Made by a program: the position numbers and the translations under genes. Positions 1 through 64,000 of a stretch of DNA of 64,000 nt are shown here, piece by piece. The stretch is from NCBI RefSeq assembly GCF_025502585.1, contig NZ_CP106679.1:2077501-2141500 (forward strand), in the 5' to 3' direction. The notes beneath the pieces were generated by a model that was given only the letters and a program-made list of their open reading frames with translations, ran no database searches and was not told the DNA's origin. The stretch comes from Reichenbachiella agarivorans. GTDB taxonomy: Bacteria > Bacteroidota > Bacteroidia > Cytophagales > Cyclobacteriaceae. Within the stretch, counting starts at the first letter, position 1, and the number at the start of each line of letters is the position of its first letter.

Positions 1-2047
1 CTGTGTCGCCAGTGACAGCAGCTTTGTGTGCTTCTGAGCCTTTGTAGGTCATCTCTCCATTGATCATGACACCTGCCTCAAATGATTTTTTGGCATTGTC
101 CCATGCTCCACCTGCATTGTTTTGGAAGATTGCCCATAGTACACCTGACACGCATACGCCCGCCATGTAGGCACCAAGAGCCTCAGGCCCCATGACAAAG
201 CCAACCAAGATCGGGGTGATGATTGTCAATGCACCTGGGAGCATCATTTCTTTCAAGGCTGCTTTGGTAGAGATATCGACACATTTGGCAAACTCAGGTT
301 TGCCTGTGCCTTCCATGATGCCCGGGATCTCTCTGAACTGGCGTCTTACTTCCATCACCATTTCCATGGCGGCTTTTCCTACAGATTTCATCGCTAGGGC
401 TGAGAACACTACAGGAATCATGCCTCCGATAAATAGTGCCGCCAATACATTGGCTTTGAAAATATTGATACCGTCGATACCTGTGAAGGTCACATACGCT
501 GCAAACAAGGCCAAGGCAGTCAACGCCGCAGAAGCAATCGCAAATCCCTTTCCTGTTGCTGCGGTGGTGTTGCCGACTGTGTCGAGGATGTCAGTTCTTT
601 CTCTCACTTCCTTTGGGCATTCGCTCATTTCGGCGATCCCGCCAGCATTGTCTGAGATCGGGCCAAATGCATCGATTGCCAACTGCATCGCAGTGGTAGC
701 CATCATCGCAGAGGCAGCTATTGCCACGCCGTAGAATCCTGCCAACTCATACGAAGACCAAATCGCTACCGCAAATAAAATCACGGATGAGAAAGTGGAA
801 ATCATACCTGTAGCCAACCCCGCGATGATGTTGGTTCCAGCACCTGTTGCAGAGCTCTCGACGATACTCAATACCGGTTTCTTGCCTAGGGCAGTATAAT
901 ATTCCGTGAATGCTGAGATCAAATAACCCACAGTGAGTCCGACCAAAGTAGCATAGAATACGTGTCTGCTCGGAATGTCTCGGACTCCCTCACCAAAAAA
1001 TGCCATACCTGTGATGGTCTCTGGCAACATCCAATCGATCAAGAACCAACCAGCAGCGGCCGTCAAGAGTATAGAAGTTAAGTTGCCTAGATTGAAGGAC
1101 TTCTGAACATCCGCTTCTTTGGCATGGTTGTCTTTTACACCGATGAGGAAGGTGCCCAAGATGGATGCGATGATTCCTACTCCTGCAATCATGACTGGCA
1201 GCAGGATCGGCCCCATGCCACCAAAGGCATCCAGCACGATACCCGCATCGGCCATATCCTTGATGATGTAGTTGCCTAGCACCATGGATGCCAAAACGGT
1301 AGCCACATAGGATCCAAATAGATCGGCTCCCATACCAGCCACGTCACCCACATTGTCTCCGACGTTGTCCGCGATAGTGGCAGGGTTGCGGGGGTCATCT
1401 TCTGGGATGCCTGCTTCGACTTTGCCTACTAAATCGGCACCTACGTCAGCTGCCTTGGTGTAGATTCCACCACCTACTCTGGCGAACAAGGCAATGGACT
1501 CTGCACCCAACGAAAATCCTGCGAGTGCTTCCAAGACAACCGTCATTTCTGCATAGAATGATGCCTGCCCTGTGATGAATATTTTGATGAAAACAAGGAA
1601 AAATAAGGAAAGACCCAAAACGGCTAGACCCGCTACACCGAGTCCCATGACAGTTCCACCACCGAAGGCAACTTTTAGCGCTTTGGGAAGGCTGGTTTTG
1701 GCAGCTTCGGTAGTTCTGGCGTTGGCCTCAGTAGCGATACGCATCCCGATGTTGCCCGCTACTGCGGAAAAAACAGCACCTACTACAAAGGCAGGTACGA
1801 TCATCCAACTGGTGGTCTCTACGACCATGGATATCCCAAATAAAGCAATGGAAGCAATAACTACAAATACAGCCAAGAGCCAGTATTCTGCGGCTAAAAA
1901 GGCGAGGGCGCCTTCTTTGATGTTGTTTGAAATTTCTTTCATTTTGGCATCTCCGGCACTTTGTTTTTTGACCCAAGACATCTTGATCATCATGAATACA
2001 AGTCCGACAATAGCCAGTGCTATCGGCACATAAATCAAATCACTCAT
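1..2047 (-). CDS. hppA: K+-stimulated membrane-bound pyrophosphatase (H+/Na+ pump), C-terminus cut by window
   Basis: Hydrolyses cytoplasmic pyrophosphate and couples this to export of Na+ or H+ across the inner membrane. About 682 residues are visible from ATG at 2047, with no stop before the window edge; the family is usually around 700-750 residues. Many hydrophobic segments alternate with the diagnostic loops. Residues near 200-223 hold GADLVGKVEAGIPEDDPRNP, the pyrophosphate/Mg site, followed by ATIADNVGDNVGDVAGMGAD. Near residues 492-500 the protein reads GNTTAATGKG. The Ala after GNTT marks the K+-dependent subclass (K+-independent pumps carry Lys there). Whether the ion is Na+ or H+ cannot be settled from this. 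Family assignment is very secure. Confidence 0.97.
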   Translation of the reverse strand, partial: MSDLIYVPIALAIVGLVFMMIKMSWVKKQSAGDAKMKEISNNIKEGALAFLAAEYWLLAVFVVIASIALFGISMVVETTSWMIVPAFVVGAVFSAVAGNIGMRIATEANARTTEAAKTSLPKALKVAFGGGTVMGLGVAGLAVLGLSLFFLVFIKIFITGQASFYAEMTVVLEALAGFSLGAESIALFARVGGGIYTKAADVGADLVGKVEAGIPEDDPRNPATIADNVGDNVGDVAGMGADLFGSYVATVLASMVLGNYIIKDMADAGIVLDAFGGMGPILLPVMIAGVGIIASILGTFLIGVKDNHAKEADVQKSFNLGNLTSILLTAAAGWFLIDWMLPETITGMAFFGEGVRDIPSRHVFYATLVGLTVGYLISAFTEYYTALGKKPVLSIVESSATGAGTNIIAGLATGMISTFSSVILFAVAIWSSYELAGFYGVAIAASAMMATTAMQLAIDAFGPISDNAGGIAEMSECPKEVRERTDILDTVGNTTAATGKGFAIASAALTALALFAAYVTFTGIDGINIFKANVLAALFIGGMIPVVFSALAMKSVGKAAMEMVMEVRRQFREIPGIMEGTGKPEFAKCVDISTKAALKEMMLPGALTIITPILVGFVMGPEALGAYMAGVCVSGVLWAIFQNNAGGAWDNAKKSFEAGVMINGEMTYKGSEAHKAAVTGDT

Positions 2048-2129
2048 TTGTTCTCCTAGAATAGTGTGTTAAAATTGATTGAATATTGAATAAGGTAAAA
2101 AGGGGATTGCGGCCCATTTTTAAGGGTAA

Positions 2130-2137
2130 CAAATATA
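2130..2137 (-). promoter_or_regulatory. Candidate -7 box upstream of hppA
   Basis: On the minus strand the bases read TATATTTG, a perfect match to the Bacteroidota TAnnTTTG element, 83 bp upstream of the hppA start. A TTTG lies 23 bp further upstream (plus-strand CAAA at 2161), slightly longer than the usual 19-21 bp spacing. The call rests on this motif alone. Confidence 0.4.
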
Positions 2138-2319
2138 TAAGATCAGACCACAAATAAAAACAAACTACCTGTGAGCCATAGTTTTAGCTCTACATGACAT
2201 ATGTTGTGCTAGAAGGGCCTGCGTTGAAATAAATCGCAATGCACAGCAAACTCTGATTTTTTATGTACTTTAGGAGGAAAATCAAGATCTATCGATTTAT
2301 ACCTTAGTAACATCAAATC

Positions 2320-2940
2320 ATGCGTACATATTCATTCTTTCCTGCGGTAATAGTTATAGGCTTGTCTTTCCTTGCCCTTTTTTTGTACGATTTGAATCAC
2401 CATTCTGATTTGACTATTGAGAGAGCTACTTCTCCTATTCAGCATTTGGCGAATGCCAGACAGGCGATTTTGGATCGCAAATTCAATACAAGCATACGTG
2501 AGATGGATGCTGCCATTATGGATATGAAAATCATTGAATTAAGCGCAGATAGTACTGCCACCAAATTCATCGAAAGGGCTATTCAGGATTTAAAGTTTGT
2601 GGAAACCGAAATTCAAAATGACTCTATCAGTCTTCAAGATTTGAATCATGCATATTTCAATGCACTCAACTCTATAGCTTACGCCAATCTGATTATTTCT
2701 GAAAAGAATCTGGATAAAGGGGAAAGATATGAGGCGATGAGGTTTATGAATGCGACCATTAAGGAAATGGTGAGTTCGCTCAACTTTGCTGCCAATGAGA
2801 GAGACAAGGAAAGAGAAAAAGTAGTAATCGATGACATCAAAGATATCCTGAGTAAAATGAAGGATTCAGAATATGAGTACCGTTTCAATTACGACAGCAT
2901 CAATAAGGAGGTGCAGGAAATGATAGAAATCTCGAACTAA
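2320..2940 (+). CDS. Hypothetical membrane-anchored helical protein
   Basis: 206 residues with no family I recognise. Residues about 5-23 (FFPAVIVIGLSFLALFLYDL) form a single N-terminal membrane anchor. The rest is charged and predicted mostly helical, for example ERDKEREKVVIDDIKDILSKMK, with no cysteine or obvious catalytic motif, and probably faces the periplasm. The ATG follows 272 bp of noncoding sequence. It is not overlapped by a better frame and codon use looks ordinary, so it is probably a real gene. It could be an unrecognised four-helix or PAS-less sensor-like domain; I assign no function. Confidence 0.7.
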   Translation: MRTYSFFPAVIVIGLSFLALFLYDLNHHSDLTIERATSPIQHLANARQAILDRKFNTSIREMDAAIMDMKIIELSADSTATKFIERAIQDLKFVETEIQNDSISLQDLNHAYFNALNSIAYANLIISEKNLDKGERYEAMRFMNATIKEMVSSLNFAANERDKEREKVVIDDIKDILSKMKDSEYEYRFNYDSINKEVQEMIEISN

Positions 2941-2964
2941 GCTTTCTCGCTAAAGGGCTATTCC

Positions 2965-2972
2965 TATATTTG
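2965..2972 (+). promoter_or_regulatory. Bacteroidota -7 promoter box (TATATTTG) before methyltransferase gene
   Basis: TATATTTG followed by CAG, matching TAnnTTTG exactly, 20 bp upstream of the GTG start at 2993. The -33 partner is weak (TTTC at 2943). The same TAnnTTTGCAG form occurs before the gene at 60017, supporting a housekeeping promoter with a very short leader. Confidence 0.55.
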
Positions 2973-2992
2973 CAGCCTAAATTAGGTAATCA

Positions 2993-3760
2993 GTGAAGCA
3001 GCTCATCAGTTTTGTACTCAAAAAAGTACCACGAAAGTATCTCCAACTTTTCAGCCATTTTGCCCTCAAGATCGTGGCGTTTTTTTATCGTGGCAATCAA
3101 GTGGAGTGTCCGGTGTGTGAAGCTACTTTTTCCAAATTCGTGCCCTATGGCAGGGTAGCCAGAGCCAATGCACTGTGTCCAAATTGCCTAGCATTGGAGA
3201 GACACCGCCTGATGTGGCTTTACCTCAAAAATCAAACAGACTTCTTTGGCTCACAAAAGGAAATTCTACACATCGCACCCGAGATTTGCTTTATCAAACG
3301 TTTTGAAGCCATACATGGTGACCGCTACATCACGGCGGATATCGAGTCGCCGTTGGCCAAGGTCAAGATGGATATTCATCAGATGCCTTTTGAGGACAAC
3401 CGCTTTGATGTAGCGTTTTGCAACCACGTGATGGAGCATGTCGCTGACGACATCCAGTCGATGAAGGAAATTTTCAGAGTATTGAAGCCAGGAGGCTGGG
3501 CCATCATTCAGATTCCTTACTTTGAGCCTATTCCAGACGTAACTTTCGAAGACAACAGCATCACCGATCCGCAGGAGCGTGAAAGGATATTTGGTCAGGA
3601 TGATCATGTCCGCTTGTATGGCAAGGACTACCCAGCTCGTCTGCGCTCGGCAGGATTCGAAGTGATAGAAGATGATTATGTCAACTCACTGAGTGAAATA
3701 GATCAGACGCGGTATGCCTTGCCCAAGGACGAAATCATCTATCTGTGTAAGAAGGGCTAA
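2993..3760 (+). CDS. Class I SAM-dependent methyltransferase with N-terminal Cys4 motif
   Basis: 255 residues, GTG start. A zinc-ribbon-like region precedes the catalytic domain: CPVCEATF (about residues 40-47) and CPNCLALERHRL (about 63-74) supply four cysteines. The methyltransferase domain has the acidic post-beta loop of class I enzymes (DIHQMPFEDNRFDVAFCNHV) and the motif DDIQSMKEIFRVLKPGGWAI of the Methyltransf_11 family. The substrate is unknown; similar proteins often sit in glycan or lipid loci, but neighbours here give no support. It stands alone behind its own promoter. Confidence 0.85.
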   Translation: MKQLISFVLKKVPRKYLQLFSHFALKIVAFFYRGNQVECPVCEATFSKFVPYGRVARANALCPNCLALERHRLMWLYLKNQTDFFGSQKEILHIAPEICFIKRFEAIHGDRYITADIESPLAKVKMDIHQMPFEDNRFDVAFCNHVMEHVADDIQSMKEIFRVLKPGGWAIIQIPYFEPIPDVTFEDNSITDPQERERIFGQDDHVRLYGKDYPARLRSAGFEVIEDDYVNSLSEIDQTRYALPKDEIIYLCKKG

Positions 3761-3985
3761 CAGTTGTTTTTCGACAGTGTTGATACATAGCTTTCAGGAC
3801 AAGAATATATACGGAGCAACAGAGTAGGGCTACTGCGTTGAGTTTTTGAACCAGTAGTACATTTCTGAATCTGGAGATCAACGCACATCAATCCAGACAC
3901 TGCCTAGAAAAATATTAGCACCCTCAATTAGTGGGTTAGATTCTAAAATCAAGCATTTTTAGATTGAGAAAAGTGCAGAGTGTAC

Positions 3986-4011
3986 TATATTCGGTTAGAA
4001 ACAGGGGGGGG
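3986..4011 (+). promoter_or_regulatory. Promoter-like box and G8 homopolymer upstream of lipoprotein gene
   Basis: TATATTCG at 3986-3993 differs by one base from TAnnTTTG. It is followed 10 bp later by eight consecutive G residues (4004-4011), 20 nt before the ATG at 4031. If the box is used, the G tract falls at about the transcription start or early leader. Long G runs are rare in this moderately AT-rich DNA. Confidence 0.4.
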
Positions 4012-4030
4012 ATTCAAAAACTAAGAAAAG

Positions 4031-5116
4031 ATGAGAGATAAAACTATTTTTATTCTACTGACACTGTTTTTGTTTAATTGTTCTAACAATGAACCAGAAC
4101 CATCTCTTGACATGGACGAAGGTCGAAAGTTTAAGATGGGATTCAGTACTTGGGTCTTTGGACCAACTGAACAAGACAGAAATGAAACCTATTCGTTTAT
4201 ACAGTCAAATGGGGATATATATTCTGAACAAGTAGACGATAGAATACCGTGGAATTCTTGGATCAATGATCTGGAATTACCAATTGATTTTGTTCAGAGT
4301 ATCGATGACCGTGTAAACATGATAGATAAAAACCTTTCGCTTGTTTTATCTATAAGCCCACTAAATACTAGCAGAAACGACTTAAAAGAGGATTGGGATG
4401 GTTTGCCAATTGAGTACAACTCCATTAACGAACTGAAAATTGAAGATGCATATTTTAAGCATGTTGAATATCTTGTTGGACGTTTTAATCCTAAATATCT
4501 GGTCTCAGCAATGGAACCTAATGATTTATTAATAAATTCAACTGCTAAATGGGCTGATTTTAAATTGCTAGCAAGCAATGTACGATCTCGTCTTAAAACG
4601 AGGTTTCCATCGCTCCTAATTTCCGAATCTATCACACTACACAATTACTTTCAACCACAAGTGGATAATCCATCGGACTATATACAAGAAGTATCAGATT
4701 ATTCGGAAGAGTTTGATTTTATCGCTATCAGCTTCTATCCCTTTTTCAAGAATCTTCAAACAATAGAAGAATATCAGGAGGCTTTCGATTTTCTGCACAA
4801 TCAATTTAATAAGCCTATAGCTTTTGTTGAAACCAGCCACTTATCAGGTGACCTAGTAATTCCCAATCTCAACACCAACATAACTGGATCTCTTACTAGA
4901 CAAAAGGAATATCTGGAAACGCTTGTGTCAAATGCTCACACGAATAATTATGAATTTATAATATGGTGGGCTCATAGGGACTATGATGCATTGTGGGAAA
5001 CCTTTCCAGATGAAGTTAAGGATATTGGACAAGTCTGGAGAGATACAGGACTATTGGATGAGGATGGAGTGGAACGACCAGCCTTTTCAGTTTGGACAAA
5101 CGAATTTCAAAACTAA
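4031..5116 (+). CDS. Putative clan GH-A-like glycoside hydrolase lipoprotein
   Basis: 361 residues with a lipoprotein signal: a short hydrophobic stretch (IFILLTLFLF) followed by NCSNNEPEP, with Cys17 as probable lipid anchor. The mature part looks like a TIM barrel of clan GH-A: AMEPND (about residues 158-163) fits the strand-4 acid/base position, and FVETSH (about 265-270) fits the strand-7 nucleophile, as in GH53-like enzymes. FIIWWAHRDYD follows near strand 8. Substrate unknown. The gene is visibly richer in A+T than its neighbours and is followed 5 nt after its stop by an attC-like site, suggesting horizontal acquisition as a cassette. Family placement is tentative. Confidence 0.6.
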   Translation: MRDKTIFILLTLFLFNCSNNEPEPSLDMDEGRKFKMGFSTWVFGPTEQDRNETYSFIQSNGDIYSEQVDDRIPWNSWINDLELPIDFVQSIDDRVNMIDKNLSLVLSISPLNTSRNDLKEDWDGLPIEYNSINELKIEDAYFKHVEYLVGRFNPKYLVSAMEPNDLLINSTAKWADFKLLASNVRSRLKTRFPSLLISESITLHNYFQPQVDNPSDYIQEVSDYSEEFDFIAISFYPFFKNLQTIEEYQEAFDFLHNQFNKPIAFVETSHLSGDLVIPNLNTNITGSLTRQKEYLETLVSNAHTNNYEFIIWWAHRDYDALWETFPDEVKDIGQVWRDTGLLDEDGVERPAFSVWTNEFQN

Positions 5117-5120
5117 AGTA

Positions 5121-5235
5121 GCCAACAAACATTAAAATGAGTATGCGAGCTGAGCTATTTGTAAAGGTTAGTTTGATGAGATATTTAGTACATATTTGAA
5201 AAGTCCAGCTTACGAATGATAGTTGGGCGTTAGGC
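5121..5235 (+). other. Integron attC-like recombination site (candidate)
   Basis: Begins 5 nt after the stop of the preceding gene. The left end GCCAACAAAC (5121) resembles the R'' end of attC; the right end is GTTGGGC (5222-5228) immediately followed by GTTAGGC (5229-5235), both fitting the GTTRRRY core. GCCAAC can pair with GTTGGGC leaving one bulged G. The inner arms (ATGCGAGCTGAGCT at 5143 and AGTCCAGCTTACGAAT at 5202) are imperfectly complementary with unpaired bases. The length of about 115 bp is in the attC range. No integrase gene is in the window, so this would be an orphan cassette site. A structural model search is needed. Confidence 0.4.
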
Positions 5236-5298
5236 CTATTTTAGGACGACCGAACTTACAAACACAGGCTGTCCCAAAAGAAATGTGACTTTTGAAAG

Positions 5299-5532
5299 AT
5301 GAAAGATGTTTTTCCGTTTTACACCATTGGACATTTTATTAATCAGCCGACAAACTCGACTGAATTTGAAATATTGCGGTTTGACGAAATGGAAGAACCC
5401 AATGTCGACGACTTTCACAAACACAGATTTTACGAAATCCTTTGGACTGAAAAAGGCAAAAGTCGACTAGGCGTTCATTTGTCTAGTTTTATAACCAACC
5501 ATTTCCTCAATCAATCCCCAAAGTATCCTTGA
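5299..5532 (+). pseudogene. Truncated AraC-family regulator N-terminus (remnant)
   Basis: The 77-residue frame begins like the cupin domain of an AraC-type regulator: KDVFPFYTIGHFINQP and then FHKHRFYEILWTEKGKSR, the sugar/effector-binding motif near residues 41-58. After about residue 58 the similarity stops, and the frame runs into the antisense of the glycosyltransferase 3' end (stop at 5507). The C-terminal HTH domain is missing, so this is a fragment of a gene normally near 270-300 residues. It lies directly after the attC-like site, consistent with a second cassette truncated by deletion at about 5466-5505. Confidence 0.6.
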
Positions 5533-6475
5533 TCAGGTAATCGTCTTTGCGAGGGGAAACTTGAATCATCATTTCTCCGACAAAACCTGTGAGGAACAAT
5601 TGTACGCCGATGACGATCGCCACGAGCGCCAAGAAAAACAAAGGCTGTGCGACGATGTCTCTGGCAGGCAACTGGTAATGGATTTCGTAGAGTTTGCGCG
5701 CGATCACCCAGATCGTGATGATTGTTCCAAATAAGAAGGACAAAGTCCCGAGTGTACCAAAGAAGTGCATGGGGCGCTTCCTGAATTTGGACACGAATGA
5801 GATGGACAACAGATCCAAGAATCCAAATATGAAACGCTCCAGTCCGAATTTGGTTGTGCCGTATTTTCGGGCTTGGTGCTGGACGACTCTCTCGCTGATT
5901 TTGCTAAAGCCTTGTCCCTTGGCAATGAAAGGAATGTAGCGGTGCATCTCTCCATAGACCTCTACGGATTTGATGACCTCTTTTTTGTAGGCTTTGAGTC
6001 CACAGTTGAAGTCATGGAGTTTGATACCTGAAAAGATACTGGCAACCTTGTTGAATAACTTGGACGGGATGGTCTTCATGATCGGATCGTAGCGCTTTTT
6101 CTTCCAGCCAGATACGAGATCATAGTTTTCCTTTTGCACCATCTGGTACAATCCTGGGATTTCGTCAGGGCTGTCCTGTAGGTCCGCATCCATGGTGATC
6201 ACGACTTCACCTATCGCTTGTTTAAAACCTATATTTAGAGCTGCGGACTTGCCATAGTTGCGGTTAAACCGTATCCCTTTGATTTTGTTGTTTTGATTTT
6301 TTAGTTCCTGAATTACCTCCCAAGACCTGTCTGTACTGCCATCATCGATGAGCAACACTTCGTAGCTGAAGCTGTTGGTATCCATGACTTTTGCGATCCA
6401 TGAGAGTAGCTCCGGGAGTGATTCTTCTTCGTTGAGAAGAGGGATAATGACAGATATTTGGGTGATTTGAGACAT
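5507..6475 (-). CDS. Family 2 glycosyltransferase with C-terminal membrane helices (GtrB/ArnC-type)
   Basis: 322 residues. The GT-A domain opens with ISVIIPLLNEEESLPELL and has LLIDDGSTDRS and the metal/nucleotide-binding DAD (about residues 96-98, in TMDADLQDSPDE). Two hydrophobic helices follow at about 240-262 and 278-300, as in polyprenyl-phosphate glycosyltransferases that charge an undecaprenyl carrier on the cytoplasmic face of the inner membrane. It is last in a leftward operon; its ATG overlaps the preceding stop by one base (TAATG). The sugar donor cannot be told from sequence. Confidence 0.88.
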   Translation of the reverse strand: MSQITQISVIIPLLNEEESLPELLSWIAKVMDTNSFSYEVLLIDDGSTDRSWEVIQELKNQNNKIKGIRFNRNYGKSAALNIGFKQAIGEVVITMDADLQDSPDEIPGLYQMVQKENYDLVSGWKKKRYDPIMKTIPSKLFNKVASIFSGIKLHDFNCGLKAYKKEVIKSVEVYGEMHRYIPFIAKGQGFSKISERVVQHQARKYGTTKFGLERFIFGFLDLLSISFVSKFRKRPMHFFGTLGTLSFLFGTIITIWVIARKLYEIHYQLPARDIVAQPLFFLALVAIVIGVQLFLTGFVGEMMIQVSPRKDDYLIKDTLGID

Positions 6476-7017
6476 TAATCTTCTTCGAACAAAGGTTTTG
6501 ACTTCTTGATAAACAATGCTCCGATCAATCCGACGATCATGGCTTGTGTCAATATTTGCCAGCTATTGGCGATGAGCGAAAAGGGTTTGAAGCTATTTCT
6601 GACCTGTCTTTCGATCTCGCTGATGCTCTCATCTATTTTGCTCATGTCTTTCTCAAAGATCATGAGCATTTGCTCTGTAGATTCGATGCTTTGCGCAATG
6701 AATACGTCTTGCAGTGCTGGATTCAATACATTGAATACGAAAATATAAAAAATCTCATTGCAGTAGATGGTGATAAACATGGTGATTGAGCAGTACCAAA
6801 ATGCCTCTGCAAAGCTAAGAAAACCTTCGTGGTTTGTTTTTCGCTCTTTGCGACCTAGATGGATCAATAGAGAAAACGACACGATCATCAGCGTGATACT
6901 GCGCCACGAAAAATAGGCATCATCACTGATGAGGTAGGCGATTATGGAAATGGCTATTCCTACCGATCCAATGATTGCTCCGTGGAGGAGTGCTTTTTTG
7001 TTGAGTTCACTGTTCAC
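6475..7017 (-). CDS. DUF4199 family membrane protein (copy 2)
   Basis: 180 residues with about four hydrophobic segments: near 12-30 (AIIGSVGIAISIIAYLIS), 37-54, 72-97 and 153-172. The central stretch between helices 3 and 4 is polar and helical (EKDMSKIDESISEIERQVRNS). Architecture and context match DUF4199, a Bacteroidota-restricted family of unknown function. It is paralogous in layout to the next upstream gene, suggesting an old tandem duplication. It is translationally coupled to the downstream glycosyltransferase. Confidence 0.8.
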   Translation of the reverse strand: MNSELNKKALLHGAIIGSVGIAISIIAYLISDDAYFSWRSITLMIVSFSLLIHLGRKERKTNHEGFLSFAEAFWYCSITMFITIYCNEIFYIFVFNVLNPALQDVFIAQSIESTEQMLMIFEKDMSKIDESISEIERQVRNSFKPFSLIANSWQILTQAMIVGLIGALFIKKSKPLFEED

Positions 7018-7036
7018 TTTGTATGCTTTTGTTGAT

Positions 7037-7558
7037 TCAGCTCTTAGGCGCTTTTCTTTTCAATACTACAGCCACTACAGTTGTTATCAAAAATCCAATG
7101 ATGATTTTTTTGAGAAAACTATCGAGTATGATGTCAGATTGGGTAGTGTTTCTGACTTTTTCGTAGGATTCGATGTAGGACTCAGCGCCCATTTGTTCTA
7201 CGATTTTGGTTCGGGTTTCTTCCAGTATTTCTACTCTGCTCGTGACATAGTCACTGACCATGGCAGGTTCTATCCATTGTGTAAAGATGTAAATGAATGC
7301 GGAAGTGACTAACCCCAAGACTAAGAAAATGATAAAGCCACCGCTCATGCCTTGCCAGTATTCGAGGAGCTTGCCGTTGAATCGGTCTCTGAATTCTTTG
7401 ATCCCAAAAAACACAAAAATAGGTATGATGAAAAGGTCAAACATCTGCAGTTCCTGCAAGGGGTTCTCTCCTGAGAAGTAAAACACCAGAAACATGATCA
7501 CGATCATCGCTGATCCGATCAATCCATATCTGAGGGATGTCCTAAATAAATCTCTCAT
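7037..7558 (-). CDS. DUF4199 family membrane protein (copy 1)
   Basis: 173 residues, four hydrophobic segments (about 10-30, 38-52, 72-93, 149-167) in the same arrangement as the adjacent DUF4199 protein, with a charged helical loop (SRVEILEETRTKIVEQMG) between the third and fourth. Its ATG overlaps the stop of the dihydroorotase-like gene by 4 nt (ATGA). Biochemical role unknown; association with a polyprenyl glycosyltransferase hints at an envelope role, which is inference. Confidence 0.8.
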   Translation of the reverse strand: MRDLFRTSLRYGLIGSAMIVIMFLVFYFSGENPLQELQMFDLFIIPIFVFFGIKEFRDRFNGKLLEYWQGMSGGFIIFLVLGLVTSAFIYIFTQWIEPAMVSDYVTSRVEILEETRTKIVEQMGAESYIESYEKVRNTTQSDIILDSFLKKIIIGFLITTVVAVVLKRKAPKS

Positions 7559-8814
7559 GCGAGGTATTGTTTAGTGCCGTTGATTGTCGCGCTGACCTGA
7601 CCTATTAATTCCTTGCCGTAGTAGGGGCTGTTGACTGACTTGGAGCGGTTGCTGCTGCTGTCGTATTTCCACTTTTTCTTAGGATTGATCAGTGTGAGGT
7701 TGGCTTTTTGTTTTTCATTGATGCTGGCCGTTTCTATTTTTAGAATCGCACGGGGATTGACGGTCACTTTGTCGATCCATTCATTGTATTCCAATTCTTC
7801 TTTGAGCGAAAGGAGAGAAGGAATCATAGTTTGTAGCGAAAGAATACCGTTTTCTGCTCTGTCAAATTCTAGTTTTTTGCTTTCCTCATCCTGTGGAGTA
7901 TGTGCACTGACAATCACATCGATGATACCTTCTTTGAGACCTTTGATCAGTGCCTTTCTGTCTTTTTCTTCTCTGAGTGGAGGATTGATTTTGAAATTGG
8001 AATCATATCCTATGACTGATTCATCTGTGTGCATGAGGTGATGGATGCTAACGTCGCAAGTGATATTCAATCCTTTCTTCTTTCCCTTTTTGATCAATTT
8101 GACACTTTCGGCAGAGGAAATATTGGAGAAGTGCAAGCGTCCACCGCTGTATTCCAAGATGTCAAGGTCTCTTTTGATCATCAGGTGTTCTGCCAGCGCT
8201 GGCATGCCTTTCAGTCCCAACCCTGTGCTGACGATCCCTTCATTCATGGTGCCAAAACGAGTGAGTAGTTTATCTTCGGGCAGATTGATGATCAATCCGT
8301 CGATCTTCTGCACATAAATCAGAGACTTGAGCAAAATATCCGTGTGCCATAGTGGCTCATTCCCATCTGTAAATGCCACCGCTCCAGCCTCGTGCAAATC
8401 GAGCATTTCTGTGAGATCTTCACCTTTGGTATCTATGGTGACGGCTGCCATGGGGTACAAATCCGTCAGGCAATCTCTGCTCTTGGATTTGATGTACTCA
8501 ATGTGACTCTTGGCTTGTACGACTGGCGCGGTATTGGGTAGTGTAGCGATGCCTGTAAAGCCCGATTCTGTGGCCAGTTGACACCCGCTGCGGATGTCTT
8601 CTTTGTGCTCGTTGCCCGGATCATTGAAATTGGCTTTCATATCAAACAGACCGGGGAGCAACAGCTGACCTTTGGCTTCTATGACGGTGTCTGCCGAATG
8701 TTCTTGTTTGTCAATAGAGACAATGACTCCATCTTGGATCAATACATTGACTATCTTGTTGTGGTGCGGTGATTGCGGGTCGAGGATTTTAGCTTCCCTT
8801 ATAAATAGACTCAT
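7555..8814 (-). CDS. Dihydroorotase-like protein lacking metal-binding residues (PyrC'-type pseudoenzyme)
   Basis: 419 residues with the amidohydrolase fold of dihydroorotase, recognisable from LLPGLFDMKANFNDPG, SIHHLMHTDES, KINPPLREEKDRKAL and the final N-P-A region (VTNPRAILKI-like, TVNPRAIL). Catalytic positions are changed. The HxH of DxHxH becomes Lys60-Ala-Asn62. The usual Ala-His-Glu-Asp becomes LPED (178-181). The His of LHIAHxS becomes FSN (229-231). The active-site Asp of TDHAPH becomes Ala304 (SAHTPQ). It should not hydrolyse dihydroorotate by the normal mechanism. Noncatalytic PyrC' homologues that scaffold aspartate transcarbamoylase are known in other bacteria; whether this one does so is inference. 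Its start directly abuts the upstream gene's stop. Confidence 0.85.
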   Translation of the reverse strand: MSLFIREAKILDPQSPHHNKIVNVLIQDGVIVSIDKQEHSADTVIEAKGQLLLPGLFDMKANFNDPGNEHKEDIRSGCQLATESGFTGIATLPNTAPVVQAKSHIEYIKSKSRDCLTDLYPMAAVTIDTKGEDLTEMLDLHEAGAVAFTDGNEPLWHTDILLKSLIYVQKIDGLIINLPEDKLLTRFGTMNEGIVSTGLGLKGMPALAEHLMIKRDLDILEYSGGRLHFSNISSAESVKLIKKGKKKGLNITCDVSIHHLMHTDESVIGYDSNFKINPPLREEKDRKALIKGLKEGIIDVIVSAHTPQDEESKKLEFDRAENGILSLQTMIPSLLSLKEELEYNEWIDKVTVNPRAILKIETASINEKQKANLTLINPKKKWKYDSSSNRSKSVNSPYYGKELIGQVSATINGTKQYLA

Positions 8815-10818
8815 TTACAAAAATCTTAGTAGCAAAGATTCGGCTATTAGAAATGCCAAGGACAAAAGTAAAGCATATTTCCATAACTCCATGCTGTGGT
8901 ATTTTTCTTTCAAGATTTTAGTGAAATTCTTGCTGTCTACATGGTCAAAGGTTTCTAAGGATTGGATGCCAGAAAGCAATTGTGAGAGCTCATCGTGTTT
9001 GATTATGGTCAGGTCGGATTCTGCTTTGGAGTGGTTGAATCCGATGTAGTCCAAGTCTTCTTGATCAGAATACAACTGGTAATTGCCCGGTGTGAGTAGG
9101 TATTTTGGAAAGTCCATGACCAATTGGTTTTGCATCATGCGCTGGGAGGGAATGAGTTCTTCTCCCAATACGGTGTGCTTGATTTTGTAGAGGGTGTTGT
9201 TATGGATCGAGTCTAGTGAGACGACCATGTTGTCATTGTCTGCAGTATAGTAGAGTCGGTTGCTGCTGCTGGCGCTGAGTTCTCCGATCCGTTGCATGAC
9301 AGGGACGAAGAAGGCGTGCCTCTGAAAATCGGTCAGTTCGTCCGTCAAAGCAGTGCCATAGATGTACAAATTACCTTGTTGTGAAACTTTGGACAGAAAG
9401 GAGTTACCAGTTTTTGTCTTGAGTAAGGTTTGGTGAAAGCTCTTGAGTTGGAACAAAGGTGAAGCTGAAGGGAGTTTTGTTTTGTTGTCAATGGACTCAA
9501 ACATACCTTCAAAGAAAGGGTTGTTCAGCTCTGGCTTTTCCATTTCGATTTTCTCAACATATGGAATCATATCATAGCGCAGGTTGAGACTGCTTTGTAG
9601 ATCAGCCAGTGCATTTTCTGCATGAGGGAATAGCACTACTGTTTTCCCTGCTTCTAGTAAAGTCTTGATTTGCGCCTGAAGACTGGAGTTAATTTCCTTG
9701 ACACTGTAGAGGACAAGTACATCCGAGTTCTCTAGTTTTTGATACGAGACATCCCCAGTATGGAAGGTGTTGAACTCAAATAGATCATTGTCTTCAAATA
9801 CCTTTTCTATGTAAGTGCTGGCGACTTGATCTTTGATTTCTATGACTTGAATCTTGGGCGCCAGATTAAAAGCCAGGTAGAATTCATTGTCAAAAGTGAC
9901 CGGAAAGTCTTGAAATTCGATACGAGCTTGATTGTACTTGTTGAGGTTCTTGCCCAGCTCGAAACTGATTGTTTTGGAAGATCTGGAATCAATGGAGACA
10001 GCCATACTAGCCGATTGTTGGTTGTTGACATGGAGTTTGACGATGAGGTCTTCGATGGCCTTGTCTCCATTGTTTTTGATTTTGGTGCTAAGTATGTTTT
10101 GCTTGTGAGCCAAAATGAAGGGTTGGTTGATGTAGGCAGTGTCTACATAGATGTTGTTTTCTTGGGCTACAGTCAGGGGTATGAGATAGTATTGGTTCAG
10201 TGTGTCGGTCACCTGATCTATCTGGCCAAATGTGGATCGTTGCATGTCGCTCAATACAAATATCTCACTGTGATCATTGGGATCGCTGAGTGTTTTGATT
10301 TTGTTGAAGATCTCTGTGCCAGATCGACTGACACTAGATGGTTTCATTTCGGACAGCAAGTCTCGTGTTTGTTCTGCGCTTTTGAAATGGTTGGCGCTGG
10401 GAGAAAAATTGTTGTCTAGAATCTTGAAACTGGTGGAACTTGGATAGAGGTCTATTACTTGTTGCGCGATAGACTGTGCTACGGTCAGCGCAGATGTGTT
10501 TTCGTCGGTGAGATTACCCATGCTCCCAGAGTTGTCTAGGTAGAGAATAACAGAGTTTTCATTGAGCCCCTCTTCTTGTCCAGGGATAAATGGTTGGGCA
10601 AATGCCAGTACCAAAAAGAAAATGAATGCCAGTCGACAAAGTAGAATCAGAAGATGCTTGAGCTGGAGTTTGGAGGACGACTTCTTTTTGACGGTGTTTA
10701 GGAACCTTACATTCGAAAACTTCACCAGTTTCGCTTTGCGAAAATTGAAAAGATGAACAATGATAGGGATACTTAGGGCAAGTAGTCCCCAGAGAAATGT
10801 AGCGTTAGCAAAGTTCAT
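8815..10818 (-). CDS. BatA-like membrane protein with von Willebrand A domain
   Basis: 667 residues. The N-terminus carries the double-transmembrane BatA/aerotolerance N-domain: NATFLWGLLALSIPIIVHLF, then KAKLVKFSNVRFL, then a second helix near 56-76. A vWA domain starts near residue 90; YLDNSGSM (93-100) gives the MIDAS signature DxSxS. A final hydrophobic helix (ALLLSLAFLIAESLLL) closes the protein. Such proteins probably act in periplasmic complex assembly, but the exact role is unclear. First gene of the operon down to the glycosyltransferase at 5507; start is at ATG 10818, just after a strong promoter box. Confidence 0.87.
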   Translation of the reverse strand: MNFANATFLWGLLALSIPIIVHLFNFRKAKLVKFSNVRFLNTVKKKSSSKLQLKHLLILLCRLAFIFFLVLAFAQPFIPGQEEGLNENSVILYLDNSGSMGNLTDENTSALTVAQSIAQQVIDLYPSSTSFKILDNNFSPSANHFKSAEQTRDLLSEMKPSSVSRSGTEIFNKIKTLSDPNDHSEIFVLSDMQRSTFGQIDQVTDTLNQYYLIPLTVAQENNIYVDTAYINQPFILAHKQNILSTKIKNNGDKAIEDLIVKLHVNNQQSASMAVSIDSRSSKTISFELGKNLNKYNQARIEFQDFPVTFDNEFYLAFNLAPKIQVIEIKDQVASTYIEKVFEDNDLFEFNTFHTGDVSYQKLENSDVLVLYSVKEINSSLQAQIKTLLEAGKTVVLFPHAENALADLQSSLNLRYDMIPYVEKIEMEKPELNNPFFEGMFESIDNKTKLPSASPLFQLKSFHQTLLKTKTGNSFLSKVSQQGNLYIYGTALTDELTDFQRHAFFVPVMQRIGELSASSSNRLYYTADNDNMVVSLDSIHNNTLYKIKHTVLGEELIPSQRMMQNQLVMDFPKYLLTPGNYQLYSDQEDLDYIGFNHSKAESDLTIIKHDELSQLLSGIQSLETFDHVDSKNFTKILKEKYHSMELWKYALLLSLAFLIAESLLLRFL

Positions 10819-10823
10819 TGAAG

Positions 10824-10853
10824 CAAATCTAAACGAAAATCAAAGCTGGCAAA
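10824..10853 (-). promoter_or_regulatory. Bacteroidota promoter for the vWA-DHOase-like-DUF4199 operon
   Basis: On the minus strand TAGATTTG (plus 10824-10831) matches TAnnTTTG exactly. TTTG lies 18 bp upstream (plus CAAA 10850-10853), matching the -33 element with a spacer one base short of the usual range. The -7 box ends only 5 bp before the ATG at 10818, so the transcript would have almost no leader. Confidence 0.5.
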
Positions 10854-11019
10854 GTTTACAGGAACTAATAATTTTAAAGAGACCTTTGAACGGACAAGTT
10901 AATGATTTGATAACTTCTCTTGTAGAGTATTTTTATTTGGGTTCTAAAATCCGTATATTCGAACTGTTGTTGTGGATTAAGATTTGATTAGTCCTTTTTA
11001 TTTTGAGTTTTTGACCTTG

Positions 11020-11050
11020 GGGTTCAAGTTAAGTCTTGGACCCTTTTTTT
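11020..11050 (+). terminator. Rho-independent terminator (rightward)
   Basis: Left arm GGGTTCAAG (11020-11028), 6-nt loop, right arm CTTGGACCC (11035-11043), followed by seven T residues (11044-11050). The 9-bp stem has one G-U pair. It faces rightward, but no recognised rightward gene ends before it, and it precedes the sigma-54-like promoter by about 145 bp. Confidence 0.75.
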
Positions 11051-11194
11051 GTGACTGATGATATTTCTCGATTTTTGATCCTGTCTCTGGAATTGACCGA
11101 TATCGAACACAGGTGTCTCATACCTGAACAATTTTCCTTTCTTTTTATAATTTATGTAATTTGTAATTGACAGTATTTCAGTTAGTTACGTGAA

Positions 11195-11210
11195 TGGCAC
11201 TTTTCTTGGC
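11195..11210 (+). promoter_or_regulatory. Sigma-54-like -24/-12 promoter of the efflux operon
   Basis: TGGCAC-TTTTC-TTGGC: the -24 element TGGCAC is perfect and the TTG of the -12 element has the right spacing. The following C of TTGC is G, one mismatch. Transcription would start near 11221, about 20 nt before the ATG at 11243. Sigma-54 control of such efflux operons through NtrC-type regulators is common in Bacteroidota; no such regulator is in this window. Confidence 0.55.
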
Positions 11211-11242
11211 ATAGGGTCAGTGAATATGTAATTTTTTACCGA

Positions 11243-12493
11243 ATGGATCGAGTAATACAAAAGAAGAAGTGGACAGTAAAAAGGGTAGCAGCAATCTCCG
11301 CTGCTGTCCTAATCGCAAGTTTCATCTTATACAATTTCGTCTTTGCGGATCAAGGGGTGAAATTGAAAGTGAATGAAGATAAGATCAAAATAGCCCAAGT
11401 CGTCAACGGACAATTCCGTGAATTTATTCCTGTGGATGGCAATGTATTACCGATCAAAACGATCCGTTTGGATGCTATCGAGGGAGGTACAGTAGAGAAG
11501 AAATATCTGGATGGTGGGATATTGGTCACCGAAGGCGATACCATATTGAAATTGTCCAACAACAATCTCGTCCAAAATTTCATCCGAGAGGAAACACAAG
11601 CTTTCATTTTGGTCAATAATCTGGAAAACACAAAGCTGGATTTGCAAAGGACGCAGTTCGAGCTAAAGAAAAAGCTCATTGATTTGGACTATGACATAGC
11701 AGATGCGAAAGATAACTATGAGAGAGGAGTGAAACTCAGAGAAGAGAACGTGATCTCAGAGCAGGAATTTCTAAAACTCAAGAGAGATTACAATAGACTA
11801 GTTGATTCACGCAAAATTGAGATTCAGTCTCAGGACTTTGATACCAAAAATGCCAAAATTCAAATTCGCCAGACCGAACAGACCCTGTCAAGAACTAGAA
11901 ACAACTTGAAAATGATCAAAGGTAATCTGGAAAACCTGTATATCAAGGCACCGATATCTGGTCGGTTGTCATCCATCAATGCAGAGGTAGGTGAATCTAT
12001 CCAGATGGGTCAAAACATAGGCCAGATCGATGATATGAACGGATTCAAGGTTCGCGCTACCATAGATGAACACTACATCGCCAGAATATATGAAGGTTTA
12101 GTGGGTTCATTTGATTTTGATGGAGCGAATCATGACCTACAGATAGCTAAGATTTATCCAGAGGTAAACAATGGTCTGTTTTCAGTGGATTTGAGTTTTA
12201 CCGCAGAGTTGCCCAAAGGCATTCGCAGAGGACAAACACTTCAAATCAAATTGCAACTCAGTGAAAACATCGAAGCACTACAAATCCCACGCGGCAGTTT
12301 CTATCAAACCACCGGAGGCAACTGGGTTTTTGTCGTGACAGAGGACGGAGGAGAGGCCGTAAGGCGAAAAATAAAATTGGGTAGGCAAAACCCACGATTC
12401 TACGAAGTATTGGAGGGCTTAGAAGCAGGTGATCAGGTCGTAGTATCATCATACGAAGGCTATGAAGACAAAGACCGCTTAGTATTTAAATAA
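11243..12493 (+). CDS. HlyD/MacA-type periplasmic adaptor (membrane fusion) protein
   Basis: 416 residues. One N-terminal membrane helix (about 15-35, AAISAAVLIASFILYNFVFA). A split biotinyl-lipoyl-like domain (AIEGGTVEKKYLDGGILVTEGD, and YIKAPISGRLSSINAEVGES near 232-251) flanks a long coiled-coil hairpin (about 110-225). The beta-barrel and a membrane-proximal segment follow (GDQVVVSSYEGYEDKDRL at the end). It bridges an inner-membrane transporter to TolC. It is first in a three-gene set with an ABC ATPase (6 nt downstream) and TolC, behind the sigma-54-like promoter. Confidence 0.9.
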   Translation: MDRVIQKKKWTVKRVAAISAAVLIASFILYNFVFADQGVKLKVNEDKIKIAQVVNGQFREFIPVDGNVLPIKTIRLDAIEGGTVEKKYLDGGILVTEGDTILKLSNNNLVQNFIREETQAFILVNNLENTKLDLQRTQFELKKKLIDLDYDIADAKDNYERGVKLREENVISEQEFLKLKRDYNRLVDSRKIEIQSQDFDTKNAKIQIRQTEQTLSRTRNNLKMIKGNLENLYIKAPISGRLSSINAEVGESIQMGQNIGQIDDMNGFKVRATIDEHYIARIYEGLVGSFDFDGANHDLQIAKIYPEVNNGLFSVDLSFTAELPKGIRRGQTLQIKLQLSENIEALQIPRGSFYQTTGGNWVFVVTEDGGEAVRRKIKLGRQNPRFYEVLEGLEAGDQVVVSSYEGYEDKDRLVFK

Positions 12494-12499
12494 GATATA

Positions 12500-13234
12500 A
12501 TGCAATCAAATCATAAAACAATGGAAAATACAGGGACACTTATCCAAACCAATGATCTAAAGAAAATCTATTACACAGATGAAATCGAAACGACTGCTTT
12601 GGCAGGGGTGAATTTGGAGGTAAAGAACGGAGAGTTTGTAGCAATCATGGGACCATCAGGCTGCGGCAAGTCTACTTTGCTCAACATCTTGGGCTTGTTG
12701 GACAATCCATCACATGGGGAGTTTTACTTTTCAGATCAAGAGATTTCACAATTCAGTGAAAGAAAAAGAGCGGATTTGAGAAAGGAGAATATTGGTTTTG
12801 TATTCCAGAGCTTTAACCTAATCGATGAGTTGACTGTGTTTGAAAACATAGAATTGCCCTTGATTTACTTGAAGTATTCAGCATCAGAACGAAAGAAAAG
12901 AGTAGAAGAAGTCATGGAGCAGATGAAAATCATGCATAGAAGGAATCACTTCCCTCAGCAGCTCTCTGGTGGACAGCAGCAGAGAGTGGCGATATCCAGA
13001 GCTGTGGTAGCCAAGCCTAACATGATCCTTGCCGATGAGCCTACAGGTAACCTAGACTCAGCCAATGGACAGGAAGTCATGTCTCTGTTAAGTGAGTTGA
13101 ATGCAAAAGGCACAACGGTGATCATGGTGACTCACTCGCCTGTTGATGCAGAATATGCACATCGAGTCATTCACCTATTCGATGGGCAGATCGTCTCCGA
13201 AAACATCAATACCAGAGACAGTACTCTCGTCTAG
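12500..13234 (+). CDS. ABC transporter ATP-binding protein, MacB/LolD class
   Basis: 244 residues. Walker [10 protein letters not shown] (about 51-59), Q-loop in [14 protein letters not shown], signature [14 protein letters not shown] (about 154-167), Walker [13 protein letters not shown] (about 174-185) and switch His in VTHSP. The DEPTGNLD form and the FQSFNLID segment are typical of the MacB/LolD/FtsE group. ATG at 12500 lies 6 nt after the adaptor gene; a second Met at 12521 would remove only seven residues and is equally plausible. A cognate permease is expected next but is absent here. Confidence 0.92.
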
Positions 13235-13289
13235 CGGAGCTCCGAAAAATACGAATTAGTAAATAGTTGTAAATAAGTAGAATCCTCAT

Positions 13290-13312
13290 GGTGCTCATGT
13301 CAGGTGAGCACC
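13290..13312 (+). promoter_or_regulatory. Stable hairpin in the gap between ATPase and tolC genes
   Basis: GGTGCTCA (13290-13297) and TGAGCACC (13305-13312) are perfect complements with a 7-nt loop. No T run follows, so it is more likely a processing or mRNA-stability element than a terminator. A 10-bp palindrome CGGAGCTCCG (13235-13244) directly follows the ATPase stop codon. Confidence 0.4.
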
Positions 13313-13340
13313 CTCTGTGCCTTTCGATAAATAACCGAAG

Positions 13341-14699
13341 ATGAAAAGTGTACTGGTAATAATAATGGTTTTGATGGGGTATTGGTTGTGTGCACAGGAC
13401 GTAGACACGACTCCCAGCAAGCAGGTTTTGACGCTGGATCAGTGTATGAAGATCGCTATGCAAAACAACATAGAGCTGAAACGTGTCAAAAACAATGCAC
13501 TCATTGCTAACGCAAATTATTTTCAACGCATGATGGAGTTCCTGCCATCTATTGATTTGTACGCCAATTACGATCTCTATAACGGCACCTTTTTTGACAA
13601 CACAGCTGCGCGTCAGGTGACTTCTGTAACCAATTCCTCCAATCCAAGCATTCGTGCCAATTGGACGGTTTTCAACGGTTTTAGCAATCACTATCAGCTA
13701 AAAGCCGCCAACAACAACAAGGAAGCGACTTCTTTTGCCATAGAAGAACAAGTGCAAACAGTAGAATCCAATGTACTAGCTGCCTACCTCAGTGTGGTAC
13801 TAGACAAGGAAAACATCAAAATATCAGAGGATAAAATCAATTTGCTCCAATCTCAACTCGAAAGAGAGAAAAAAAGGAATGAAATCGGAGTAGGAAATTT
13901 GGAACAAGTTTATAATTTTCAATCCCAACTAGCCAATGAAAATCTCACATTGGTCAACCGTAAAAACTTATTATTGACAGACATGCTACGTTTGTTGCAA
14001 ACCTTGCAACTGGAGGTGTCAGACAATTATGACGTTGCTCCTTACGAATTCGGAGACGATTTGGCTTTGATGGAAAAAGAGAAGTTCGCAGAAGTTTTAG
14101 AAAGTTCTTTGTCTTATTCGCCAGGGATCAAAAGAGCCACGCATTCTGCCGAATCTGCCAGTATGCTGTTTAAAAGTTCCAGAGCACAATATCTACCCAC
14201 AGTGGCTTTGTCAGGTCAGGTAGGATCGTCTTACTCATCCAATGGCGCACGAAATCCTGAAAATGGTATGGTAGATTCTCATGCGAGTTTTTCTGATCAG
14301 ATGAATTGGAATAGGTATGATTATTTGAATCTTTCGGTCACTGTCCCAGTTTTTTATCGAGGCAGACTAAGGAACGATACACAAGTAGCTAAGTTGAATT
14401 TAGAAAATGCCAACCTAGATCTTCAGCAAACGGAGCTTGATGTGACCAATACGATTCAGCAAGTTTATGTCAATTTGACCTCTGCTCAGGCAACTTACAA
14501 GGCAGCAGAAGACAACCTAGTCGCACTCAACCAGTCATTTGAATATGTAGAGACCAGGTATGAACATGGCAATACTGATTTCTATACTTACCTAGAAAGT
14601 CTCAACAATAAAAATCGCGCAGAGATCGAATTGGTCAATGCCAAGTACATGATCGTTTTCCGTCAAAAAATCCTAGACGTTTATAGAGGACAGTTATAA
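13341..14699 (+). CDS. TolC family outer-membrane efflux protein
   Basis: 452 residues with a signal peptide (SVLVIIMVLMGYWLCAQ, cleavage near Ala18-Gln19). The mature part has the duplicated long-helix pattern of outer-membrane factors: LTLDQCMKIAMQNNIELKRV at the start of repeat one and a second repeat after about residue 245, ending with the helix NAKYMIVFRQKILDVYRG. It should form the trimeric tunnel for the HlyD-like adaptor encoded upstream. Separated from the ATPase by 106 bp carrying a hairpin. Confidence 0.9.
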   Translation: MKSVLVIIMVLMGYWLCAQDVDTTPSKQVLTLDQCMKIAMQNNIELKRVKNNALIANANYFQRMMEFLPSIDLYANYDLYNGTFFDNTAARQVTSVTNSSNPSIRANWTVFNGFSNHYQLKAANNNKEATSFAIEEQVQTVESNVLAAYLSVVLDKENIKISEDKINLLQSQLEREKKRNEIGVGNLEQVYNFQSQLANENLTLVNRKNLLLTDMLRLLQTLQLEVSDNYDVAPYEFGDDLALMEKEKFAEVLESSLSYSPGIKRATHSAESASMLFKSSRAQYLPTVALSGQVGSSYSSNGARNPENGMVDSHASFSDQMNWNRYDYLNLSVTVPVFYRGRLRNDTQVAKLNLENANLDLQQTELDVTNTIQQVYVNLTSAQATYKAAEDNLVALNQSFEYVETRYEHGNTDFYTYLESLNNKNRAEIELVNAKYMIVFRQKILDVYRGQL

Positions 14700-14723
14700 G
14701 ACTACTAACAAGTTCTATTTTAA

Positions 14724-14751
14724 AACTTTCAACTTTCAACTTTCAACTTTT
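14724..14751. repeat. Tandem heptamer AACTTTC, about four copies
   Basis: AACTTTC is repeated head to tail three times, then AACTTTT, in the gap between the convergent tolC and homoserine dehydrogenase genes. A similar ACTTTCAACTTT string occurs at about 24449 before panB. Probably simple slippage sequence. Confidence 0.6.
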
Positions 14752-15918
14752 TCACCCAATAGCAATCACATTGATCTCAGGGATTTCCAGCCATTCGGCA
14801 GCTTTCATTTTTTGTCTTGAAATATAACCAATCCAATAGTTGCCATTTCTGCCAGCGTACTTTTCTACCACTTCATCAAAATCCGCTTCTTTGGGTTGTT
14901 GATCCGCAAACCTGACATAGATTTTCATCTGAAAATCCTCATGTAGCTGGAGCTGTTCCTTGGTTTTTCTTGATTTCTTGAATTCATAGCGGTAGCCATA
15001 TCCCAGTGCAGAAATGTCAGATAGTACTGCCGATCCAGTGGGTTTGTCTCCAGCACCCTTTCCGTACAAGAATTGACTTTCTGAGAAGGCACTTTCCAAA
15101 ATCACCGCATTGTATTCGTTTTTGGTCTGAGCGAGTATCGTTGACTTGTCAACAAATGTCGGCAAAACAGTCGCATCGATGTACTGTCCTACTTTTTTAC
15201 CTTTGGCGATGAGTTTGATTTCATAATTATGCTTTTGTGCAAAATCAATATCAAAGGAGTTGATTTTGGTGATCCCAAGGGTGAAAAGCTCCGCAGGATT
15301 GGTAATCAATCCAAAAGCGTGATATAGCAATATGCAAAGCTTATATCGTGCATCGATTCCCTCCACATCCAGTGTAGGATCAGACTCCGCAAATCCCAAG
15401 TCCTAAGCTTCTTTCAATACCTGATCATAGGGAGCGCTCTCATTGATCATTTTGGTGAGAATGAAATTGGTCGATCCATTAAAAATCCCTTCAATAGAAG
15501 TCAACAAGTCATTGTCATAGTACTCTTCCAAGTTGCGAATGATCGGAATACTCGCGCAACAGGATCCTTCATACAAGAAAGAGACCCCCTTCTTTTTTTG
15601 CAAATCCAAAAGGAATTCTAGGTTCTCAGCGATCATCTTTTTGTTGGCGGACACGACGTGTTTGCCACGATTCATGGCTTCTGTGACGATTTCCAGTGCT
15701 GCGGCTGCATCATCGATAAGCTCGACAATCACATCAATCTCTTCGTTGTGGAGGAGCTCGTTTTTCTGATTGGTAAACAGACTTTTGTCCAAGCTTCTGG
15801 GTTTGGAGATGTCCTTGATACAAAATTTTACTATTTCTGCCTCGATAGAGTTGGATTGTTGCAATACGTGATACAAACCCTGTCCTACCACGCCAAATCC
15901 GAATATTCCTAATTTCAT
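14752..15918 (-). pseudogene. hom: Homoserine dehydrogenase interrupted by an in-frame amber codon
   Basis: Homoserine dehydrogenase reduces aspartate semialdehyde to homoserine in methionine/threonine synthesis. The first frame (15403-15918, 171 residues) has the NAD(P) motif GIFGFGVVGQGL and IEGIFNGSTNFILTKM. It stops at TAG (15405-15403) after YDQVLKEA. The same frame continues as DLGFAESDPTLDVEGIDARY through to 14752. Homologues read KEAQxxGFAExDP at this point, so a single CAG to TAG change explains the stop. Restored length is about 388 residues, normal for the family. A SAM-I riboswitch and terminator lie upstream. A sequencing error, a true nonsense mutation, or readthrough remain possible. 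The downstream part could only be made from TTG at 15399. Confidence 0.88.
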
Positions 15919-16003
15919 GTTATTTTACTTAAAAGCCTTTTATGATCACAAAATACTATTTGCTGAAGACCATCAAGATTGGGGTCGCGTCTGAAAAGGG
16001 TAT

Positions 16004-16035
16004 AAAAAAATCCCTCCCAGACAAGCTAGAAGGGA
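16004..16035 (-). terminator. SAM-riboswitch expression-platform terminator
   Basis: On the minus strand the arms TCCCTTCTAG and CTGGGAGGGA enclose a 5-nt loop and are followed by seven T residues (plus-strand A run 16004-16010). It lies between the SAM-I aptamer and hom, as expected for termination when SAM is bound. Confidence 0.85.
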
Positions 16036-16070
16036 TGATGTATCTTTAGATCGAAGTGTCATTCCTCTTG

Positions 16071-16171
16071 CTTATCTCTTCCGATTGCTCGAAATTGGAA
16101 TTAGCACCTTTCCGTCGAGCGGGGGTTGCTAAGGTTTCGCAGGGCCAAATCCCTCCACCTTTCTTGATAAG
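16071..16171 (-). ncRNA. SAM-I (S-box) riboswitch aptamer
   Basis: Read on the minus strand the segment contains the S-box hallmarks in order: CTTATCAAGAAAGGTGGAGG, then CCCTGCGAAACCTTAGCAAC, then GGAAAGGTGCTAATTCC, closing with GAGATAAG. The P1 helix forms between CTTATC at the 5' end and GATAAG at the 3' end. It binds S-adenosylmethionine and here controls homoserine dehydrogenase, the entry to methionine synthesis, through the terminator at 16004-16035. Confidence 0.93.
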
Positions 16172-16196
16172 TCATCCATTAAAAATAGAACTGTCG

Positions 16197-16228
16197 CAAA
16201 GGTACAGCAGAGATTTTGTAGGAAGCAA
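16197..16228 (-). promoter_or_regulatory. Bacteroidota promoter driving the SAM riboswitch and hom
   Basis: On the minus strand TACCTTTG (plus 16197-16204) matches TAnnTTTG; TTG lies 21 bp upstream, in the usual -33 range. It sits 26 bp before the aptamer's first base. Confidence 0.6.
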
Positions 16229-16310
16229 GTTTTTGAAATAGTTTTCTAGTTTTCTGATTTGCAGGTTTTACTCATTTATTAATTTTTTTGTAAAATTTCA
16301 ATACTCAATA

Positions 16311-17126
16311 CTATTTCATAAACACAACCTTATTCCCATTGTTATCAAGTTCGAAGGCCTTGGTTTTGGCGAGTCCGATTTTGAATGAGAGTTCCTCGAT
16401 TTGTGCCAGATCGCGATTCAGTGGCATGAATTCGGTGGTTTCGACAGATTGATGAGGCAGGTGAACCAGCTCTAGGATGATGCCGTCTTTTCGGAGCAGG
16501 TTTTGGAAGTGAATGTTGCTGTCATCTACAATCTCGATCTCTTCAAAACCCATGTGTGTGGTGTACCACTTCAGAGTATTGATATAATCCGAAGATTGAA
16601 TGGTAAAGTACATCGGGTCTACCTGATACAGCCTGGATTGATTGGGTATATCAAAAAACTGTAGGAGGTTGCCATCAGGGTCTAAGGTGACATAGGACTT
16701 TAATCCCAAATTAATATCATCATGAATATCCTTGACGATGATTTGTTCATACTTCTGCAGATACATGTATAGGCTGTCAAACTGATTCGTCGCAAATCCC
16801 AGTTTGGTGATGCCATTGATGTATTTTTTTCCTTCCTTGAAATTGATCTGAGATTTTAGCAAGGTGCTGTTTCCTTGCTTGAGGATGAGTCGAAAATCGT
16901 CATTTTTCATTTTGACATATTTGTCAGGACGGTACTCTTCCACACTGAATTGGAGGAATTTTCTATACCAACTTGCTGAGGTTTTGAGATCTTTGACGAT
17001 GATCGTAGCAGAACTAAACCGCAGTTCGTTGATGTTTTTTTGAGAAAAGACTGCCTCGGAGTGAAACATCATGGACAGACACACGATTAACAAAAGTAGG
17101 GTGCGGAGTTGCTGAGTTTGAGTCAT
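16311..17126 (-). CDS. Secreted tandem VOC (glyoxalase-like) domain protein
   Basis: 271 residues with an N-terminal signal (LRTLLLLIVCLSMMFHSEAVFSQ). Two vicinal-oxygen-chelate modules follow: the first opens with SSATIIVKDLKTSASWYRKF (about residues 38-57), the second with PMYFTIQSSDYINTLKWYTT (about 150-169). The usual His/Glu metal ligands are not clearly kept, so catalysis is uncertain. TACATTTG (plus 17150-17157) upstream fits the -7 box. Periplasmic location is inferred from the signal sequence; substrate unknown. Confidence 0.75.
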   Translation of the reverse strand: MTQTQQLRTLLLLIVCLSMMFHSEAVFSQKNINELRFSSATIIVKDLKTSASWYRKFLQFSVEEYRPDKYVKMKNDDFRLILKQGNSTLLKSQINFKEGKKYINGITKLGFATNQFDSLYMYLQKYEQIIVKDIHDDINLGLKSYVTLDPDGNLLQFFDIPNQSRLYQVDPMYFTIQSSDYINTLKWYTTHMGFEEIEIVDDSNIHFQNLLRKDGIILELVHLPHQSVETTEFMPLNRDLAQIEELSFKIGLAKTKAFELDNNGNKVVFMK

Positions 17127-17241
17127 TTTTATCGATGAGCTTTGAGTATCAAATGTAGCGATTATTGACGTTTATCGATTCGGTTTATGGCTGAGTAGAA
17201 AAAAATTATAGCTTAGAACCAACATCCTGTTAGAAACGTAG

Positions 17242-17249
17242 TAATTTTG
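17242..17249 (+). promoter_or_regulatory. -7 box (TAATTTTG) of the suf operon
   Basis: Perfect TAnnTTTG match 37 bp upstream of sufB, without a clear -33 partner. It is followed by a small inverted repeat CACTT-ATTTA-AAGTG (17250-17264) that could be a regulator site; iron-sulfur responsive control would be expected for this operon but no known operator is recognisable. Confidence 0.45.
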
Positions 17250-17285
17250 CACTTATTTAAAGTGAGTCTAAATAATTCTTAGCGA

Positions 17286-18731
17286 ATGAGCAACGACGAT
17301 CAAATACTAGAGGAGTTCACCTCAAAAGAATACGAACATGGATGGTCTGTGGATCTGGAAGCCGATGAAGCACCAGCAGGATTGAGTGAAGACATTGTTC
17401 GTTTCATTTCGGCAAAAAAGAACGAACCAGAGTGGATGCTAGAGTGGCGTTTGAGTGCGTATGAGCGATGGACAAAGATGGAAGAACCAGATTGGTCTAA
17501 TGTGAAGTACCCAAAAATCGACTACCAAGCCATCAAATATTACTCTGCGCCAAAACAGAAAAAGACAGTTGATAGTCTGGATGAGATAGATCCTGAGTTG
17601 ATCGCAACTTTTGAGAAATTGGGGATTTCCCTCAACGAACAAAAGCGATTGACAGGTGTGGCGGTAGATGCTGTCATCGATTCTGTATCGGTAGCGACTA
17701 CTTTCAAGGAAACATTGGGAGAGCGTGGGATTATTTTCTGTTCGTTTAGCGAGGCAGTAAGAAACCATCCTGAGTTGGTCAAGAAGCATCTAGGCTCGGT
17801 AGTACCTGTCTCTGATAACTACTTCTCAGCGTTGAACTCTGCCGTTTTTTCTGATGGGTCATTCTGTTACATTCCTAAAGGCGTGAGATGTCCTATGGAG
17901 TTGTCAACCTATTTCCGAATCAATGCAGCCAATACTGGACAGTTTGAAAGAACCTTGATCGTCGCAGACGAAGGGTCCTATGTGAGTTACCTAGAGGGAT
18001 GTACTGCGCCACAGCGTGATGAGAATCAGTTGCATGCTGCCGTGGTAGAAATTATCGCTCAGAAGGACGCTGAGGTGAAATATTCAACCGTACAGAATTG
18101 GTATCCAGGTGATAAAAATGGAAAAGGCGGTATTTACAATTTCGTAACCAAGCGTGGGATTTGTGCGGGCGACCGTTCTAAGATTTCTTGGACTCAGGTA
18201 GAAACAGGTTCGGCTGTGACATGGAAGTACCCATCTTGTATCTTGAAAGGAGATTATTCTGTAGGAGAGTTTTACTCAGTGGCAGTGACCAACAATCATC
18301 AGCAAGCAGATACTGGCACCAAAATGATTCATATTGGCAAGCACACCAAGTCTAGAATCGTGTCCAAAGGTATCTCAGCGGGACATTCTCAAAATTCATA
18401 CAGAGGACAAGTTCAGGTGATGAAGCGCGCAGAGAAGGCAAGAAACTTCTCTCAGTGTGACTCACTGTTGATTGGGAATCAGTGCGGAGCGCACACTTTT
18501 CCATACATAGATATCGAAAATTCAACAGCACAGGTCGAGCACGAAGCGACAACTTCTAAGATCGGTGAAGACCAGATATTCTACTGTACCCAGCGAGGAA
18601 TCGATGAGGAAAATGCAGTGGCATTGATTGTCAACGGATATGCCAAAGAAGTACTCAACAAGCTGCCGATGGAATTTGCCGTGGAGGCACAAAAACTGTT
18701 GGCATTGACGCTTGAGGGATCTGTGGGATAA
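17286..18731 (+). CDS. sufB: Fe-S cluster assembly scaffold protein SufB
   Basis: 481 residues, full length for SufB. With SufC and SufD it forms the SufBC2D scaffold on which Fe-S clusters are built in the cytoplasm. Diagnostic stretches include [59 protein letters not shown] and the C-terminal [20 protein letters not shown] with the conserved acidic and histidine residues. First gene of the suf operon; in this genome an insertion separates it from sufC. Confidence 0.97.
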
Positions 18732-18740
18732 AATTGATTG

Positions 18741-18755
18741 GAAATTTGAGATTAG
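18741..18755 (+). repeat. Left inverted repeat flanking the four-helix-bundle insertion
   Basis: GAAATTTGAGATTAG. Its complement, ACTAATCTCAATTTC with one base fewer, occurs at 19147-19160 on the other side of the four-helix-bundle gene, so the two ends could be arms of a mobile unit. Confidence 0.5.
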
Positions 18756-18758
18756 AAA

Positions 18759-19150
18759 TTGGCTACTTTTTCAAAATTTGAAGATTTGGAAGTATGGCAA
18801 AAGGCTAGGAAGTTTAATCAAGACCTTGCTGTAGTAATTTCAGACATTCAATTAAATAAGGATTTCAGTCTTTCTGATCAGATCAATCGTTCAGCAGGTT
18901 CTTGTATGGACAACATTGCTGAGGGTTTTGAACGAGAAGGAAATAGAGAATTTTCTCAGATGCTATCCATAGCAAAGCTTCTATAGGAGAGACAAGATCT
19001 CAATTGTACAGAGCTTTTGATCGAAAATATATTACCGAAGAAGTTTTTGAGAAACTGAAATCGGATTGTGAAGAGTTGAGTAAAAATATATCTGGGTTTA
19101 TGAAATATCTCAGAAATTCAGAATTTAAAGGGAACAAGTTTAAATACTAA
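18759..19150 (+). pseudogene. Four-helix-bundle protein (S23/TIGR02436 family), frameshifted, inserted between sufB and sufC
   Basis: The frame from TTG 18759 reads MATFSKFEDLEVWQKARKFN and SLSDQINRSAGSCMDNIAEG, typical of the S23/IVS four-helix-bundle family, but stops at 18986 after SIAKLL. In the +1 frame from about 18975 the family signature resumes: IGETRSQLYRAFDRKYITEE and so on to GNKFKY and TAA at 19150. Loss of one G in a former AAGGCTTCT explains the break. Restored length is about 130 residues, normal. The family occurs as stand-alone genes and within 23S rRNA intervening sequences; function unclear. It lies inside the suf operon and is bordered by inverted repeats. Confidence 0.85.
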
Positions 19151-19160
19151 TCTCAATTTC
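19147..19160 (-). repeat. Right inverted repeat flanking the four-helix-bundle insertion
   Basis: Plus strand CTAATCTCAATTTC; complement GAAATTGAGATTAG, matching the left copy at 18741-18755 with one T deleted. It overlaps the last codons of the four-helix-bundle reading frame and ends 23 bp before sufC. Confidence 0.5.
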
Positions 19161-19183
19161 GAATTTAAAATATCAAATATCGA

Positions 19184-19945
19184 ATGTTAAGCATAAAGAA
19201 TTTACAAGCTAGAGTAGAGGAGAAGGAAATCCTAAAGGGGATCAACTTAGAAGTGAAGCCAGGTGAGGTACACGCCATCATGGGACCCAATGGTTCTGGC
19301 AAGAGTACTTTGGCCAATGTTTTGGCAGGTAGAGAAGATTACGAAGTGACTGGTGGATCGGTAGAGTACATGGGACAAGACCTTTTGGAACTTGCTACAG
19401 AAGAAAGAGCGAGAGAAGGCATCTTCTTGGCGTTTCAGTATCCTGTAGAAATCCCTGGCGTGACGACTACCAACTTCATGAAGACTGCATTGAATCAAAT
19501 CAGAGAACACAAAGGATTAGAGCCTTTGGATGCAGTGGCGTTCTTGAAGAGAATGAAGGAGAAAATGAAGCTAGTAGAAATCGATCAGTCTCTATTGAGT
19601 AGATCGCTCAACGAAGGTTTCTCTGGTGGAGAGAAGAAAAGAAACGAAATCTTCCAAATGGCGATGTTGGAGCCTAAGTTGGCGCTCTTGGATGAGACCG
19701 ATTCAGGGTTGGATATCGACGCGTTGAGAATAGTTGCCAATGGTGTCAATGCCCTCAAAACAAAGGACAATGCCACCATCGTCGTGACTCACTACCAGAG
19801 ATTGTTGGATTACATCGTGCCTGATTTTGTACATGTATTGTACAAAGGACGTATCGTAAAGTCTGGCACCAAAGAATTGGCGATGGAGCTGGAAGAAAGA
19901 GGTTACGATTGGATAATCAAAGATTTAGAAGAAGCAGAAGCATAA
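19184..19945 (+). CDS. sufC: Fe-S cluster assembly ATPase SufC
   Basis: 253 residues. ABC-type ATPase of the SufBC2D complex that energises cluster assembly; it is soluble and not a transporter. Walker A GPNGSGKST (about 34-42), the SufC-specific FLAFQYPVEIPGV segment, signature GFSGGEKKRNEIFQMAM, Walker B LALLDETDSGLDID and switch His in VVTHYQRLLDYI. ATG at 19184 is chosen from homologue length. It follows the four-helix-bundle insertion by 33 bp and is followed 6 nt later by sufD. Confidence 0.97.
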   Translation: MLSIKNLQARVEEKEILKGINLEVKPGEVHAIMGPNGSGKSTLANVLAGREDYEVTGGSVEYMGQDLLELATEERAREGIFLAFQYPVEIPGVTTTNFMKTALNQIREHKGLEPLDAVAFLKRMKEKMKLVEIDQSLLSRSLNEGFSGGEKKRNEIFQMAMLEPKLALLDETDSGLDIDALRIVANGVNALKTKDNATIVVTHYQRLLDYIVPDFVHVLYKGRIVKSGTKELAMELEERGYDWIIKDLEEAEA

Positions 19946-19951
19946 AATCAG

Positions 19952-21247
19952 ATGAGTACAGAAAAAATATTTGGTCAGGAACTAGTTGATCAGGCAGAGC
20001 AGTACCTATCTAATTTGAATGGAAATGCGATTGCTCATTTGAAAGACAATAGAACCAAAGGATTGGCCTATTTGAAATCAAATGGATTCCCAGGCCCAAA
20101 GGCCGAAGAATACAAATTCACGAGACTGACAAAGGCTATTTCGGGCAAGTTTGATTTTGCATCCGTGACCAAAAACACCAAATTGCCTCTTGACAAAATG
20201 GAAGACATCAAGAAAAAGCACGCAGGTGCTAACATCTTGTTTTTCATCAATGGTGTTTACAATCAGGAGCATTCTGAGATCGTATCCAAAGCAGAAGAAT
20301 TGAGAATCGACTCTCTAGCTGATAGAGCAGATGCTCACGAATTGATAGCTGAGAATGAAGACGCATTTCAAGCACAAAACAACGTCTATGTCAACAGCGG
20401 TGTAGTTGTGGAGGTGCCAGAAAACAAGAAGATTGCTCAGCCTGTCATGTGCTACTATATATCAGTAGACAATGGCGGAAATTTCGGCTTTGTCAAGAAT
20501 ATTTATTTGGCCAATGAAGGCAGTCAAGCTGATTTCGTTCATTTCCATCTATCTGATGGTTCTGTGACTTCATTTATCAACGAGACCAAGAATTATTTGA
20601 TTAAGGCCAATGCCCATATCAAAGTTTATAAAATACAAGAAGAATCGAACCAATCAGTGTACGTAGGCAATACACACGTCTATCAGGAGAGATATAGTGT
20701 GTTTTCTTCTTTCGTATTCACTTTTGATGGAGAAATGGTGAGAAACAACCTCACGATCAAAGTGGACGGAGAGGGTTGCGAGAGCAATATGTATGGTTTG
20801 TACCTCGCGAAGGGCAAGACACACATCGACAACCATACGACTGTAGATCATATCCAGCCCAACTGCAACAGCAATGAACTGTACAAAGGCATCATTGACG
20901 ATCAGGCAAGAGGTGTGTTCAACGGAAAGATTTATGTGCGACAAGCAGCACAAAAAACGAATGCTTTTCAGTCAAATGGTAACATTTTGTTGTCCGATAC
21001 TGCAACTATTAATACCAAACCTCAGTTGGAAATCTGGGCAGACGATGTGAAATGTTCACACGGATGTACCACTGGACAGCTGGATGAAGAGGCAATCTTC
21101 TACCTCAGAGCAAGAGGAATCGACAAGGCCAAAGCCAAGTCAATGATACTCTTGGCAAATGCCGCAGAAGTAATTGAGCATATCAACCTGGGATGGTTGA
21201 AAATGGAAATTACAGACAAAGTAATGGATAGGTTGCACGTAGATTAA
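19952..21247 (+). CDS. sufD: Fe-S cluster assembly protein SufD
   Basis: 431 residues, paralogue of SufB and the third member of the SufBC2D scaffold. The beta-helix core shows DGEGCESNMYGLYLAKGKTH, DNHTTVDHIQPNCNSNELYK and GVFNGKIYVRQAAQKTNAFQ, then DVKCSHGCTTGQLDEEAIFY, all classic SufD signatures; the N-terminal helical domain (FPGPKAEEYKFTRL) is intact. It is tightly packed between sufC and sufS, spacing 6 and 8 nt. Confidence 0.96.
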   Translation: MSTEKIFGQELVDQAEQYLSNLNGNAIAHLKDNRTKGLAYLKSNGFPGPKAEEYKFTRLTKAISGKFDFASVTKNTKLPLDKMEDIKKKHAGANILFFINGVYNQEHSEIVSKAEELRIDSLADRADAHELIAENEDAFQAQNNVYVNSGVVVEVPENKKIAQPVMCYYISVDNGGNFGFVKNIYLANEGSQADFVHFHLSDGSVTSFINETKNYLIKANAHIKVYKIQEESNQSVYVGNTHVYQERYSVFSSFVFTFDGEMVRNNLTIKVDGEGCESNMYGLYLAKGKTHIDNHTTVDHIQPNCNSNELYKGIIDDQARGVFNGKIYVRQAAQKTNAFQSNGNILLSDTATINTKPQLEIWADDVKCSHGCTTGQLDEEAIFYLRARGIDKAKAKSMILLANAAEVIEHINLGWLKMEITDKVMDRLHVD

Positions 21248-21255
21248 ATTGAGTT

Positions 21256-22485
21256 ATGGTCGAGACAGCATTGAATATTGAAGAAATAAGAAAGGAATTT
21301 CCCATTCTGCATCAGCAGGTCAATGGAAAACCATTGGTGTATTTTGACAATGCGGCTACTTCTCAGAAGCCTCAATCTGTGATCGATGCCTTGACTCATT
21401 ACTACAATACAGACAATGCCAACATCCACAGAGGGATTCATACTCTAGCAGAAAGATCTACCACAGCATTTGAAAATACACGCAAGGCAGTAGCCAAATT
21501 CTTGAATAGCAGAGAGGTAGAAGAAATAATTTTTACCAAAGGTACGACCGAAGGTATCAATTTGGTAGCGGCAACTTTTGGACGGAAGTTCATCAAAGAT
21601 GGGGATGAAATCATCATTTCAGCTCTCGAACATCACTCCAATATCGTGCCGTGGCAGATCTTGTGTGAGGAAAATGGCTGCACGCTCAAAGTCATTCCAG
21701 TCAATGACAAAGGGGAGCTTTTGATGGATGAGTATGACAAGTTATTGTCCGACAAGACCAAATTGGTGTCTGTCAACTACATCTCCAATGCACTAGGTAC
21801 CATCAATCCAGTCAAAGAAATCATTGACAAAGCACACAAAGTAGGGGCGAAAGTGTTGATAGATGCGGCGCAAGCTGCACCGCATGCGACGCTCGATGTG
21901 CAAGCCTTGGATTGTGATTTCCTCGCATTCTCCGCGCACAAAGTGTACGGACCCACGGGGGTCGGAGCTTTGTATGGCAAGAGAGACTTGTTGGAGGCTA
22001 TGCCTCCCTACCAAGGAGGAGGAGAGATGATCAAAGACGTGAGCTTTTCAGGCACGACTTACAATGATATCCCTTACAAATTCGAAGCAGGGACTCCCAA
22101 TATTGGTGAAGTGATCGCGCTAAAGGCAGCATTGGATTTTGTCAACGAATTGGGATTGGAAAATATTGCAGCGTACGAACACGAGTTGCTGGAGTATGCC
22201 AATGAATTGTTAGCAGATGTTGATGGATTTATTCCTGTTGGTACAGCTGACAACAAGGCTAGTGTGATCTCATTCTTGATTGAAGGCGTTCATCCTTTTG
22301 ATTTGGGTCAGATTCTGGATGCGAAAGGCATTGCTGTGAGAACGGGACATCATTGCGCACAGCCTTTGATGGAAAGATTTCAGATCGAGGGAACTGTAAG
22401 GGCGTCTTTTTCTGTTTACAATACCAAAGAAGAAATAAAGTATTTTGTGGAGGCGCTCAAAGCGGCCATTAAAATGTTTAAATAA
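21256..22485 (+). CDS. sufS: Cysteine desulfurase SufS
   Basis: 409 residues. PLP enzyme that takes sulfur from L-cysteine and passes persulfide to SufE. It begins EIRKEFPILHQQVNGKPLVY with YFDNAATSQKP. The PLP lysine lies in FLAFSAHKVYGPTGVGALYG (Lys about 228) and the persulfide Cys is in RTGHHCAQPL (about 367). The short loop around this Cys is typical of group II desulfurases that depend on SufE, matching the sufE gene placed 1 nt downstream. Confidence 0.96.
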   Translation: MVETALNIEEIRKEFPILHQQVNGKPLVYFDNAATSQKPQSVIDALTHYYNTDNANIHRGIHTLAERSTTAFENTRKAVAKFLNSREVEEIIFTKGTTEGINLVAATFGRKFIKDGDEIIISALEHHSNIVPWQILCEENGCTLKVIPVNDKGELLMDEYDKLLSDKTKLVSVNYISNALGTINPVKEIIDKAHKVGAKVLIDAAQAAPHATLDVQALDCDFLAFSAHKVYGPTGVGALYGKRDLLEAMPPYQGGGEMIKDVSFSGTTYNDIPYKFEAGTPNIGEVIALKAALDFVNELGLENIAAYEHELLEYANELLADVDGFIPVGTADNKASVISFLIEGVHPFDLGQILDAKGIAVRTGHHCAQPLMERFQIEGTVRASFSVYNTKEEIKYFVEALKAAIKMFK

Positions 22486-22486
22486 T

Positions 22487-22918
22487 ATGGCAACTATCAA
22501 CGCGATACAAGAATCAATCATAGAGGATTTTGGGATGCTGGATGGGGATATGGAAATGACCATTGGTTATATCATGGAGCTGGGAGCCAAGCTACCAGAC
22601 TTCCCCGAAGAGTATCGCAATGATGACAATATCGTGAAAGGTTGTCAATCCAAGGTTTGGCTTTTTGCCAAGCTAGAGGATGGCAAAGTCGAGTACGTGG
22701 CTGATAGCAATACTGCCATTACCAAGGGCTTGGTGAGCTTGTTGACTACCATATTATCTGGACAGACACCAGATGATATTTTGAATGCTGATCTGTTTTT
22801 CAAAGAGAGAATTGGCATGAACAGATTCATAGGGACACAAAGATCCAATGGTTTTGGCGCCATGATAAAGCAGATGCAGCTATATGCATTGGCATTAAAA
22901 TCCAAAATAGAGGCTTGA
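22487..22918 (+). CDS. sufE: Sulfur acceptor protein SufE
   Basis: 143 residues from ATG 22487, one base after the sufS stop; a longer frame upstream lies inside sufS and is rejected. It accepts the persulfide from SufS and hands it to SufB. The conserved acceptor Cys is in IVKGCQSKVWL (about residue 50), and the TIMxG-like region reads TTILSGQTPDDILN. Its stop is followed 1 nt later by the ATG of the sufT-like gene. Confidence 0.95.
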   Translation: MATINAIQESIIEDFGMLDGDMEMTIGYIMELGAKLPDFPEEYRNDDNIVKGCQSKVWLFAKLEDGKVEYVADSNTAITKGLVSLLTTILSGQTPDDILNADLFFKERIGMNRFIGTQRSNGFGAMIKQMQLYALALKSKIEA

Positions 22919-22919
22919 C

Positions 22920-23231
22920 ATGGAACAAAGAGATATAAAAGAAGAAGTAGTTGCGGCGATCAAACAAGTGTATGATCCCGAAATCCCTGTTGATGTGTAC
23001 GAGTTGGGGTTGATTTATGAAGTCAGCATCCATCCAGTCAATAGCGTGTATGTACTGATGACCTTGACTTCTCCAGCATGTCCATCTGCTGAGGCGATTC
23101 CTGATGAAATCAAGCAGAAAATTCAAGAAATTGAAGGGATTGGAGAAGTAAATGTGGAAGTGACATTTGACCCACCTTATGAGACAGATATGATGTCTGA
23201 GGCCGCCAAGTTGGAACTCGGATTTATGTAA
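22920..23231 (+). CDS. sufT: DUF59/MIP18 family Fe-S assembly factor, SufT-like
   Basis: 103 residues. The family helps mature Fe-S proteins. Motifs: VYDPEIPVDVYELGLIYEV (about 17-35) and the conserved TLTSPACPSAEAIPDEIK with a reactive Cys (about 62), then EVNVEVTFDPPYETDMMSE. Last of the compact suf genes. The name sufT rests on context; the fold assignment is firm. Confidence 0.9.
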   Translation: MEQRDIKEEVVAAIKQVYDPEIPVDVYELGLIYEVSIHPVNSVYVLMTLTSPACPSAEAIPDEIKQKIQEIEGIGEVNVEVTFDPPYETDMMSEAAKLELGFM

Positions 23232-23239
23232 AAAATATA

Positions 23240-23319
23240 GTTTACTAGTTACCTAGTTTACATGTTTTCTGGTTGATTACCTATTGAGCAGTAACCAGAT
23301 CACGAGCTAACTAGTAAAC
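23240..23319. repeat. Inverted repeat between sufT and bacilliredoxin genes
   Basis: GTTTACTAGTTA (23240-23251) and TAACTAGTAAAC (23308-23319) are perfect 12-bp complements; an inner pair CTGGTT (23270-23275) and AACCAG (23293-23298) can extend the fold. No T run follows. It fills most of the 110-bp gap and may be a small palindromic intergenic element or an RNA-processing site. Confidence 0.55.
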
Positions 23320-23341
23320 AAGAAAACAAAATAATTAAAAT

Positions 23342-23758
23342 ATGTACCCAGAAGAACTAGTAGCCCCCATGAGAGCTGATTTGTCCTCAGCAGGCTTTGA
23401 AGAATTAAAAACAGCTGAAGCTGTGACCAAACATTTGACCGATCACGAAGGAACTACGCTTTTGGTAGTGAACTCGGTATGTGGATGTGCGGCAGGAGCA
23501 GCCAGACCAGGTGTGAAAATGGCCGTGGCTAAAGGTGCCAAAAAACCCGATCACTTGACTACAGTATTTGCAGGTGTTGATGCCGAGGCAGTACAAAAAG
23601 CAAGAGAGTTTACTTTGCCATATCCTCCATCTTCACCTTCTATTGCCCTGTTCAAAGACGGTGAGTTGGTTCACTTTGTAGAAAGACACCATATCGAAGG
23701 ACGAAGCGCAGAGATGATTGCTGACCACTTGGTAAGTGTGTTTGACGAGTATTGTTAA
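23342..23758 (+). CDS. Bacilliredoxin BrxA/BrxB family (YphP/YqiW-like)
   Basis: 138 residues. Thioredoxin-fold protein that removes bacillithiol from protein thiols or acts as a disulfide isomerase. The active site is the family's CGC: VNSVCGCAAGAARPGVKMA (Cys about 48 and 50). Other signatures are PPSSPSIALFKDGELVHFVE and RHHIEGRSAEMIADHL. Location just after the suf operon fits a redox role in Fe-S protection. A strong hairpin terminator follows. Confidence 0.93.
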   Translation: MYPEELVAPMRADLSSAGFEELKTAEAVTKHLTDHEGTTLLVVNSVCGCAAGAARPGVKMAVAKGAKKPDHLTTVFAGVDAEAVQKAREFTLPYPPSSPSIALFKDGELVHFVERHHIEGRSAEMIADHLVSVFDEYC

Positions 23759-23778
23759 TAGAGATATTTAGAATCTAG

Positions 23779-23820
23779 AAAATAGACATTAGAGAAGTTT
23801 AGTATCTAATGTCTATTTTT
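23779..23820 (+). terminator. Strong hairpin terminator after the suf/bacilliredoxin genes
   Basis: AAAATAGACATTAGA (23779-23793) and TCTAATGTCTATTTT (23805-23819) are perfect 15-bp complements with an 11-nt loop and a T run. The right-arm text TAGTATCTAATGTCTA is nearly identical to that of the hairpin at 35977-36035, suggesting a dispersed intergenic repeat family. Confidence 0.7.
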
Positions 23821-23835
23821 ATTTAACTTGAAAAG

Positions 23836-24390
23836 ATGGCAAGAACTGAATCCAATATGATGCCGCTCGGCACTGTCGCTCCAAAGTTCAATCTACCCGA
23901 TACTGTTTCAGGAAAGAATATTACACTGGAAGACCTCAAATCAGAAAAGGGAACACTGGTGATGTTTATTTGTAACCATTGCCCTTATGTGATTCATGTA
24001 CAGGAGGAACTGGTGAAGATAGCCAAGGAGTACCATGAAAAGGGTGTTGCATTTGTTGCCATTAGTTCCAACGATGTGAACAACTATCCAGAGGATGCTC
24101 CAGAATTGATGACTGAGCATGCTCAAAAGTATGATTTTGATTTCCCTTACCTATACGACGAATCACAAGCAGTAGCCAAAGCCTATCAAGCTGCTTGTAC
24201 GCCTGATTTTTACCTTTTCAATAGTCAAGACAAATGTGTCTATCGCGGCAGGATGGATTCTTCTACACCTGGCAATGGACAAGTAGTAACAGGTGAAGAT
24301 TTAAGGTCAGCACTCAATAGCCTCATTGCTGGCTTGCCTATCGATAGAGAGCAGCATCCAAGCATGGGATGCAACATCAAGTGGAAGTGA
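23836..24390 (+). CDS. Thioredoxin-like/peroxiredoxin-fold protein (AhpC/TSA-like)
   Basis: 184 residues, no signal peptide. Starts with MMPLGTVAPKFNLPDTVSGK, as in TlpA/AhpC-like folds, then VMFICNHCPYVIHVQEELV with a CNHC pair (about 49-52) in the CxxC position, then AISSNDVNNYPEDAP. A later Cys in YQAACTPDFYLFNSQ sits next to the cis-Pro region. A cytoplasmic thiol-disulfide or peroxide-reducing role is likely but not proven. It stands after a terminator and is probably its own transcription unit. Confidence 0.85.
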   Translation: MARTESNMMPLGTVAPKFNLPDTVSGKNITLEDLKSEKGTLVMFICNHCPYVIHVQEELVKIAKEYHEKGVAFVAISSNDVNNYPEDAPELMTEHAQKYDFDFPYLYDESQAVAKAYQAACTPDFYLFNSQDKCVYRGRMDSSTPGNGQVVTGEDLRSALNSLIAGLPIDREQHPSMGCNIKWK

Positions 24391-24469
24391 TCACCAAATG
24401 AAAGTCTAAAGTTGGGTTTTTTGCTTTTACTTGTTCGGTATCAAATAAACTTTCAACTTTACACTTTCG

Positions 24470-24477
24470 TAACTTTG
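24470..24477 (+). promoter_or_regulatory. -7 box (TAACTTTG) before panB
   Basis: Exact match to TAnnTTTG, 10 bp before the ATG at 24488. No good -33 element at the usual distance. Confidence 0.4.
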
Positions 24478-24487
24478 AACAAACGCA

Positions 24488-25306
24488 ATGTCTGTACACA
24501 AATCTGATATCAAGCGCGTCACTACGCACCAACTGCAGGAAATGAAAAATCGTGGGGAAAAAATCTCCATGTTGACTGCCTATGATTACTCGATGGCACG
24601 CATACTGGATCAGGCAGGGATTGATGTGTTGTTGGTAGGGGACTCTGCATCCAATGTCATGGCTGGCAATGAAACAACCCTGCCGATTACTTTGGATCAG
24701 ATGATCTATCATGCCCAAGGTGTGGTCAGAGCGATTAGTAGATCGTTTGTGGTGGTGGATTTGCCATTTGGTAGCTATCAGGGCAACTCTCGTTTGGCTT
24801 TGGAGTCTGCAATCAGAATCATGAAAGAATCTGGTGCACACAGTGTCAAGCTCGAAGGAGGCGCAGAAATCAAAGAAAGTGTACTGCGAGTATTGAGCGC
24901 AGGAGTGCCTGTCATGGGGCATTTGGGACTGACACCTCAGTCAATTTATAAATTTGGGACTTATACGGTCAGAGCCAAAGAAGAAGAAGAAGCCAATAAG
25001 CTGATAGAGGATGCCAAGATTCTTGAAGAATGCGGTTGTTTTGCAATAGTAGTAGAAAAAATACCTAGTGCCTTGGCCAAACGAGTGGCAGAAAGTGTGT
25101 CAATTCCTATCATCGGGATCGGGGCAGGTTCAGATGTAGATGGTCAGGTACTTGTGGTTCACGACATGTTGGGAATTACTCAGGAATTTCAACCAAGATT
25201 CCTCAGGCAATATGCCAACCTTAGCAAGATCATGCTCGAAGCTACAGAAAACTACATCAGAGATGTAAAGGCCCAGGATTTCCCAAATAAGAAGGAGAGT
25301 TATTGA
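24488..25306 (+). CDS. panB: 3-methyl-2-oxobutanoate hydroxymethyltransferase PanB
   Basis: 272 residues. Adds a hydroxymethyl group from methylene-tetrahydrofolate to alpha-ketoisovalerate, the first step of pantothenate synthesis. Signatures: [66 protein letters not shown] and [20 protein letters not shown]. Full length for the family; no other pan gene is adjacent. Confidence 0.96.
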
Positions 25307-25710
25307 GTTTATTATGATTAAGAAATTTCATCCTATGCCCTGAACACACTTAGAGGCCTGAGTTTGATTCTTAAAGAAGGCTCTTAGACTAAAATAGAGC
25401 AAAATGAAAAGGCATTTGATGAAAGGAGCAGAAAACCCTTCAAGGGTTCTCTTTCCAGATCATAGAGAAAACGAATTATATGCCAAAACTCTTCAAATAA
25501 ACCCTTGAAGGGATACTCAAAATCGAACTCAGGTTAGATGTGTTTTGAGAGAGACCAAGAAAAAAATAGCAGTCATGTCGATTTCAAGTATCCTGATTGC
25601 TTTAGAGTAGTTGCATTGAGAACTAAGTTTTCATACCTGATAGTCAAACCCACCCAAAGACATTAAGATAGGTCTAGTTTAGAATTTGAAGAATGACTAA
25701 AGAGTAGTTC
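25307..25710. other. Intergenic region of 404 bp between convergent genes
   Basis: No credible reading frame. Contains a perfect palindrome-like AACCCTTCAAGGGTT (25434-25448) and a second copy in the opposite sense, AAACCCTTGAAGGGAT (25499-25514). These look like copies of a short dispersed repeat. No T-rich terminator hairpin was found for panB or for the gene ending at 25711. Confidence 0.5.
25434..25514. repeat. Pair of 15-bp palindromic repeats AACCCTTCAAGGGTT / AACCCTTGAAGGG
   Basis: The first copy (25434-25448) is self-complementary around its central base. The second (25500-25512) is the same unit inverted. Spacing is about 50 bp of nonpalindromic sequence. Function unknown; repeats of this appearance could be a REP-like family. 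Confidence 0.5.
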
Positions 25711-26904
25711 CTAATAAACTACCCCCCTTTTCAACCAATACCCCAAGTAAAAGCTTCTTACAATCAGTGCTAATACCAAGGGAATGAATGCTTCATTCAA
25801 TTGCTGAGGCAAAGCTCCGTCGGTGATGATCAATAGGATCAATACGATTCCATATGCATTGAAGTAGTATCTCAACCAGGCAGGTCTTTCCTTCTTGAAA
25901 AGCAAAGCCAAAGCGATGAGGTTGAGTGGTGTGGACCAGATCAGGTTCAAATTGTTTTGTGACAGATGGTCTGTCCCAAACCAGAGAAACAATAATGAAA
26001 AACCGAGCAGACCTGTTGTACCATACAAAATCACATCAATGAACCGGAAATTTAGGCTGTATTTCAGTCCTCGATGGGTGAAAATGCCTACTACAAAGAA
26101 AAGTACCACGAACACATGAAAAGGAGTGATGGGACTTGCTGCACTGGGTTTGTCTGCAGCGATGTTGAGCGTTCTCTTTTGTTTGACCAATGGTTTTATG
26201 GTAGAGTCATTTGTTATATGGGCACCGTCCAGGGCTATTTTGAGGTATTCTGGCATGTACATGTAGGCAGGGCCATCTGCCAATCGGTCAATTTCTGATC
26301 CCAAACAGTAGTCAATACCAACATCTCCCCATGGTTGTTGACCCAGATATTTGTCCATCAGGTCTCTGTAGCTCATGGAGTCACTGGCATAGTGGTAATT
26401 GTACTGCACTTTGCCGGCTAGTACTGTATTGATCACATCACGGATTTTTGTAGCACAATTGTCATAGCAGTAGTTGTAATAGTACTCGGCATTTTCTGGT
26501 TTGGCATTTTCCATCAGGACATCGAAAACTTCCTGTTTTTCGGATTGAGTGAGGTCAAGAGTCTGCTCGACAATTGTACGGTTGATCCGCATGTAGTACT
26601 TGATTTGACGTGAATAGTTGTTGAGCCCTAGTTTGTAGAGGAGTTTTCCTTTGGCAAAATTGAGGTAGAAGTTGGGCTGATCGAAATCAAATACGCCATA
26701 GTTGTAGAAAATATCTATGCTGTTTTGGTCGTCATGAATCCGCAAAGCACTATGTCCAAACGCTGAATACAACTGCTCTTGTCCAGGCCCCATCGTGAGC
26801 ACACTGACCTCAGCTTCTTCTGAGAGCATGATGCCTTGAGCCCTGACAGATTCAAATGCAAAACAAAGGACAACGAATACCCAAGCGATTTTAACAAGTC
26901 TCAT
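25711..26904 (-). CDS. Lnb/DUF4105 N-terminal domain membrane protein
   Basis: 397 residues with a signal peptide (KIAWVFVVLCFAFESVRAQ). The periplasmic domain is Lnb-like (DUF4105), built on an NlpC/P60-type fold: His in YSAFGHSALRIHD (about residue 51) and Cys in YNYCYDNCATKIRDVI (about 146-161) are the likely catalytic pair. Five or so C-terminal membrane helices follow (about 260-390). The family has been linked to lipoprotein N-acylation in Bacteroides, so it may be an outer-leaflet inner-membrane acyltransferase; function here is inferred from homology only. Confidence 0.82.
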   Translation of the reverse strand: MRLVKIAWVFVVLCFAFESVRAQGIMLSEEAEVSVLTMGPGQEQLYSAFGHSALRIHDDQNSIDIFYNYGVFDFDQPNFYLNFAKGKLLYKLGLNNYSRQIKYYMRINRTIVEQTLDLTQSEKQEVFDVLMENAKPENAEYYYNYCYDNCATKIRDVINTVLAGKVQYNYHYASDSMSYRDLMDKYLGQQPWGDVGIDYCLGSEIDRLADGPAYMYMPEYLKIALDGAHITNDSTIKPLVKQKRTLNIAADKPSAASPITPFHVFVVLFFVVGIFTHRGLKYSLNFRFIDVILYGTTGLLGFSLLFLWFGTDHLSQNNLNLIWSTPLNLIALALLFKKERPAWLRYYFNAYGIVLILLIITDGALPQQLNEAFIPLVLALIVRSFYLGYWLKRGVVY

Positions 26905-26974
26905 ATTTTTGGGGAGAATTTTGAGGGTAAATTAACCTGATGCTTTTTTTGAATCAAATTTTAGATGGACTAAA

Positions 26975-28024
26975 ATGCAGGCATTCTTCAAAACTGTGAG
27001 ACAACTTCAAGATCATATCAATTTACTCTCCAAGCTGGATGCTAAAAAGCTACGAAATGCCTATCAAGTTTGGAAGAGTTATCGCCAGAGTCGTAAGACT
27101 GGTGTGCTGGTTCAGCCTGGGTTGCCTTTGAGTGTTGCATTCGAGCCTACCACTTCATGCAACCTGAGGTGTCCCGAATGCCCGAGTGGCTTGAGGTCAT
27201 TTACCCGACCTACAGGGATGTTGGATCAGCGCTTGTTTGAGGAGTCTATTGATCAGATGAAGTCGCATTTGATTTATCTCACTTTTTATTTTCAGGGAGA
27301 GCCATACCTCCATACTAGATTCTTGGATATGGTGCGCTATGCCAGCGATAGGAAAATCTACACTGCGACCAGTACCAATGCTCACTACCTAGATGACAAG
27401 AAGGCCGAAGCGACTGTGCGCGCTGGTCTGGATAGATTGGTGATCTCGATAGATGGCACGACTCAGGAGAGTTATGAGAATTATCGTGTAGGAGGTACGT
27501 TGACCAAGGTATTAGAAGGTACTCGAAACATGGTCAAATGGAAGAGAGAGCTGAAAAGCAAGACGCCACATTTGATCTTTCAGTTCCTCGTCGTGAAACC
27601 CAACGAACATCAGATTGACGATGCAAAAAGGCTCGCCAAAGAAATAGGAGTCAATGAGATCCAGTTCAAAACCGCCCAAATTTACGACTATGAAAACGGT
27701 TCGGATCTTATTCCTGAGAATTCTAAATATGCTCGGTATCGCAAAAACTTGCTAGGAAAGTTTGAACTAAAAAACCCTCTCCACAACGAATGCTGGAAGA
27801 TGTGGCAGGGATGTGTTGTGACTTGGGATGGCAGAGTGGTGCCCTGTTGTTTTGACAAAGATGCCAAGCATCAATTGGGAGATTTGACACAGGACAGCAT
27901 GAAAAAAATATGGACGGGACATAAATATGTGAATTTTAGAAAAAGCATTTTGCAGTCTCGATCTAATATTGATATTTGTCAAAACTGTAGTGAGGGATTA
28001 AAAATTTCGTTAACGGATGGCTAA
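26975..28024 (+). CDS. Radical SAM protein with SPASM domain
   Basis: 349 residues. The radical SAM cluster motif CNLRCPEC (about residues 61-68, in TTSCNLRCPECPSG) binds the SAM-coordinating 4Fe-4S cluster. The C-terminus has the extra SPASM cysteines: ECWKMWQGCVVTWDGRVVPC, CFDKDAKHQLGDL and ICQNCSEGLK. SPASM enzymes modify peptides or act as sactisynthase/anaerobic maturases; no precursor peptide gene was found nearby. Its stop overlaps the next start by 8 nt, so the two are coupled. Confidence 0.9.
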   Translation: MQAFFKTVRQLQDHINLLSKLDAKKLRNAYQVWKSYRQSRKTGVLVQPGLPLSVAFEPTTSCNLRCPECPSGLRSFTRPTGMLDQRLFEESIDQMKSHLIYLTFYFQGEPYLHTRFLDMVRYASDRKIYTATSTNAHYLDDKKAEATVRAGLDRLVISIDGTTQESYENYRVGGTLTKVLEGTRNMVKWKRELKSKTPHLIFQFLVVKPNEHQIDDAKRLAKEIGVNEIQFKTAQIYDYENGSDLIPENSKYARYRKNLLGKFELKNPLHNECWKMWQGCVVTWDGRVVPCCFDKDAKHQLGDLTQDSMKKIWTGHKYVNFRKSILQSRSNIDICQNCSEGLKISLTDG

Positions 28025-28556
28025 AAAGAACCTGTATTTTCTGGCGATTGTCCCAGACCAGCCACTGAAAGACCAAGTGCATGAGCTCAAGCTGGAGACT
28101 GCACAGCGCTATGGTTCAAAGGCCGCCTTGAAGTCTCCTCCACACATTACCTTGCACATGCCTTTTCAGTGGAGAGATGACAGAGAGGAACAACTCATCG
28201 AGGTTTTACAATCTTTTCGTTTCGATAATTACCCGATTGATATCCGGTTGAAAGGTTTTGGATTTTTTCCGCCTAGGGTAATATTCATCTCTGTGGAGGA
28301 AAATGAAGCATTGAAGGAGTTGCAAAAACACCTCTGCGACCATATCCGTCGAGAACTCAATGTTTTCAACGCAACCTACAAAGACATGGGTTTTCATCCT
28401 CACATGACGATTGCTTTTAGGGATTTGAAAAAGTCCGTTTTCCCTGAGGCGCAGCGGGATTTTGCTCAGCGAGAATTTGCAGACACGATGAAAATTGATG
28501 GTTTCACGTTGCTAAAAAACACGGAGAAGCATTGGGAAGAGTGGATGAAATTTTAG
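28017..28556 (+). CDS. 2'-5' RNA ligase / cyclic phosphodiesterase superfamily protein
   Basis: 179 residues with the two HxTx motifs of the 2H phosphoesterase family: PPHITLHMPF (about 41-50) and FHPHMTIAFRD (about 126-136). These His/Thr pairs form the active site for cyclic phosphate or 2'-5' linkages in RNA. Cytoplasmic, no signal. Coupled to the radical SAM gene by overlap. Real substrate unknown. Confidence 0.85.
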   Translation: MAKKNLYFLAIVPDQPLKDQVHELKLETAQRYGSKAALKSPPHITLHMPFQWRDDREEQLIEVLQSFRFDNYPIDIRLKGFGFFPPRVIFISVEENEALKELQKHLCDHIRRELNVFNATYKDMGFHPHMTIAFRDLKKSVFPEAQRDFAQREFADTMKIDGFTLLKNTEKHWEEWMKF

Positions 28557-29050
28557 TCGTAGTTGAGTTGTTGTTTGACTTGCTTAGCACTTAGTTTTAG
28601 ACTTTTGTTTCCTTCGTCGGTTTTGACATGTACCAAGTTGACTTGGTCAGGAAATAGGTCAAAGAGAACCGTGTTTTCTACTGTGATAGATTTAAGTTTT
28701 TTGATTTTTGGAACTTCGATGAAACAAATGAGTACGTCACCATCCACTTTGGAACCGAGGTAGTTGAGTGACATGGCTTTGTCATTGACTGTGATTTTGA
28801 ATCGCTTCATTACATAGCTTTGGATCAAAGGATTCAATTCCGTAAAATCTTTGGTGGTCATGATGTTGTAAGACTTGCTCTCATCTTGCTGCATGAGTGC
28901 TTGCTCCAAGTCATCGATGAAGATGCGCTGGCTGATTTCTATCGATTGAGATTGGCTGTCATGCTCCAAATTGATCACCGAGACATGAAAATCATGGAGC
29001 ATGATACCGCTCATATAATTTATTAGCAACACAAATGAATAGATAGTCAT
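28553..29050 (-). CDS. DUF6702 family exported protein
   Basis: 165 residues. Short hydrophobic N-terminus (YSFVLLINYMSGIML) then HDFHVSVINLEHDSQSQSIE, the beta-strand start typical of DUF6702. A later strand pair includes ITVNDKAMSLNYLGSKVDGD. In Bacteroidota this family regularly neighbours HupE/UreJ and an M1 peptidase, as here, where HupE is divergent. Function unknown. The start ATG at 29050 may be early; a weak signal peptide is assumed. It ends overlapping the convergent RNA-ligase-like gene by 4 nt. Confidence 0.75.
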   Translation of the reverse strand: MTIYSFVLLINYMSGIMLHDFHVSVINLEHDSQSQSIEISQRIFIDDLEQALMQQDESKSYNIMTTKDFTELNPLIQSYVMKRFKITVNDKAMSLNYLGSKVDGDVLICFIEVPKIKKLKSITVENTVLFDLFPDQVNLVHVKTDEGNKSLKLSAKQVKQQLNYD

Positions 29051-29154
29051 GGATATAAATTTTAAAATTATGTTTACAACATACGATCAGGCAAATGTAA
29101 ATAAAGTTCAGAAAGGCGTCTGGCAATTTATACAAACGGTGAAAGCATAGTAGG

Positions 29155-29739
29155 ATGACGGATTTTGAATTGTATTTTGGGTTGGGTAGAGAACACATCA
29201 TGGATGTGACTGCCTATGATCATATCTTGTTTGTGATAGCGCTGTGTACGATCTACCAACTATCCGAGTGGAAAAAAGTACTCATATTGGTGACTGCCTT
29301 TACCATTGGTCATTCTTTGACTCTGGCTTTGGTGATATTGGATTGGATCAGTGTGGATTCTTCTCTTGTAGAATTCTTGATTCCCGTGACGATACTAGTT
29401 ACAGCTTTGGGCAACATGATCAAAAGAAACAAGGATTTTAGGAATACGAGCTCGCGAACCAATTACTTCTTTGCGCTGTTTTTTGGCTTAATTCATGGTT
29501 TAGGATTTTCGAATTACCTCAAAGCACTGCTGGGACGAGATACAGACATCATCGGTCAGCTGTTTGCATTCAATGTAGGCTTAGAAGTAGGTCAGATTTT
29601 GATCGTGCTAGTATTTCTAGGGATTGCATGGTTGCTGACGATGATTTTAAATGTGACACGAAAAGATTGGATATTGGCGATTTCATCAGCGGTAGCTGGG
29701 ATCGCCATTACTTTGATGATAGAAACTAAATTTTGGTAA
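29155..29739 (+). CDS. HupE/UreJ family membrane protein
   Basis: 194 residues with about six hydrophobic helices. Signatures of the HupE/UreJ-2 family are GREHIMDVTAYDHILFVIAL (histidine and aspartate near 17-27), TAFTIGHSLTLAL (about 48-60) and FFGLIHGLGFSNYLKAL (about 105-121). Metal transport, nickel or cobalt, is the usual proposal; no hydrogenase or urease gene is present. In Bacteroidota a version of this family travels with DUF6702, which is divergent to it here. Confidence 0.88.
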   Translation: MTDFELYFGLGREHIMDVTAYDHILFVIALCTIYQLSEWKKVLILVTAFTIGHSLTLALVILDWISVDSSLVEFLIPVTILVTALGNMIKRNKDFRNTSSRTNYFFALFFGLIHGLGFSNYLKALLGRDTDIIGQLFAFNVGLEVGQILIVLVFLGIAWLLTMILNVTRKDWILAISSAVAGIAITLMIETKFW

Positions 29740-29801
29740 TATTAAACAACAATGCTAGGGTGTGAGGACACCATGGATTCTACTTAAATAAATTATACAC
29801 T

Positions 29802-32030
29802 ATGAAGAGGATTGTACTTTTTATCCTTGCTCTGTTGCCTCTTGTCAGTCAGGCTCAGGGTGTATGGGAACAAAAATTTGAACAATTGGGTACTACATTG
29901 CCCACACCAAACCAATACCGCACCGCATCTGGAGCACCAGGGGTAGACTATTGGCAGCAGAAGGTTGACTATGTCATCGACGTAGAATTGACAGATGCCA
30001 ATCATGAAATCAACGGTAGTGAGGTTATCACCTATACCAACAATTCACCAGATCAGTTGGCTTACCTATGGGTACAATTGGATCAAAACATGAGAGCGAA
30101 GGACTCTGATACTCCATTGACCGAAGGCACAGCCATGAAATCCGAGATGAATGGAAAGTCACTACAGAGTTTGACCAATGATTTCGGTTATGATGGGGGA
30201 TTCAAAATCAAGTACGTGAAGGATGCACAAGATGCGGGTCTGAAGTACACCATCAACAAGACGATGATGCGAGTGGATTTACCAAAACCTTTGAAAACGG
30301 GTGAAAGCGTGACGTTCAAAATTGCTTGGTCTTACATCGTACAGGACCGACTCAACATGGGAGGAAGGTCAGGGTACGAGTATTTTCCTAAGGACGACAA
30401 TTACCTATACACCATTGCTCAGTGGTTTCCAAGATTGGCAGTGTATGATGATGTCGAAGGCTGGCAAAACAAGCAGTTCCTGGGACAAGGAGAGTTTGCG
30501 TTGGAATTTGGTGATTACCAAGTCAACCTGACGGTACCATCTGACTTTATGGTAGCAGCGACAGGTACACTTCAGAATCCAAAGGAAGCTTTGACTCCAA
30601 CTCAATTGAAGAGATTTGAAAAAGCAAAGAAGACTTTTGATGCACCAGTCGTGATCGTGACTCAGGAAGAGGCAACAGAAAACGAAAAATCTAGAGCAAC
30701 TAGTAAGAAAACCTGGAGCTACAAAGCGGACAATGTAAGAGATTTTGCTTTTGCTACATCTAGAAAATTCATCTGGGATGCACAAGCTGTCAAATTGGGA
30801 GATAAAACTCCACTTGCGATGTCTTACTATCCAAAAGAAGGCAATCCACTTTGGGGAGATGAATCTACCAAAGCCGTGGTGAACACTTTGATCACCTATT
30901 CTAAACATACCGTAGAGTACCCATATCCAGTAGCTATTTCTGTTCATACAGCAGCAATCGGAATGGAATACCCAATGATCTGTTTCAACTACGGACGTCC
31001 TGACGAGAATGGTGAGTTTTCTGATCGATTGAAGTGGGGAATGATCGGTGTAATCATCCACGAGGTAGGACACAACTTCTTCCCTATGATCATCAACTCT
31101 GACGAGAGACAGTGGACTTGGATGGACGAAGGCTTGAACACTTTCGTACAGTCATTGACCGAAAAGGCATTTTATCCTGAGAAGCCTTTGCGAAGAGGTG
31201 AGGCGAAATTGATCGTGGATTACATGAAAGGTGACAAGATGTTCATCAGACCAATCATGACCAACTCAGAACAAATCATTCAGTTTGGCAACAATGCCTA
31301 CGGGAAGCCTGCAGCGGCACTTAGTGTGCTGAGAGAAACCATCATGGGGCCAGAGTTGTTTGATTATGCATTCAAGACATACTCCGAAAGGTGGGCATTC
31401 AAGCATCCAAGTCCTGCAGATTTCTTCCGTACGATGGAGGATGCATCAGCAGTAGATTTGGATTGGTTCTGGAAAGGTTGGTTCTATAGTACAGATCACG
31501 TAGATGTGTCGTTGGACAAAGTGACATGGTACAAAATGGGCGTACCAGAAGAAGAGACTGTAGAAGACAAGCCTAAAAAGGGCAAGAAGGATAAAAAAGT
31601 ATCAGAAGGAACAGCTACAGACGGCAAAGTATTGGACTTTGCCGAAGAAGCAGAAGTGTTTGAATTCAAAAATACTGAGGACAAAAACTACTTCGAGTTT
31701 ATGAACAGGGTAGATGATGCTGCTGTCAAATTGGCCAATGAGAACAAAAATTTCTATGAGTTGACCTTCTCCAACAAGGGCGGATTAGTGACGCCACTGA
31801 TCGTAGAGTGGACATATGAGGACGGTAGCAGCGAGACTGAGTACATCCCCGCAGAAATCTGGAGAATGAACGAAAACGAAGTGAAGAAGGTATTCGTCAA
31901 GGACAAAAAGGTAGTCAACATAGTAATTGACCCCAATGAAGAAACGGCCGATACCAACACAGAGGACAATGTCTTTCCTAGGGTAGAAAAACCATCTGAT
32001 TTTGATGAGTTCAAGTCGGGCTCTAACTAA
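29802..32030 (+). CDS. Secreted M1 family zinc metallopeptidase
   Basis: 742 residues with a signal peptide (IVLFILALLPLVSQAQ). N-terminal beta-domain (YVIDVELTDANHEINGSEVI) then the gluzincin catalytic core: VIIHEVGHNFFPMI holds HEVGH near residue 420, followed after about 18 residues by Glu in WMDEGLNTF. The exopeptidase GxMEN motif reads AIGMEYPMICF, with Tyr where Asn is usual, as in several Bacteroidota homologues. A Lys-rich, low-complexity insertion (PKKGKKDKKVSEG) lies near residues 588-600. Likely periplasmic or surface peptidase. A terminator follows. Confidence 0.92.
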   Translation: MKRIVLFILALLPLVSQAQGVWEQKFEQLGTTLPTPNQYRTASGAPGVDYWQQKVDYVIDVELTDANHEINGSEVITYTNNSPDQLAYLWVQLDQNMRAKDSDTPLTEGTAMKSEMNGKSLQSLTNDFGYDGGFKIKYVKDAQDAGLKYTINKTMMRVDLPKPLKTGESVTFKIAWSYIVQDRLNMGGRSGYEYFPKDDNYLYTIAQWFPRLAVYDDVEGWQNKQFLGQGEFALEFGDYQVNLTVPSDFMVAATGTLQNPKEALTPTQLKRFEKAKKTFDAPVVIVTQEEATENEKSRATSKKTWSYKADNVRDFAFATSRKFIWDAQAVKLGDKTPLAMSYYPKEGNPLWGDESTKAVVNTLITYSKHTVEYPYPVAISVHTAAIGMEYPMICFNYGRPDENGEFSDRLKWGMIGVIIHEVGHNFFPMIINSDERQWTWMDEGLNTFVQSLTEKAFYPEKPLRRGEAKLIVDYMKGDKMFIRPIMTNSEQIIQFGNNAYGKPAAALSVLRETIMGPELFDYAFKTYSERWAFKHPSPADFFRTMEDASAVDLDWFWKGWFYSTDHVDVSLDKVTWYKMGVPEEETVEDKPKKGKKDKKVSEGTATDGKVLDFAEEAEVFEFKNTEDKNYFEFMNRVDDAAVKLANENKNFYELTFSNKGGLVTPLIVEWTYEDGSSETEYIPAEIWRMNENEVKKVFVKDKKVVNIVIDPNEETADTNTEDNVFPRVEKPSDFDEFKSGSN

Positions 32031-32049
32031 TTAAGCGAAAAATAGAATG

Positions 32050-32086
32050 GAAAGCTCTGGGAATTATCTCAGAGCTTTCTTTGTTT
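32050..32086 (+). terminator. Rho-independent terminator after the M1 peptidase gene
   Basis: GAAAGCTCTG (32050-32059) and CAGAGCTTTC (32070-32079) form a perfect 10-bp stem with a 10-nt loop, followed by TTTGTTT. Confidence 0.85.
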
Positions 32087-32110
32087 ACAGACCAGACTAA
32101 ACGATAATCT

Positions 32111-32674
32111 ATGGAACCTTTCGAATATGTAGTCATCATGACCTCATTGATTTTGGGATTGGCAATGGCTCAAATCCTCAATGGTGTAGCTGATATGGTA
32201 GCACATTACAGCAAGACCAAGTTTAGCTTTGCACACACGATCTTGATTGTGATCATATTTTTTGTAGCCATTCAGGACTGGTGGTACAGCTATCAATATT
32301 CAAAACAGATTGAGGTATGGACGATTCCTATTGTTTTGGCTATTCTCAGTTTTCCGATTTTATTATTTATAGAGGCTAGAATTTTATTCCCCACAGGATC
32401 TAGGAGTCAAGAAACAGATATGGACAGGTATTTTTATGAAAACTGGAAATGGATCTATTCGCTGTTTGCCATGACCATAGGGATTAGCATACTGCAAAAT
32501 GTTTTCTTTTCAGGCTTTACACTGTTGGATCAGGTACCATTGATGATTTATGCTGGTGTTTATCTCTTGTTTATTTTCGGGGATTTCAAAAACAAGCTCT
32601 TCCATGACGTGTTTATGGTGGCCCAGTTATTTGTGTGGTTGAGTTTTTTCTTGTTGGACAAGACCACGCTTTAA
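32111..32674 (+). CDS. Hypothetical polytopic membrane protein
   Basis: 187 residues, about six hydrophobic helices starting with EYVVIMTSLILGLAMAQIL and ending with MVAQLFVWLSFFLLDK. No family signature recognised, no catalytic motif. Own ATG 24 bp after a terminator, so probably monocistronic. Real gene by length, codon pattern and lack of a competing frame. Confidence 0.7.
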   Translation: MEPFEYVVIMTSLILGLAMAQILNGVADMVAHYSKTKFSFAHTILIVIIFFVAIQDWWYSYQYSKQIEVWTIPIVLAILSFPILLFIEARILFPTGSRSQETDMDRYFYENWKWIYSLFAMTIGISILQNVFFSGFTLLDQVPLMIYAGVYLLFIFGDFKNKLFHDVFMVAQLFVWLSFFLLDKTTL

Positions 32675-32738
32675 GTAGCGCTAAACGCTCTTCGCAGAAC
32701 GTTTGAAAAGTTATAATCGGTAGGTGGGCTTTGTGTTT

Positions 32739-33659
32739 TTATGAGCCTACCAGATTCAGTCCAAAAGTCTCGTTGAATCCTGCAATGCCTTGCAATCCTC
32801 CTGTATGAAGAGCGATCACGGTTTTGCCTTCCTCGATCTTTCCTTTCTTGATCATGTCATACAGACCAAATACCATTTTGCCAGTATAGATAGGGTCGAG
32901 AGGAATGCCGTGTTGGTCATAAAACCCTTGGATGAAACTGATCAACTCTGGGTTATGCTTTGCATAGCCTCCAAATTGGTAGTCATGAATGATTTCTTGT
33001 CTCGACTGGAACTCTGGTGCGAGTAGTTGTGCCACTTCCTTCTCCAAATAGTCTTCACCCATCAATGCTGCAAACCCTAGTGCCTTTTGGTGGGGATGGA
33101 GGCCAGACGCCAACCCAGCGAGAGTACCTCCTGTACCTACAGGACAAGTGATGTAGTCAAATTCAAGGTCAATTTCATGTAGAATCTCACGGACTCCTTG
33201 TGTTGCCAGATGGTTGCTGCCCCCCTCTGGAATGATGTAGGCAGCATATTCCTGCCTGTGCATGTTGAGCCAGTGAGGGCTCGTCCTGAATAGATAATCT
33301 GCTCTGCTGACGAATAGCAATTGCATGCCATCTGCATGGGCTTTTTGCAGGGTTGGGTTTGAGTTTTCATTGAGTTCTTCCCCACGGATCACTCCTATGG
33401 ATTGAAACCCAAAGCGTTTGGCCGCTGCTGCAGTAGCAGCTATGTGGTTGGAATAGGCACCGCCAAAGGTCAGTATGATTTCAGTACCTTGCTCTCTGGC
33501 TTTGATTAGGTTGTATTTGAGTTTTCTCCATTTGTTGCCAGTGATCTCAGTATCTATCAAGTCGTCTCTTTTGATATGTAAAGAAATACCTTTACTACTG
33601 AGCAATGGGTCTGAGATGGCTACAAGTGGTGTGGGATTGGAATTTTCAAACATACCCAA
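32739..33659 (-). CDS. PLP-dependent D-cysteine desulfhydrase / ACC deaminase-like enzyme
   Basis: 306 residues, fold type II PLP enzyme. LHIKRDDLIDTEITGNKWRK (about residues 27-46) contains the PLP lysine context (GNKWRKL) typical of this family. The Gly-rich phosphate loop is CPVGTGGTLAGLASGLHP, and IILTFGGAYSNHIAATAAAA gives the catalytic Ser-Asn-His. Substrate choice between D-cysteine and 1-aminocyclopropane-1-carboxylate cannot be decided; bacterial members without ethylene context are usually D-cysteine desulfhydrases. Confidence 0.88.
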   Translation of the reverse strand: MGMFENSNPTPLVAISDPLLSSKGISLHIKRDDLIDTEITGNKWRKLKYNLIKAREQGTEIILTFGGAYSNHIAATAAAAKRFGFQSIGVIRGEELNENSNPTLQKAHADGMQLLFVSRADYLFRTSPHWLNMHRQEYAAYIIPEGGSNHLATQGVREILHEIDLEFDYITCPVGTGGTLAGLASGLHPHQKALGFAALMGEDYLEKEVAQLLAPEFQSRQEIIHDYQFGGYAKHNPELISFIQGFYDQHGIPLDPIYTGKMVFGLYDMIKKGKIEEGKTVIALHTGGLQGIAGFNETFGLNLVGS

Positions 33660-33684
33660 ATCTATGAACTACGAGGCAAATTAA

Positions 33685-33699
33685 CCAGTCATTGACTGG
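33685..33699 (-). terminator. Weak hairpin after the orphan response regulator gene
   Basis: CCAGTC-ATT-GACTGG on either strand; reading leftward it is followed by TTAATTTG rather than a clean T run, so termination here would be weak. Confidence 0.35.
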
Positions 33700-33714
33700 C
33701 ATAAAACGACATTG

Positions 33715-34329
33715 TTAGATCAATTTATTGGCATAGGCAAATTTGATCAATCCTACGAGTGAGTTGGTTTTTGTTTTGCGGAAGATGTTTTTTCGGTGGG
33801 TTTCAACTGTACGTTCGCTAATAAAGAGCTCATCGGCGATTTTTTTGTTGCTGTACTCTTTGGCGATCAGTTCGAGGATTTCTCTTTCTCTCGTCGAGAG
33901 GAGTTTTGGAGAGTTGTTACTCAGTTCATTGACCAAGATGGTATTGATGTCTCTGCTCAGATATAACTTCCCTGCCAAGGTGCTTTTGATCCCAGCGATT
34001 AATTCACTCTGAGAGTCTTTTTTGAGAATGTATCCATTGACACCTGATTTGAGAATTTCTTTGACCAGGTGACCTTCATCATGCATGCTCAGCATCAAAA
34101 CTTTGGCTGATGATTGACTGGTTTTGATTGATTGGATCAATTGTAGTCCATCTCCATCGGGGAGATTGTAGTCAGTGATGACAATCTGATACTCTTTTCG
34201 TGCCAGATGTATTTTGGCGGACTCAATGGTAGTGGCTTGATCGATATGAATATCCATAAATTCTCGCTGGAGCAGTTGCTGTATGCCATCGAGCATCATC
34301 TGGTGATCGTCTACTAGTAAGGTATTCAA
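33715..34329 (-). CDS. Orphan NarL/FixJ-family response regulator
   Basis: 204 residues. Receiver domain begins MNTLLVDDHQMMLDGIQQLL; phospho-acceptor Asp is in IVITDYNLPDGDG (about residue 53). C-terminal LuxR-type HTH: LLSTREREILELIAKEYSNK and IADELFISERTVETHRKNIF. The DNA-binding helix is intact. No histidine kinase is adjacent; the partner must lie elsewhere. The upstream same-strand TerB-like gene is 83 bp away and may be cotranscribed. Confidence 0.92.
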   Translation of the reverse strand: MNTLLVDDHQMMLDGIQQLLQREFMDIHIDQATTIESAKIHLARKEYQIVITDYNLPDGDGLQLIQSIKTSQSSAKVLMLSMHDEGHLVKEILKSGVNGYILKKDSQSELIAGIKSTLAGKLYLSRDINTILVNELSNNSPKLLSTREREILELIAKEYSNKKIADELFISERTVETHRKNIFRKTKTNSLVGLIKFAYANKLI

Positions 34330-34412
34330 AATAGGTATTGGTTAGATCGGTACAATTCGTTTTCATGGTTGGTGAAAAATATAATTGGGAGTGGCTGTTT
34401 TGATCAGGAGAG

Positions 34413-34946
34413 TTATTTGAGTTCGCGGAGTACATCAGCTGTGATATCAATGACATCCGAAACATCAAAAAGGGGCATTTGCTTATCTTTGAAATAGTTG
34501 CTGTGCAATTTTTTAACGTATTCATCAGTAAACTCATCGTCCCACATGAAATCTTTGGCCAATTGGGGGAATCTGGTCAAAATCACTGAGTCAGAGATGT
34601 CTAGCATCGTCCTAAGTACCCTCAAAAATTTAATTTCATCTTCACGAACTTCCATGTCAGAATAGATGACATCCACAGCTATCTTGATGATTTCCAATTG
34701 TTCTTCATCACTTAGATTCGCTTTTTCTACTTTTCTGAAATAATCCTTGAGATACTCGGTACCTCTCAGGTTGATTTTCTTGAGCATGATTTCCAATTCC
34801 TCATCTACTGCGACCTCTCCAAACAGATTGTTTTGCTGTCCCATTTTTATGATGGAGACAATTTCTTTCTTGTCGATGTGACCATCACAAGTCATGAACG
34901 AAAAGGCAGTACGGAGGAGGAGGGATGAAAATGATGATTGTGACAT
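34413..34946 (-). CDS. TerB-like (tellurite-resistance domain) protein
   Basis: 177 residues, all-helical. Residues about 9-28 (RTAFSFMTCDGHIDKKEIVS) and about 88-108 (VDVIYSDMEVREDEIKFLRV) show the paired DG/DxxxxxxE metal-like motifs of TerB domains. No membrane segment. TerB-like proteins occur in stress and membrane-associated systems; role unknown here. Possible operon with the response regulator downstream. Confidence 0.75.
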   Translation of the reverse strand: MSQSSFSSLLLRTAFSFMTCDGHIDKKEIVSIIKMGQQNNLFGEVAVDEELEIMLKKINLRGTEYLKDYFRKVEKANLSDEEQLEIIKIAVDVIYSDMEVREDEIKFLRVLRTMLDISDSVILTRFPQLAKDFMWDDEFTDEYVKKLHSNYFKDKQMPLFDVSDVIDITADVLRELK

Positions 34947-35115
34947 GTGATAGTGTACTTGATTGTGAGGATAAATCTAAATCTTTTTCATTGAATTGAT
35001 GCGTATTTCTGTTGGGAAGGGATACTTTTTGATGGGTGAGTCAAAAGAGACTGAATCAAAGCAGTGTTTATCTATGGATATTTTCTAATATTGATTTTCA
35101 AAATACAATTAGGGT

Positions 35116-35997
35116 TTGGACAAGCGGATATTTCAATTTTTACAACTCGGGATGGCCATTTTGGTCATGAGTTCTTCGGGTACTTTGGCGCGGTATATTC
35201 ATCTCTCTCCAGAGGTCATCATCTGGGCGAGGTGCGCTGTGGGTGCTGTGGCTTTATTCATATTTCTCAAATTGGCTGGTATGCCAACATATATAGGCTG
35301 GGGCAAGAGTTTTAGAATGATAGTAATCAGTACAGTACTGATGGCGGGACACTGGATAGCGTATTTTTATGGGCTCAAATTTACCTCCGTGGCGATTGGT
35401 ATGCTGTCGTTGCATACATATCCCGTGATTACAGCGCTGCTGGAACCAGTGATGATGGGGCACAAGCATAAGATGACAGATATTTTGATAGCTGTTTTGG
35501 CGTTTTCTGGAGTATTCTTTCTAGTGCCTGAGTTTGATTTGAACAATGATATCACGCTAGGTATTGTGTGTGGAGTCGTGTCGGCTGTTTTTTATTCGGT
35601 GAGAAACATCATGCTCAAACAAAATATCACCGAGCATTCTGGTATCACACTCATGTACTATCAATTGTTGATTATTGCCTTATTTATGTGGCCTGTGTTG
35701 TACATAGGTGATTTTGGAGCAAATATCACGGGTCTGACAGTTCAATGGCAGCCTTTGTTGGTTTTGGGGTTAGCTACGACTGCATTGGGACACACGCTTT
35801 TCGTGATGAGTTTCAGGTATTTTTCCATCACAGCTATTAGCATCATGAGCAGTATGACGCCTCTTTGTGGGATTATTATTGGTTACTTGGTGTTGGTCGA
35901 GGTGCCCGAAGGCAAAGTCTTGCTAGGCGGGGCGATAATATTGGCTTCTGTGGTGATAGAGAGCATCAGAGCTTCTAGGATAGAAGTTAGACGTTAG
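35116..35997 (+). CDS. EamA/DMT family transporter
   Basis: 293 residues, ten hydrophobic segments in two EamA repeats. TTG start at 35116 is preferred because the first helix (FQFLQLGMAILVMSSSGT) begins before the next ATG at 35152. Helical landmarks include VIIWARCAVGAVALFIFLKL, ISTVLMAGHWIAYFYGLKF and the second repeat's SAVFYSVRNIMLKQN. Drug/metabolite exporters of this family carry amino acids or other small molecules; substrate unknown. Its stop codon lies inside the left arm of a shared hairpin terminator. Confidence 0.85.
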   Translation: MDKRIFQFLQLGMAILVMSSSGTLARYIHLSPEVIIWARCAVGAVALFIFLKLAGMPTYIGWGKSFRMIVISTVLMAGHWIAYFYGLKFTSVAIGMLSLHTYPVITALLEPVMMGHKHKMTDILIAVLAFSGVFFLVPEFDLNNDITLGIVCGVVSAVFYSVRNIMLKQNITEHSGITLMYYQLLIIALFMWPVLYIGDFGANITGLTVQWQPLLVLGLATTALGHTLFVMSFRYFSITAISIMSSMTPLCGIIIGYLVLVEVPEGKVLLGGAIILASVVIESIRASRIEVRR

Positions 35998-36035
35998 ATA
36001 TTAGACTTTTGTCTAGTATCTAACGTCTAGATCCT
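35977..36035. terminator. Bidirectional hairpin terminator between EamA transporter and TonB receptor genes
   Basis: Left arm TAGACGTTAGATATTAGAC (35988-36006), 4-nt loop TTTT, right arm GTCTAGTATCTAACGTCTA (36011-36029), one G-T pair in 19 bp. AGGAT (35977) and ATCCT (36031) extend it. The stem includes the TAG stop of the EamA gene. Right-arm text is shared with the hairpin at 23779-23819. Confidence 0.75.
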
Positions 36036-38471
36036 TTAATTCAAATCCCCATCCGTATTGTTTCCTTGTGTGGGGCCTTTGTTGCCTTTGTCTCTTGGTT
36101 CACGCTCCTTTTTTTGATTGAGTCGGTAGACGAAACTCAGGGTGAATTGTCTCGATCTTCTTTGAAACTCTGAGATGGATTTAAAGCCATCATCATATTG
36201 TTCCGACCTGTATTTACGCGTGTTGAATAGGTCTTGCACACTGGCGGTGAGCGTACCATTGTTGTTCAAAATATCTCTGGTGAATCCTAAATCGACGGTG
36301 TAGAAGGCAAGACGCTTGCCTTGGGTGTTGTTTTGCGGACCTCTGTAATTGAGGTTTGCCTGAAAATCAATGTCTCCAGGGAGGTTAAATTTTGAATTGA
36401 CCCGAGCGCTATATGAGCGGGCGTCTGCATCAAATGTCTGCCCTTCTGCTTCGCCAGATGTAATCCTACGGTAGAAATTGAAACTACCATTCATACTCAT
36501 CCAATCCGTGAAATCCTTGGAAACGTTGAATTCCAGTCCGTATGCATCCTCTGTTGCCAAATTGTATAGTTTGGAATAGATAACTCCTTCTTCATCAGGT
36601 TCAGTACTGGTAAAACTTAAACGCTCAATCTCGTCATTGGTGTGATTGTAATATACTCCTCCATAGAATGATGATTTTTCCCAGTTTTGTAAGAATCCTA
36701 TTTCGTAAGAGTCTGTCAATTCAGGATCTAGGTCAGGGTTGCCTATTCGGAAATTTCGGTTGTCACTATAGCTTGAGATCGGATTGAGGTCTCTGAATCC
36801 CGGCCTGCGCAATCTACGAGAGTAACTTAACTGAATGTTTTGCTCGGGACTAAATTCATAAGTAAAGTGTGCCGATGGGAAGAAATTGGTGTAATTTTTA
36901 TCACTGGTGTCATCGAGGTTTTCTGATGTCAGTACAGTTTGAATATCGGTTGTTTCTACTCTGGCACCTAGTTGAAAGGATACCTGACCGATTTTGTTGC
37001 CATAGATGGCATAGCCAGCATAGATGTTTTCATGGTACGAAAAATCATTGGAAAACCGAGGAAGGGTAGTCCATACGGCACCATCTTGTTGTTCGATTAG
37101 ATAGTTGTTTTTGGTTTTTCGGATTGTAGTTCTCAATCCTACCTCAAACTTGCTCTGCTCATTGATCGGATGAATATAGTCTGTCTGCAACAAGATGTTG
37201 TTTTCTCCTTCGTCGTTTCTTACTCGTTGGTACAAGTCTGCGTCGTTGAGTGATACTTGCTGGATATCGGATTTTTCCAGTTCATTGTTGTCCCTGTATT
37301 GACCGTAGAAGGTTAGTACCCTATCCTCTTGGGCAAATTTCTTTTCATAGTTCAATGATATTTCGGTCAGGTTGTCGTCTTCTCCCTCTTTATCGAGCCT
37401 ATTGCTGGTATTGATCATGACATCCTGGGCTATATCTTGATAGATGAGGCGAGTTTCGTTTTCTTCATCAGAAGTATTGAATATACCTGTCAAGGTTAGT
37501 TTGTTGTAATCATTGATGAAAAAATCTGTGCCTAATCGGTAGTTTTGGGACATGCTACTACCGCCATGTTTGCGATCAGAGTCTGTAGAAAATGTCGAGT
37601 CTGGTTCGAAATAGGTTGAATACGACTTGCCATAGCCAGTGTATTCACTGTAGCGCAACCCTGCGCTAGCAAAGAAGTTGAATTTACCAGAGCGGTAGTT
37701 GATGCTGGCATTGGGACTGGCGAGCGCGGGATAGCCCACGTCTATCCCAAAGCTTCCGTTGAATCCTTTTTCAGCATCTTCTTTGAGGATGATGTTGATG
37801 ATGCCGCCAGTTCCAGCTGCGTCGTAGCGGGCAGATGGGTTGGTGATCACTTCGATGCGTTCGATCATGCTGCCTTGCAGTTGCTTCAGTGCTGCTTGAC
37901 TACTGATTCCTACCATACCAGATGGTTTGCCATTGATGAGGATGGTGACATTGTCATTGCCTCTGAGGCTGACGTTGCCTTCGATATCTACTTGTACAGA
38001 GGGGATGTTGTCCAAGATGTCGGAGGCATTTTTTCCTATGTTGCTGATGTTTTCAGATACGTTGAAGGTTTTTTTGTCGAGCGAAAACTCGAATTGATCT
38101 TTTTGTCCTTTGATCACGACTTCTTCGAGTTGTTTGCTGTCCGATGACAATGCGATCGATTTGAGATCTACATTGGCGTTGGTGACTTGTACGTCGATGG
38201 TTTGGCTGATGTACGATATAAACTTGACCTCAATGAAATAACTCCCTGGTTGAACATTGAATTCAAAGGTGCCTTGGTCTTGTGTGATGGTACCAGTGAT
38301 CAGTGTACCGGTGTTTTTGTCGTGGATGGAGACTGTGGCAAATGCCAAGGGTTCTCCGCTGGATTGGTCAAGGATTCGCCCACTGACTTTGTATTCTTGA
38401 GCAGACGTTGACGCGTGAGACAGGGATGTATGCAGGATGATGGATAGGAATAGAATGAAATATATCCTCAT
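36036..38471 (-). CDS. TonB-dependent outer-membrane receptor with carboxypeptidase-regulatory-like domain
   Basis: 811 residues. Signal peptide (IYFILFLSIILHTSLSHAS), then a carboxypeptidase-regulatory-like beta-sandwich (KVSGRILDQSSGEPLAFATV, about 28-47), then the plug domain (ISNIGKNASDILDNIPSVQV, NVSLRGNDNVTILINGKPSG, NPSARYDAAGTGGIINIIL) and a 22-strand barrel (LRRPGFRDLNPISSYSDNRN). It belongs to the outer-membrane beta-barrel group without a SusD partner. The C-terminus is hydrophilic (REPRDKGNKGPTQGNN). It lies 41 bp downstream of a two-component system on the same strand, so the system may control it. Confidence 0.9.
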   Translation of the reverse strand: MRIYFILFLSIILHTSLSHASTSAQEYKVSGRILDQSSGEPLAFATVSIHDKNTGTLITGTITQDQGTFEFNVQPGSYFIEVKFISYISQTIDVQVTNANVDLKSIALSSDSKQLEEVVIKGQKDQFEFSLDKKTFNVSENISNIGKNASDILDNIPSVQVDIEGNVSLRGNDNVTILINGKPSGMVGISSQAALKQLQGSMIERIEVITNPSARYDAAGTGGIINIILKEDAEKGFNGSFGIDVGYPALASPNASINYRSGKFNFFASAGLRYSEYTGYGKSYSTYFEPDSTFSTDSDRKHGGSSMSQNYRLGTDFFINDYNKLTLTGIFNTSDEENETRLIYQDIAQDVMINTSNRLDKEGEDDNLTEISLNYEKKFAQEDRVLTFYGQYRDNNELEKSDIQQVSLNDADLYQRVRNDEGENNILLQTDYIHPINEQSKFEVGLRTTIRKTKNNYLIEQQDGAVWTTLPRFSNDFSYHENIYAGYAIYGNKIGQVSFQLGARVETTDIQTVLTSENLDDTSDKNYTNFFPSAHFTYEFSPEQNIQLSYSRRLRRPGFRDLNPISSYSDNRNFRIGNPDLDPELTDSYEIGFLQNWEKSSFYGGVYYNHTNDEIERLSFTSTEPDEEGVIYSKLYNLATEDAYGLEFNVSKDFTDWMSMNGSFNFYRRITSGEAEGQTFDADARSYSARVNSKFNLPGDIDFQANLNYRGPQNNTQGKRLAFYTVDLGFTRDILNNNGTLTASVQDLFNTRKYRSEQYDDGFKSISEFQRRSRQFTLSFVYRLNQKKEREPRDKGNKGPTQGNNTDGDLN

Positions 38472-38512
38472 TGTTTTTTTTGCTTGATTTTTATGAATAG
38501 CAAAGGTTGGGT

Positions 38513-39799
38513 TTAATTTTGAGCAAAATTTGAAGTTGGGAACAGAATTGAAACTTCATGTGTTTTATTGTCTGTTTGGTACATATACGACAATTCGTAG
38601 TGAGACAATTCGCATATTTTATTAACGATAGACAATCCCAATCCAATCGAATCGCTATTTGAACTGGATTTTTTGAAACGTCCCAACAGGGTCTCTGTGG
38701 ACGAACTTGGTTCGTCTCCTGAGTTCGATATTTTGAAACCTTCTTGGGTCAGTTTGATATGGATAAAACCATTCTCCACATTGTGCTTGATCGCATTTTG
38801 CAGCAGATTGCTGAGTAGGATTTCCAGTAGGATGGGATCATTTTGGATGCTGACATTTTCTGCAATGCTTGTGCTGACTTCTAGGTTTTTGAGTTCAAAA
38901 ATGTCTTCTTTTTCTGTTTTGAGCAGATTGATCATTTCGCTCAGGTTGATGGTTTTGTCACGTTTGAATTCCTCGTTCTCTATTTTGCTGAGTGTGATCA
39001 AGGACTGCTGTATCCTAGAGACTTTGTTGAGTGCGCCTTGCGCATTGGAGATAATTTCGACCTGTTTTTCATTCAAGTCTTTGTCTTGAAACAACAAATC
39101 CAGATTGCCAGAGGCAATTGCCAGCGGTGTACGTATCTCGTGTGCGATGTTTTCTGAAAATTCCTTGAGATTGATGTAGTCTCTTACCGCTCTGTGGGTC
39201 ATGTTTTCGATGAAGTCATTTAGTTTTCTGAACTCATAGGTGTGGGTGACATTGGTGACTATCGGGACTGCATTCTGAACATTGAAATCCTTGATTTTGT
39301 TTAGCGATTCATGAAAGGGACGCAGGAGCCACTTGGAGATAAATAAACTGTACAATACCGACAAGATGGTCAACAGTAAGAAGACTGCTGCAGTAGCTTT
39401 GAACGTCCCGTAGAAAGTATCTAGTGGCTCGACGACAGATTCAAATATCTTGAAACGATACCAGACACCATCGATTTTGAGTGTTTTATTGATTTTGCGG
39501 TGATGAATCACTGCTTTGGACGGATGGTGATAAGCCATCGTATCTGCAAACGAGCGACTTTCTTTGATCCCTACTGTGTCACGGAGCTGTTTGATGTCTA
39601 TGCGGTAGTCCGTCAATGAGTCGTAGGGCAAGTCTTTTTTAATCAATCCTGCCAACTGATTGACTTGACCGTTGAGCTCATAGTCTGTTTCCTTGTCAAT
39701 CAACTGTGTGAAGGTCACGTAGTAGTACACGCCCCCTAGTGACATCACGATGAGACTCAGGAGTAAATAAAAAAGGACGAATTTTTGAACTAGTTTCAT
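38513..39799 (-). CDS. Sensor histidine kinase (HisKA type)
   Basis: 428 residues. Two membrane helices (about 8-28 and 135-155) enclose a periplasmic sensor domain of about 105 residues. The phospho-acceptor His is in FSENIAHEIRTPLAIASGNL. The ATPase domain has LLSNLLQNAIKHN (N box) and SDSIGLGLSIVNKI (G box). Overlaps the response regulator start region by 4 nt and is followed by the TonB receptor gene, forming a probable three-gene operon. Confidence 0.92.
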   Translation of the reverse strand: MKLVQKFVLFYLLLSLIVMSLGGVYYYVTFTQLIDKETDYELNGQVNQLAGLIKKDLPYDSLTDYRIDIKQLRDTVGIKESRSFADTMAYHHPSKAVIHHRKINKTLKIDGVWYRFKIFESVVEPLDTFYGTFKATAAVFLLLTILSVLYSLFISKWLLRPFHESLNKIKDFNVQNAVPIVTNVTHTYEFRKLNDFIENMTHRAVRDYINLKEFSENIAHEIRTPLAIASGNLDLLFQDKDLNEKQVEIISNAQGALNKVSRIQQSLITLSKIENEEFKRDKTINLSEMINLLKTEKEDIFELKNLEVSTSIAENVSIQNDPILLEILLSNLLQNAIKHNVENGFIHIKLTQEGFKISNSGDEPSSSTETLLGRFKKSSSNSDSIGLGLSIVNKICELSHYELSYMYQTDNKTHEVSILFPTSNFAQN

Positions 39800-40476
39800 T
39801 CGGAGAGTGCGTATTTGTATCCTGATCCGTAGACAGTCTGGATAAAGTCATTGCCACCTGCAGAGATAATCTTTTTTCTCAGGTTTTTGATATGTTGATA
39901 GACAAAATCCAGTGATCCCAGACTGTCTGCATAGTCACCCCAGAGATGCTCAGCGATGGCTGGTCTGGTGATGATGCGGTTTTTGTTGGCATAGATATAG
40001 ACGAGCAGATCATATTCTTTCTTGGTGAGGTTGAGGATTTGATTATGGACACTTACTTCTTGCTTGTCTGTATCGATGGTGATATTGCCCAGTACCAGAT
40101 TTTGATTGCCATCCAGTTTGTTGCGACGGTAGAGTGCCTTGAGTCTGGCGATGAGCTCCGTCATGAAGTAGGGCTTGGTGATGTAATCATCCGCACCTAG
40201 ATTGAGACCATCTACTTTGTCATTGATTTGGTCTTTGGCAGAGGCAATGAGGATACTGACACTCAGGTTGCGAGATTTGATGAAGGGGATGATGTCTATC
40301 CCGTCACCATCAGGGAGCATTCTGTCGAGGATGATGATGTCGTATTGAAAGGCCACCAATTTGTCCTGACACTCTTGGATGCTGTTGGCACATTCACATA
40401 TGATGCCTTCATTTTGAAGGTAGGTGACGATGTTGGTTTGTAAGGCTTTGTTGTCTTCAGTCAGTAATACTTTCAT
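39796..40476 (-). CDS. OmpR/PhoB-family response regulator
   Basis: 226 residues. Receiver starts MKVLLTEDNKALQTNIVTYL; phospho-acceptor Asp is in IIILDRMLPDGDG (about 52); Lys in ILIASAKDQ is the conserved switch region. C-terminal winged helix: LTKKEYDLLVYIYANKNRII and SLGSLDFVYQHIKNLRKKII. First gene of the regulator-kinase-TonB receptor operon. Its start lies 67 bp from the left end of the 21-bp repeat array, so the array may be upstream control DNA for this gene too. Confidence 0.93.
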   Translation of the reverse strand: MKVLLTEDNKALQTNIVTYLQNEGIICECANSIQECQDKLVAFQYDIIILDRMLPDGDGIDIIPFIKSRNLSVSILIASAKDQINDKVDGLNLGADDYITKPYFMTELIARLKALYRRNKLDGNQNLVLGNITIDTDKQEVSVHNQILNLTKKEYDLLVYIYANKNRIITRPAIAEHLWGDYADSLGSLDFVYQHIKNLRKKIISAGGNDFIQTVYGSGYKYALSE

Positions 40477-40815
40477 GTCTTTTAATAATCCTGATTACAA
40501 AGTAAGCAGGAGATTCTGTATTTTCTTTGAAGCTCAAGCAATTAGGGTAAAAGTCAATATAAATAGGTAAAATGAGAATTCAACTCGGATAAAAAATAAC
40601 TTATCTAGGATAAAAGATAAAATAGATAGGTTAAAACATAGATCATATAGGTTAAAAGTTAAAATTAATTAGTGAAAACATAATTTTCATAGGTTAAACA
40701 GTAAGATAGTTATGGTAAAAGATAACCTAGTTAGACTAAAGACTAAGTGATATAAGGAAAATTTGATTATGGATGTGTAAAAGACTATATTGATATAGAA
40801 ATCCAAACTACCACT
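40477..40815. other. Intergenic region of 339 bp holding the 21-bp array
   Basis: Between the divergent response regulator and HTH genes. 40477-40543 shows no repeat and should hold the leftward promoter; 40544-40795 is the repeat array; 40796-40815 is leader to the HTH start. No reading frame of note survives: the most array-like frame has stops in several units. Confidence 0.7.
40544..40795 (+). repeat. Array of twelve degenerate 21-bp direct repeats with invariant AAA core
   Basis: Units start at 40544, 40565, 40586, 40607, 40628, 40649, 40670, 40691, 40712, 40733, 40754 and 40775, exactly 21 bp apart with no insertion or deletion. Consensus TAGGTTAAAAGATAA plus six variable bases. Across the twelve units T1, A7, A8, A9 and A14 are invariant; G4 is in 11, A2, T13 and A15 in 9, G3 and T6 in 8. 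The 21-bp period is two helical turns, placing the A tracts on one DNA face. It ends 20 bp before the HTH gene at 40816. Candidates: operator array, curved DNA, or iteron-like sites. Confidence 0.88.
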
Positions 40816-41157
40816 ATGCTAAAACTTAACCTTGAGTACATCTTTAGAATTCGGGCGATCAAAAACCCATATGGATTTATTAAAAAACTTGGCTTCAGTC
40901 ATGATGTGTGTCATCGTCTAGCACATGGACAGACATTGGGCGTGAAAATGAATCAGCTAGAGGCGCTTTGTCTTGCGCTACACTGCACACCAAATGATCT
41001 CATGGAGTTCAAAGACCTAGACAACAAGGTCAGCTCCGATCATCCTATGAACGCCCTCATTCGTGACAGTGCTACACTCGATAGCATGGACAAGTTGAGA
41101 AAGCTACCACTGGACAAAATCGAACTACTGCAAAAAATGATGGAGAATCTGGAGTAG
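40816..41157 (+). CDS. Small helix-turn-helix (XRE/Cro-like) regulator
   Basis: 113 residues. The N-terminal HTH spans about residues 14-67: FIKKLGFSHDVCHRLAHGQT carries the turn and recognition helix, and MNQLEALCLALHCTPNDLME closes the domain as in Cro/C1 proteins. The C-terminal 45 residues are acidic and helical (SMDKLRKLPLDKIELLQKMM). It begins 20 bp after the 21-bp repeat array, which makes autoregulation an attractive idea but is not shown. Monocistronic or coupled with the gene at 41182, 24 bp downstream. Confidence 0.85.
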   Translation: MLKLNLEYIFRIRAIKNPYGFIKKLGFSHDVCHRLAHGQTLGVKMNQLEALCLALHCTPNDLMEFKDLDNKVSSDHPMNALIRDSATLDSMDKLRKLPLDKIELLQKMMENLE

Positions 41158-41181
41158 TTTAGAGGCAGAACTTGTAGGATC

Positions 41182-42006
41182 ATGGCTTTTGATTCTATAC
41201 AATTGACCAAGATGACAACACAGATGAAAACCACCACAGACCAGTTGAAGAGAACGGTTTCTGTTCCAGATTTTCCACAAAGGATCATCAGTTTGGTCCC
41301 TTCGATCACAGAGCTGTTGTTTGATCTTGGATTGGGAGATAGGGTCGTTGGGATTACCAAGTTTTGTGTACATCCAGCGCGCGGACTGCAAGAAAAGACC
41401 AAGATAGGAGGAACCAAAAATATCAAGACAGAGCGCATTGCCAGTTTGAATCCTGACCTGATCTTGGCCAACAAAGAAGAAAATACGAAAAGCGATATCG
41501 AAGGGATTTGGGATCAATATCCCGTGTGGGTCTCGGATGTCAATGGCTTGTCGGATGCGTTGGATATGATTGAATCCGTGGGTTGGATGACCCAAACCGA
41601 GACGCTGGCTGGCAAATGGATATCTGACATAGAGGCGTCATTTGCGCAGCTGACAAAACGGACTCACGTACGAACATTGTATATGATCTGGCAGTCACCT
41701 TGGATGTCTGTGGGGACTGATACTTTTGTTTACGACATGCTGTCTCGCTGTGGATTTGATTCGGTGATTCGAGAGACACGCTATCCGCAGTTGACTGATG
41801 AAGAAATCATCGGATTGAACCCTGAGGTCGTGTTGCTTTCTTCTGAACCCTTTCCTTTCAAGGAAACGCACGTCCAACGAATGCAGGAGATACTGCCAGA
41901 GGCCAAAGTCATCTTGGTAGATGGAGAGATGTTCAGCTGGTATGGCAGTCGTCTAGGCTTGAGTGCGGCCTATTTTCAATCTATCATGAGGGAGATTTTG
42001 TGGTGA
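41182..42006 (+). CDS. BtuF-like helical-backbone metal receptor without signal peptide
   Basis: 274 residues of the class III periplasmic-binding fold (cobalamin/siderophore type): RIISLVPSITELLFDLGLGD (about 34-53), VVGITKFCVHPARG, SLNPDLILANKEENTKSDIE and SVGTDTFVYDMLSRCGFDSV. No hydrophobic signal or lipobox is visible from any start codon (41182 or Met at 41212), so it may be cytoplasmic, unlike a normal BtuF. No TonB or ABC partner adjoins. The natural ligand is unknown. Confidence 0.78.
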   Translation: MAFDSIQLTKMTTQMKTTTDQLKRTVSVPDFPQRIISLVPSITELLFDLGLGDRVVGITKFCVHPARGLQEKTKIGGTKNIKTERIASLNPDLILANKEENTKSDIEGIWDQYPVWVSDVNGLSDALDMIESVGWMTQTETLAGKWISDIEASFAQLTKRTHVRTLYMIWQSPWMSVGTDTFVYDMLSRCGFDSVIRETRYPQLTDEEIIGLNPEVVLLSSEPFPFKETHVQRMQEILPEAKVILVDGEMFSWYGSRLGLSAAYFQSIMREILW

Positions 42007-42086
42007 AGTGGCTCGTCAGGTTTTGTTTCCTGACGAAGAAATCCTAAGTTGTACCATAAACCATCCTACATCCATAGTCCCTTGAA

Positions 42087-43277
42087 ATGAGAATCGGTAT
42101 CTGTTGTTTCTTTCTGCTGCTCATCTCTCAACCTATCCTGGCTCAAGTAGATGAGCCTCTAGTCAATGACAGTCTCCTGGCTGAGAAGGATATACTGGAC
42201 GTAATATTCAAGAAACGCCGAGACAGTACCGAGCAAGTCAAACTAGAAGAAGAGAAGAAGGTGTACTTTTCGCTTATGCCCTTGTCCTCTGGGTCAGGTG
42301 GTCCTAACATTGCCATATCTGTGGTCAATGCGTCCTTTCGGATGGGCGACAAGGAGACTACCAAGTTTTCCAACGTCACACTCTATCCATCGACCAATCT
42401 GAGTACTTACTTTCACCTCAAGGTAATACCCAATCTCTGGCTGGCAGACAACAACTGGAATATTCCGGGCAAGTTGGAGATCGCGCAGGAAGCACAGGAC
42501 AACTTTGGATTGGGAGGGGATACCTCCGAAGACAGTTTGTTCGTGATTCATTACTCCGTGAGCAAGGCCATTGTCTCATTCAACAAGCGACTAGTCAATC
42601 ATGTGTATTTGGGTGCAGGTTATGCATTGGACTACTACTATCATCTCAGGGAAGTATCCGACGAATGGCGTCAGACAGACTTTGATCGACATGGGTATGG
42701 AACTGATGCAACGAGTGTTTCCTCTGGGTTGTCGATTAACATGCTGATAGATAGTCGTGTCAATCCTATCAATCCTCTCGAAGGGTTCTTTACCAATCTG
42801 ATCTTGAGAGTCAACCCGATCTGGATGGGCAGTGACGAGCTATGGTATGCACTGTATTTGGATACACGCAAGTACATCAATCTGAGCAAAGAAAAACACC
42901 GAGTATTGGCATTTTGGGGACTGTATTGGGCGACTTGGGGAGATGTGCCTTATCTAAATTTGCCTGCGAGTGGCTTGGATTTTTTGGGATCATCAGGGCG
43001 AGGATATAGTCGGGCGAGATACAGAGGACAGCAAATGCTGTACACAGAGGTTGAGTTTCGATTTGATCTCACCCAAAATGGTCTTTTGGGTGGCGTGGTG
43101 TTTACCAATTGTCAAAGTATCATGGAAGAGGACAGTCGAGAATTTAAATACCTCAATCCTGCTATTGGCACGGGTCTACGGTTGAAATTCAATAAATTTT
43201 CTGATTCCAACCTTACGTTCGATATAGGCTATGGAGATGGTTTCAACTGGTACCTTGGTCTCAATGAGTACTTCTAG
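42087..43277 (+). CDS. Omp85/BamA-like outer-membrane surface-antigen barrel protein
   Basis: 396 residues with signal peptide (GICCFFLLLISQPILAQ). Residues 17 onward give a short linker then a beta-barrel. GRGYSRARYRGQQMLYTEVE resembles the L6 region with the RGY/RFRG-type motif of the Omp85 superfamily, and the barrel ends NLTFDIGYGDGFNWYLGLNE with an aromatic C-terminus. No POTRA domains precede it, so it is not a BamA proper; a role in surface protein or lipid export is conjecture. Followed by a strong bidirectional hairpin. Confidence 0.75.
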   Translation: MRIGICCFFLLLISQPILAQVDEPLVNDSLLAEKDILDVIFKKRRDSTEQVKLEEEKKVYFSLMPLSSGSGGPNIAISVVNASFRMGDKETTKFSNVTLYPSTNLSTYFHLKVIPNLWLADNNWNIPGKLEIAQEAQDNFGLGGDTSEDSLFVIHYSVSKAIVSFNKRLVNHVYLGAGYALDYYYHLREVSDEWRQTDFDRHGYGTDATSVSSGLSINMLIDSRVNPINPLEGFFTNLILRVNPIWMGSDELWYALYLDTRKYINLSKEKHRVLAFWGLYWATWGDVPYLNLPASGLDFLGSSGRGYSRARYRGQQMLYTEVEFRFDLTQNGLLGGVVFTNCQSIMEEDSREFKYLNPAIGTGLRLKFNKFSDSNLTFDIGYGDGFNWYLGLNEYF

Positions 43278-43302
43278 GGTGATTGTTTCTGTTGATCACA
43301 AA

Positions 43303-43337
43303 AAAATCCTACATGCAAGCAGGGCATGTAGGATTTT
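43303..43337. terminator. Bidirectional hairpin terminator
   Basis: AAAATCCTACATGC (43303-43316) and GCATGTAGGATTTT (43324-43337) are perfect 14-bp complements with A/T tails on each side, serving the convergent outer-membrane barrel and WG-repeat genes. Confidence 0.85.
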
Positions 43338-43358
43338 GAAAAAGCTGTAGAGGCTGGG

Positions 43359-44402
43359 TTATTTGACTTTTTCCATATCCTTCACAGCGATGAAGGTAGG
43401 TTGTACAGTCCACTCTCCCTTGGTATTGATGAAGCCCCAGAGGTCATTTTTTTTGGCAGCAGCCAAACCTTTGTGAAAATCTCTCGCTCCTTCAAATTGT
43501 GGTTCGATGACCCATTTGCCTGTCGCATCGAAGAAACCAAGCATGTCACCTTTTCTGCCTATCGCCAGACCATCATGAAAGTCTTCCCATTTGTCAGAAT
43601 CTGTCATTTGCATCACGTCTCCTGATTTGTTGGTATATGCCCATCCGTCGTTTATTTTGACTCTTGCCATGCCGCTGGTGGGATCAAAATCCTTGGTAGT
43701 TTGGAATTTGGGATTGATCGCCCATTCTCCAGATGGGTTGATGTAGCCTATCATGTCACCTTCGGTTCTTGCCCAAGCGAGTCCTCCGGAGAAATAACCA
43801 ACACCATCAAATTTGGCTTGGATAATTACTTTGCCTGTCTTGTCAATGAAGCCCATTTTCTTGTCAGTGGTCTGAAACGGTGCTAGGCCTTCTGAAAATG
43901 GTTTTACGTTTGCTAAATTTTCTATGTTGATTGGGGTCTCTTTGCCAGTTTTGTCGAGCAAGTAAAATGAGCCTGCCAGCTCTGCGATGGCTTTGTCTTC
44001 AGAGAATTCAGTGACCTTTTCATATTTGGTAGGGATGACGAGCTTGCCTTGGGTATCAAGAAACCCCCATTTGCCATCTTTTACAATCGCCAACATGCCA
44101 TTGCAGTATCCTTTGGTACCAAAACCGAAAATTTCCATCAATTTGAAACCATCGACTTCCGTAGGAATGATTTCTCCTTTTAGATTCATGACTTTAAAAT
44201 TGGGTCTGATGTAGTACACAGACAAACCTTCTTCAGAGAAATCTGTCGCTTTGCTGTACGTAGGAGTGAGGATTATTTTTCCAGTCTGATCTGCAAAGCC
44301 CCAGGTTTTGGAACCCTGAGGTTTGACCAGTGCCACATATTGTTGTGCAAATGTTTGCGTAGACAGTAGAATGATAGCCAGGAGTATGAGTTGTTTTTTC
44401 AT
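43359..44402 (-). CDS. Secreted WG-repeat protein
   Basis: 347 residues with a signal peptide (KQLILLAIILLSTQTFAQ). About seven WG-type repeats (GKWGFLDTQGKLVIPTKYEK, KMGFIDKTGKVIIQAKFDGV, GWAYTNKSGD, DMLGFFDATGKWVIEPQFEG, DLWGFINTKGEWTVQPTF) with the pattern W/GF-D/N-x-GK-x-x-x-P-x-F/Y. WG repeats fold as beta-strand modules used in binding; ligand unknown. Stand-alone gene. Confidence 0.9.
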   Translation of the reverse strand: MKKQLILLAIILLSTQTFAQQYVALVKPQGSKTWGFADQTGKIILTPTYSKATDFSEEGLSVYYIRPNFKVMNLKGEIIPTEVDGFKLMEIFGFGTKGYCNGMLAIVKDGKWGFLDTQGKLVIPTKYEKVTEFSEDKAIAELAGSFYLLDKTGKETPINIENLANVKPFSEGLAPFQTTDKKMGFIDKTGKVIIQAKFDGVGYFSGGLAWARTEGDMIGYINPSGEWAINPKFQTTKDFDPTSGMARVKINDGWAYTNKSGDVMQMTDSDKWEDFHDGLAIGRKGDMLGFFDATGKWVIEPQFEGARDFHKGLAAAKKNDLWGFINTKGEWTVQPTFIAVKDMEKVK

Positions 44403-44652
44403 GGTAGATTGTTGATAATGTTTTTGTTATAAAATACGTGTCTTTCTAATTTCTGATAAATCTAACAAGGATGAAAATAAAAGTGAATCAGTCTTGGTGT
44501 TTTATACAAGAAAAATGAATTTGCCTGAAAGGCGAGTTTTGTATCTATGGTAGTATAATGTTTATATTACCACAAAAAACCAGCTTAATCTCATCCAATT
44601 GAGGTATGCTGTACTCCCTTGTATAGACTATGACCCCTATTGTGGCGATACT

Positions 44653-46602
44653 ATGATTGTATTGATTAGATACTTTATCTTATTTGCTTTTTTCTTAACA
44701 GCGAGTACGGCTTGGGGTAGCAAGGGTGTCTCTGAGACTCAGGGAGACTCATGTGTTTCTGCCCTGAATTATGACTGTGCTGTGCTCCATTACAAGCGTG
44801 CATTGCAGTTTCATGAATCGGACAGTACAATTTCTTCTTTTGTTCGGATTCAAAACAAGGTAGCAGACTTGTATTATCAGCAGGGCAAGTTTCAGCAGGC
44901 ATACGAACTGTATAGTTTGGTGTTGCGCTATGCTGGTCAGAAGGGGTTAAGTTATGACAAGGCCGTTGCCTTGGAGGGGATGTCTCACATTTTGTGGCGC
45001 TATGGTGACAATGTCAAGTCCATCACATCTATTCTAGAAAGTATTGAACTTTTCAAAGCGCTTTCTGACACGGTATCGGTCATCAGTGCATCCAACATTC
45101 TGGCAGGAGTATATACGAGTACTGGAGAGCTAGATCAGGCTGAGAAAATCTACGATGAGACTTTGAGTCTGGCTGTAGCCAGTCATGATTCCATTGGAAT
45201 GGCAAGTTCGTATGAGTACAAAGGTGTGGTTAGGTTTTTTAGAGGGGAATATCCGGAAGCAATCGAGTTTTATGAAAAGTCGCTGACGATCAATGTCCTG
45301 ATTGGAAATGAACTGGATGCTGGCATTACACAAGGCAACATTGGTGAGGCGTATCACCAGATGGGTAATTATGTGACGGCATTGGCGCATTATCAAAAAG
45401 CTGAGAAAGCACTCAGTCAATTTCAGTTTAACTCAGGGCTGATTTTCATCAATTACAGTATTGGAAATAGCTATTTGAGTCTTGGGCAGTTTGACAAGGC
45501 ATTGTACAGGTATCAAAAGAGTCTTGAGTTGATCCGGTTGACTGGAGAGGTCAGAGAAAGACCGTTGGTGTTGAAGCTGATTGCAGAATGCTATGCCAAG
45601 CAACAGGATTTCAAGAAGGCTTATTTTTATCATGAGGCATTTACACAAGCCCAGGATTCTTTGTTGCAGGTCAATAGGAATTTGGAGTTGTTGGACATCA
45701 TGGGAAAGTATGAATTAGGGAAAAAGGAACAGGAAAATTATTTATTGGCAAAGGAGAATGAAATTAAACTCAAAGAACTCAGGACACAAGAAGTCATTAT
45801 TAAGCAACAATATGCATTTGGGGCGGGACTAATGCTCTTGCTTATGATTGCGTTTTATTTAGCAATTAGACTTTACAATAATCGAATCCTATTGATCAAA
45901 TCCAACAAGACCAAGAACAAACTTTTTGGATTCGTAGCACATGATCTGAAGGCTCCAGTTGCTAATATTCAGATGTTGATTGATTTGCTCAAAACCGAGA
46001 TCGAGACAGAAAATGAGGAGGCCAAGGATTTGGTCGTAGAGCTCAACAACGCTACCCATGCAGTCAGTTTGCTTCTCAATGATCTTCTTTCTTGGTCCAT
46101 AGCCCAACAGGAGGGCTTTTCTTTTCTTCCCAAGTCAGTAGAAATATATGAAGCCACTCGCACATGCATCGAGTTGTTCGAAGATCAACTGGAGTATAAG
46201 GAACTCCAAGTCGATAATAGAGTAGGGACCGATCATGTAGCATGGATAGACAACAAGGCATTGTTGGCAGTCATCCGAAATTTATTGTCCAATGCAATCA
46301 AGTTTTCCAAGGTAGGTGGTGAGATCAGGATATATTCACATGTCAAAAATGGTTTTGTAGAACTGACTATTGCCGACCAAGGAGTAGGGATGAAACCTGA
46401 GCAAATTCATCAACTGCTGCATTCAAAAAAATTTGTAACGCACCGAGGTACTTCCAACGAGAAGGGCAGTGGCATGGGGATCAATTTGGTCAAAGAGTTT
46501 GTTCACAAGTCCAAAGGAGAACTACGCATAGAGAGTAAAATGGGAGAAGGAACCGAGGTTATTATTGTACTCCCCACCACTGCCAAACACACCCGTCAAT
46601 AG
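44653..46602 (+). CDS. TPR-containing hybrid membrane histidine kinase
   Basis: 649 residues from ATG 44653, chosen because it directly precedes a signal peptide (MIVLIRYFILFAFFLTASTA); a longer frame from 44599 adds 18 residues without function. Six or more TPR units (such as KVADLYYQQGKFQQAYELYS, GNIGEAYHQMGNYVTALAHY, NSYLSLGQFDKALYRYQKSL) lie in the periplasm. A membrane helix (YAFGAGLMLLLMIAFYLAI, about 400-418) leads to a HisKA domain (FGFVAHDLKAPVANIQML) and an ATPase domain (NLLSNAIKFSK, GSGMGINLV). No cognate regulator is adjacent. Its 3' end overlaps the convergent NIPSNAP gene by 7 nt. Confidence 0.88.
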   Translation: MIVLIRYFILFAFFLTASTAWGSKGVSETQGDSCVSALNYDCAVLHYKRALQFHESDSTISSFVRIQNKVADLYYQQGKFQQAYELYSLVLRYAGQKGLSYDKAVALEGMSHILWRYGDNVKSITSILESIELFKALSDTVSVISASNILAGVYTSTGELDQAEKIYDETLSLAVASHDSIGMASSYEYKGVVRFFRGEYPEAIEFYEKSLTINVLIGNELDAGITQGNIGEAYHQMGNYVTALAHYQKAEKALSQFQFNSGLIFINYSIGNSYLSLGQFDKALYRYQKSLELIRLTGEVRERPLVLKLIAECYAKQQDFKKAYFYHEAFTQAQDSLLQVNRNLELLDIMGKYELGKKEQENYLLAKENEIKLKELRTQEVIIKQQYAFGAGLMLLLMIAFYLAIRLYNNRILLIKSNKTKNKLFGFVAHDLKAPVANIQMLIDLLKTEIETENEEAKDLVVELNNATHAVSLLLNDLLSWSIAQQEGFSFLPKSVEIYEATRTCIELFEDQLEYKELQVDNRVGTDHVAWIDNKALLAVIRNLLSNAIKFSKVGGEIRIYSHVKNGFVELTIADQGVGMKPEQIHQLLHSKKFVTHRGTSNEKGSGMGINLVKEFVHKSKGELRIESKMGEGTEVIIVLPTTAKHTRQ

Positions 46603-47405
46603 TCTGAATAATCTGTCGGATACAAGAGCGTCAATTCCATGTGAGAGACATTGTTTTGGTATTGAGGCAGAGAGGACATTTCCTTCCAGGCCGGCGCATC
46701 GGTAAATGTCTTCCAATGGGCATCACGCGCATCCATATTGGCAAAGGTTGTCATGTACATCATGTTGGGCATACGCGGCCCAGAAATCACCTCTCCGTAA
46801 AAAACCGCATTGAATCCCAACTCCTCGAATAGCTTGATTTCGCCACCAGCATTGAACATCTCCATCTTGTTTTCAAAGTAGGCTTCAGTGGGAGACTCGT
46901 AGCTTCTGAGTTCGTACACGCGGTTTGACCTGGGGTTGTCAAATCCAGGGGCGCTCATCACAGGCATATCTTCAAAAGCTTGAAGTAGGATGGATTCTAT
47001 TCGTTGGTAGGGTGCTTGGTCATAGGTTGCCCTGAGGTAGTTTTCTCCATCGTTGTGATAGCTTTCTATTTTGTTCAATTCCACATTCAGGTTTGCATAT
47101 TGATCCAGAGTCTCAAAGGGGATCAATACGAATACTTGGAGCATAGAGTCCTCCTTGATTTCATAAGGTTTGAATACACCTACATTAGAAATACCAAAGG
47201 ATTTAAGGCTAGGAAGGAAGGCTTCTTTGAGGTAGTTTTCGGTGGTTTGCAACTGCTCTTCAGATTCCAGAATATAGGTTTTGAGCTGATAATATTCTCT
47301 GTCAAACGAAGCAGAATTTTGCTCTATGTTGTGTGTGCTGAGTGATGAACAACTGCCCATCACAAAGTAAATAGTACAAAGTAATAGAGAGAAGAAAGAT
47401 TTCAT
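46596..47405 (-). CDS. NIPSNAP-family lipoprotein
   Basis: 269 residues. Lipoprotein signal: LLLCTIYFVMGSCSSLS, with Cys19 as probable anchor. Two ferredoxin-like NIPSNAP domains follow, with signatures YQLKTYILESEEQLQTTENY and YELRSYESPTEAYFENKMEM, EISGPRMPNMMYMTTFANMD-like loop and AWKEMSSLPQYQNNVSHMEL. The family has no agreed function. Presumably in the outer-membrane inner leaflet. Confidence 0.85.
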   Translation of the reverse strand: MKSFFSLLLCTIYFVMGSCSSLSTHNIEQNSASFDREYYQLKTYILESEEQLQTTENYLKEAFLPSLKSFGISNVGVFKPYEIKEDSMLQVFVLIPFETLDQYANLNVELNKIESYHNDGENYLRATYDQAPYQRIESILLQAFEDMPVMSAPGFDNPRSNRVYELRSYESPTEAYFENKMEMFNAGGEIKLFEELGFNAVFYGEVISGPRMPNMMYMTTFANMDARDAHWKTFTDAPAWKEMSSLPQYQNNVSHMELTLLYPTDYSDY

Positions 47406-47497
47406 ATAGGCTTTTGATCACAAGCTATATCAAATCATGAAGAACAAAAATCAACGCGAACAAACACATATTATCACCTAGCAATTGGCATGATGAT

Positions 47498-48595
47498 TTA
47501 CCTTCCCAGGTCTCTGAGCATACCAAAATGACCCGCTACAGCAGAGCGGAAACTTGGGAAACTATAGTATGGTAAATTGAATTCTGCCGTGGTGTCTTGT
47601 ACGATTTTGGCAATATTCGGATAGTGTACATGACAGACATCAGGAAAGAGGTGATGCTCTATTTGAAAATTAAGTCCACCTACAAACCACGTAAGGATTT
47701 TGTTTTTCATTCCATAATTGGAAGTCGTAAACAACTGATGAGAAGCCCAGCAGGTCTCTATGCTATCGCCTTCTGCTTTGATAAAGTTAGCGTTTGGCAC
47801 TACGTGTGCTGTTTGGAAGATCAATGCCAACATGATACCTGTGACTGCATGAGACACGATGATCATCACTACGGTAGACCATGCAGGTATATCAATCAGG
47901 TAAATAGGCAGAGCTAAGAAAATGACATAGTACATCACCTTTCTCGCTACAATTCCCATAAATTCTTTGCGAAACTCTACCCCAGGTTGGATGATTCCCA
48001 TTTTTCGGTATTCAAATGCCTTGACAAAATCTTTGGTTGTAATCCATTCTAGTAAAGGGACACAGTAAAAGATAGGTGCATAGAGATGTTGGAATCTATG
48101 GAACCATTTTTTTGGTTGGTGTTCAGAAAATCTAAAAAAGTATCTCGGTAGGATGTCTTCATCTGTGTCTTCGATGTTGGTATAGGTATGATGGATCACG
48201 TTGTGTTGGATCTTCCAGATCAATTTGTCCACACCTACCAAAGCAGCAGAAAAAGTCATGATCGAATTGTAAACTTTGCTTTTGGAATAGGCACCATGAA
48301 TAGAATCATGCATGACTGCCGTCCCGATAAAGGCCTTGCCCAATCCCATGACAACCCACAGAGACATCAATATCGTGGTGTTGGTAATTCCTCCAAAGAT
48401 CAAAACGAAAAATGGAGATAGATACAGTGCAAACAGTGCAATGGTCTTAACGATCATTTTTCTATTGGCATCTTTTTCTATCTGGTTGTCTTTGAAATAG
48501 GCATTTACCCTTGTACGAAGGGTACTCCAAAAATCATCCTGTTCTTTGCTCTTGAATTTATACTTGATCATAATATTATATATAGCGAAAGACAT
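47498..48595 (-). CDS. Membrane fatty-acid desaturase (acyl-lipid/acyl-CoA type)
   Basis: 365 residues, four membrane helices in two pairs. The three histidine boxes that hold the di-iron centre are present: HDSIHG (about 101-106), HNVIHHTY (about 137-144) and FQIEHHLFP (about 306-314). The QxxHH form of the third box is typical of front-end delta-5/6 desaturases, but no cytochrome b5 domain is fused. Introduces a double bond into membrane fatty acids; regiospecificity unknown. Probably monocistronic. Confidence 0.9.
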   Translation of the reverse strand: MSFAIYNIMIKYKFKSKEQDDFWSTLRTRVNAYFKDNQIEKDANRKMIVKTIALFALYLSPFFVLIFGGITNTTILMSLWVVMGLGKAFIGTAVMHDSIHGAYSKSKVYNSIMTFSAALVGVDKLIWKIQHNVIHHTYTNIEDTDEDILPRYFFRFSEHQPKKWFHRFQHLYAPIFYCVPLLEWITTKDFVKAFEYRKMGIIQPGVEFRKEFMGIVARKVMYYVIFLALPIYLIDIPAWSTVVMIIVSHAVTGIMLALIFQTAHVVPNANFIKAEGDSIETCWASHQLFTTSNYGMKNKILTWFVGGLNFQIEHHLFPDVCHVHYPNIAKIVQDTTAEFNLPYYSFPSFRSAVAGHFGMLRDLGR

Positions 48596-48779
48596 CTATC
48601 CATCAGCTAGTTATTTGAAACACAATGGGGTTGAGGAAGTTTGTAAAGGCAGACTTTCCGTAAGACTGGTCTTGCAAGATATGGAAATATTATGAAGCTA
48701 TCAAAAATAGATGATAAGATGAAAACTGTATAATGGACTGACACATAGTGTTTAATGAAATTCAATCCATTTGTTTATG

Positions 48780-49532
48780 TTAAAAAATCATAAACAAAGC
48801 TGCAGCACAGGTCATCAAGATAATGAACCAGCGAAAATATTGGTCAGATATTTTTTTGATGATTTTGATTCCTAAGACGGCACCTATCCCAATGAAGGGT
48901 AATAAAATGAGGTCTAGTAAAAAGGAGTCAAAGGTCACAGTCTCCCATACCCAAATATGAAAAGGTACTTTGAAGATATTGACACAGATGAAAAACCAGG
49001 CAGCCGTACCGATGAATTGATTCTTGGGCAAGCGCATGGATAGTAGATAAAGAGCCATGGCACTACCAGCTAGATTGCCAACCATGGTAGTGAATCCTGC
49101 GGTGATCCCCATGATTGCTGCAAACCAAGTATAGTCTGGAATTTGGTCTTTGTTGGCTCGTTCCATCCATATCATCACGCCCAAACTGAGAAAAATGATT
49201 ACTCCCATGATGGTGCGGAACTGCTGGTCATCTATCTTTTGACCAAAGTAAGTGCCAATGAGTACACCGATAACAGTCCAAGGGAGCAGTTTCCACAGAT
49301 ATTTGGATTCCGCATGCTTGTGGTAGTAGATCACACCGACCACATCTGCCATGATCAGTGCAGGTAGCATGATGCCACTGGAGCTTTTGCCTCCAAATAC
49401 GACTGCCAGTAGAGGGACTGCTAGCATGCTAGTGCCGTGGACTCCAGTTTTGGACATACCCACCAATACTCCAACTATGCAAAAGGAAGCGAATGCTTCG
49501 TATGTGAGCGAATACCCAAAGAGTTCTACCAT
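48780..49532 (-). CDS. TSUP/TauE-SafE sulfite or sulfonate exporter family protein
   Basis: About 250 residues from ATG 49532 (MVELFGYSLTYEAFASFCIV). The longer frame beginning at 49664 adds 44 residues that run through the terminator region of the next gene and is rejected. Eight helices with the two TSUP repeats: VGMSKTGVHGTSMLAVPLLA, and later GITAGFTTMVGNLAGSAMAL. Transports small organosulfur anions or related acids; substrate unknown. Separate unit, terminator of the neighbouring P5C dehydrogenase gene lies upstream. Confidence 0.85.
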   Translation of the reverse strand: MVELFGYSLTYEAFASFCIVGVLVGMSKTGVHGTSMLAVPLLAVVFGGKSSSGIMLPALIMADVVGVIYYHKHAESKYLWKLLPWTVIGVLIGTYFGQKIDDQQFRTIMGVIIFLSLGVMIWMERANKDQIPDYTWFAAIMGITAGFTTMVGNLAGSAMALYLLSMRLPKNQFIGTAAWFFICVNIFKVPFHIWVWETVTFDSFLLDLILLPFIGIGAVLGIKIIKKISDQYFRWFIILMTCAAALFMIF

Positions 49533-49577
49533 GCCACAAATCTCTACATTCTGATCAGATATGCTAGGTAAGGAGAT

Positions 49578-49609
49578 AAAAAAAGCTGTTTCGGGTAGAA
49601 ACAGCTTTT
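49578..49609 (-). terminator. Rho-independent terminator after P5C dehydrogenase
   Basis: Minus-strand GAAAC-AGCTTTT / AAAAGCTGTTTC type stem: AAAAGCTGTTTC (plus 49581-49592) and GAAACAGCTTTT (49598-49609), 5-nt loop, with a T run on the minus strand from the plus A run at 49578-49584. Confidence 0.85.
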
Positions 49610-49617
49610 GATTGAAA

Positions 49618-51249
49618 TTATTTTTCTTCCATGAACGGATAGCGATAATCTTTGGGAGAATCAAAAGTCTCCTTGATGGTCCGTGGTGAGACCCATCTGA
49701 GGAGGTTCAATACAGAACCTGCTTTGTCATTGGTGCCTGATCCTCTTGCTCCACCAAATGGTTGCTGACCTACGACTGCACCTGTTGGTTTGTCGTTGAT
49801 GTAGAAGTTACCAGCGGCGTTGACTAGTTTTTTGGTTGCGAGATCGATGGCATACCTATCATCAGAGAAGACAGCACCAGTCAAGGCATAATTCGACGTT
49901 TTGTCCACTAACTCAAGCGCTTCCTCGAAATGCTCTGGATGATAAACATAAATCGTGATGACAGGTCCAAATATTTCTTCACACATGGTAACAAACATTG
50001 GGTCTTTGGTCACGATTACCGTTGGTTCTATGAAATAACCCTTTGATTTGTCATATCCTCCTCCAGCAATGATTTCTGCAAGGTCATTGTTTTTGGCGAT
50101 ATCAATGTAGCTGGCAATTTTGTCAAACGATCGCTCATCGATCACCGCATTGACAAAATTGGTAAAGTCCTCTGGTGATCCTACCTTGATGGATTTGAGA
50201 TCTGATATGATATGGTGTTTGACTTCTTCCCATATGTTTTGAGGAATATAGGCCCTCGATGCGGCACTGCATTTTTGTCCCTGAAACTCAAATGCTCCAC
50301 GAATAATCCCAGTAGCCACAGCTAGAGCATTGGCTGATTTATGAGCGATGATAAAATCCTTGCCTCCAGTTTCACCTACGACCCTGGGGTAAGTATTGTA
50401 CTTAGAAATATTCTCTCCAATGGTTTTCCATAACTGTTGGAAGACAGATGTGCTGCCTGTGAAATGCAAGCCTGCAAATTCAGGATGCTTGAATACCACT
50501 TCACCCGCTTCTGGACCATCTGTATAGATTAGATTGATCACACCATCAGGCAACCCAGCTTCTCTGAATACCTCCATAATCACTTGAGCGGAATATACTT
50601 GTGTATCTGCAGGTTTCCAGACTACCGTATTGCCCATCATGGCAGGAGCTGCACAAAGGTTGCCAGCGATCGCAGTGAAGTTGAACGGAGTGATTGCAAA
50701 TACGAACCCTTCTAGTGGGCGGTATTCCAATCTGTTCCACATGCCTGCGCTAGATTCTGGCTGTATGCCATAAATCTGCGTCATAAAATGCACATTGAAT
50801 CTCAAAAAATCGATCAATTCACAAGCTGCGTCGATTTCTGCCTGAAAAGCATTTTTGGACTGGCCGAGCATGGTGGCAGCATTGATTTTGGCTCTGTAGG
50901 GACCAGCTATTAGGTCAGCTGCTTTGAGGAAAATACTGGCGCGCTGTTCCCATGCCAATTCTTGCCAAGCCGTTTTTGCGCCCAATGCTGCATTGATAGC
51001 TTGCTCCACGTGACCTGCATCTCCTCTGTTGAAGTATCCAAGTGTGTGTTGATGATCGTAGGGAGGCGCGATACGTACTTTGTCCTCCGTGGTGATTTTG
51101 TCAGCACCTATGTACATAGGGATATCCAATTGCTGACCTCTCAATTGTGCGACGGCTTCTTTCAGCGCGATTTTTTCAGCGCTCCCTGCTCTATACGCTT
51201 TGATGGGTTCGTTGGTAGGGGTGGGTACAGGGTATGTTCCTTTGGGCAT
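49618..51249 (-). CDS. pruA: 1-pyrroline-5-carboxylate dehydrogenase (L-glutamate gamma-semialdehyde dehydrogenase)
   Basis: 543 residues, full length for the monofunctional enzyme. Oxidises glutamate semialdehyde to glutamate in proline catabolism using NAD. Features: PFNFTAIAGNLCAAPAMMGN, NAD loop LHFTGSTSVFQQLWKTIGEN, the general base in VGETGGKDF, and the catalytic Cys in EFQGQKCSAASRAYIPQNI. C-terminal PTGAVVGQQPFGGARGSGTN is the family signature. A terminator follows. Proline dehydrogenase is not in the window. Confidence 0.95.
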   Translation of the reverse strand: MPKGTYPVPTPTNEPIKAYRAGSAEKIALKEAVAQLRGQQLDIPMYIGADKITTEDKVRIAPPYDHQHTLGYFNRGDAGHVEQAINAALGAKTAWQELAWEQRASIFLKAADLIAGPYRAKINAATMLGQSKNAFQAEIDAACELIDFLRFNVHFMTQIYGIQPESSAGMWNRLEYRPLEGFVFAITPFNFTAIAGNLCAAPAMMGNTVVWKPADTQVYSAQVIMEVFREAGLPDGVINLIYTDGPEAGEVVFKHPEFAGLHFTGSTSVFQQLWKTIGENISKYNTYPRVVGETGGKDFIIAHKSANALAVATGIIRGAFEFQGQKCSAASRAYIPQNIWEEVKHHIISDLKSIKVGSPEDFTNFVNAVIDERSFDKIASYIDIAKNNDLAEIIAGGGYDKSKGYFIEPTVIVTKDPMFVTMCEEIFGPVITIYVYHPEHFEEALELVDKTSNYALTGAVFSDDRYAIDLATKKLVNAAGNFYINDKPTGAVVGQQPFGGARGSGTNDKAGSVLNLLRWVSPRTIKETFDSPKDYRYPFMEEK

Positions 51250-51358
51250 ATCTGTTGTTATTTAATGTTTCAATTTTTGGATTACAAACTTAACAAAGAT
51301 ATGGCTACTACAATTTTCTAGGAATGTATAATTTTAGCATTCTAACAGGAGGAACAAA

Positions 51359-51475
51359 ATGAAGCCGAAGGAATTTTACGAGAAGTACAAGAGATATTTT
51401 AGAACAGACTTATTCTTTTATCTGTTCATGTTGTTCTTTTTGCTGTTTCTGTTTTTGGTCATTGGTGTAGATTGA
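51359..51475 (+). CDS. Predicted 38-residue single-helix membrane protein
   Basis: ATG 51359, stop TGA 51473. The first 16 residues are basic and aromatic (MKPKEFYEKYKRYFRT), followed by one very hydrophobic helix of about 20 (DLFFYLFMLFFLLFLFLVIG). A perfect AGGAGG lies 6 nt before the start (51347-51352), unusual in this phylum and strong support that the frame is translated. It sits between the leftward pruA and SDR genes and ends 9 bp from the SDR stop. Function unknown; it may be a small membrane regulator or subunit. Confidence 0.7.
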   Translation: MKPKEFYEKYKRYFRTDLFFYLFMLFFLLFLFLVIGVD

Positions 51476-51484
51476 TCTGCTGCA

Positions 51485-52246
51485 TCAGTGTGTGTAGCTA
51501 CCAGCATTGATGTCGATGGTACTGCCTGTGGCGTGATCAGCCATGCCACTGGCTAGGAAAGTCACCATAGGCGCTAGGTCTTTCGGTTCGGTCAATCTTT
51601 CGAGTGCAATGTCGCCAGTGGCGTGTTCTGTACCATATTTTTCCATGATCCCCTTGGCCATGTCGGTACGCACAAAGCCAGGCGCAATGCTGAATGCTTT
51701 GATACCCTGCTTGCCATAAGCTCTCGCGATGGTTTTGGTCAAGGCAGACAAACCTGCTTTGGAGGCAGCATAAGCCATGTATTCTGCGGTGTCTCCACGG
51801 TGAGCAGCTCTGGAGGTGATGTTGATGATTCGACCTGCGGCGTTTCGTTTGAGGAAGTGTTCGACAGCTTTCTTACACAAGACGCCCGCTGAGGTCAAGT
51901 TGACTTGTAGGGTCGTATTCCATATATTCATCCAATCAGACTCTTTGGCATTGATATCCGAAGGCATAGCTACGCCTGCATTGTTGATGAGAATCTCTAT
52001 GCTACCCATTTCTAGGATCACGCGATCAAAAAGGTTGGCGGCTTCATCTGGCAGAGAAAGATCAGCTTGGAAAGCTCTGGATTCGTTTCCCAGTACCTGA
52101 GCTAGGTTTTCAGCCTCACGCATGTTTTTGTTGTAATGCACGGCAATGGTAGCACCCGCCTCGGCCAGTTTGGAGGCAATGGCTTTACCTATTCCTTTGC
52201 TGGCACCCGTGACGAGTATGTTGAGTCCTGAGAGATTGATATACAT
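51485..52246 (-). CDS. Short-chain dehydrogenase/reductase (FabG-like)
   Basis: 253 residues. NAD(P)-binding TGASKGIGKAIASKLAEAGA (about 14-33), NNAG (about 88-91), catalytic Ser in NITSRAAH and Tyr-Lys in YMAYAASKAGLSALTKTIA. C-terminal end GSTIDINAGSYTH. Full-length classical SDR close to 3-oxoacyl-ACP reductases, but isolated from fatty-acid genes, so the substrate is open. Confidence 0.9.
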   Translation of the reverse strand: MYINLSGLNILVTGASKGIGKAIASKLAEAGATIAVHYNKNMREAENLAQVLGNESRAFQADLSLPDEAANLFDRVILEMGSIEILINNAGVAMPSDINAKESDWMNIWNTTLQVNLTSAGVLCKKAVEHFLKRNAAGRIINITSRAAHRGDTAEYMAYAASKAGLSALTKTIARAYGKQGIKAFSIAPGFVRTDMAKGIMEKYGTEHATGDIALERLTEPKDLAPMVTFLASGMADHATGSTIDINAGSYTH

Positions 52247-52686
52247 GTGACTTGATAATTTTCTTGAACTTGGATAAAGTTATTGAGAAGTTAAAAGTAA
52301 AAGATAACAATCAAAAGGTCGATAAATGGACGTTTAATAACTTTTGATGATGCCAGCATCTTGCCTTTTCTTTAGGTTAATCATATAGGTTTTAGGGTCG
52401 AACTGATAAGGAATTGCCAGGTTATTTGGTAGTAATAAGCATAAGTCTATAAAATGACACCTATCTATCTATAAAATTATAACTAAAACTTATTAAAAAG
52501 ATACGTATCTAAATTATATAAAATAGTTACAGCTCGATTTTGTAGTAGGCACAAGTAGGAGGGAAGATGCTGTGAAGAGAAGATTGGGTTAATTATGCCA
52601 AAGTGAGGAAAGGATTTTAATCATCCAGTACAATCGTTTTGCTCTTTGATTCGTTTACTTTAGACTTATCATCTAAAAATGTATTT
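52247..52686. other. AT-rich intergenic region of 440 bp
   Basis: No convincing reading frame. Contains the 12-bp palindrome AGATACGTATCT (52499-52510) in a very A+T-rich stretch that could be a regulator site. The frame from 52639 begins inside this stretch but the true start of the next gene is later. Confidence 0.45.
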
Positions 52687-53121
52687 ATGAAATCCTTTTT
52701 GATCATTTTTTCAATCGCAATCAGTCTTAATCAAATGGTTTTCGCTCAAGGCGAAAAGTCTATCAAATGGCTAGGGATAGAAGAAGCACAAACATTGGCT
52801 AAAGAAAATGCCAAACCCATATTTGTAGATTTTACAGCAGAATGGTGTGGCTGGTGCAAAAAGATGGATCAAACGACCTTCTCTGATGTCAAAGTTGCCA
52901 AGGTGATGAATGAGGGATACTATGCTGTCAAGCTGGATTTTGAGAGCAAGGACAAGTTTGAATTTAAGGGCAAAAAGATAACTGCCAAAGAGCTAGCACA
53001 AAGGATGGAAATCTCCGGTTTGCCCACGATGATTGTGCTCAGTTCGGATCTTAGTTCACATCAAAAAATCGTAGGGTATAAAAAAAGCGATGATTTTCTA
53101 GAGACATTGAGTAAGCTGTGA
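52687..53121 (+). CDS. Exported thioredoxin-domain protein (DsbD-gamma-like)
   Basis: 144 residues from ATG 52687, chosen for its signal peptide (SFLIIFSIAISLNQMVFAQ); an in-frame start at 52639 would put 16 residues before it. Thioredoxin fold: FVDFTAEWCGWCKKMDQTTF with the redox CxxC (CGWC about residues 52-55), cis-Pro in SGLPTMIVL. Predicted periplasmic thiol reductase for heme or disulfide systems, as in DsbD C-terminal domains. Confidence 0.88.
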   Translation: MKSFLIIFSIAISLNQMVFAQGEKSIKWLGIEEAQTLAKENAKPIFVDFTAEWCGWCKKMDQTTFSDVKVAKVMNEGYYAVKLDFESKDKFEFKGKKITAKELAQRMEISGLPTMIVLSSDLSSHQKIVGYKKSDDFLETLSKL

Positions 53122-53125
53122 ATTA

Positions 53126-53536
53126 TCAAAATCTAAGCACAGTGAACAGGCCTAGAACGATACAAGCAAAGCTAAGAATGGTTCGACTCAATTTGGGTTT
53201 TTGGGCAGTTTGATCGGGCTGATCATAGAGACTTTGTGCGCTGTTTAAAGTAGAAATGGCGTCATATAGAACCATCATTCCAAGTATGACGACCAATAAA
53301 TAGTCGAGTATTCCGATGATGTTGGATAATGCAAAAACCTTGGTTGTTTCTGTGTTGTCATCCATCAAAATCCATAGCAGGTGAAACAAACCAAAACCAC
53401 AAAATCCTAAGCTAATAGTAGCCTGTACGATTGCTAGCGTTGATTTTTCATTCAATTTCAACTGGTATTTGAAGATCGAGAATGTCAGGGTTATAACTCC
53501 CAGACTTAGAGGTAATAAACTTTGAAGCATAGTCAA
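53126..53536 (-). CDS. Hypothetical small membrane protein
   Basis: 136 residues with four hydrophobic helices (about 6-22, 33-54, 65-92, 114-132). No recognised family. Its 3' end is 4 bp from the convergent thioredoxin gene stop. Gene status supported by length and lack of a competing frame. Confidence 0.65.
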   Translation of the reverse strand: MTMLQSLLPLSLGVITLTFSIFKYQLKLNEKSTLAIVQATISLGFCGFGLFHLLWILMDDNTETTKVFALSNIIGILDYLLVVILGMMVLYDAISTLNSAQSLYDQPDQTAQKPKLSRTILSFACIVLGLFTVLRF

Positions 53537-53594
53537 TTTGAAGTGAAAAAGAGCCTGACCATTAGATCAGACCCTTAGCTTATTTGAACCGAAA

Positions 53595-54293
53595 TTATTT
53601 TAATTGATTGTTGAGCTCTTCCAATGTTTTTGCAACAGCCACACCTGGCAATTTGATAGGAGCAGCTACTTCAGCCAAGAAAGTACCATTGACTTCTCCG
53701 GTTTTGTATGTGGTGAAGCCTACTCTATAAAGTCCAACAGTCAATGCCTTAGTTGGGTTGCCTACTTCACTCTTGTATCTCAATAGAGAGTTGTAGTTGC
53801 TACCACTAGGTTGACTTGGCATCTCGCTGCTGTCATCATTTCTTTCTAAGATGACCCACTTTGCTTTGCTTACAGCTGCTTCGTTGAGATTTTCTTTAGA
53901 TACAATGTCTGATCTCTCTAGTGTGATGTAGGTATCAAAGTAGTCTTCGCTACCAGCATTGGCGTCAAAATCTGCTGCTTTGATTGCGCCTTTGATTTTT
54001 TTAGTGTCACCTGCTGGAGACATCATTCTCAGACCCAATTCTGGTGCTACAGCTGGAACCCAGATATAGAAGTAGTAGAATTTTTTACCGTCTACCGTTG
54101 CATCTTCGTTACCAGGAGCAGCATAGCCTAAGTAAGTAATTACATCTGTATATGGAACTTTTACGGTTTTTGGACCTACAGTTTTTTCTGTTAAGCTACC
54201 GAAGCTTCCCAGTTTTTGTGCGGACATTTCTGTTGCCAATGCAATACAAAGTGTAAGGGCAATTAAGCTGATTTTTGATCGTGTGTTTTTCAT
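53595..54293 (-). CDS. LipL32-family secreted protein
   Basis: 232 residues from ATG 54293, the start just before the signal peptide (ISLIALTLCIALATEMSAQ, cleavage after Ala26-Gln-like site); an upstream extension to 54416 is rejected. The mature protein matches Leptospira LipL32 along its length: VITYLGYAAPG, YYFYIWVPAVAPELGLRMMS, FDTYITLERSD, NYNSLLRYK and GLYRVGFTTYKTGEVNGTF. Asp-Thr, Asp-Asp (NDDSSE) and Tyr (NYNSL) align with residues reported to bind calcium in LipL32. No lipobox Cys follows the signal, so here it is probably secreted, not lipidated. Role unknown. Confidence 0.85.
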   Translation of the reverse strand: MKNTRSKISLIALTLCIALATEMSAQKLGSFGSLTEKTVGPKTVKVPYTDVITYLGYAAPGNEDATVDGKKFYYFYIWVPAVAPELGLRMMSPAGDTKKIKGAIKAADFDANAGSEDYFDTYITLERSDIVSKENLNEAAVSKAKWVILERNDDSSEMPSQPSGSNYNSLLRYKSEVGNPTKALTVGLYRVGFTTYKTGEVNGTFLAEVAAPIKLPGVAVAKTLEELNNQLK

Positions 54294-54471
54294 TTGTTTA
54301 TTGATAATTGAATAATACACTGCAATATTAGAGTCTATATTTCGCCCATACATCGCTATAAAAAGGTAAAAAAAAGAATCACTATTTTTGGTGAGTGTAG
54401 GCCAATAGCGCCTCATAATGTTATCTTTGAGGACTCCCTAGTATCTGGTTTTGGGGTGTGTTTATCCAGTT

Positions 54472-56439
54472 ATGAGTAGATTGTTTTTTGGAATTTTATT
54501 ATTCATCTTAGTACACCTAAGCTGGAGTGCCTTTTGTAATAATCAGGCAGACACTTTGAATGATCACTCCAAAATTGATTCATTGATAGCATCTGCAGCC
54601 CAAATGAATCACGATCCTGATAGTATGATTTCGTTGCTCCAACATTGCATCCAACTCAGTGCAAAAAATCAATACATATCGGGTTTAGCCAACAGTCATT
54701 TTCATCTGGGGGAACTATATTATAATGTGTCAGATAGAATCAATTCAATGAAACATTTGCAAGAAGCGCAAGTGTTTTTTGAGGATTTGGATGATCAAAG
54801 TCATCTGATGCTGCTACACAAGATGAAAGGCAATATTTATGGCGCTATGATCGATCCTACTACTGCCATGGAAGAGTATAAAATCGCACTTGCCATTGCC
54901 GAAAAGCTGTCGTCTAATGATCAAGCCCTAAAAATAAAGAATAATATAGGGATCATCTATCAAGAACAAGGTCACTATCAAGAAGCTGAAAGGTATTTTC
55001 GAGAGAGTCTGTCCATGGAGCCATCCCTAAGTACTCAAATTGCTGTATTGGGCAATATTGGCTTGACCAAGCAAAAGCAAAACAACTTTGATAGTGCATT
55101 GTACTATTACGAAGAAGCTTTGCTGCTTGCCCAGCAATCTCAGGACTCTGTGAGCATGTATGCAATTGTAGATTATTTAACCTCATTATATTGGAAAGAA
55201 AGTATGCCCGAAAAGGCTTTGATTTATTGTCTGGATTTAGTGGATTATCATAGGAATACTCAAAATGAGTGGGCACTCATTCATGCCTATAATATGCTCG
55301 GGCTGATTTATCATGAACTCCGAGACTACCAGAGATCGGAAAGCTACTACGAAATGAGTTTGGTTTTGGCTCACAAGTATCAATCAAAGAATGAAGCCTT
55401 TATTTTAGCGAACATGGCTTTTAATGAAGCGGCAGCTGGCAAATATGAGGAAGCATACAATCACTTGTTTACTCATCTGAGTGTGAAGGATACTTTGTTT
55501 TCTTTGGAGAAAAGCAGACAATTAGAAGAGGCCCTCGCACAATATGAGTCAGAAAAGAAGGAAAAGGAAATAGCAGTATTACAAGCAGAGCAGAAGTTGC
55601 ATGAAGCCAATCTGGAGAAACAACAATTGATCAGAAATACCGCTTTAGGGGGTAGTGTATTGTTGTTGATTTCATCGGTGTTGCTGATTTCTATTTACGC
55701 CCAAAAGCTAAAGACAAATAAGATATTGGCAGAGAAAAATGAAGAAATCAACCAGAGAAACATTAAAACACTGTTGAAAGAAAACGAAATAGCCAATATC
55801 AAAGCGAGTCTGGAAGGTCAAGAGAAAGAAAGGATGAGAATCGCCCGCGAACTTCATGACGGTGTTGCAGGCTCGCTAGCTGCTGTCAAGTTGAACCTAG
55901 AGTCGATGTTAGACTCCAATTCAAGCCCTGCTTTACTCAAAAAAGCGATTTCAGACGTGAATTTTACTTACCAAGAGGTAAGAACACTATCGCACAACCT
56001 GTCTCCCTACAAAGTATTGAAGGCGCCATTTGTACAGCTAGTCCGTGACTATGTGCATGAAATGGCAGAGTCCTCGGGTATAGATATTCGATTTGTGGCG
56101 TCTGGCAACCTATCGTTTCATGAACTTTCGGATCCACTGAAAATTGAGATTTACAGGATTCTCCAAGAGCTTGTGATCAATTTGATCAAACATTCCCAAG
56201 CCCAATATGCTGAGGTGGTTTTGACGAAAAATGACCTGGATATCAATTTGATTGTCGAAGATGAAGGGATTGGTTTTGATCCCAAAAGGAAACACAAGGG
56301 AATAGGTTATGACAATATCTACCATAGAGTAGAGATTCTGAAAGGAAAGATTCAAATAGATTCTGTAAAAGGAAGAGGAACCATTGTGAATATTGACCTT
56401 CCACTTCCTATTCAGAATGAAGAAACATTAAGCAGTTAG
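54472..56439 (+). CDS. TPR histidine kinase, NarL-partner (HisKA_3) type
   Basis: 655 residues from ATG 54472 (MSRLFFGILLFILVHLSWSAF, signal-like), preferred over TTG at 54451. About seven TPR units fill the periplasmic part (IGIIYQEQGHYQEAERYFRE, YNMLGLIYHELRDYQRSESY). A helix near 392-411 (GGSVLLLISSVLLISIYA) is followed by a coiled coil, then the HisKA_3 motif RIARELHDGVAGSLAAVKLN and a HATPase domain (RILQELVINLIKHSQAQYAE, GIGYDNIYHRVEILKG). Cotranscribed with the NarL-type regulator that begins 2 nt later. Confidence 0.92.
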   Translation: MSRLFFGILLFILVHLSWSAFCNNQADTLNDHSKIDSLIASAAQMNHDPDSMISLLQHCIQLSAKNQYISGLANSHFHLGELYYNVSDRINSMKHLQEAQVFFEDLDDQSHLMLLHKMKGNIYGAMIDPTTAMEEYKIALAIAEKLSSNDQALKIKNNIGIIYQEQGHYQEAERYFRESLSMEPSLSTQIAVLGNIGLTKQKQNNFDSALYYYEEALLLAQQSQDSVSMYAIVDYLTSLYWKESMPEKALIYCLDLVDYHRNTQNEWALIHAYNMLGLIYHELRDYQRSESYYEMSLVLAHKYQSKNEAFILANMAFNEAAAGKYEEAYNHLFTHLSVKDTLFSLEKSRQLEEALAQYESEKKEKEIAVLQAEQKLHEANLEKQQLIRNTALGGSVLLLISSVLLISIYAQKLKTNKILAEKNEEINQRNIKTLLKENEIANIKASLEGQEKERMRIARELHDGVAGSLAAVKLNLESMLDSNSSPALLKKAISDVNFTYQEVRTLSHNLSPYKVLKAPFVQLVRDYVHEMAESSGIDIRFVASGNLSFHELSDPLKIEIYRILQELVINLIKHSQAQYAEVVLTKNDLDINLIVEDEGIGFDPKRKHKGIGYDNIYHRVEILKGKIQIDSVKGRGTIVNIDLPLPIQNEETLSS

Positions 56440-56441
56440 AA

Positions 56442-57086
56442 ATGGAAGAAAAAATACAAGTACTAATTGTAGATGATCACCACATGTTTTTGGATGGGCT
56501 GTCTTCCATTCTGGCAGGGGATGATCAGATAGATGTAGCTGGTGTGCTCACCGATGCTCGTGAAGTAATGGGATTTCTCGATACACGCAGGGTAGATGTA
56601 GTGGTGACGGACGTGAGTATGCCCCATATGGATGGTATTCAACTCAACAGCGAACTCAAGAAAAATCATAGCAAATTGAAAACTTTGGTGTTGACTACTC
56701 ATAGCGATCCGTCCATTATTCAAAAACTGATCAAAGGTCATGTGGATGGATACCTACTCAAGAATGCCGAAAAATTGGAGCTACTTACGGCTATTAAATG
56801 TATTGCAGGAGGAGGGAAGTACTTCTCTGACGAAGTGCAAAAAAAGTATACGGAAAGCTTGTTTTCCAATACAGTAAATAGTCCGATTCATACAGATTTG
56901 AGCAAAAGAGAAGTGGAAATATTGAAACTTATTATCGAAGAATTCACCGCTCAAGAGATCGCAGAAAAGCTTTTTATCAGTCAGCATACGGTCAATACTC
57001 ACCGAAAGAACCTGTTGTCTAAACTGGGGGTAAAAAATACAGCGGGCTTGGTCAAGCACGCATTACAAAATGGATTGATCCAATAA
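56442..57086 (+). CDS. NarL/FixJ-family response regulator
   Basis: 214 residues. Receiver IQVLIVDDHHMFLDGLSSIL, phospho-Asp in VVVTDVSMPHMDGIQLNSEL (about residue 58), then LuxR HTH LSKREVEILKLIIEEFTAQE and EKLFISQHTVNTHRKNLLSK. Partner of the TPR kinase just upstream (2-nt gap), making a classic HisKA_3/NarL pair. Confidence 0.94.
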   Translation: MEEKIQVLIVDDHHMFLDGLSSILAGDDQIDVAGVLTDAREVMGFLDTRRVDVVVTDVSMPHMDGIQLNSELKKNHSKLKTLVLTTHSDPSIIQKLIKGHVDGYLLKNAEKLELLTAIKCIAGGGKYFSDEVQKKYTESLFSNTVNSPIHTDLSKREVEILKLIIEEFTAQEIAEKLFISQHTVNTHRKNLLSKLGVKNTAGLVKHALQNGLIQ

Positions 57087-57092
57087 AAACAA

Positions 57093-57115
57093 AGGCTGCC
57101 TATTGGTGGCAGCCT
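57093..57115 (-). terminator. Hairpin terminator for dps (leftward)
   Basis: AGGCTGCC (57093-57100) and GGCAGCCT (57108-57115) form an 8-bp stem with a 7-nt loop. Reading leftward it is followed by TTGTTTTTATTG, the expected T-rich tail; it may also stop rightward transcripts weakly. Confidence 0.7.
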
Positions 57116-57132
57116 CGATGCTAGTGTAGGTG

Positions 57133-57576
57133 TTATTTCAACCATGCTTTGTACATCCAAAGCGTTTTTTCTTGTTCTTCGACAAAGGCAGACATCAAAT
57201 CCTCCGTACCACTGTCGTCGAGTGATCCTGCCAAGTCCTTGATAGCTCTTTCTTTGACGATGATCTTTTCGAGATTGGAGACGATGGTTTTGACTGCTAC
57301 TTCTCCATCATGTACATTTTTGACTGGCTCTAGTTCCGTGGTGTTGAGATAGTCTTGGAATCCATGGATTGGTGTGCCTGATACCGTGAGTACTCTCTCT
57401 GCTATCATGTCGATTTTGATTGCAGCGTCTGTATATAACTCTTCAAATTTGACATGGAGTTCGAAGAAGTTTCTTCCTTGGATGTTCCAATGAAAGCCTC
57501 TCAGGTTTTGATAAAAGATTTGAAAATCCGAAAGTAATCCGTTCAACTTGTCAATAATTTCTTGATTCTTATTCAT
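57133..57576 (-). CDS. dps: Dps-family ferritin-like DNA-binding/iron-storage protein
   Basis: 147 residues. Twelve-subunit cages oxidise and store Fe(II) and guard DNA against peroxide. The ferroxidase region reads GFHWNIQGRNFFELHVKFEE with the His-Trp and Asp/Glu ligands (about 30-49), and IDMIAERVLTVSGTPIHGFQ is the family signature. Full length; the N-terminus is short, as in many members that do not bind DNA strongly. Confidence 0.93.
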   Translation of the reverse strand: MNKNQEIIDKLNGLLSDFQIFYQNLRGFHWNIQGRNFFELHVKFEELYTDAAIKIDMIAERVLTVSGTPIHGFQDYLNTTELEPVKNVHDGEVAVKTIVSNLEKIIVKERAIKDLAGSLDDSGTEDLMSAFVEEQEKTLWMYKAWLK

Positions 57577-57676
57577 GATATTAAGGTTTAATACTTACTG
57601 CAAGTATACGTGAGTCAATCACTTTTGGACACCTAATAGGAATCAAATATGGCAATGGATGGATAGGGTGAGCCTA

Positions 57677-58405
57677 TCAGCGGATGTATTTTTTGAAGAG
57701 GCTCTTGATTTTCATTTGTACCACACCGATGACGGCTTCTTTGAAGATCCCTCGGCTCATTTTGGATTGTCCCAAGGTCCTGTCTGTAAAAATAATAGGC
57801 ACCTCGGTGATTTTAAAATTGTATTTCCAGGCTTGAAATTTCATTTCGATCTGAAATGCATATCCTACGAAATGTATGTTTTTGAGACCTATCGTTTCCA
57901 GAACGTTTCGTCTGTAGCATTTGAAGCCAGCAGTGGTATCTTTGATGGGAATCCCCGTGATGAACTGGACATATTTGCTGGCGCAGTAGGACATCAATAC
58001 GCGATCCATCGGCCAGTTGACCACATTGACTCCAGAAATATATCGTGATCCCACGGCCATGTCGTATCCGTCCACCTTGCAGGCCTTTTTTAGCGCAAGC
58101 AAGTCTGTCGGGTTGTGAGAGAAATCCGCATCCATCTCAAAGATGAAGTCATAGCCGTGATCTATCGCAAACTGAAAACCTGTGATGTATGCCGTGCCTA
58201 GTCCCAACTTACCCTTTCTTTGGATCAAGTGTATGTTGGTGTGTTTGGCTTGTTGAGCTTTGACCAGATCTGCCGTGCCGTCGGGTGATCCATCGTCCAC
58301 GATGAGGATGTCAAAGCCATGACCTAAGTCTATCACAGCATTGATGATGGCTTCTATGTTTTCCTTCTCGTTGAAGGTAGGAATGATGACTAGACTATCG
58401 TTCAA
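57677..58405 (-). CDS. Polyprenol-phosphate mannosyltransferase-like glycosyltransferase (Dpm1-type)
   Basis: 242 residues, soluble GT-A family 2. LVIIPTFNEKENIEAIINAV, ILIVDDGSPDGTADLVKAQQ, metal site FEMDADFSHNPTDLLALKKA (DAD about residues 95-97) and VGSRYISGVNVVNWPMDRVL are typical of dolichol/polyprenol-phosphate mannose synthases. Makes polyprenyl-phosphate-mannose on the membrane face for lipoprotein or glycan modification. The C-terminus lacks membrane helices, like bacterial Ppm1 catalytic domains. Confidence 0.9.
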   Translation of the reverse strand: MNDSLVIIPTFNEKENIEAIINAVIDLGHGFDILIVDDGSPDGTADLVKAQQAKHTNIHLIQRKGKLGLGTAYITGFQFAIDHGYDFIFEMDADFSHNPTDLLALKKACKVDGYDMAVGSRYISGVNVVNWPMDRVLMSYCASKYVQFITGIPIKDTTAGFKCYRRNVLETIGLKNIHFVGYAFQIEMKFQAWKYNFKITEVPIIFTDRTLGQSKMSRGIFKEAVIGVVQMKIKSLFKKYIR

Positions 58406-58485
58406 GACGGATCAGGGATATAATGTTAGAATTAGCAATTCAGTTAAGACGCTAAAATATAGAAAGCGGTTGGATTTATATCAGC

Positions 58486-59874
58486 TTAGTATCCCAGTAT
58501 CTTCAACATTTGTTCACTGTTTTGCTCTGGAGCAAAAACTCTAGAAATCATCTTGCCGTCATCATCTTTTTCTATAATGATGTGTTTTGGAGCAGGGATC
58601 AAGCAGTGTTGGATCCCTCCATATCCTCCCAAAGCCTCTTGATAGGCTCCCGTATTGAAGAATCCAAAGTAGAGCGGTTCATCTCGTTTTACCTTAGGCA
58701 AGAATACCTCGGCTATATGTGCCTCTGAGTCATAGTAGTCCATGCTGTCACAGGTCAGCCCACCAATGTTGACACGGTGGTAGTCGTTTTTCCAAGCATT
58801 GACTGGCAGCATGATGAATTTTTGGTTGAGACCCCAGACGTCAGGCATGTGAGTGATGAATGATCCGTCCATCATGTACCATAGCTCCTTGTCGTTTTGT
58901 AGTTTTTGATCCAAAACTGAATACAATGCTGCGCCACTTTCACCTACCGTAAAACTCCCAAACTCTGTGAAGATGTTAGGGACTGGTACATCGTGTTCTT
59001 TGCAGATAGATTGGATTTGCTCTACGATCTGGTCTACCATGTAGGCAAAGTCATACTCAAAGTGTAAGGAGTTTTTGATTGGAAATCCACCGCCGATATC
59101 GATAGAGTCGATTTCAGGGCAAACCTTTTTTAGTTCGCAGTATTTGTTGACAAAGCGGCTCAACTCATTCCAGTAGTACGAAGTGTCTTTGATCCCTGTA
59201 TTGATGAAGTAGTGGAGCATTTTGAGCTTGCCTTTCGACTTGCCTTTGATTTTATCCAGATAGAAGTCAACGATTTTGTTGTATCTGATACCTAGCCTAG
59301 AGGTATAAAAACTAAAGTTAGGCTCTTCGTCAGAGGCAACTCTTAGTCCCAATTGGAACTCTTGATCTACATGTTGTTCGTAATATTCCAACTCACGCAT
59401 GTTGTCCAAGACAGGGATGCAATTTTTGAATCCTGCGTTGAGTAGCGAGCTGATTTCTTCCACATACAAAGGTCTTTTGAAACCATTGCATACGACATAA
59501 GTGTCTTTGGATATTAATTTTTTGGCATAGAGACTTTTGATAATAGCAATATCATAGGCAGATGATGTCTCGATATGGATGTCATTTTTCAGTGCTTCTT
59601 CTAGTACAAACTGAAAGTGAGAGGACTTGGTGCAGTAGCAGTAGGTATAGGTACCCTCGTAGTTTTTTTCCTTGATCGCATCATTAAACAATTTCTTGGC
59701 AAGCTGTATTTTTTCTGAGATCTTGGGTAAGTAGGTCAGTTTGAGCGGGGTGCCATACTGCTGAATGATGGCATTAAGATCTACGCCGTGAAAATGTAAT
59801 GTGTCATCCTTTACTTCGAAATCTTCTGTCGGGAAGTAGAAGGTCTGCTCTATCAGGTCAATGTATTTGTTCAT
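58486..59874 (-). CDS. speA: Arginine decarboxylase (Bacteroidota-type, fold III PLP)
   Basis: 462 residues, shorter than proteobacterial SpeA. Alanine-racemase-like PLP barrel: YTYCYCTKSSHFQFVLEEAL with the PLP lysine Lys83, the phosphate-binding IDSIDIGGGFPIKNSLHFEY, and the C-terminal active-site region RDEPLYFGFFNTGAYQEALG with the Gly-rich end. Converts arginine to agmatine for polyamine synthesis. Lies beside two guanidine-hydrolase genes and argS, consistent with arginine metabolism. The name speA is by function; sequence divergence from E. coli is large. Confidence 0.87.
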   Translation of the reverse strand: MNKYIDLIEQTFYFPTEDFEVKDDTLHFHGVDLNAIIQQYGTPLKLTYLPKISEKIQLAKKLFNDAIKEKNYEGTYTYCYCTKSSHFQFVLEEALKNDIHIETSSAYDIAIIKSLYAKKLISKDTYVVCNGFKRPLYVEEISSLLNAGFKNCIPVLDNMRELEYYEQHVDQEFQLGLRVASDEEPNFSFYTSRLGIRYNKIVDFYLDKIKGKSKGKLKMLHYFINTGIKDTSYYWNELSRFVNKYCELKKVCPEIDSIDIGGGFPIKNSLHFEYDFAYMVDQIVEQIQSICKEHDVPVPNIFTEFGSFTVGESGAALYSVLDQKLQNDKELWYMMDGSFITHMPDVWGLNQKFIMLPVNAWKNDYHRVNIGGLTCDSMDYYDSEAHIAEVFLPKVKRDEPLYFGFFNTGAYQEALGGYGGIQHCLIPAPKHIIIEKDDDGKMISRVFAPEQNSEQMLKILGY

Positions 59875-59986
59875 TATAGTCCGCTCAATTTTTTAGTTTC
59901 AAACCGCACAAATATCATAAAATTTAAATTCTAATGGGGATTTATTTATGTTTTCACACTTTCAAATGTTTTGGACAAATTACCAT

Positions 59987-59994
59987 TAAATTTG
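59987..59994 (+). promoter_or_regulatory. -7 box (TAAATTTG) of the arginine-hydrolase operon
   Basis: TAAATTTG followed by CAG, a perfect TAnnTTTG element 22 bp before the ATG at 60017. Same TAnnTTTGCAG form as at 2965. Confidence 0.55.
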
Positions 59995-60016
59995 CAGACC
60001 CAAAAAATGAGAAGAA

Positions 60017-60934
60017 ATGATAGAGTTGATGATCAAGGATGAAACGGCACCACTGCGTACAGTGGTTCTCGGGACTGCTAAAAGCCTGGGAGGAACGCCT
60101 GACCTTGCGCATGTGTACGATCCTAAATCACGGGAACACATCATAGATGGCACTTTTCCTGTCGAGGAGGATCTTATTCGAGAGAATGAGGCTTTCAAAG
60201 CGGCTCTAGAAAAGTACCATGTGACCGTTTATCGACCTGATGTCTTGGAAAATACCAATCAAGTATATGCCAGAGATATTGGTTTTGTGATAGAAGATAA
60301 GTTCATTTTGCCCAACATTATTACTGATCGGGAACATGAAAAATCAGGAATTGCATATTTGGTTGAGCAATTCAATCAAGAAAATGTGTTTCTTATGCCA
60401 GAAGATGCCTATGCCGAAGGAGGGGATGTGATGCCTTGGAAGGATAGGATTTTCGTGGGGTATTCTAAGGACAAGGATTTTAATAAATACAAGGTGAGCC
60501 GAACCAACCAAAAAGGCTTAGATTTTATAGAGCAAAATTTCCCGAATTATGAGGTGATAGGTTTTGAACTGAAAAAATCCGATACCGATGCAAGAGCCAA
60601 TGCGCTGCATTTGGATTGTTGTTTTCAACCGATCGGTCACAATCAGTGTATTATTTACAAAGGAGGATTCAAAAACGTCACAGATTATGAGTGGCTAGTC
60701 AAAGAATTTGGCAAAGAAAATTGCATTGAGATTACCAAAGAGGAGATGTATCATATGAATTCCAATGTGTTTTCGATTTCACCAGAGGTGATCGTGAGTG
60801 AAGCGAGGTTTGATCGTCTCAATGCCGAACTCGAAGCACGTGGCTTCACGGTAGAGCGGATTCCTTATGCCGAAATTTCCAAAATGGAGGGTTTATTTCG
60901 TTGTTCTACCTTACCTCTACAAAGGAGCTATTGA
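60017..60934 (+). CDS. Amidinotransferase-fold guanidino hydrolase (DDAH/arginine deiminase-like)
   Basis: 305 residues of the amidinotransferase superfamily. Signs are TNQVYARDIGFVIEDKFILP with the substrate-binding Asp, EDAYAEGGDVMPWKDRIFVG with the Glu-Gly-Gly-Asp loop, the catalytic His in ANALHLDCCFQPIG and the catalytic Cys near the end in LFRCSTLPLQRSY. It hydrolyses a guanidino group such as arginine, dimethylarginine or agmatine-like substrates; precise substrate unknown. First of a compact rightward set with CtlX, argS and menA. Confidence 0.87.
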   Translation: MIELMIKDETAPLRTVVLGTAKSLGGTPDLAHVYDPKSREHIIDGTFPVEEDLIRENEAFKAALEKYHVTVYRPDVLENTNQVYARDIGFVIEDKFILPNIITDREHEKSGIAYLVEQFNQENVFLMPEDAYAEGGDVMPWKDRIFVGYSKDKDFNKYKVSRTNQKGLDFIEQNFPNYEVIGFELKKSDTDARANALHLDCCFQPIGHNQCIIYKGGFKNVTDYEWLVKEFGKENCIEITKEEMYHMNSNVFSISPEVIVSEARFDRLNAELEARGFTVERIPYAEISKMEGLFRCSTLPLQRSY

Positions 60935-60935
60935 T

Positions 60936-61886
60936 ATGGGCATAAATACAACTTCGACATTGCTGATGATCCGGCCGATCAATTTCAGATACAACGAACA
61001 AACAGCCGTCAACAATTACTATCAGAATAAACCAACAGACGAAGGTGAAGTAGATTTTCAGACCAAAGCATTAGCTGAATTTGATGACTTTGTCGAAAAA
61101 CTGGAAGCCAAAGGAATAGAAGTGGTTGTCGTCAATGACACCTTGAAACCAGAAACACCAGACTCTATTTTTCCCAACAATTGGGTTTCATTTCACCACG
61201 ATGGTACAGTAGGTTTGTACCCCATGTATGCCGAAAACCGCAGGCTAGAGCGCAGAGAGGATATTTTTGACCTCCTAGAAGACAAAGGCTTTGAGATCAC
61301 CCAAGAGATACACTTGACTGAGTTTGAGGAGGTAGGTAAGTTTCTGGAAGGGACAGGTAGTTTGATATTGGATCGTGAAAACAAGATTGCCTATGCCGCT
61401 TTGTCCCAACGGACAGACCCTGATGTCTTGGATACCTTCAACGAGCAGTTCGGTTTCAGAATCGTTGAGTTTGTAGCCAACCAGACGCACAATGGACAAA
61501 GACTCCCTATCTATCACACCAATGTGATGATGTGTCTGGGTGATGAGTTTGCGGTGATCTGTCTGGATGCGATTGATGACATGGACGATAGAGACAGAGT
61601 CATTGAGAGTTTAGAGGATTCAGATAAGGAAATCATTGAAATCACGGAGGAACAAAAGGAATGTTTTGCAGGGAACATGCTCCAAGTAGAAAATAAAGAA
61701 GGAGAGAAGTTTATTGTGATGTCTGATACAGCCTACAACTCGCTGGATCAAGACCAAATCGATAGGCTACTGACTTACAACAAAGAAATAATACATAGTT
61801 CACTACATACGATAGAAACATTAGGAGGAGGTAGTGCCAGGTGCATGATGGCTGAGGTTTTCCTTCCCAAAAGTACAGATACATGA
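60936..61886 (+). CDS. ctlX: Citrulline utilization hydrolase CtlX-like protein
   Basis: 316 residues from ATG 60936, one nucleotide after the previous stop and preceded by AAAGGAG; the longer frame from 60867 overlaps the first gene and is rejected. Same amidinotransferase fold as the neighbour: STLLMIRPINFRYNEQTAVN, PDSIFPNNWVSFHHDGTVGL, the catalytic His in NQTHNGQRLPIYHTNVMMC and the catalytic Cys in LGGGSARCMMAEVFLP. CtlX acts on citrulline-type ureido substrates. Its stop overlaps the argS start by 4 nt. Confidence 0.87.
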   Translation: MGINTTSTLLMIRPINFRYNEQTAVNNYYQNKPTDEGEVDFQTKALAEFDDFVEKLEAKGIEVVVVNDTLKPETPDSIFPNNWVSFHHDGTVGLYPMYAENRRLERREDIFDLLEDKGFEITQEIHLTEFEEVGKFLEGTGSLILDRENKIAYAALSQRTDPDVLDTFNEQFGFRIVEFVANQTHNGQRLPIYHTNVMMCLGDEFAVICLDAIDDMDDRDRVIESLEDSDKEIIEITEEQKECFAGNMLQVENKEGEKFIVMSDTAYNSLDQDQIDRLLTYNKEIIHSSLHTIETLGGGSARCMMAEVFLPKSTDT

Positions 61887-63670
61887 ATATAGCAGCAGAT
61901 ATACAGATCGGCATACAGTCGGCACTCAAAGAATTGTACAATCATGACGCAGCGCTGTCCGAGTTGGGACTACAACCTACTAGGAAGGAGTTTGGCGGCA
62001 GTTATACTTTTGTGACCTTCCCATACGGTCGTATTTCTAAGAAAAGCCCAGAGGTAACAGCTACAGAGATGGGTGAGTATCTTCAGACGCATCTTGATGC
62101 TGTGAGTGGGTTCAATGTTGTGAAAGGCTTTCTGAATATAGAAATTGCAGAACAGACTTGGGTGACATATCTCAATGAATTGTTGCAGAATCCTGATTTT
62201 GGTCTGGGAACCAAAAAGAACGAATCTGTGATGGTGGAGTACTCATCGCCCAACACCAACAAACCGCTCCATTTAGGACATCTCCGAAACAACTTTTTGG
62301 GTTATTCGGTAGCCAAAATCTATGAAGCGCTGGGTTATGATGTGATCAAAGTGCAGATCATCAATGACCGAGGCATTCACATCTGCAAGTCCATGGTAGC
62401 TTGGCAGAAATTTGGTCATGGTGAGACCCCAGAAACATCAGGATTGAAGGGGGACAAACTTGTGGGCAAATATTATGTAGAGTTTGATAAGGCCTACAAA
62501 GCAGAAATGGTGACCCTCATGGAAGAGGGAAAAACCAAAGAAGAAGCAGAAAAGCAAGCTCCGATCATGCTCCAAGCGCAAAATATGCTGCGTCAGTGGG
62601 AAGCCAAAGATCCAGAAGTCTATGCTCTATGGCAAACCATGAACGGCTGGGTGTACGATGGTTTTGAGAAGACTTACCAACAAATGGGAGTGGAGTTTGA
62701 CAAGCTGTACTACGAGTCAGATACCTACCTGTTGGGCAAGGATGAAGTAGAGTTGGGATTGAAAAACGGTCACTTCTTCGAAAAGGAGGATAGTTCGGTT
62801 TGGATAGACCTGACTGAGGAAGGTCTGGATCAAAAAATCGTGCGACGCAGTGATGGTACTGCGGTCTACATGACACAGGACATCGGTACTGCCATCCAAA
62901 GATTCAAAGAGTTTCCTTCTCTCCAAAAATTGATTTACACAGTCGGTAATGAACAAGATTACCATTTCAAGGTCTTGTTTTTGATCCTAAAAAAATTGGG
63001 ATACGAGTGGGCGGACGGATGTTTCCATTTGTCATACGGGATGGTGGATTTGCCATCTGGCAAAATGAAGTCTCGCGAAGGGACGGTAGTGGATGCAGAT
63101 GACTTGATGGATGAGATGATACAGACTGCCGAGGATCACACCAGAGAACTAGGCAAGATCGATGGATTCACCGCTGAGGAAGCCCAAGCATTGTATCACA
63201 CCTTAGGCATGGGTGCTTTGAAGTATTTTCTGCTCAAAGTGGATCCAAAGAAACGTATGCTTTTCGATCCCAAAGAATCCATCGAGTTTCAAGGCAATAC
63301 TGGGCCATTCGTCCAATACACTCATGCGAGGATTTCGGCGATCCTACGCAGAGCTGAGGAATTGAAAATCCTAATGGGACAGGTCACTACAGGTGTCACT
63401 TTGACCTCCAATGAGACAGAATTGATTTATCTGCTGTCTGAGTATCAAGCCAAACTCCAACTAGCAGCTGAAGAATACAGTCCTGCTGTGGTCGCTCAGT
63501 ATGTCTATGATCTAGCCAAGGAATACAACAAGTTCTATGCAGACCAACCGATCTTCACGGAGGAAAGTGAAGCGTTGGTCGTGTTGCGTGTCAATCTCTC
63601 TAAGCAAGTCGCTCAGACAATCAAACTAGGAATGTCTCTACTAGGGATAGATGTTCCAGAGAGGATGTAA
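61883..63670 (+). CDS. argS: Arginyl-tRNA synthetase
   Basis: 595 residues, class Ia synthetase, full length. HIGH motif NTNKPLHLGHLRNN (about 127-140). The KMSKS equivalent is GKMKSREGTVV (about 394-404), the typical ArgRS variant. The N-terminal Add-1 domain (IGIQSALKELYNHDAALSEL) and C-terminal anticodon-binding helical bundle (AKEYNKFYADQPIFTEESEA) are intact. Charges tRNA-Arg. Placed in an arginine-handling cluster, which is uncommon, and coupled to ctlX by a 4-nt overlap. Confidence 0.97.
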   Translation: MNIAADIQIGIQSALKELYNHDAALSELGLQPTRKEFGGSYTFVTFPYGRISKKSPEVTATEMGEYLQTHLDAVSGFNVVKGFLNIEIAEQTWVTYLNELLQNPDFGLGTKKNESVMVEYSSPNTNKPLHLGHLRNNFLGYSVAKIYEALGYDVIKVQIINDRGIHICKSMVAWQKFGHGETPETSGLKGDKLVGKYYVEFDKAYKAEMVTLMEEGKTKEEAEKQAPIMLQAQNMLRQWEAKDPEVYALWQTMNGWVYDGFEKTYQQMGVEFDKLYYESDTYLLGKDEVELGLKNGHFFEKEDSSVWIDLTEEGLDQKIVRRSDGTAVYMTQDIGTAIQRFKEFPSLQKLIYTVGNEQDYHFKVLFLILKKLGYEWADGCFHLSYGMVDLPSGKMKSREGTVVDADDLMDEMIQTAEDHTRELGKIDGFTAEEAQALYHTLGMGALKYFLLKVDPKKRMLFDPKESIEFQGNTGPFVQYTHARISAILRRAEELKILMGQVTTGVTLTSNETELIYLLSEYQAKLQLAAEEYSPAVVAQYVYDLAKEYNKFYADQPIFTEESEALVVLRVNLSKQVAQTIKLGMSLLGIDVPERM

Positions 63671-63674
63671 GGTT

Positions 63675-64000
63675 ATGATAAAGGATTGGTTGGCAGCATT
63701 TAGGTTGAGGACTTTGCCTTTGGCACTGTCTAGCATCATTATGGGAGGATTTTTGGCCTATTGGCAACAGCACTTCTCATGGGGTATTTTTGGACTTTCA
63801 GTGCTGACGACAATCTTTCTGCAGGTACTATCCAATCTGGCCAATGACTATGGAGACTCTGTACATGGAGCAGACAGTGCAGAGCGTGAAGGCCCTCAGC
63901 GAGCCGTACAATCTGGAGCTATCTCAGCCGCTGCGATGAAAAAAGCAATGGTATTGTTTGCTGCGCTTTCTTTGTTGTCTGGATTGACCTTACTTTATGT
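63675..64000 (+). CDS. menA: 1,4-dihydroxy-2-naphthoate polyprenyltransferase MenA, C-terminus cut by window
   Basis: 108 residues visible from ATG 63675. Opens IKDWLAAFRLRTLPLALSSI and shows the prenyltransferase Asp-rich motif NLANDYGDSVHGADSAEREG with GPQRAVQSG, the MenA signature. Adds the polyprenyl chain in menaquinone synthesis at the inner membrane. It follows argS by 4 nt and is likely cotranscribed. The rest of the gene is beyond the window. Confidence 0.9.
   Translation, partial: MIKDWLAAFRLRTLPLALSSIIMGGFLAYWQQHFSWGIFGLSVLTTIFLQVLSNLANDYGDSVHGADSAEREGPQRAVQSGAISAAAMKKAMVLFAALSLLSGLTLLY

Follow-up and report, generated by a model that had tools for sequence, protein, structure and literature searches.

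Why is a small helix-turn-helix (HTH) gene of Reichenbachiella agarivorans preceded by twelve evenly spaced repeats, and which protein do these repeats serve? The array lies in a window of 64,000 nucleotides (contig NZ_CP106679.1, positions 2,077,501 to 2,141,500), which is the whole stretch of DNA that was analysed. The genome is a single contig of 4.47 Mb and carries a second copy of the HTH protein, 41% identical; homologues are also present in Reichenbachiella agariperforans and R. versicolor of the same genus. Numbered along the window, the features that matter here are the following.

39796-40476, minus strand: OmpR-type regulator gene, divergent, with a histidine kinase
40543..40794, plus strand: array of twelve 21-bp direct-repeat units starting at 40543+21k, unit consensus about TAGGTTAAAAGATAA, then 6 variable bases
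40795..40815, plus strand: gap of 21 bp between the array and the start codon
40815..40835, plus strand: possible further unit over the HTH start codon (15.1 bits), one base off phase
40816-41157, plus strand: HTH_26 (Cro/C1-type, PF13443) gene of 113 residues, the proposed array binder
from 24 bp after the HTH gene: periplasmic binding-protein gene

The twelve units follow each other in strict 21-bp steps with zero indels. A preliminary description of this DNA had the array right in kind and in its place between the OmpR-type regulator and the 113-residue HTH gene, and had its start 1 bp too late: it runs from 40543 to 40794 and lies 21 bp, not 20 bp, from the HTH gene. With the start at 40543 the column counts given there are exact, T1, A7, A8, A9 and A14 being invariant in all twelve units and G4 in eleven. 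The lag-21 self-match is 0.571 versus 0.340 +/- 0.029 in 2000 dinucleotide shuffles (maximum 0.437), and the folded information amounts to 19.8 bits versus 10.0 +/- 0.66 in shuffles (maximum 12.5). The array is thus real and far beyond what shuffles of the same composition reach. Lags of 42, 63 and 84 are as strong as lag 21 (self-match 0.56-0.60), and Tandem Repeats Finder picks up the array as a fragment only (3.8 copies of 21, 3.2 of 42). Mean identity between the window units is 0.59. Because identity between units is low, phased selection on a few positions explains the array better than a recent duplication, as had been proposed.

When the units are scored with the matrix that they themselves define, ten reach 13.0 to 23.4 bits and the last two are weaker (10.4 at 40753, 11.0 at 40774); the array is ten clear units plus two weak ones. 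The best matches elsewhere in the window score 10.6 and 10.2 bits. Eleven units and the off-phase match at 40815 outrank all other sites of the window, the unit at 40774 barely so, and the unit at 40753 does not. The match over the start codon may simply reflect the codons of MLKLN. The sequence TAnnTTTG, the Bacteroidetes -7 promoter motif, is absent from the 420 bp upstream of the HTH gene, and promoter and ribosome site would have to overlap or abut the array.

Within the R. agarivorans genome, the unit was found as a tandem pair (up to 3 mismatches) seven times inside the array and once outside, the control giving 0. Single sites are not enriched, with 63 matches including the array versus 252 for the reversed pattern. 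The outside pair (L183, G000:C1:2695645-2695675, 3 mismatches) is situated about 100 bp upstream of a gene which we take to be thioredoxin-like; it may be a coincidence.

A coding repeat was rejected for the window array, every frame being closed on both strands. Over the arrays of the homologues described below, an open frame was found on the gene strand in 8 of 60 and on the other strand in 10 of 60, versus 1.1 in a mononucleotide shuffle; a period divisible by 3 raises openness by itself, and one homologue, L033, has a period of 20. An RNA element was likewise rejected (fold z -1.17; no Rfam match at the gathering threshold in 39500-42200).

The window protein scores 34.3 bits against PF13443 (curated cut-off 22), and the homologues at L078, L033 and L041 exceed the cut-off as well. 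Its AlphaFold2 model (mean pLDDT 88.1, pTM 0.58) predicts a five-helix HTH in residues 6 to 62 and C-terminal helices at 77-81, 85-96 and 99-112. Foldseek matches of the model are mostly Cro/C1-type, none at E<=0.001, and relatives of solved structure are weak and of the size of the HTH only. No NCBIfam family was found for the nine members of the family profile; PHROG matches are weak and at HTH level (best for 4 of the 9 members), and PADLOC gave one weak match for one of the nine. Searches of 72,556 plasmid and 50,697 phage records gave no tblastn match (E<=1e-5) to the window protein.

Whether the array belongs to this gene can be judged from its homologues. A profile built from nine of them was used for a search of genome contigs (80 of 131 loci kept), to which a 295-genome sample of the taxonomic family of the window was added. 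HMM location gave 91 homologues at 60 bits or more, and 78 after removal of duplicates and of loci with less than 120 bp upstream. Lags from 8 to 34 were compared, with z taken against max-over-lag shuffles (200 each). The best upstream period is exactly 21 in 70 of the 78 homologues, a set which includes the window locus and close relatives (L027/L028, L108/L109, several Flavobacterium) and is not fully independent. In 67 of them z exceeds 3, L032, L046 and L087 having the period with z below 3. Among the eight others, a period of 20 is best for L033 (z 26.5), L051 (z 2.9) and L057 (z 2.7) and a period of 31 for L073 (z 4.1), and no period signal was found between lags 8 and 34 for L013, L030, L084 and L089. 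In a phylum sample, 7 of 395 genomes carry the family at E<=1e-18, the genome of the window included. All six further homologues (L169-L173 and L175, two from one genome) have 21 as their best period with z above 3; two more with period 21 were set aside, L168 because it equals L062 over 70 residues and L174 as the paralogue in the window genome. The search of related loci that the preliminary description had called for thus recovers the signal.

Neighbouring genes rarely share it. For 398 upstream regions of neighbours (30 shuffles each), 21 was the best lag in 19, two of these with z above 3, one being the L084 array discussed below; at any lag, 28 exceeded z 3. In the 760 kb of the window and the 78 loci, a threshold of 0.5 gave 68 period-21 peaks versus 1-6 at any other period between 13 and 34. 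The 68 count the window array twice (also as L001) and include seven peaks elsewhere, one of them an N run that counts at any period. At this threshold a peak adjoins the gene in 59 of the 78 loci and none does in 19. Array calls scoring above 25 were made within the 900 bp in front of the gene for 71 of the 78. Repeats of other periods were also seen: L033, from a Pyrinomonadaceae MAG, carries a strongly conserved 20-bp unit at -392 to -212, and L048 (Aquimarina) has a strong repeat of 14-bp period at about 600-760.

The arrays resemble each other in architecture. The 65 best arrays have a median of 11 units, with 9-13 units in 51; the automatic array finder placed L011 and a few others with five units or fewer wrongly or doubtfully. 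The 3' edge of the array lies at a median of -56 bp from the start codon and within 100 bp of it in 55 of 65, and five arrays (L021, L111-L113, L115) reach within 3-18 bp. The promoter motif TAnnTTTG occurs between -90 and -10 in 12 of 65 cases (4.2 expected; maximum of 200 shuffles 11) and is missing near the start in the remaining 53. Low identity between the units of one array is general (median 0.55 over 60 arrays).

In 59 arrays the information forms one block per unit, and no second peak was found at 10-11 bp within the unit. The units are direct repeats and mostly non-palindromic, with a mean palindrome z of 0.04 over 62 arrays (window 0.24) and p below 0.05 in two only, L078 (z 5.3) and L038 (z 1.8). 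The power of this test is moderate because two palindromic comparison arrays, beside other genes at L084 and L065, score only 2.5 and 2.8. As a group, the arrays do not show the palindromic site of a dimeric Cro/C1 operator. In L026, L061, L085, L042 and L088 two unit types alternate with a super-period of 42 bp, as if there were two binding modes or block duplications.

Gene neighbourhood was compared by clustering the genes within six of the HTH gene at the 78 loci, some with flanks of only 1.5 kb. No neighbour gene is common to most loci; the largest cluster, which is sensor-kinase-like, reaches 8 of 78. In seven Flavobacterium loci one gene lies directly downstream, and six of these same loci share an upstream gene. 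Among 119 neighbour proteins scanned (of 135 past the filters), the commonest Pfam families, PIN and two TPR models, occur three times each (best 25 of 130 families). Defence or mobile cargo was rejected as a common context, no neighbour family occurring more than three times among the 119 and PADLOC matches being scattered. Of 76 genes that follow the HTH gene, 47 point the same way and 29 are convergent, with gaps of up to 949 bp; 11 of the 47 start within 26 bp of the HTH stop, the one in the window at 24 bp among them, and seven of these eleven probably represent one orthologous Flavobacterium context. Five of the 78 loci, the window among them, have a response-regulator gene no more than six genes away, and 2 of the 119 scanned neighbours are response regulators. 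The OmpR-type regulator, which had been considered as a possible user of the array, is thus not supported as its general partner. The surroundings of the homologues mostly differ, and 70 of 78 have period 21 upstream all the same; the array thus goes with the HTH gene, and a stand-alone module of HTH gene and array is the best reading.

The unit sequence follows the protein. Unit similarity and protein identity are correlated (Mantel r 0.54, p 5e-4; 61 arrays, 1830 pairs), in part because array and gene are neighbours and thus co-inherited. At 60-80% protein identity, unit similarity is 0.63 on the same strand versus 0.34 on the opposite strand; at 40-50% a small excess remains (0.33 versus 0.29), and below 40% the strands are alike (0.29-0.30 versus 0.29). 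Among proteins less than 60% identical, units correlate only weakly with the recognition region (0.14, partial 0.13). Distant homologues retain the period, not the letters. A motif GACTTnnTTTT is nevertheless common to Flavobacterium and Bacteroidales proteins that are only about 40% identical. Paralogues within one genome have unrelated units (L001/L010 0.22, L012/L020 0.29, and L011/L021 0.18 with the L011 array poorly placed), and the orthologues L010 and L020 have a unit similarity of 0.81.

Divergence of array and gene was compared in three pairs; L041/L044, L112/L113, L048/L054 and L027/L028 were left out because their units had been aligned in a wrong register. For L015/L116, identity is 96% in the gene and 93.5% in the 46 bp that directly precede it; the arrays, of 12 units each in the same register, are 56% identical in register versus 46% off register. 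The arrays are nearer to the conservation of the gene in L108/L109 (88%) and L047/L052 (80%). The L015/L116 site is syntenic within one genus and otherwise of different content, the HTH gene being retained. At the syntenic site L184/L185 the content around the HTH gene differs between genomes of the same genus and the gene stays; some of this cargo, judged by eye, resembles toxin-antitoxin-type genes. A clean insertion with an empty site was rejected: the L015/L116 content varies around a gene that stays, and the relatives of the window are too diverged.

Arrays are also found away from an HTH gene. Our survey covered 11 genomes with one pattern, which in several genomes was no commoner than its reversed control. 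In Flavobacterium enshiense (L041), a second array of the unit of its own HTH array lies between a norC-like gene, about 370-430 bp away, and a gene that by eye looks to be of outer-membrane type. Among 61 arrays, the one whose unit is most similar to it is the HTH array of this genome (0.86). No HTH-family gene was seen beside it by eye (ORFs of at least 70 residues, 12 kb), nor a remnant in the translated gaps. F. amniphilum (L068) has three arrays of related units away from the HTH gene. Two lie between convergent gene ends, where promoter control would be senseless. These units are nearer to those of other GACTT proteins than to the known array of their own genome (0.36-0.38); because they are unlike that array, a further paralogue may be their partner.

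At L084:3602-3832, an orphan array of about 11 palindromic 21-bp units with a TGTnAGGTTACA core closely precedes a Crp/Fnr-type gene (3906-4568). An HTH-family gene 2.2 kb from this array is without an array of its own. The orphan unit differs from those of related Aquimarina proteins. Crp/Fnr was rejected as a second array-bearing family: homologues matched in 119 of 198 genomes, and in the 30 loci examined the period-21 score was at most 0.41, with 21 as best lag once (0.40). At one Crp/Fnr homologue, L154, a 22-bp repeat (self-match 0.90) was observed within 500 bp upstream. L065:43-230 holds near-identical 21-bp units whose palindrome is GGAAAnnnTTTCC. They precede another small HTH-like ORF (321-698), which stays below the HTH_26 cut-off; the same locus also holds a family gene with its own array.

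The array, its period, the direct orientation of its units, their tracking of the protein and their adjacency to the gene are established; binding, cooperativity, repression and purpose are the steps we infer. The comparison of homologues makes it very likely that the HTH protein binds its own array, and a cooperative multi-site operator for this protein, one of the roles considered for the array, is the best reading of a period found in 70 of 78 upstream regions. A period of 21 kept over unrelated sequences could hardly be selected except via the helix, and two turns return to the same face. Direct asymmetric units point to one protein unit per repeat, arranged head-to-tail. The module would then pair about 9-13 asymmetric sites with a single small protein of Cro/C1 type, built of HTH_26 and a helical C-terminal part, which would recognise a site at each 21-bp step and so meet the same DNA face after every two turns. 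Adjacent molecules would be in contact, perhaps via their C-terminal helices, and fill the array cooperatively. The filled array would set the expression of its own gene, in the simplest case by a sharp shut-off at a threshold (autorepression). As the array edge lies near its own start codon, self-control is likely and repression the simplest sign. If the protein does bind, we regard autoregulation as likely, and we lean towards a repressive sign. The whole scheme, with cooperative head-to-tail binding of the protein along one face of its own array and control of its own promoter, we consider to be slightly on the probable side as judged from sequence comparison.

Several observations count against it. 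How the host would benefit from an autoregulator with no array but its own is not obvious. The L015/L116 arrays have changed far more than the genes. The promoter motif is absent near the start in 53 of 65 cases, and five arrays come within 3-18 bp of the start codon. Period 21 is not the best in 8 of 78 homologues, and z is below 3 in three more. Orphan arrays exist, so that autoregulation may not be the whole role.

One alternative is that the array serves as a nucleation or anchoring site from which a filament acts in architecture, silencing, localisation or a centromere-like role, own-promoter control being a side effect. It would explain why 9-13 sites exceed the need of a simple operator, why arrays of the same or related units occur away from the HTH gene, in two cases where convergent genes meet, why the F. 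enshiense orphan unit so closely matches the HTH array of its genome, and why the L084 gene has no adjoining array and one 2.2 kb off. We consider it unlikely all the same, since 71 of 78 homologues have an array call within 900 bp upstream, the window unit forms no other array in its genome save one two-unit match, the L084 orphan unit is palindromic and unlike related Aquimarina units, and the neighbours show no link to segregation genes. The protein might instead regulate downstream or dispersed genes, with the array as the main control point of a small, genome-specific regulon. The eleven close codirectional genes, among them the binding-protein gene of the window, the intergenic second array in F. 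enshiense and the two-unit match upstream of another gene in R. agarivorans would fit. However, convergent next genes make up 29 of 76, gaps extend to 949 bp, most of the short gaps probably trace to one Flavobacterium context, no neighbour family recurs more than three times, the norC-side array is far from the norC-like gene, and single sites are unenriched in the window genome; we hold a regulon to be distinctly improbable.

Intrinsically curved DNA, in which phased A tracts would shape the promoter without a dedicated protein, had been suggested by the AAA that recurs in phase in every one of the twelve window units. Of 59 arrays, 29 have a conserved A or T tract at least 3 columns long and 30 have none, so that curvature, as judged by such tracts, is not the common principle; the AAA core is a trait of the window array, not of the family. 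Moreover, the arrays are associated with one protein family and not with promoters in general, and their units track that protein, which leaves curvature very improbable. We give as little credit to the ideas that the array is a neutral minisatellite hot spot or that the divergent OmpR-type regulator uses it as an operator. The 42-bp alternation could stem from block duplication, but the period is fixed across units without common sequence and identity between units is low. OmpR-family proteins do bind direct repeats, and five loci have a response regulator within six genes, but only 2 of 119 scanned neighbours are of this kind.

An HTH protein binding its own array cooperatively has partial counterparts among known systems. 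The iterons at replication origins of plasmids and phages are helically phased direct repeats, about 19-22 bp long, by the gene of their binder, with autoregulation. The arrays share with them phased direct repeats next to the gene of the proposed binder. They differ in being chromosomal, in having about twice as many units and in the protein, about 115 residues and Cro/C1-type, in which no replication domain and no plasmid or phage match was found. An iteron replicon has its initiator by the repeats; here there is only the HTH_26 match, no recurring initiator neighbour and no plasmid match. The iteron-like role once considered thus fits in geometry, and nothing points to replication. In ParR-parC, a small DNA-binding protein and an adjoining direct-repeat array, which doubles as its own promoter, are similarly combined. 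Here the fold is HTH_26 and no partner ATPase gene recurs: no motor ATPase was found among six window genes scanned, and none recurs among the neighbours (best 25 of 130 Pfam families). MraZ, an autoregulator that binds several direct repeats in its own dcw promoter, is similar in having several direct repeats upstream of the gene, and differs in fewer repeats, one-turn spacing, protein family and a fixed operon context.

The best solved-structure match is Stl2 (8q86, 8rc5; profile E 0.028 over residues 1-68, Foldseek E 1.2e-3 over ~67 columns), reported as the repressor of the phage satellite SaPI2 (PMC11846896). The match is weak and HTH-sized only, and our arrays have no satellite context. 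In titles and abstract openings of the open-licence literature we found no description of 21-bp arrays of this form, and within these the earlier remark that no described element has this form stands uncontradicted. The nearest report there concerns multi-site binding of BvgA to a promoter (PMC7250471).

A broader view is possible but doubtful. The arrays might define a new class of module, in which a small Cro/C1-type protein would polymerise head-to-tail on a private array with one subunit per two turns. The period would be conserved, letters and recognition would drift together and copies would be orthogonal. Arrays could also be seeded elsewhere in the genome, away from promoters, and the filament itself may be the function (architecture, silencing, anchoring, element maintenance). 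Such a class would span Bacteroidota and, as far as MAGs show, Ignavibacteria and, with period 20, Acidobacteria.

Overall, the spacing of these arrays persists as their sequence turns over, a clear natural example of selection on geometry. The finding predicts a ligand for a family known to the searched libraries only as an HTH domain. The dozens of apparently orthogonal protein-array pairs offer material for the study of helical phasing, cooperativity and the joint change of recognition and operator, and may be useful for sharp genetic switches.
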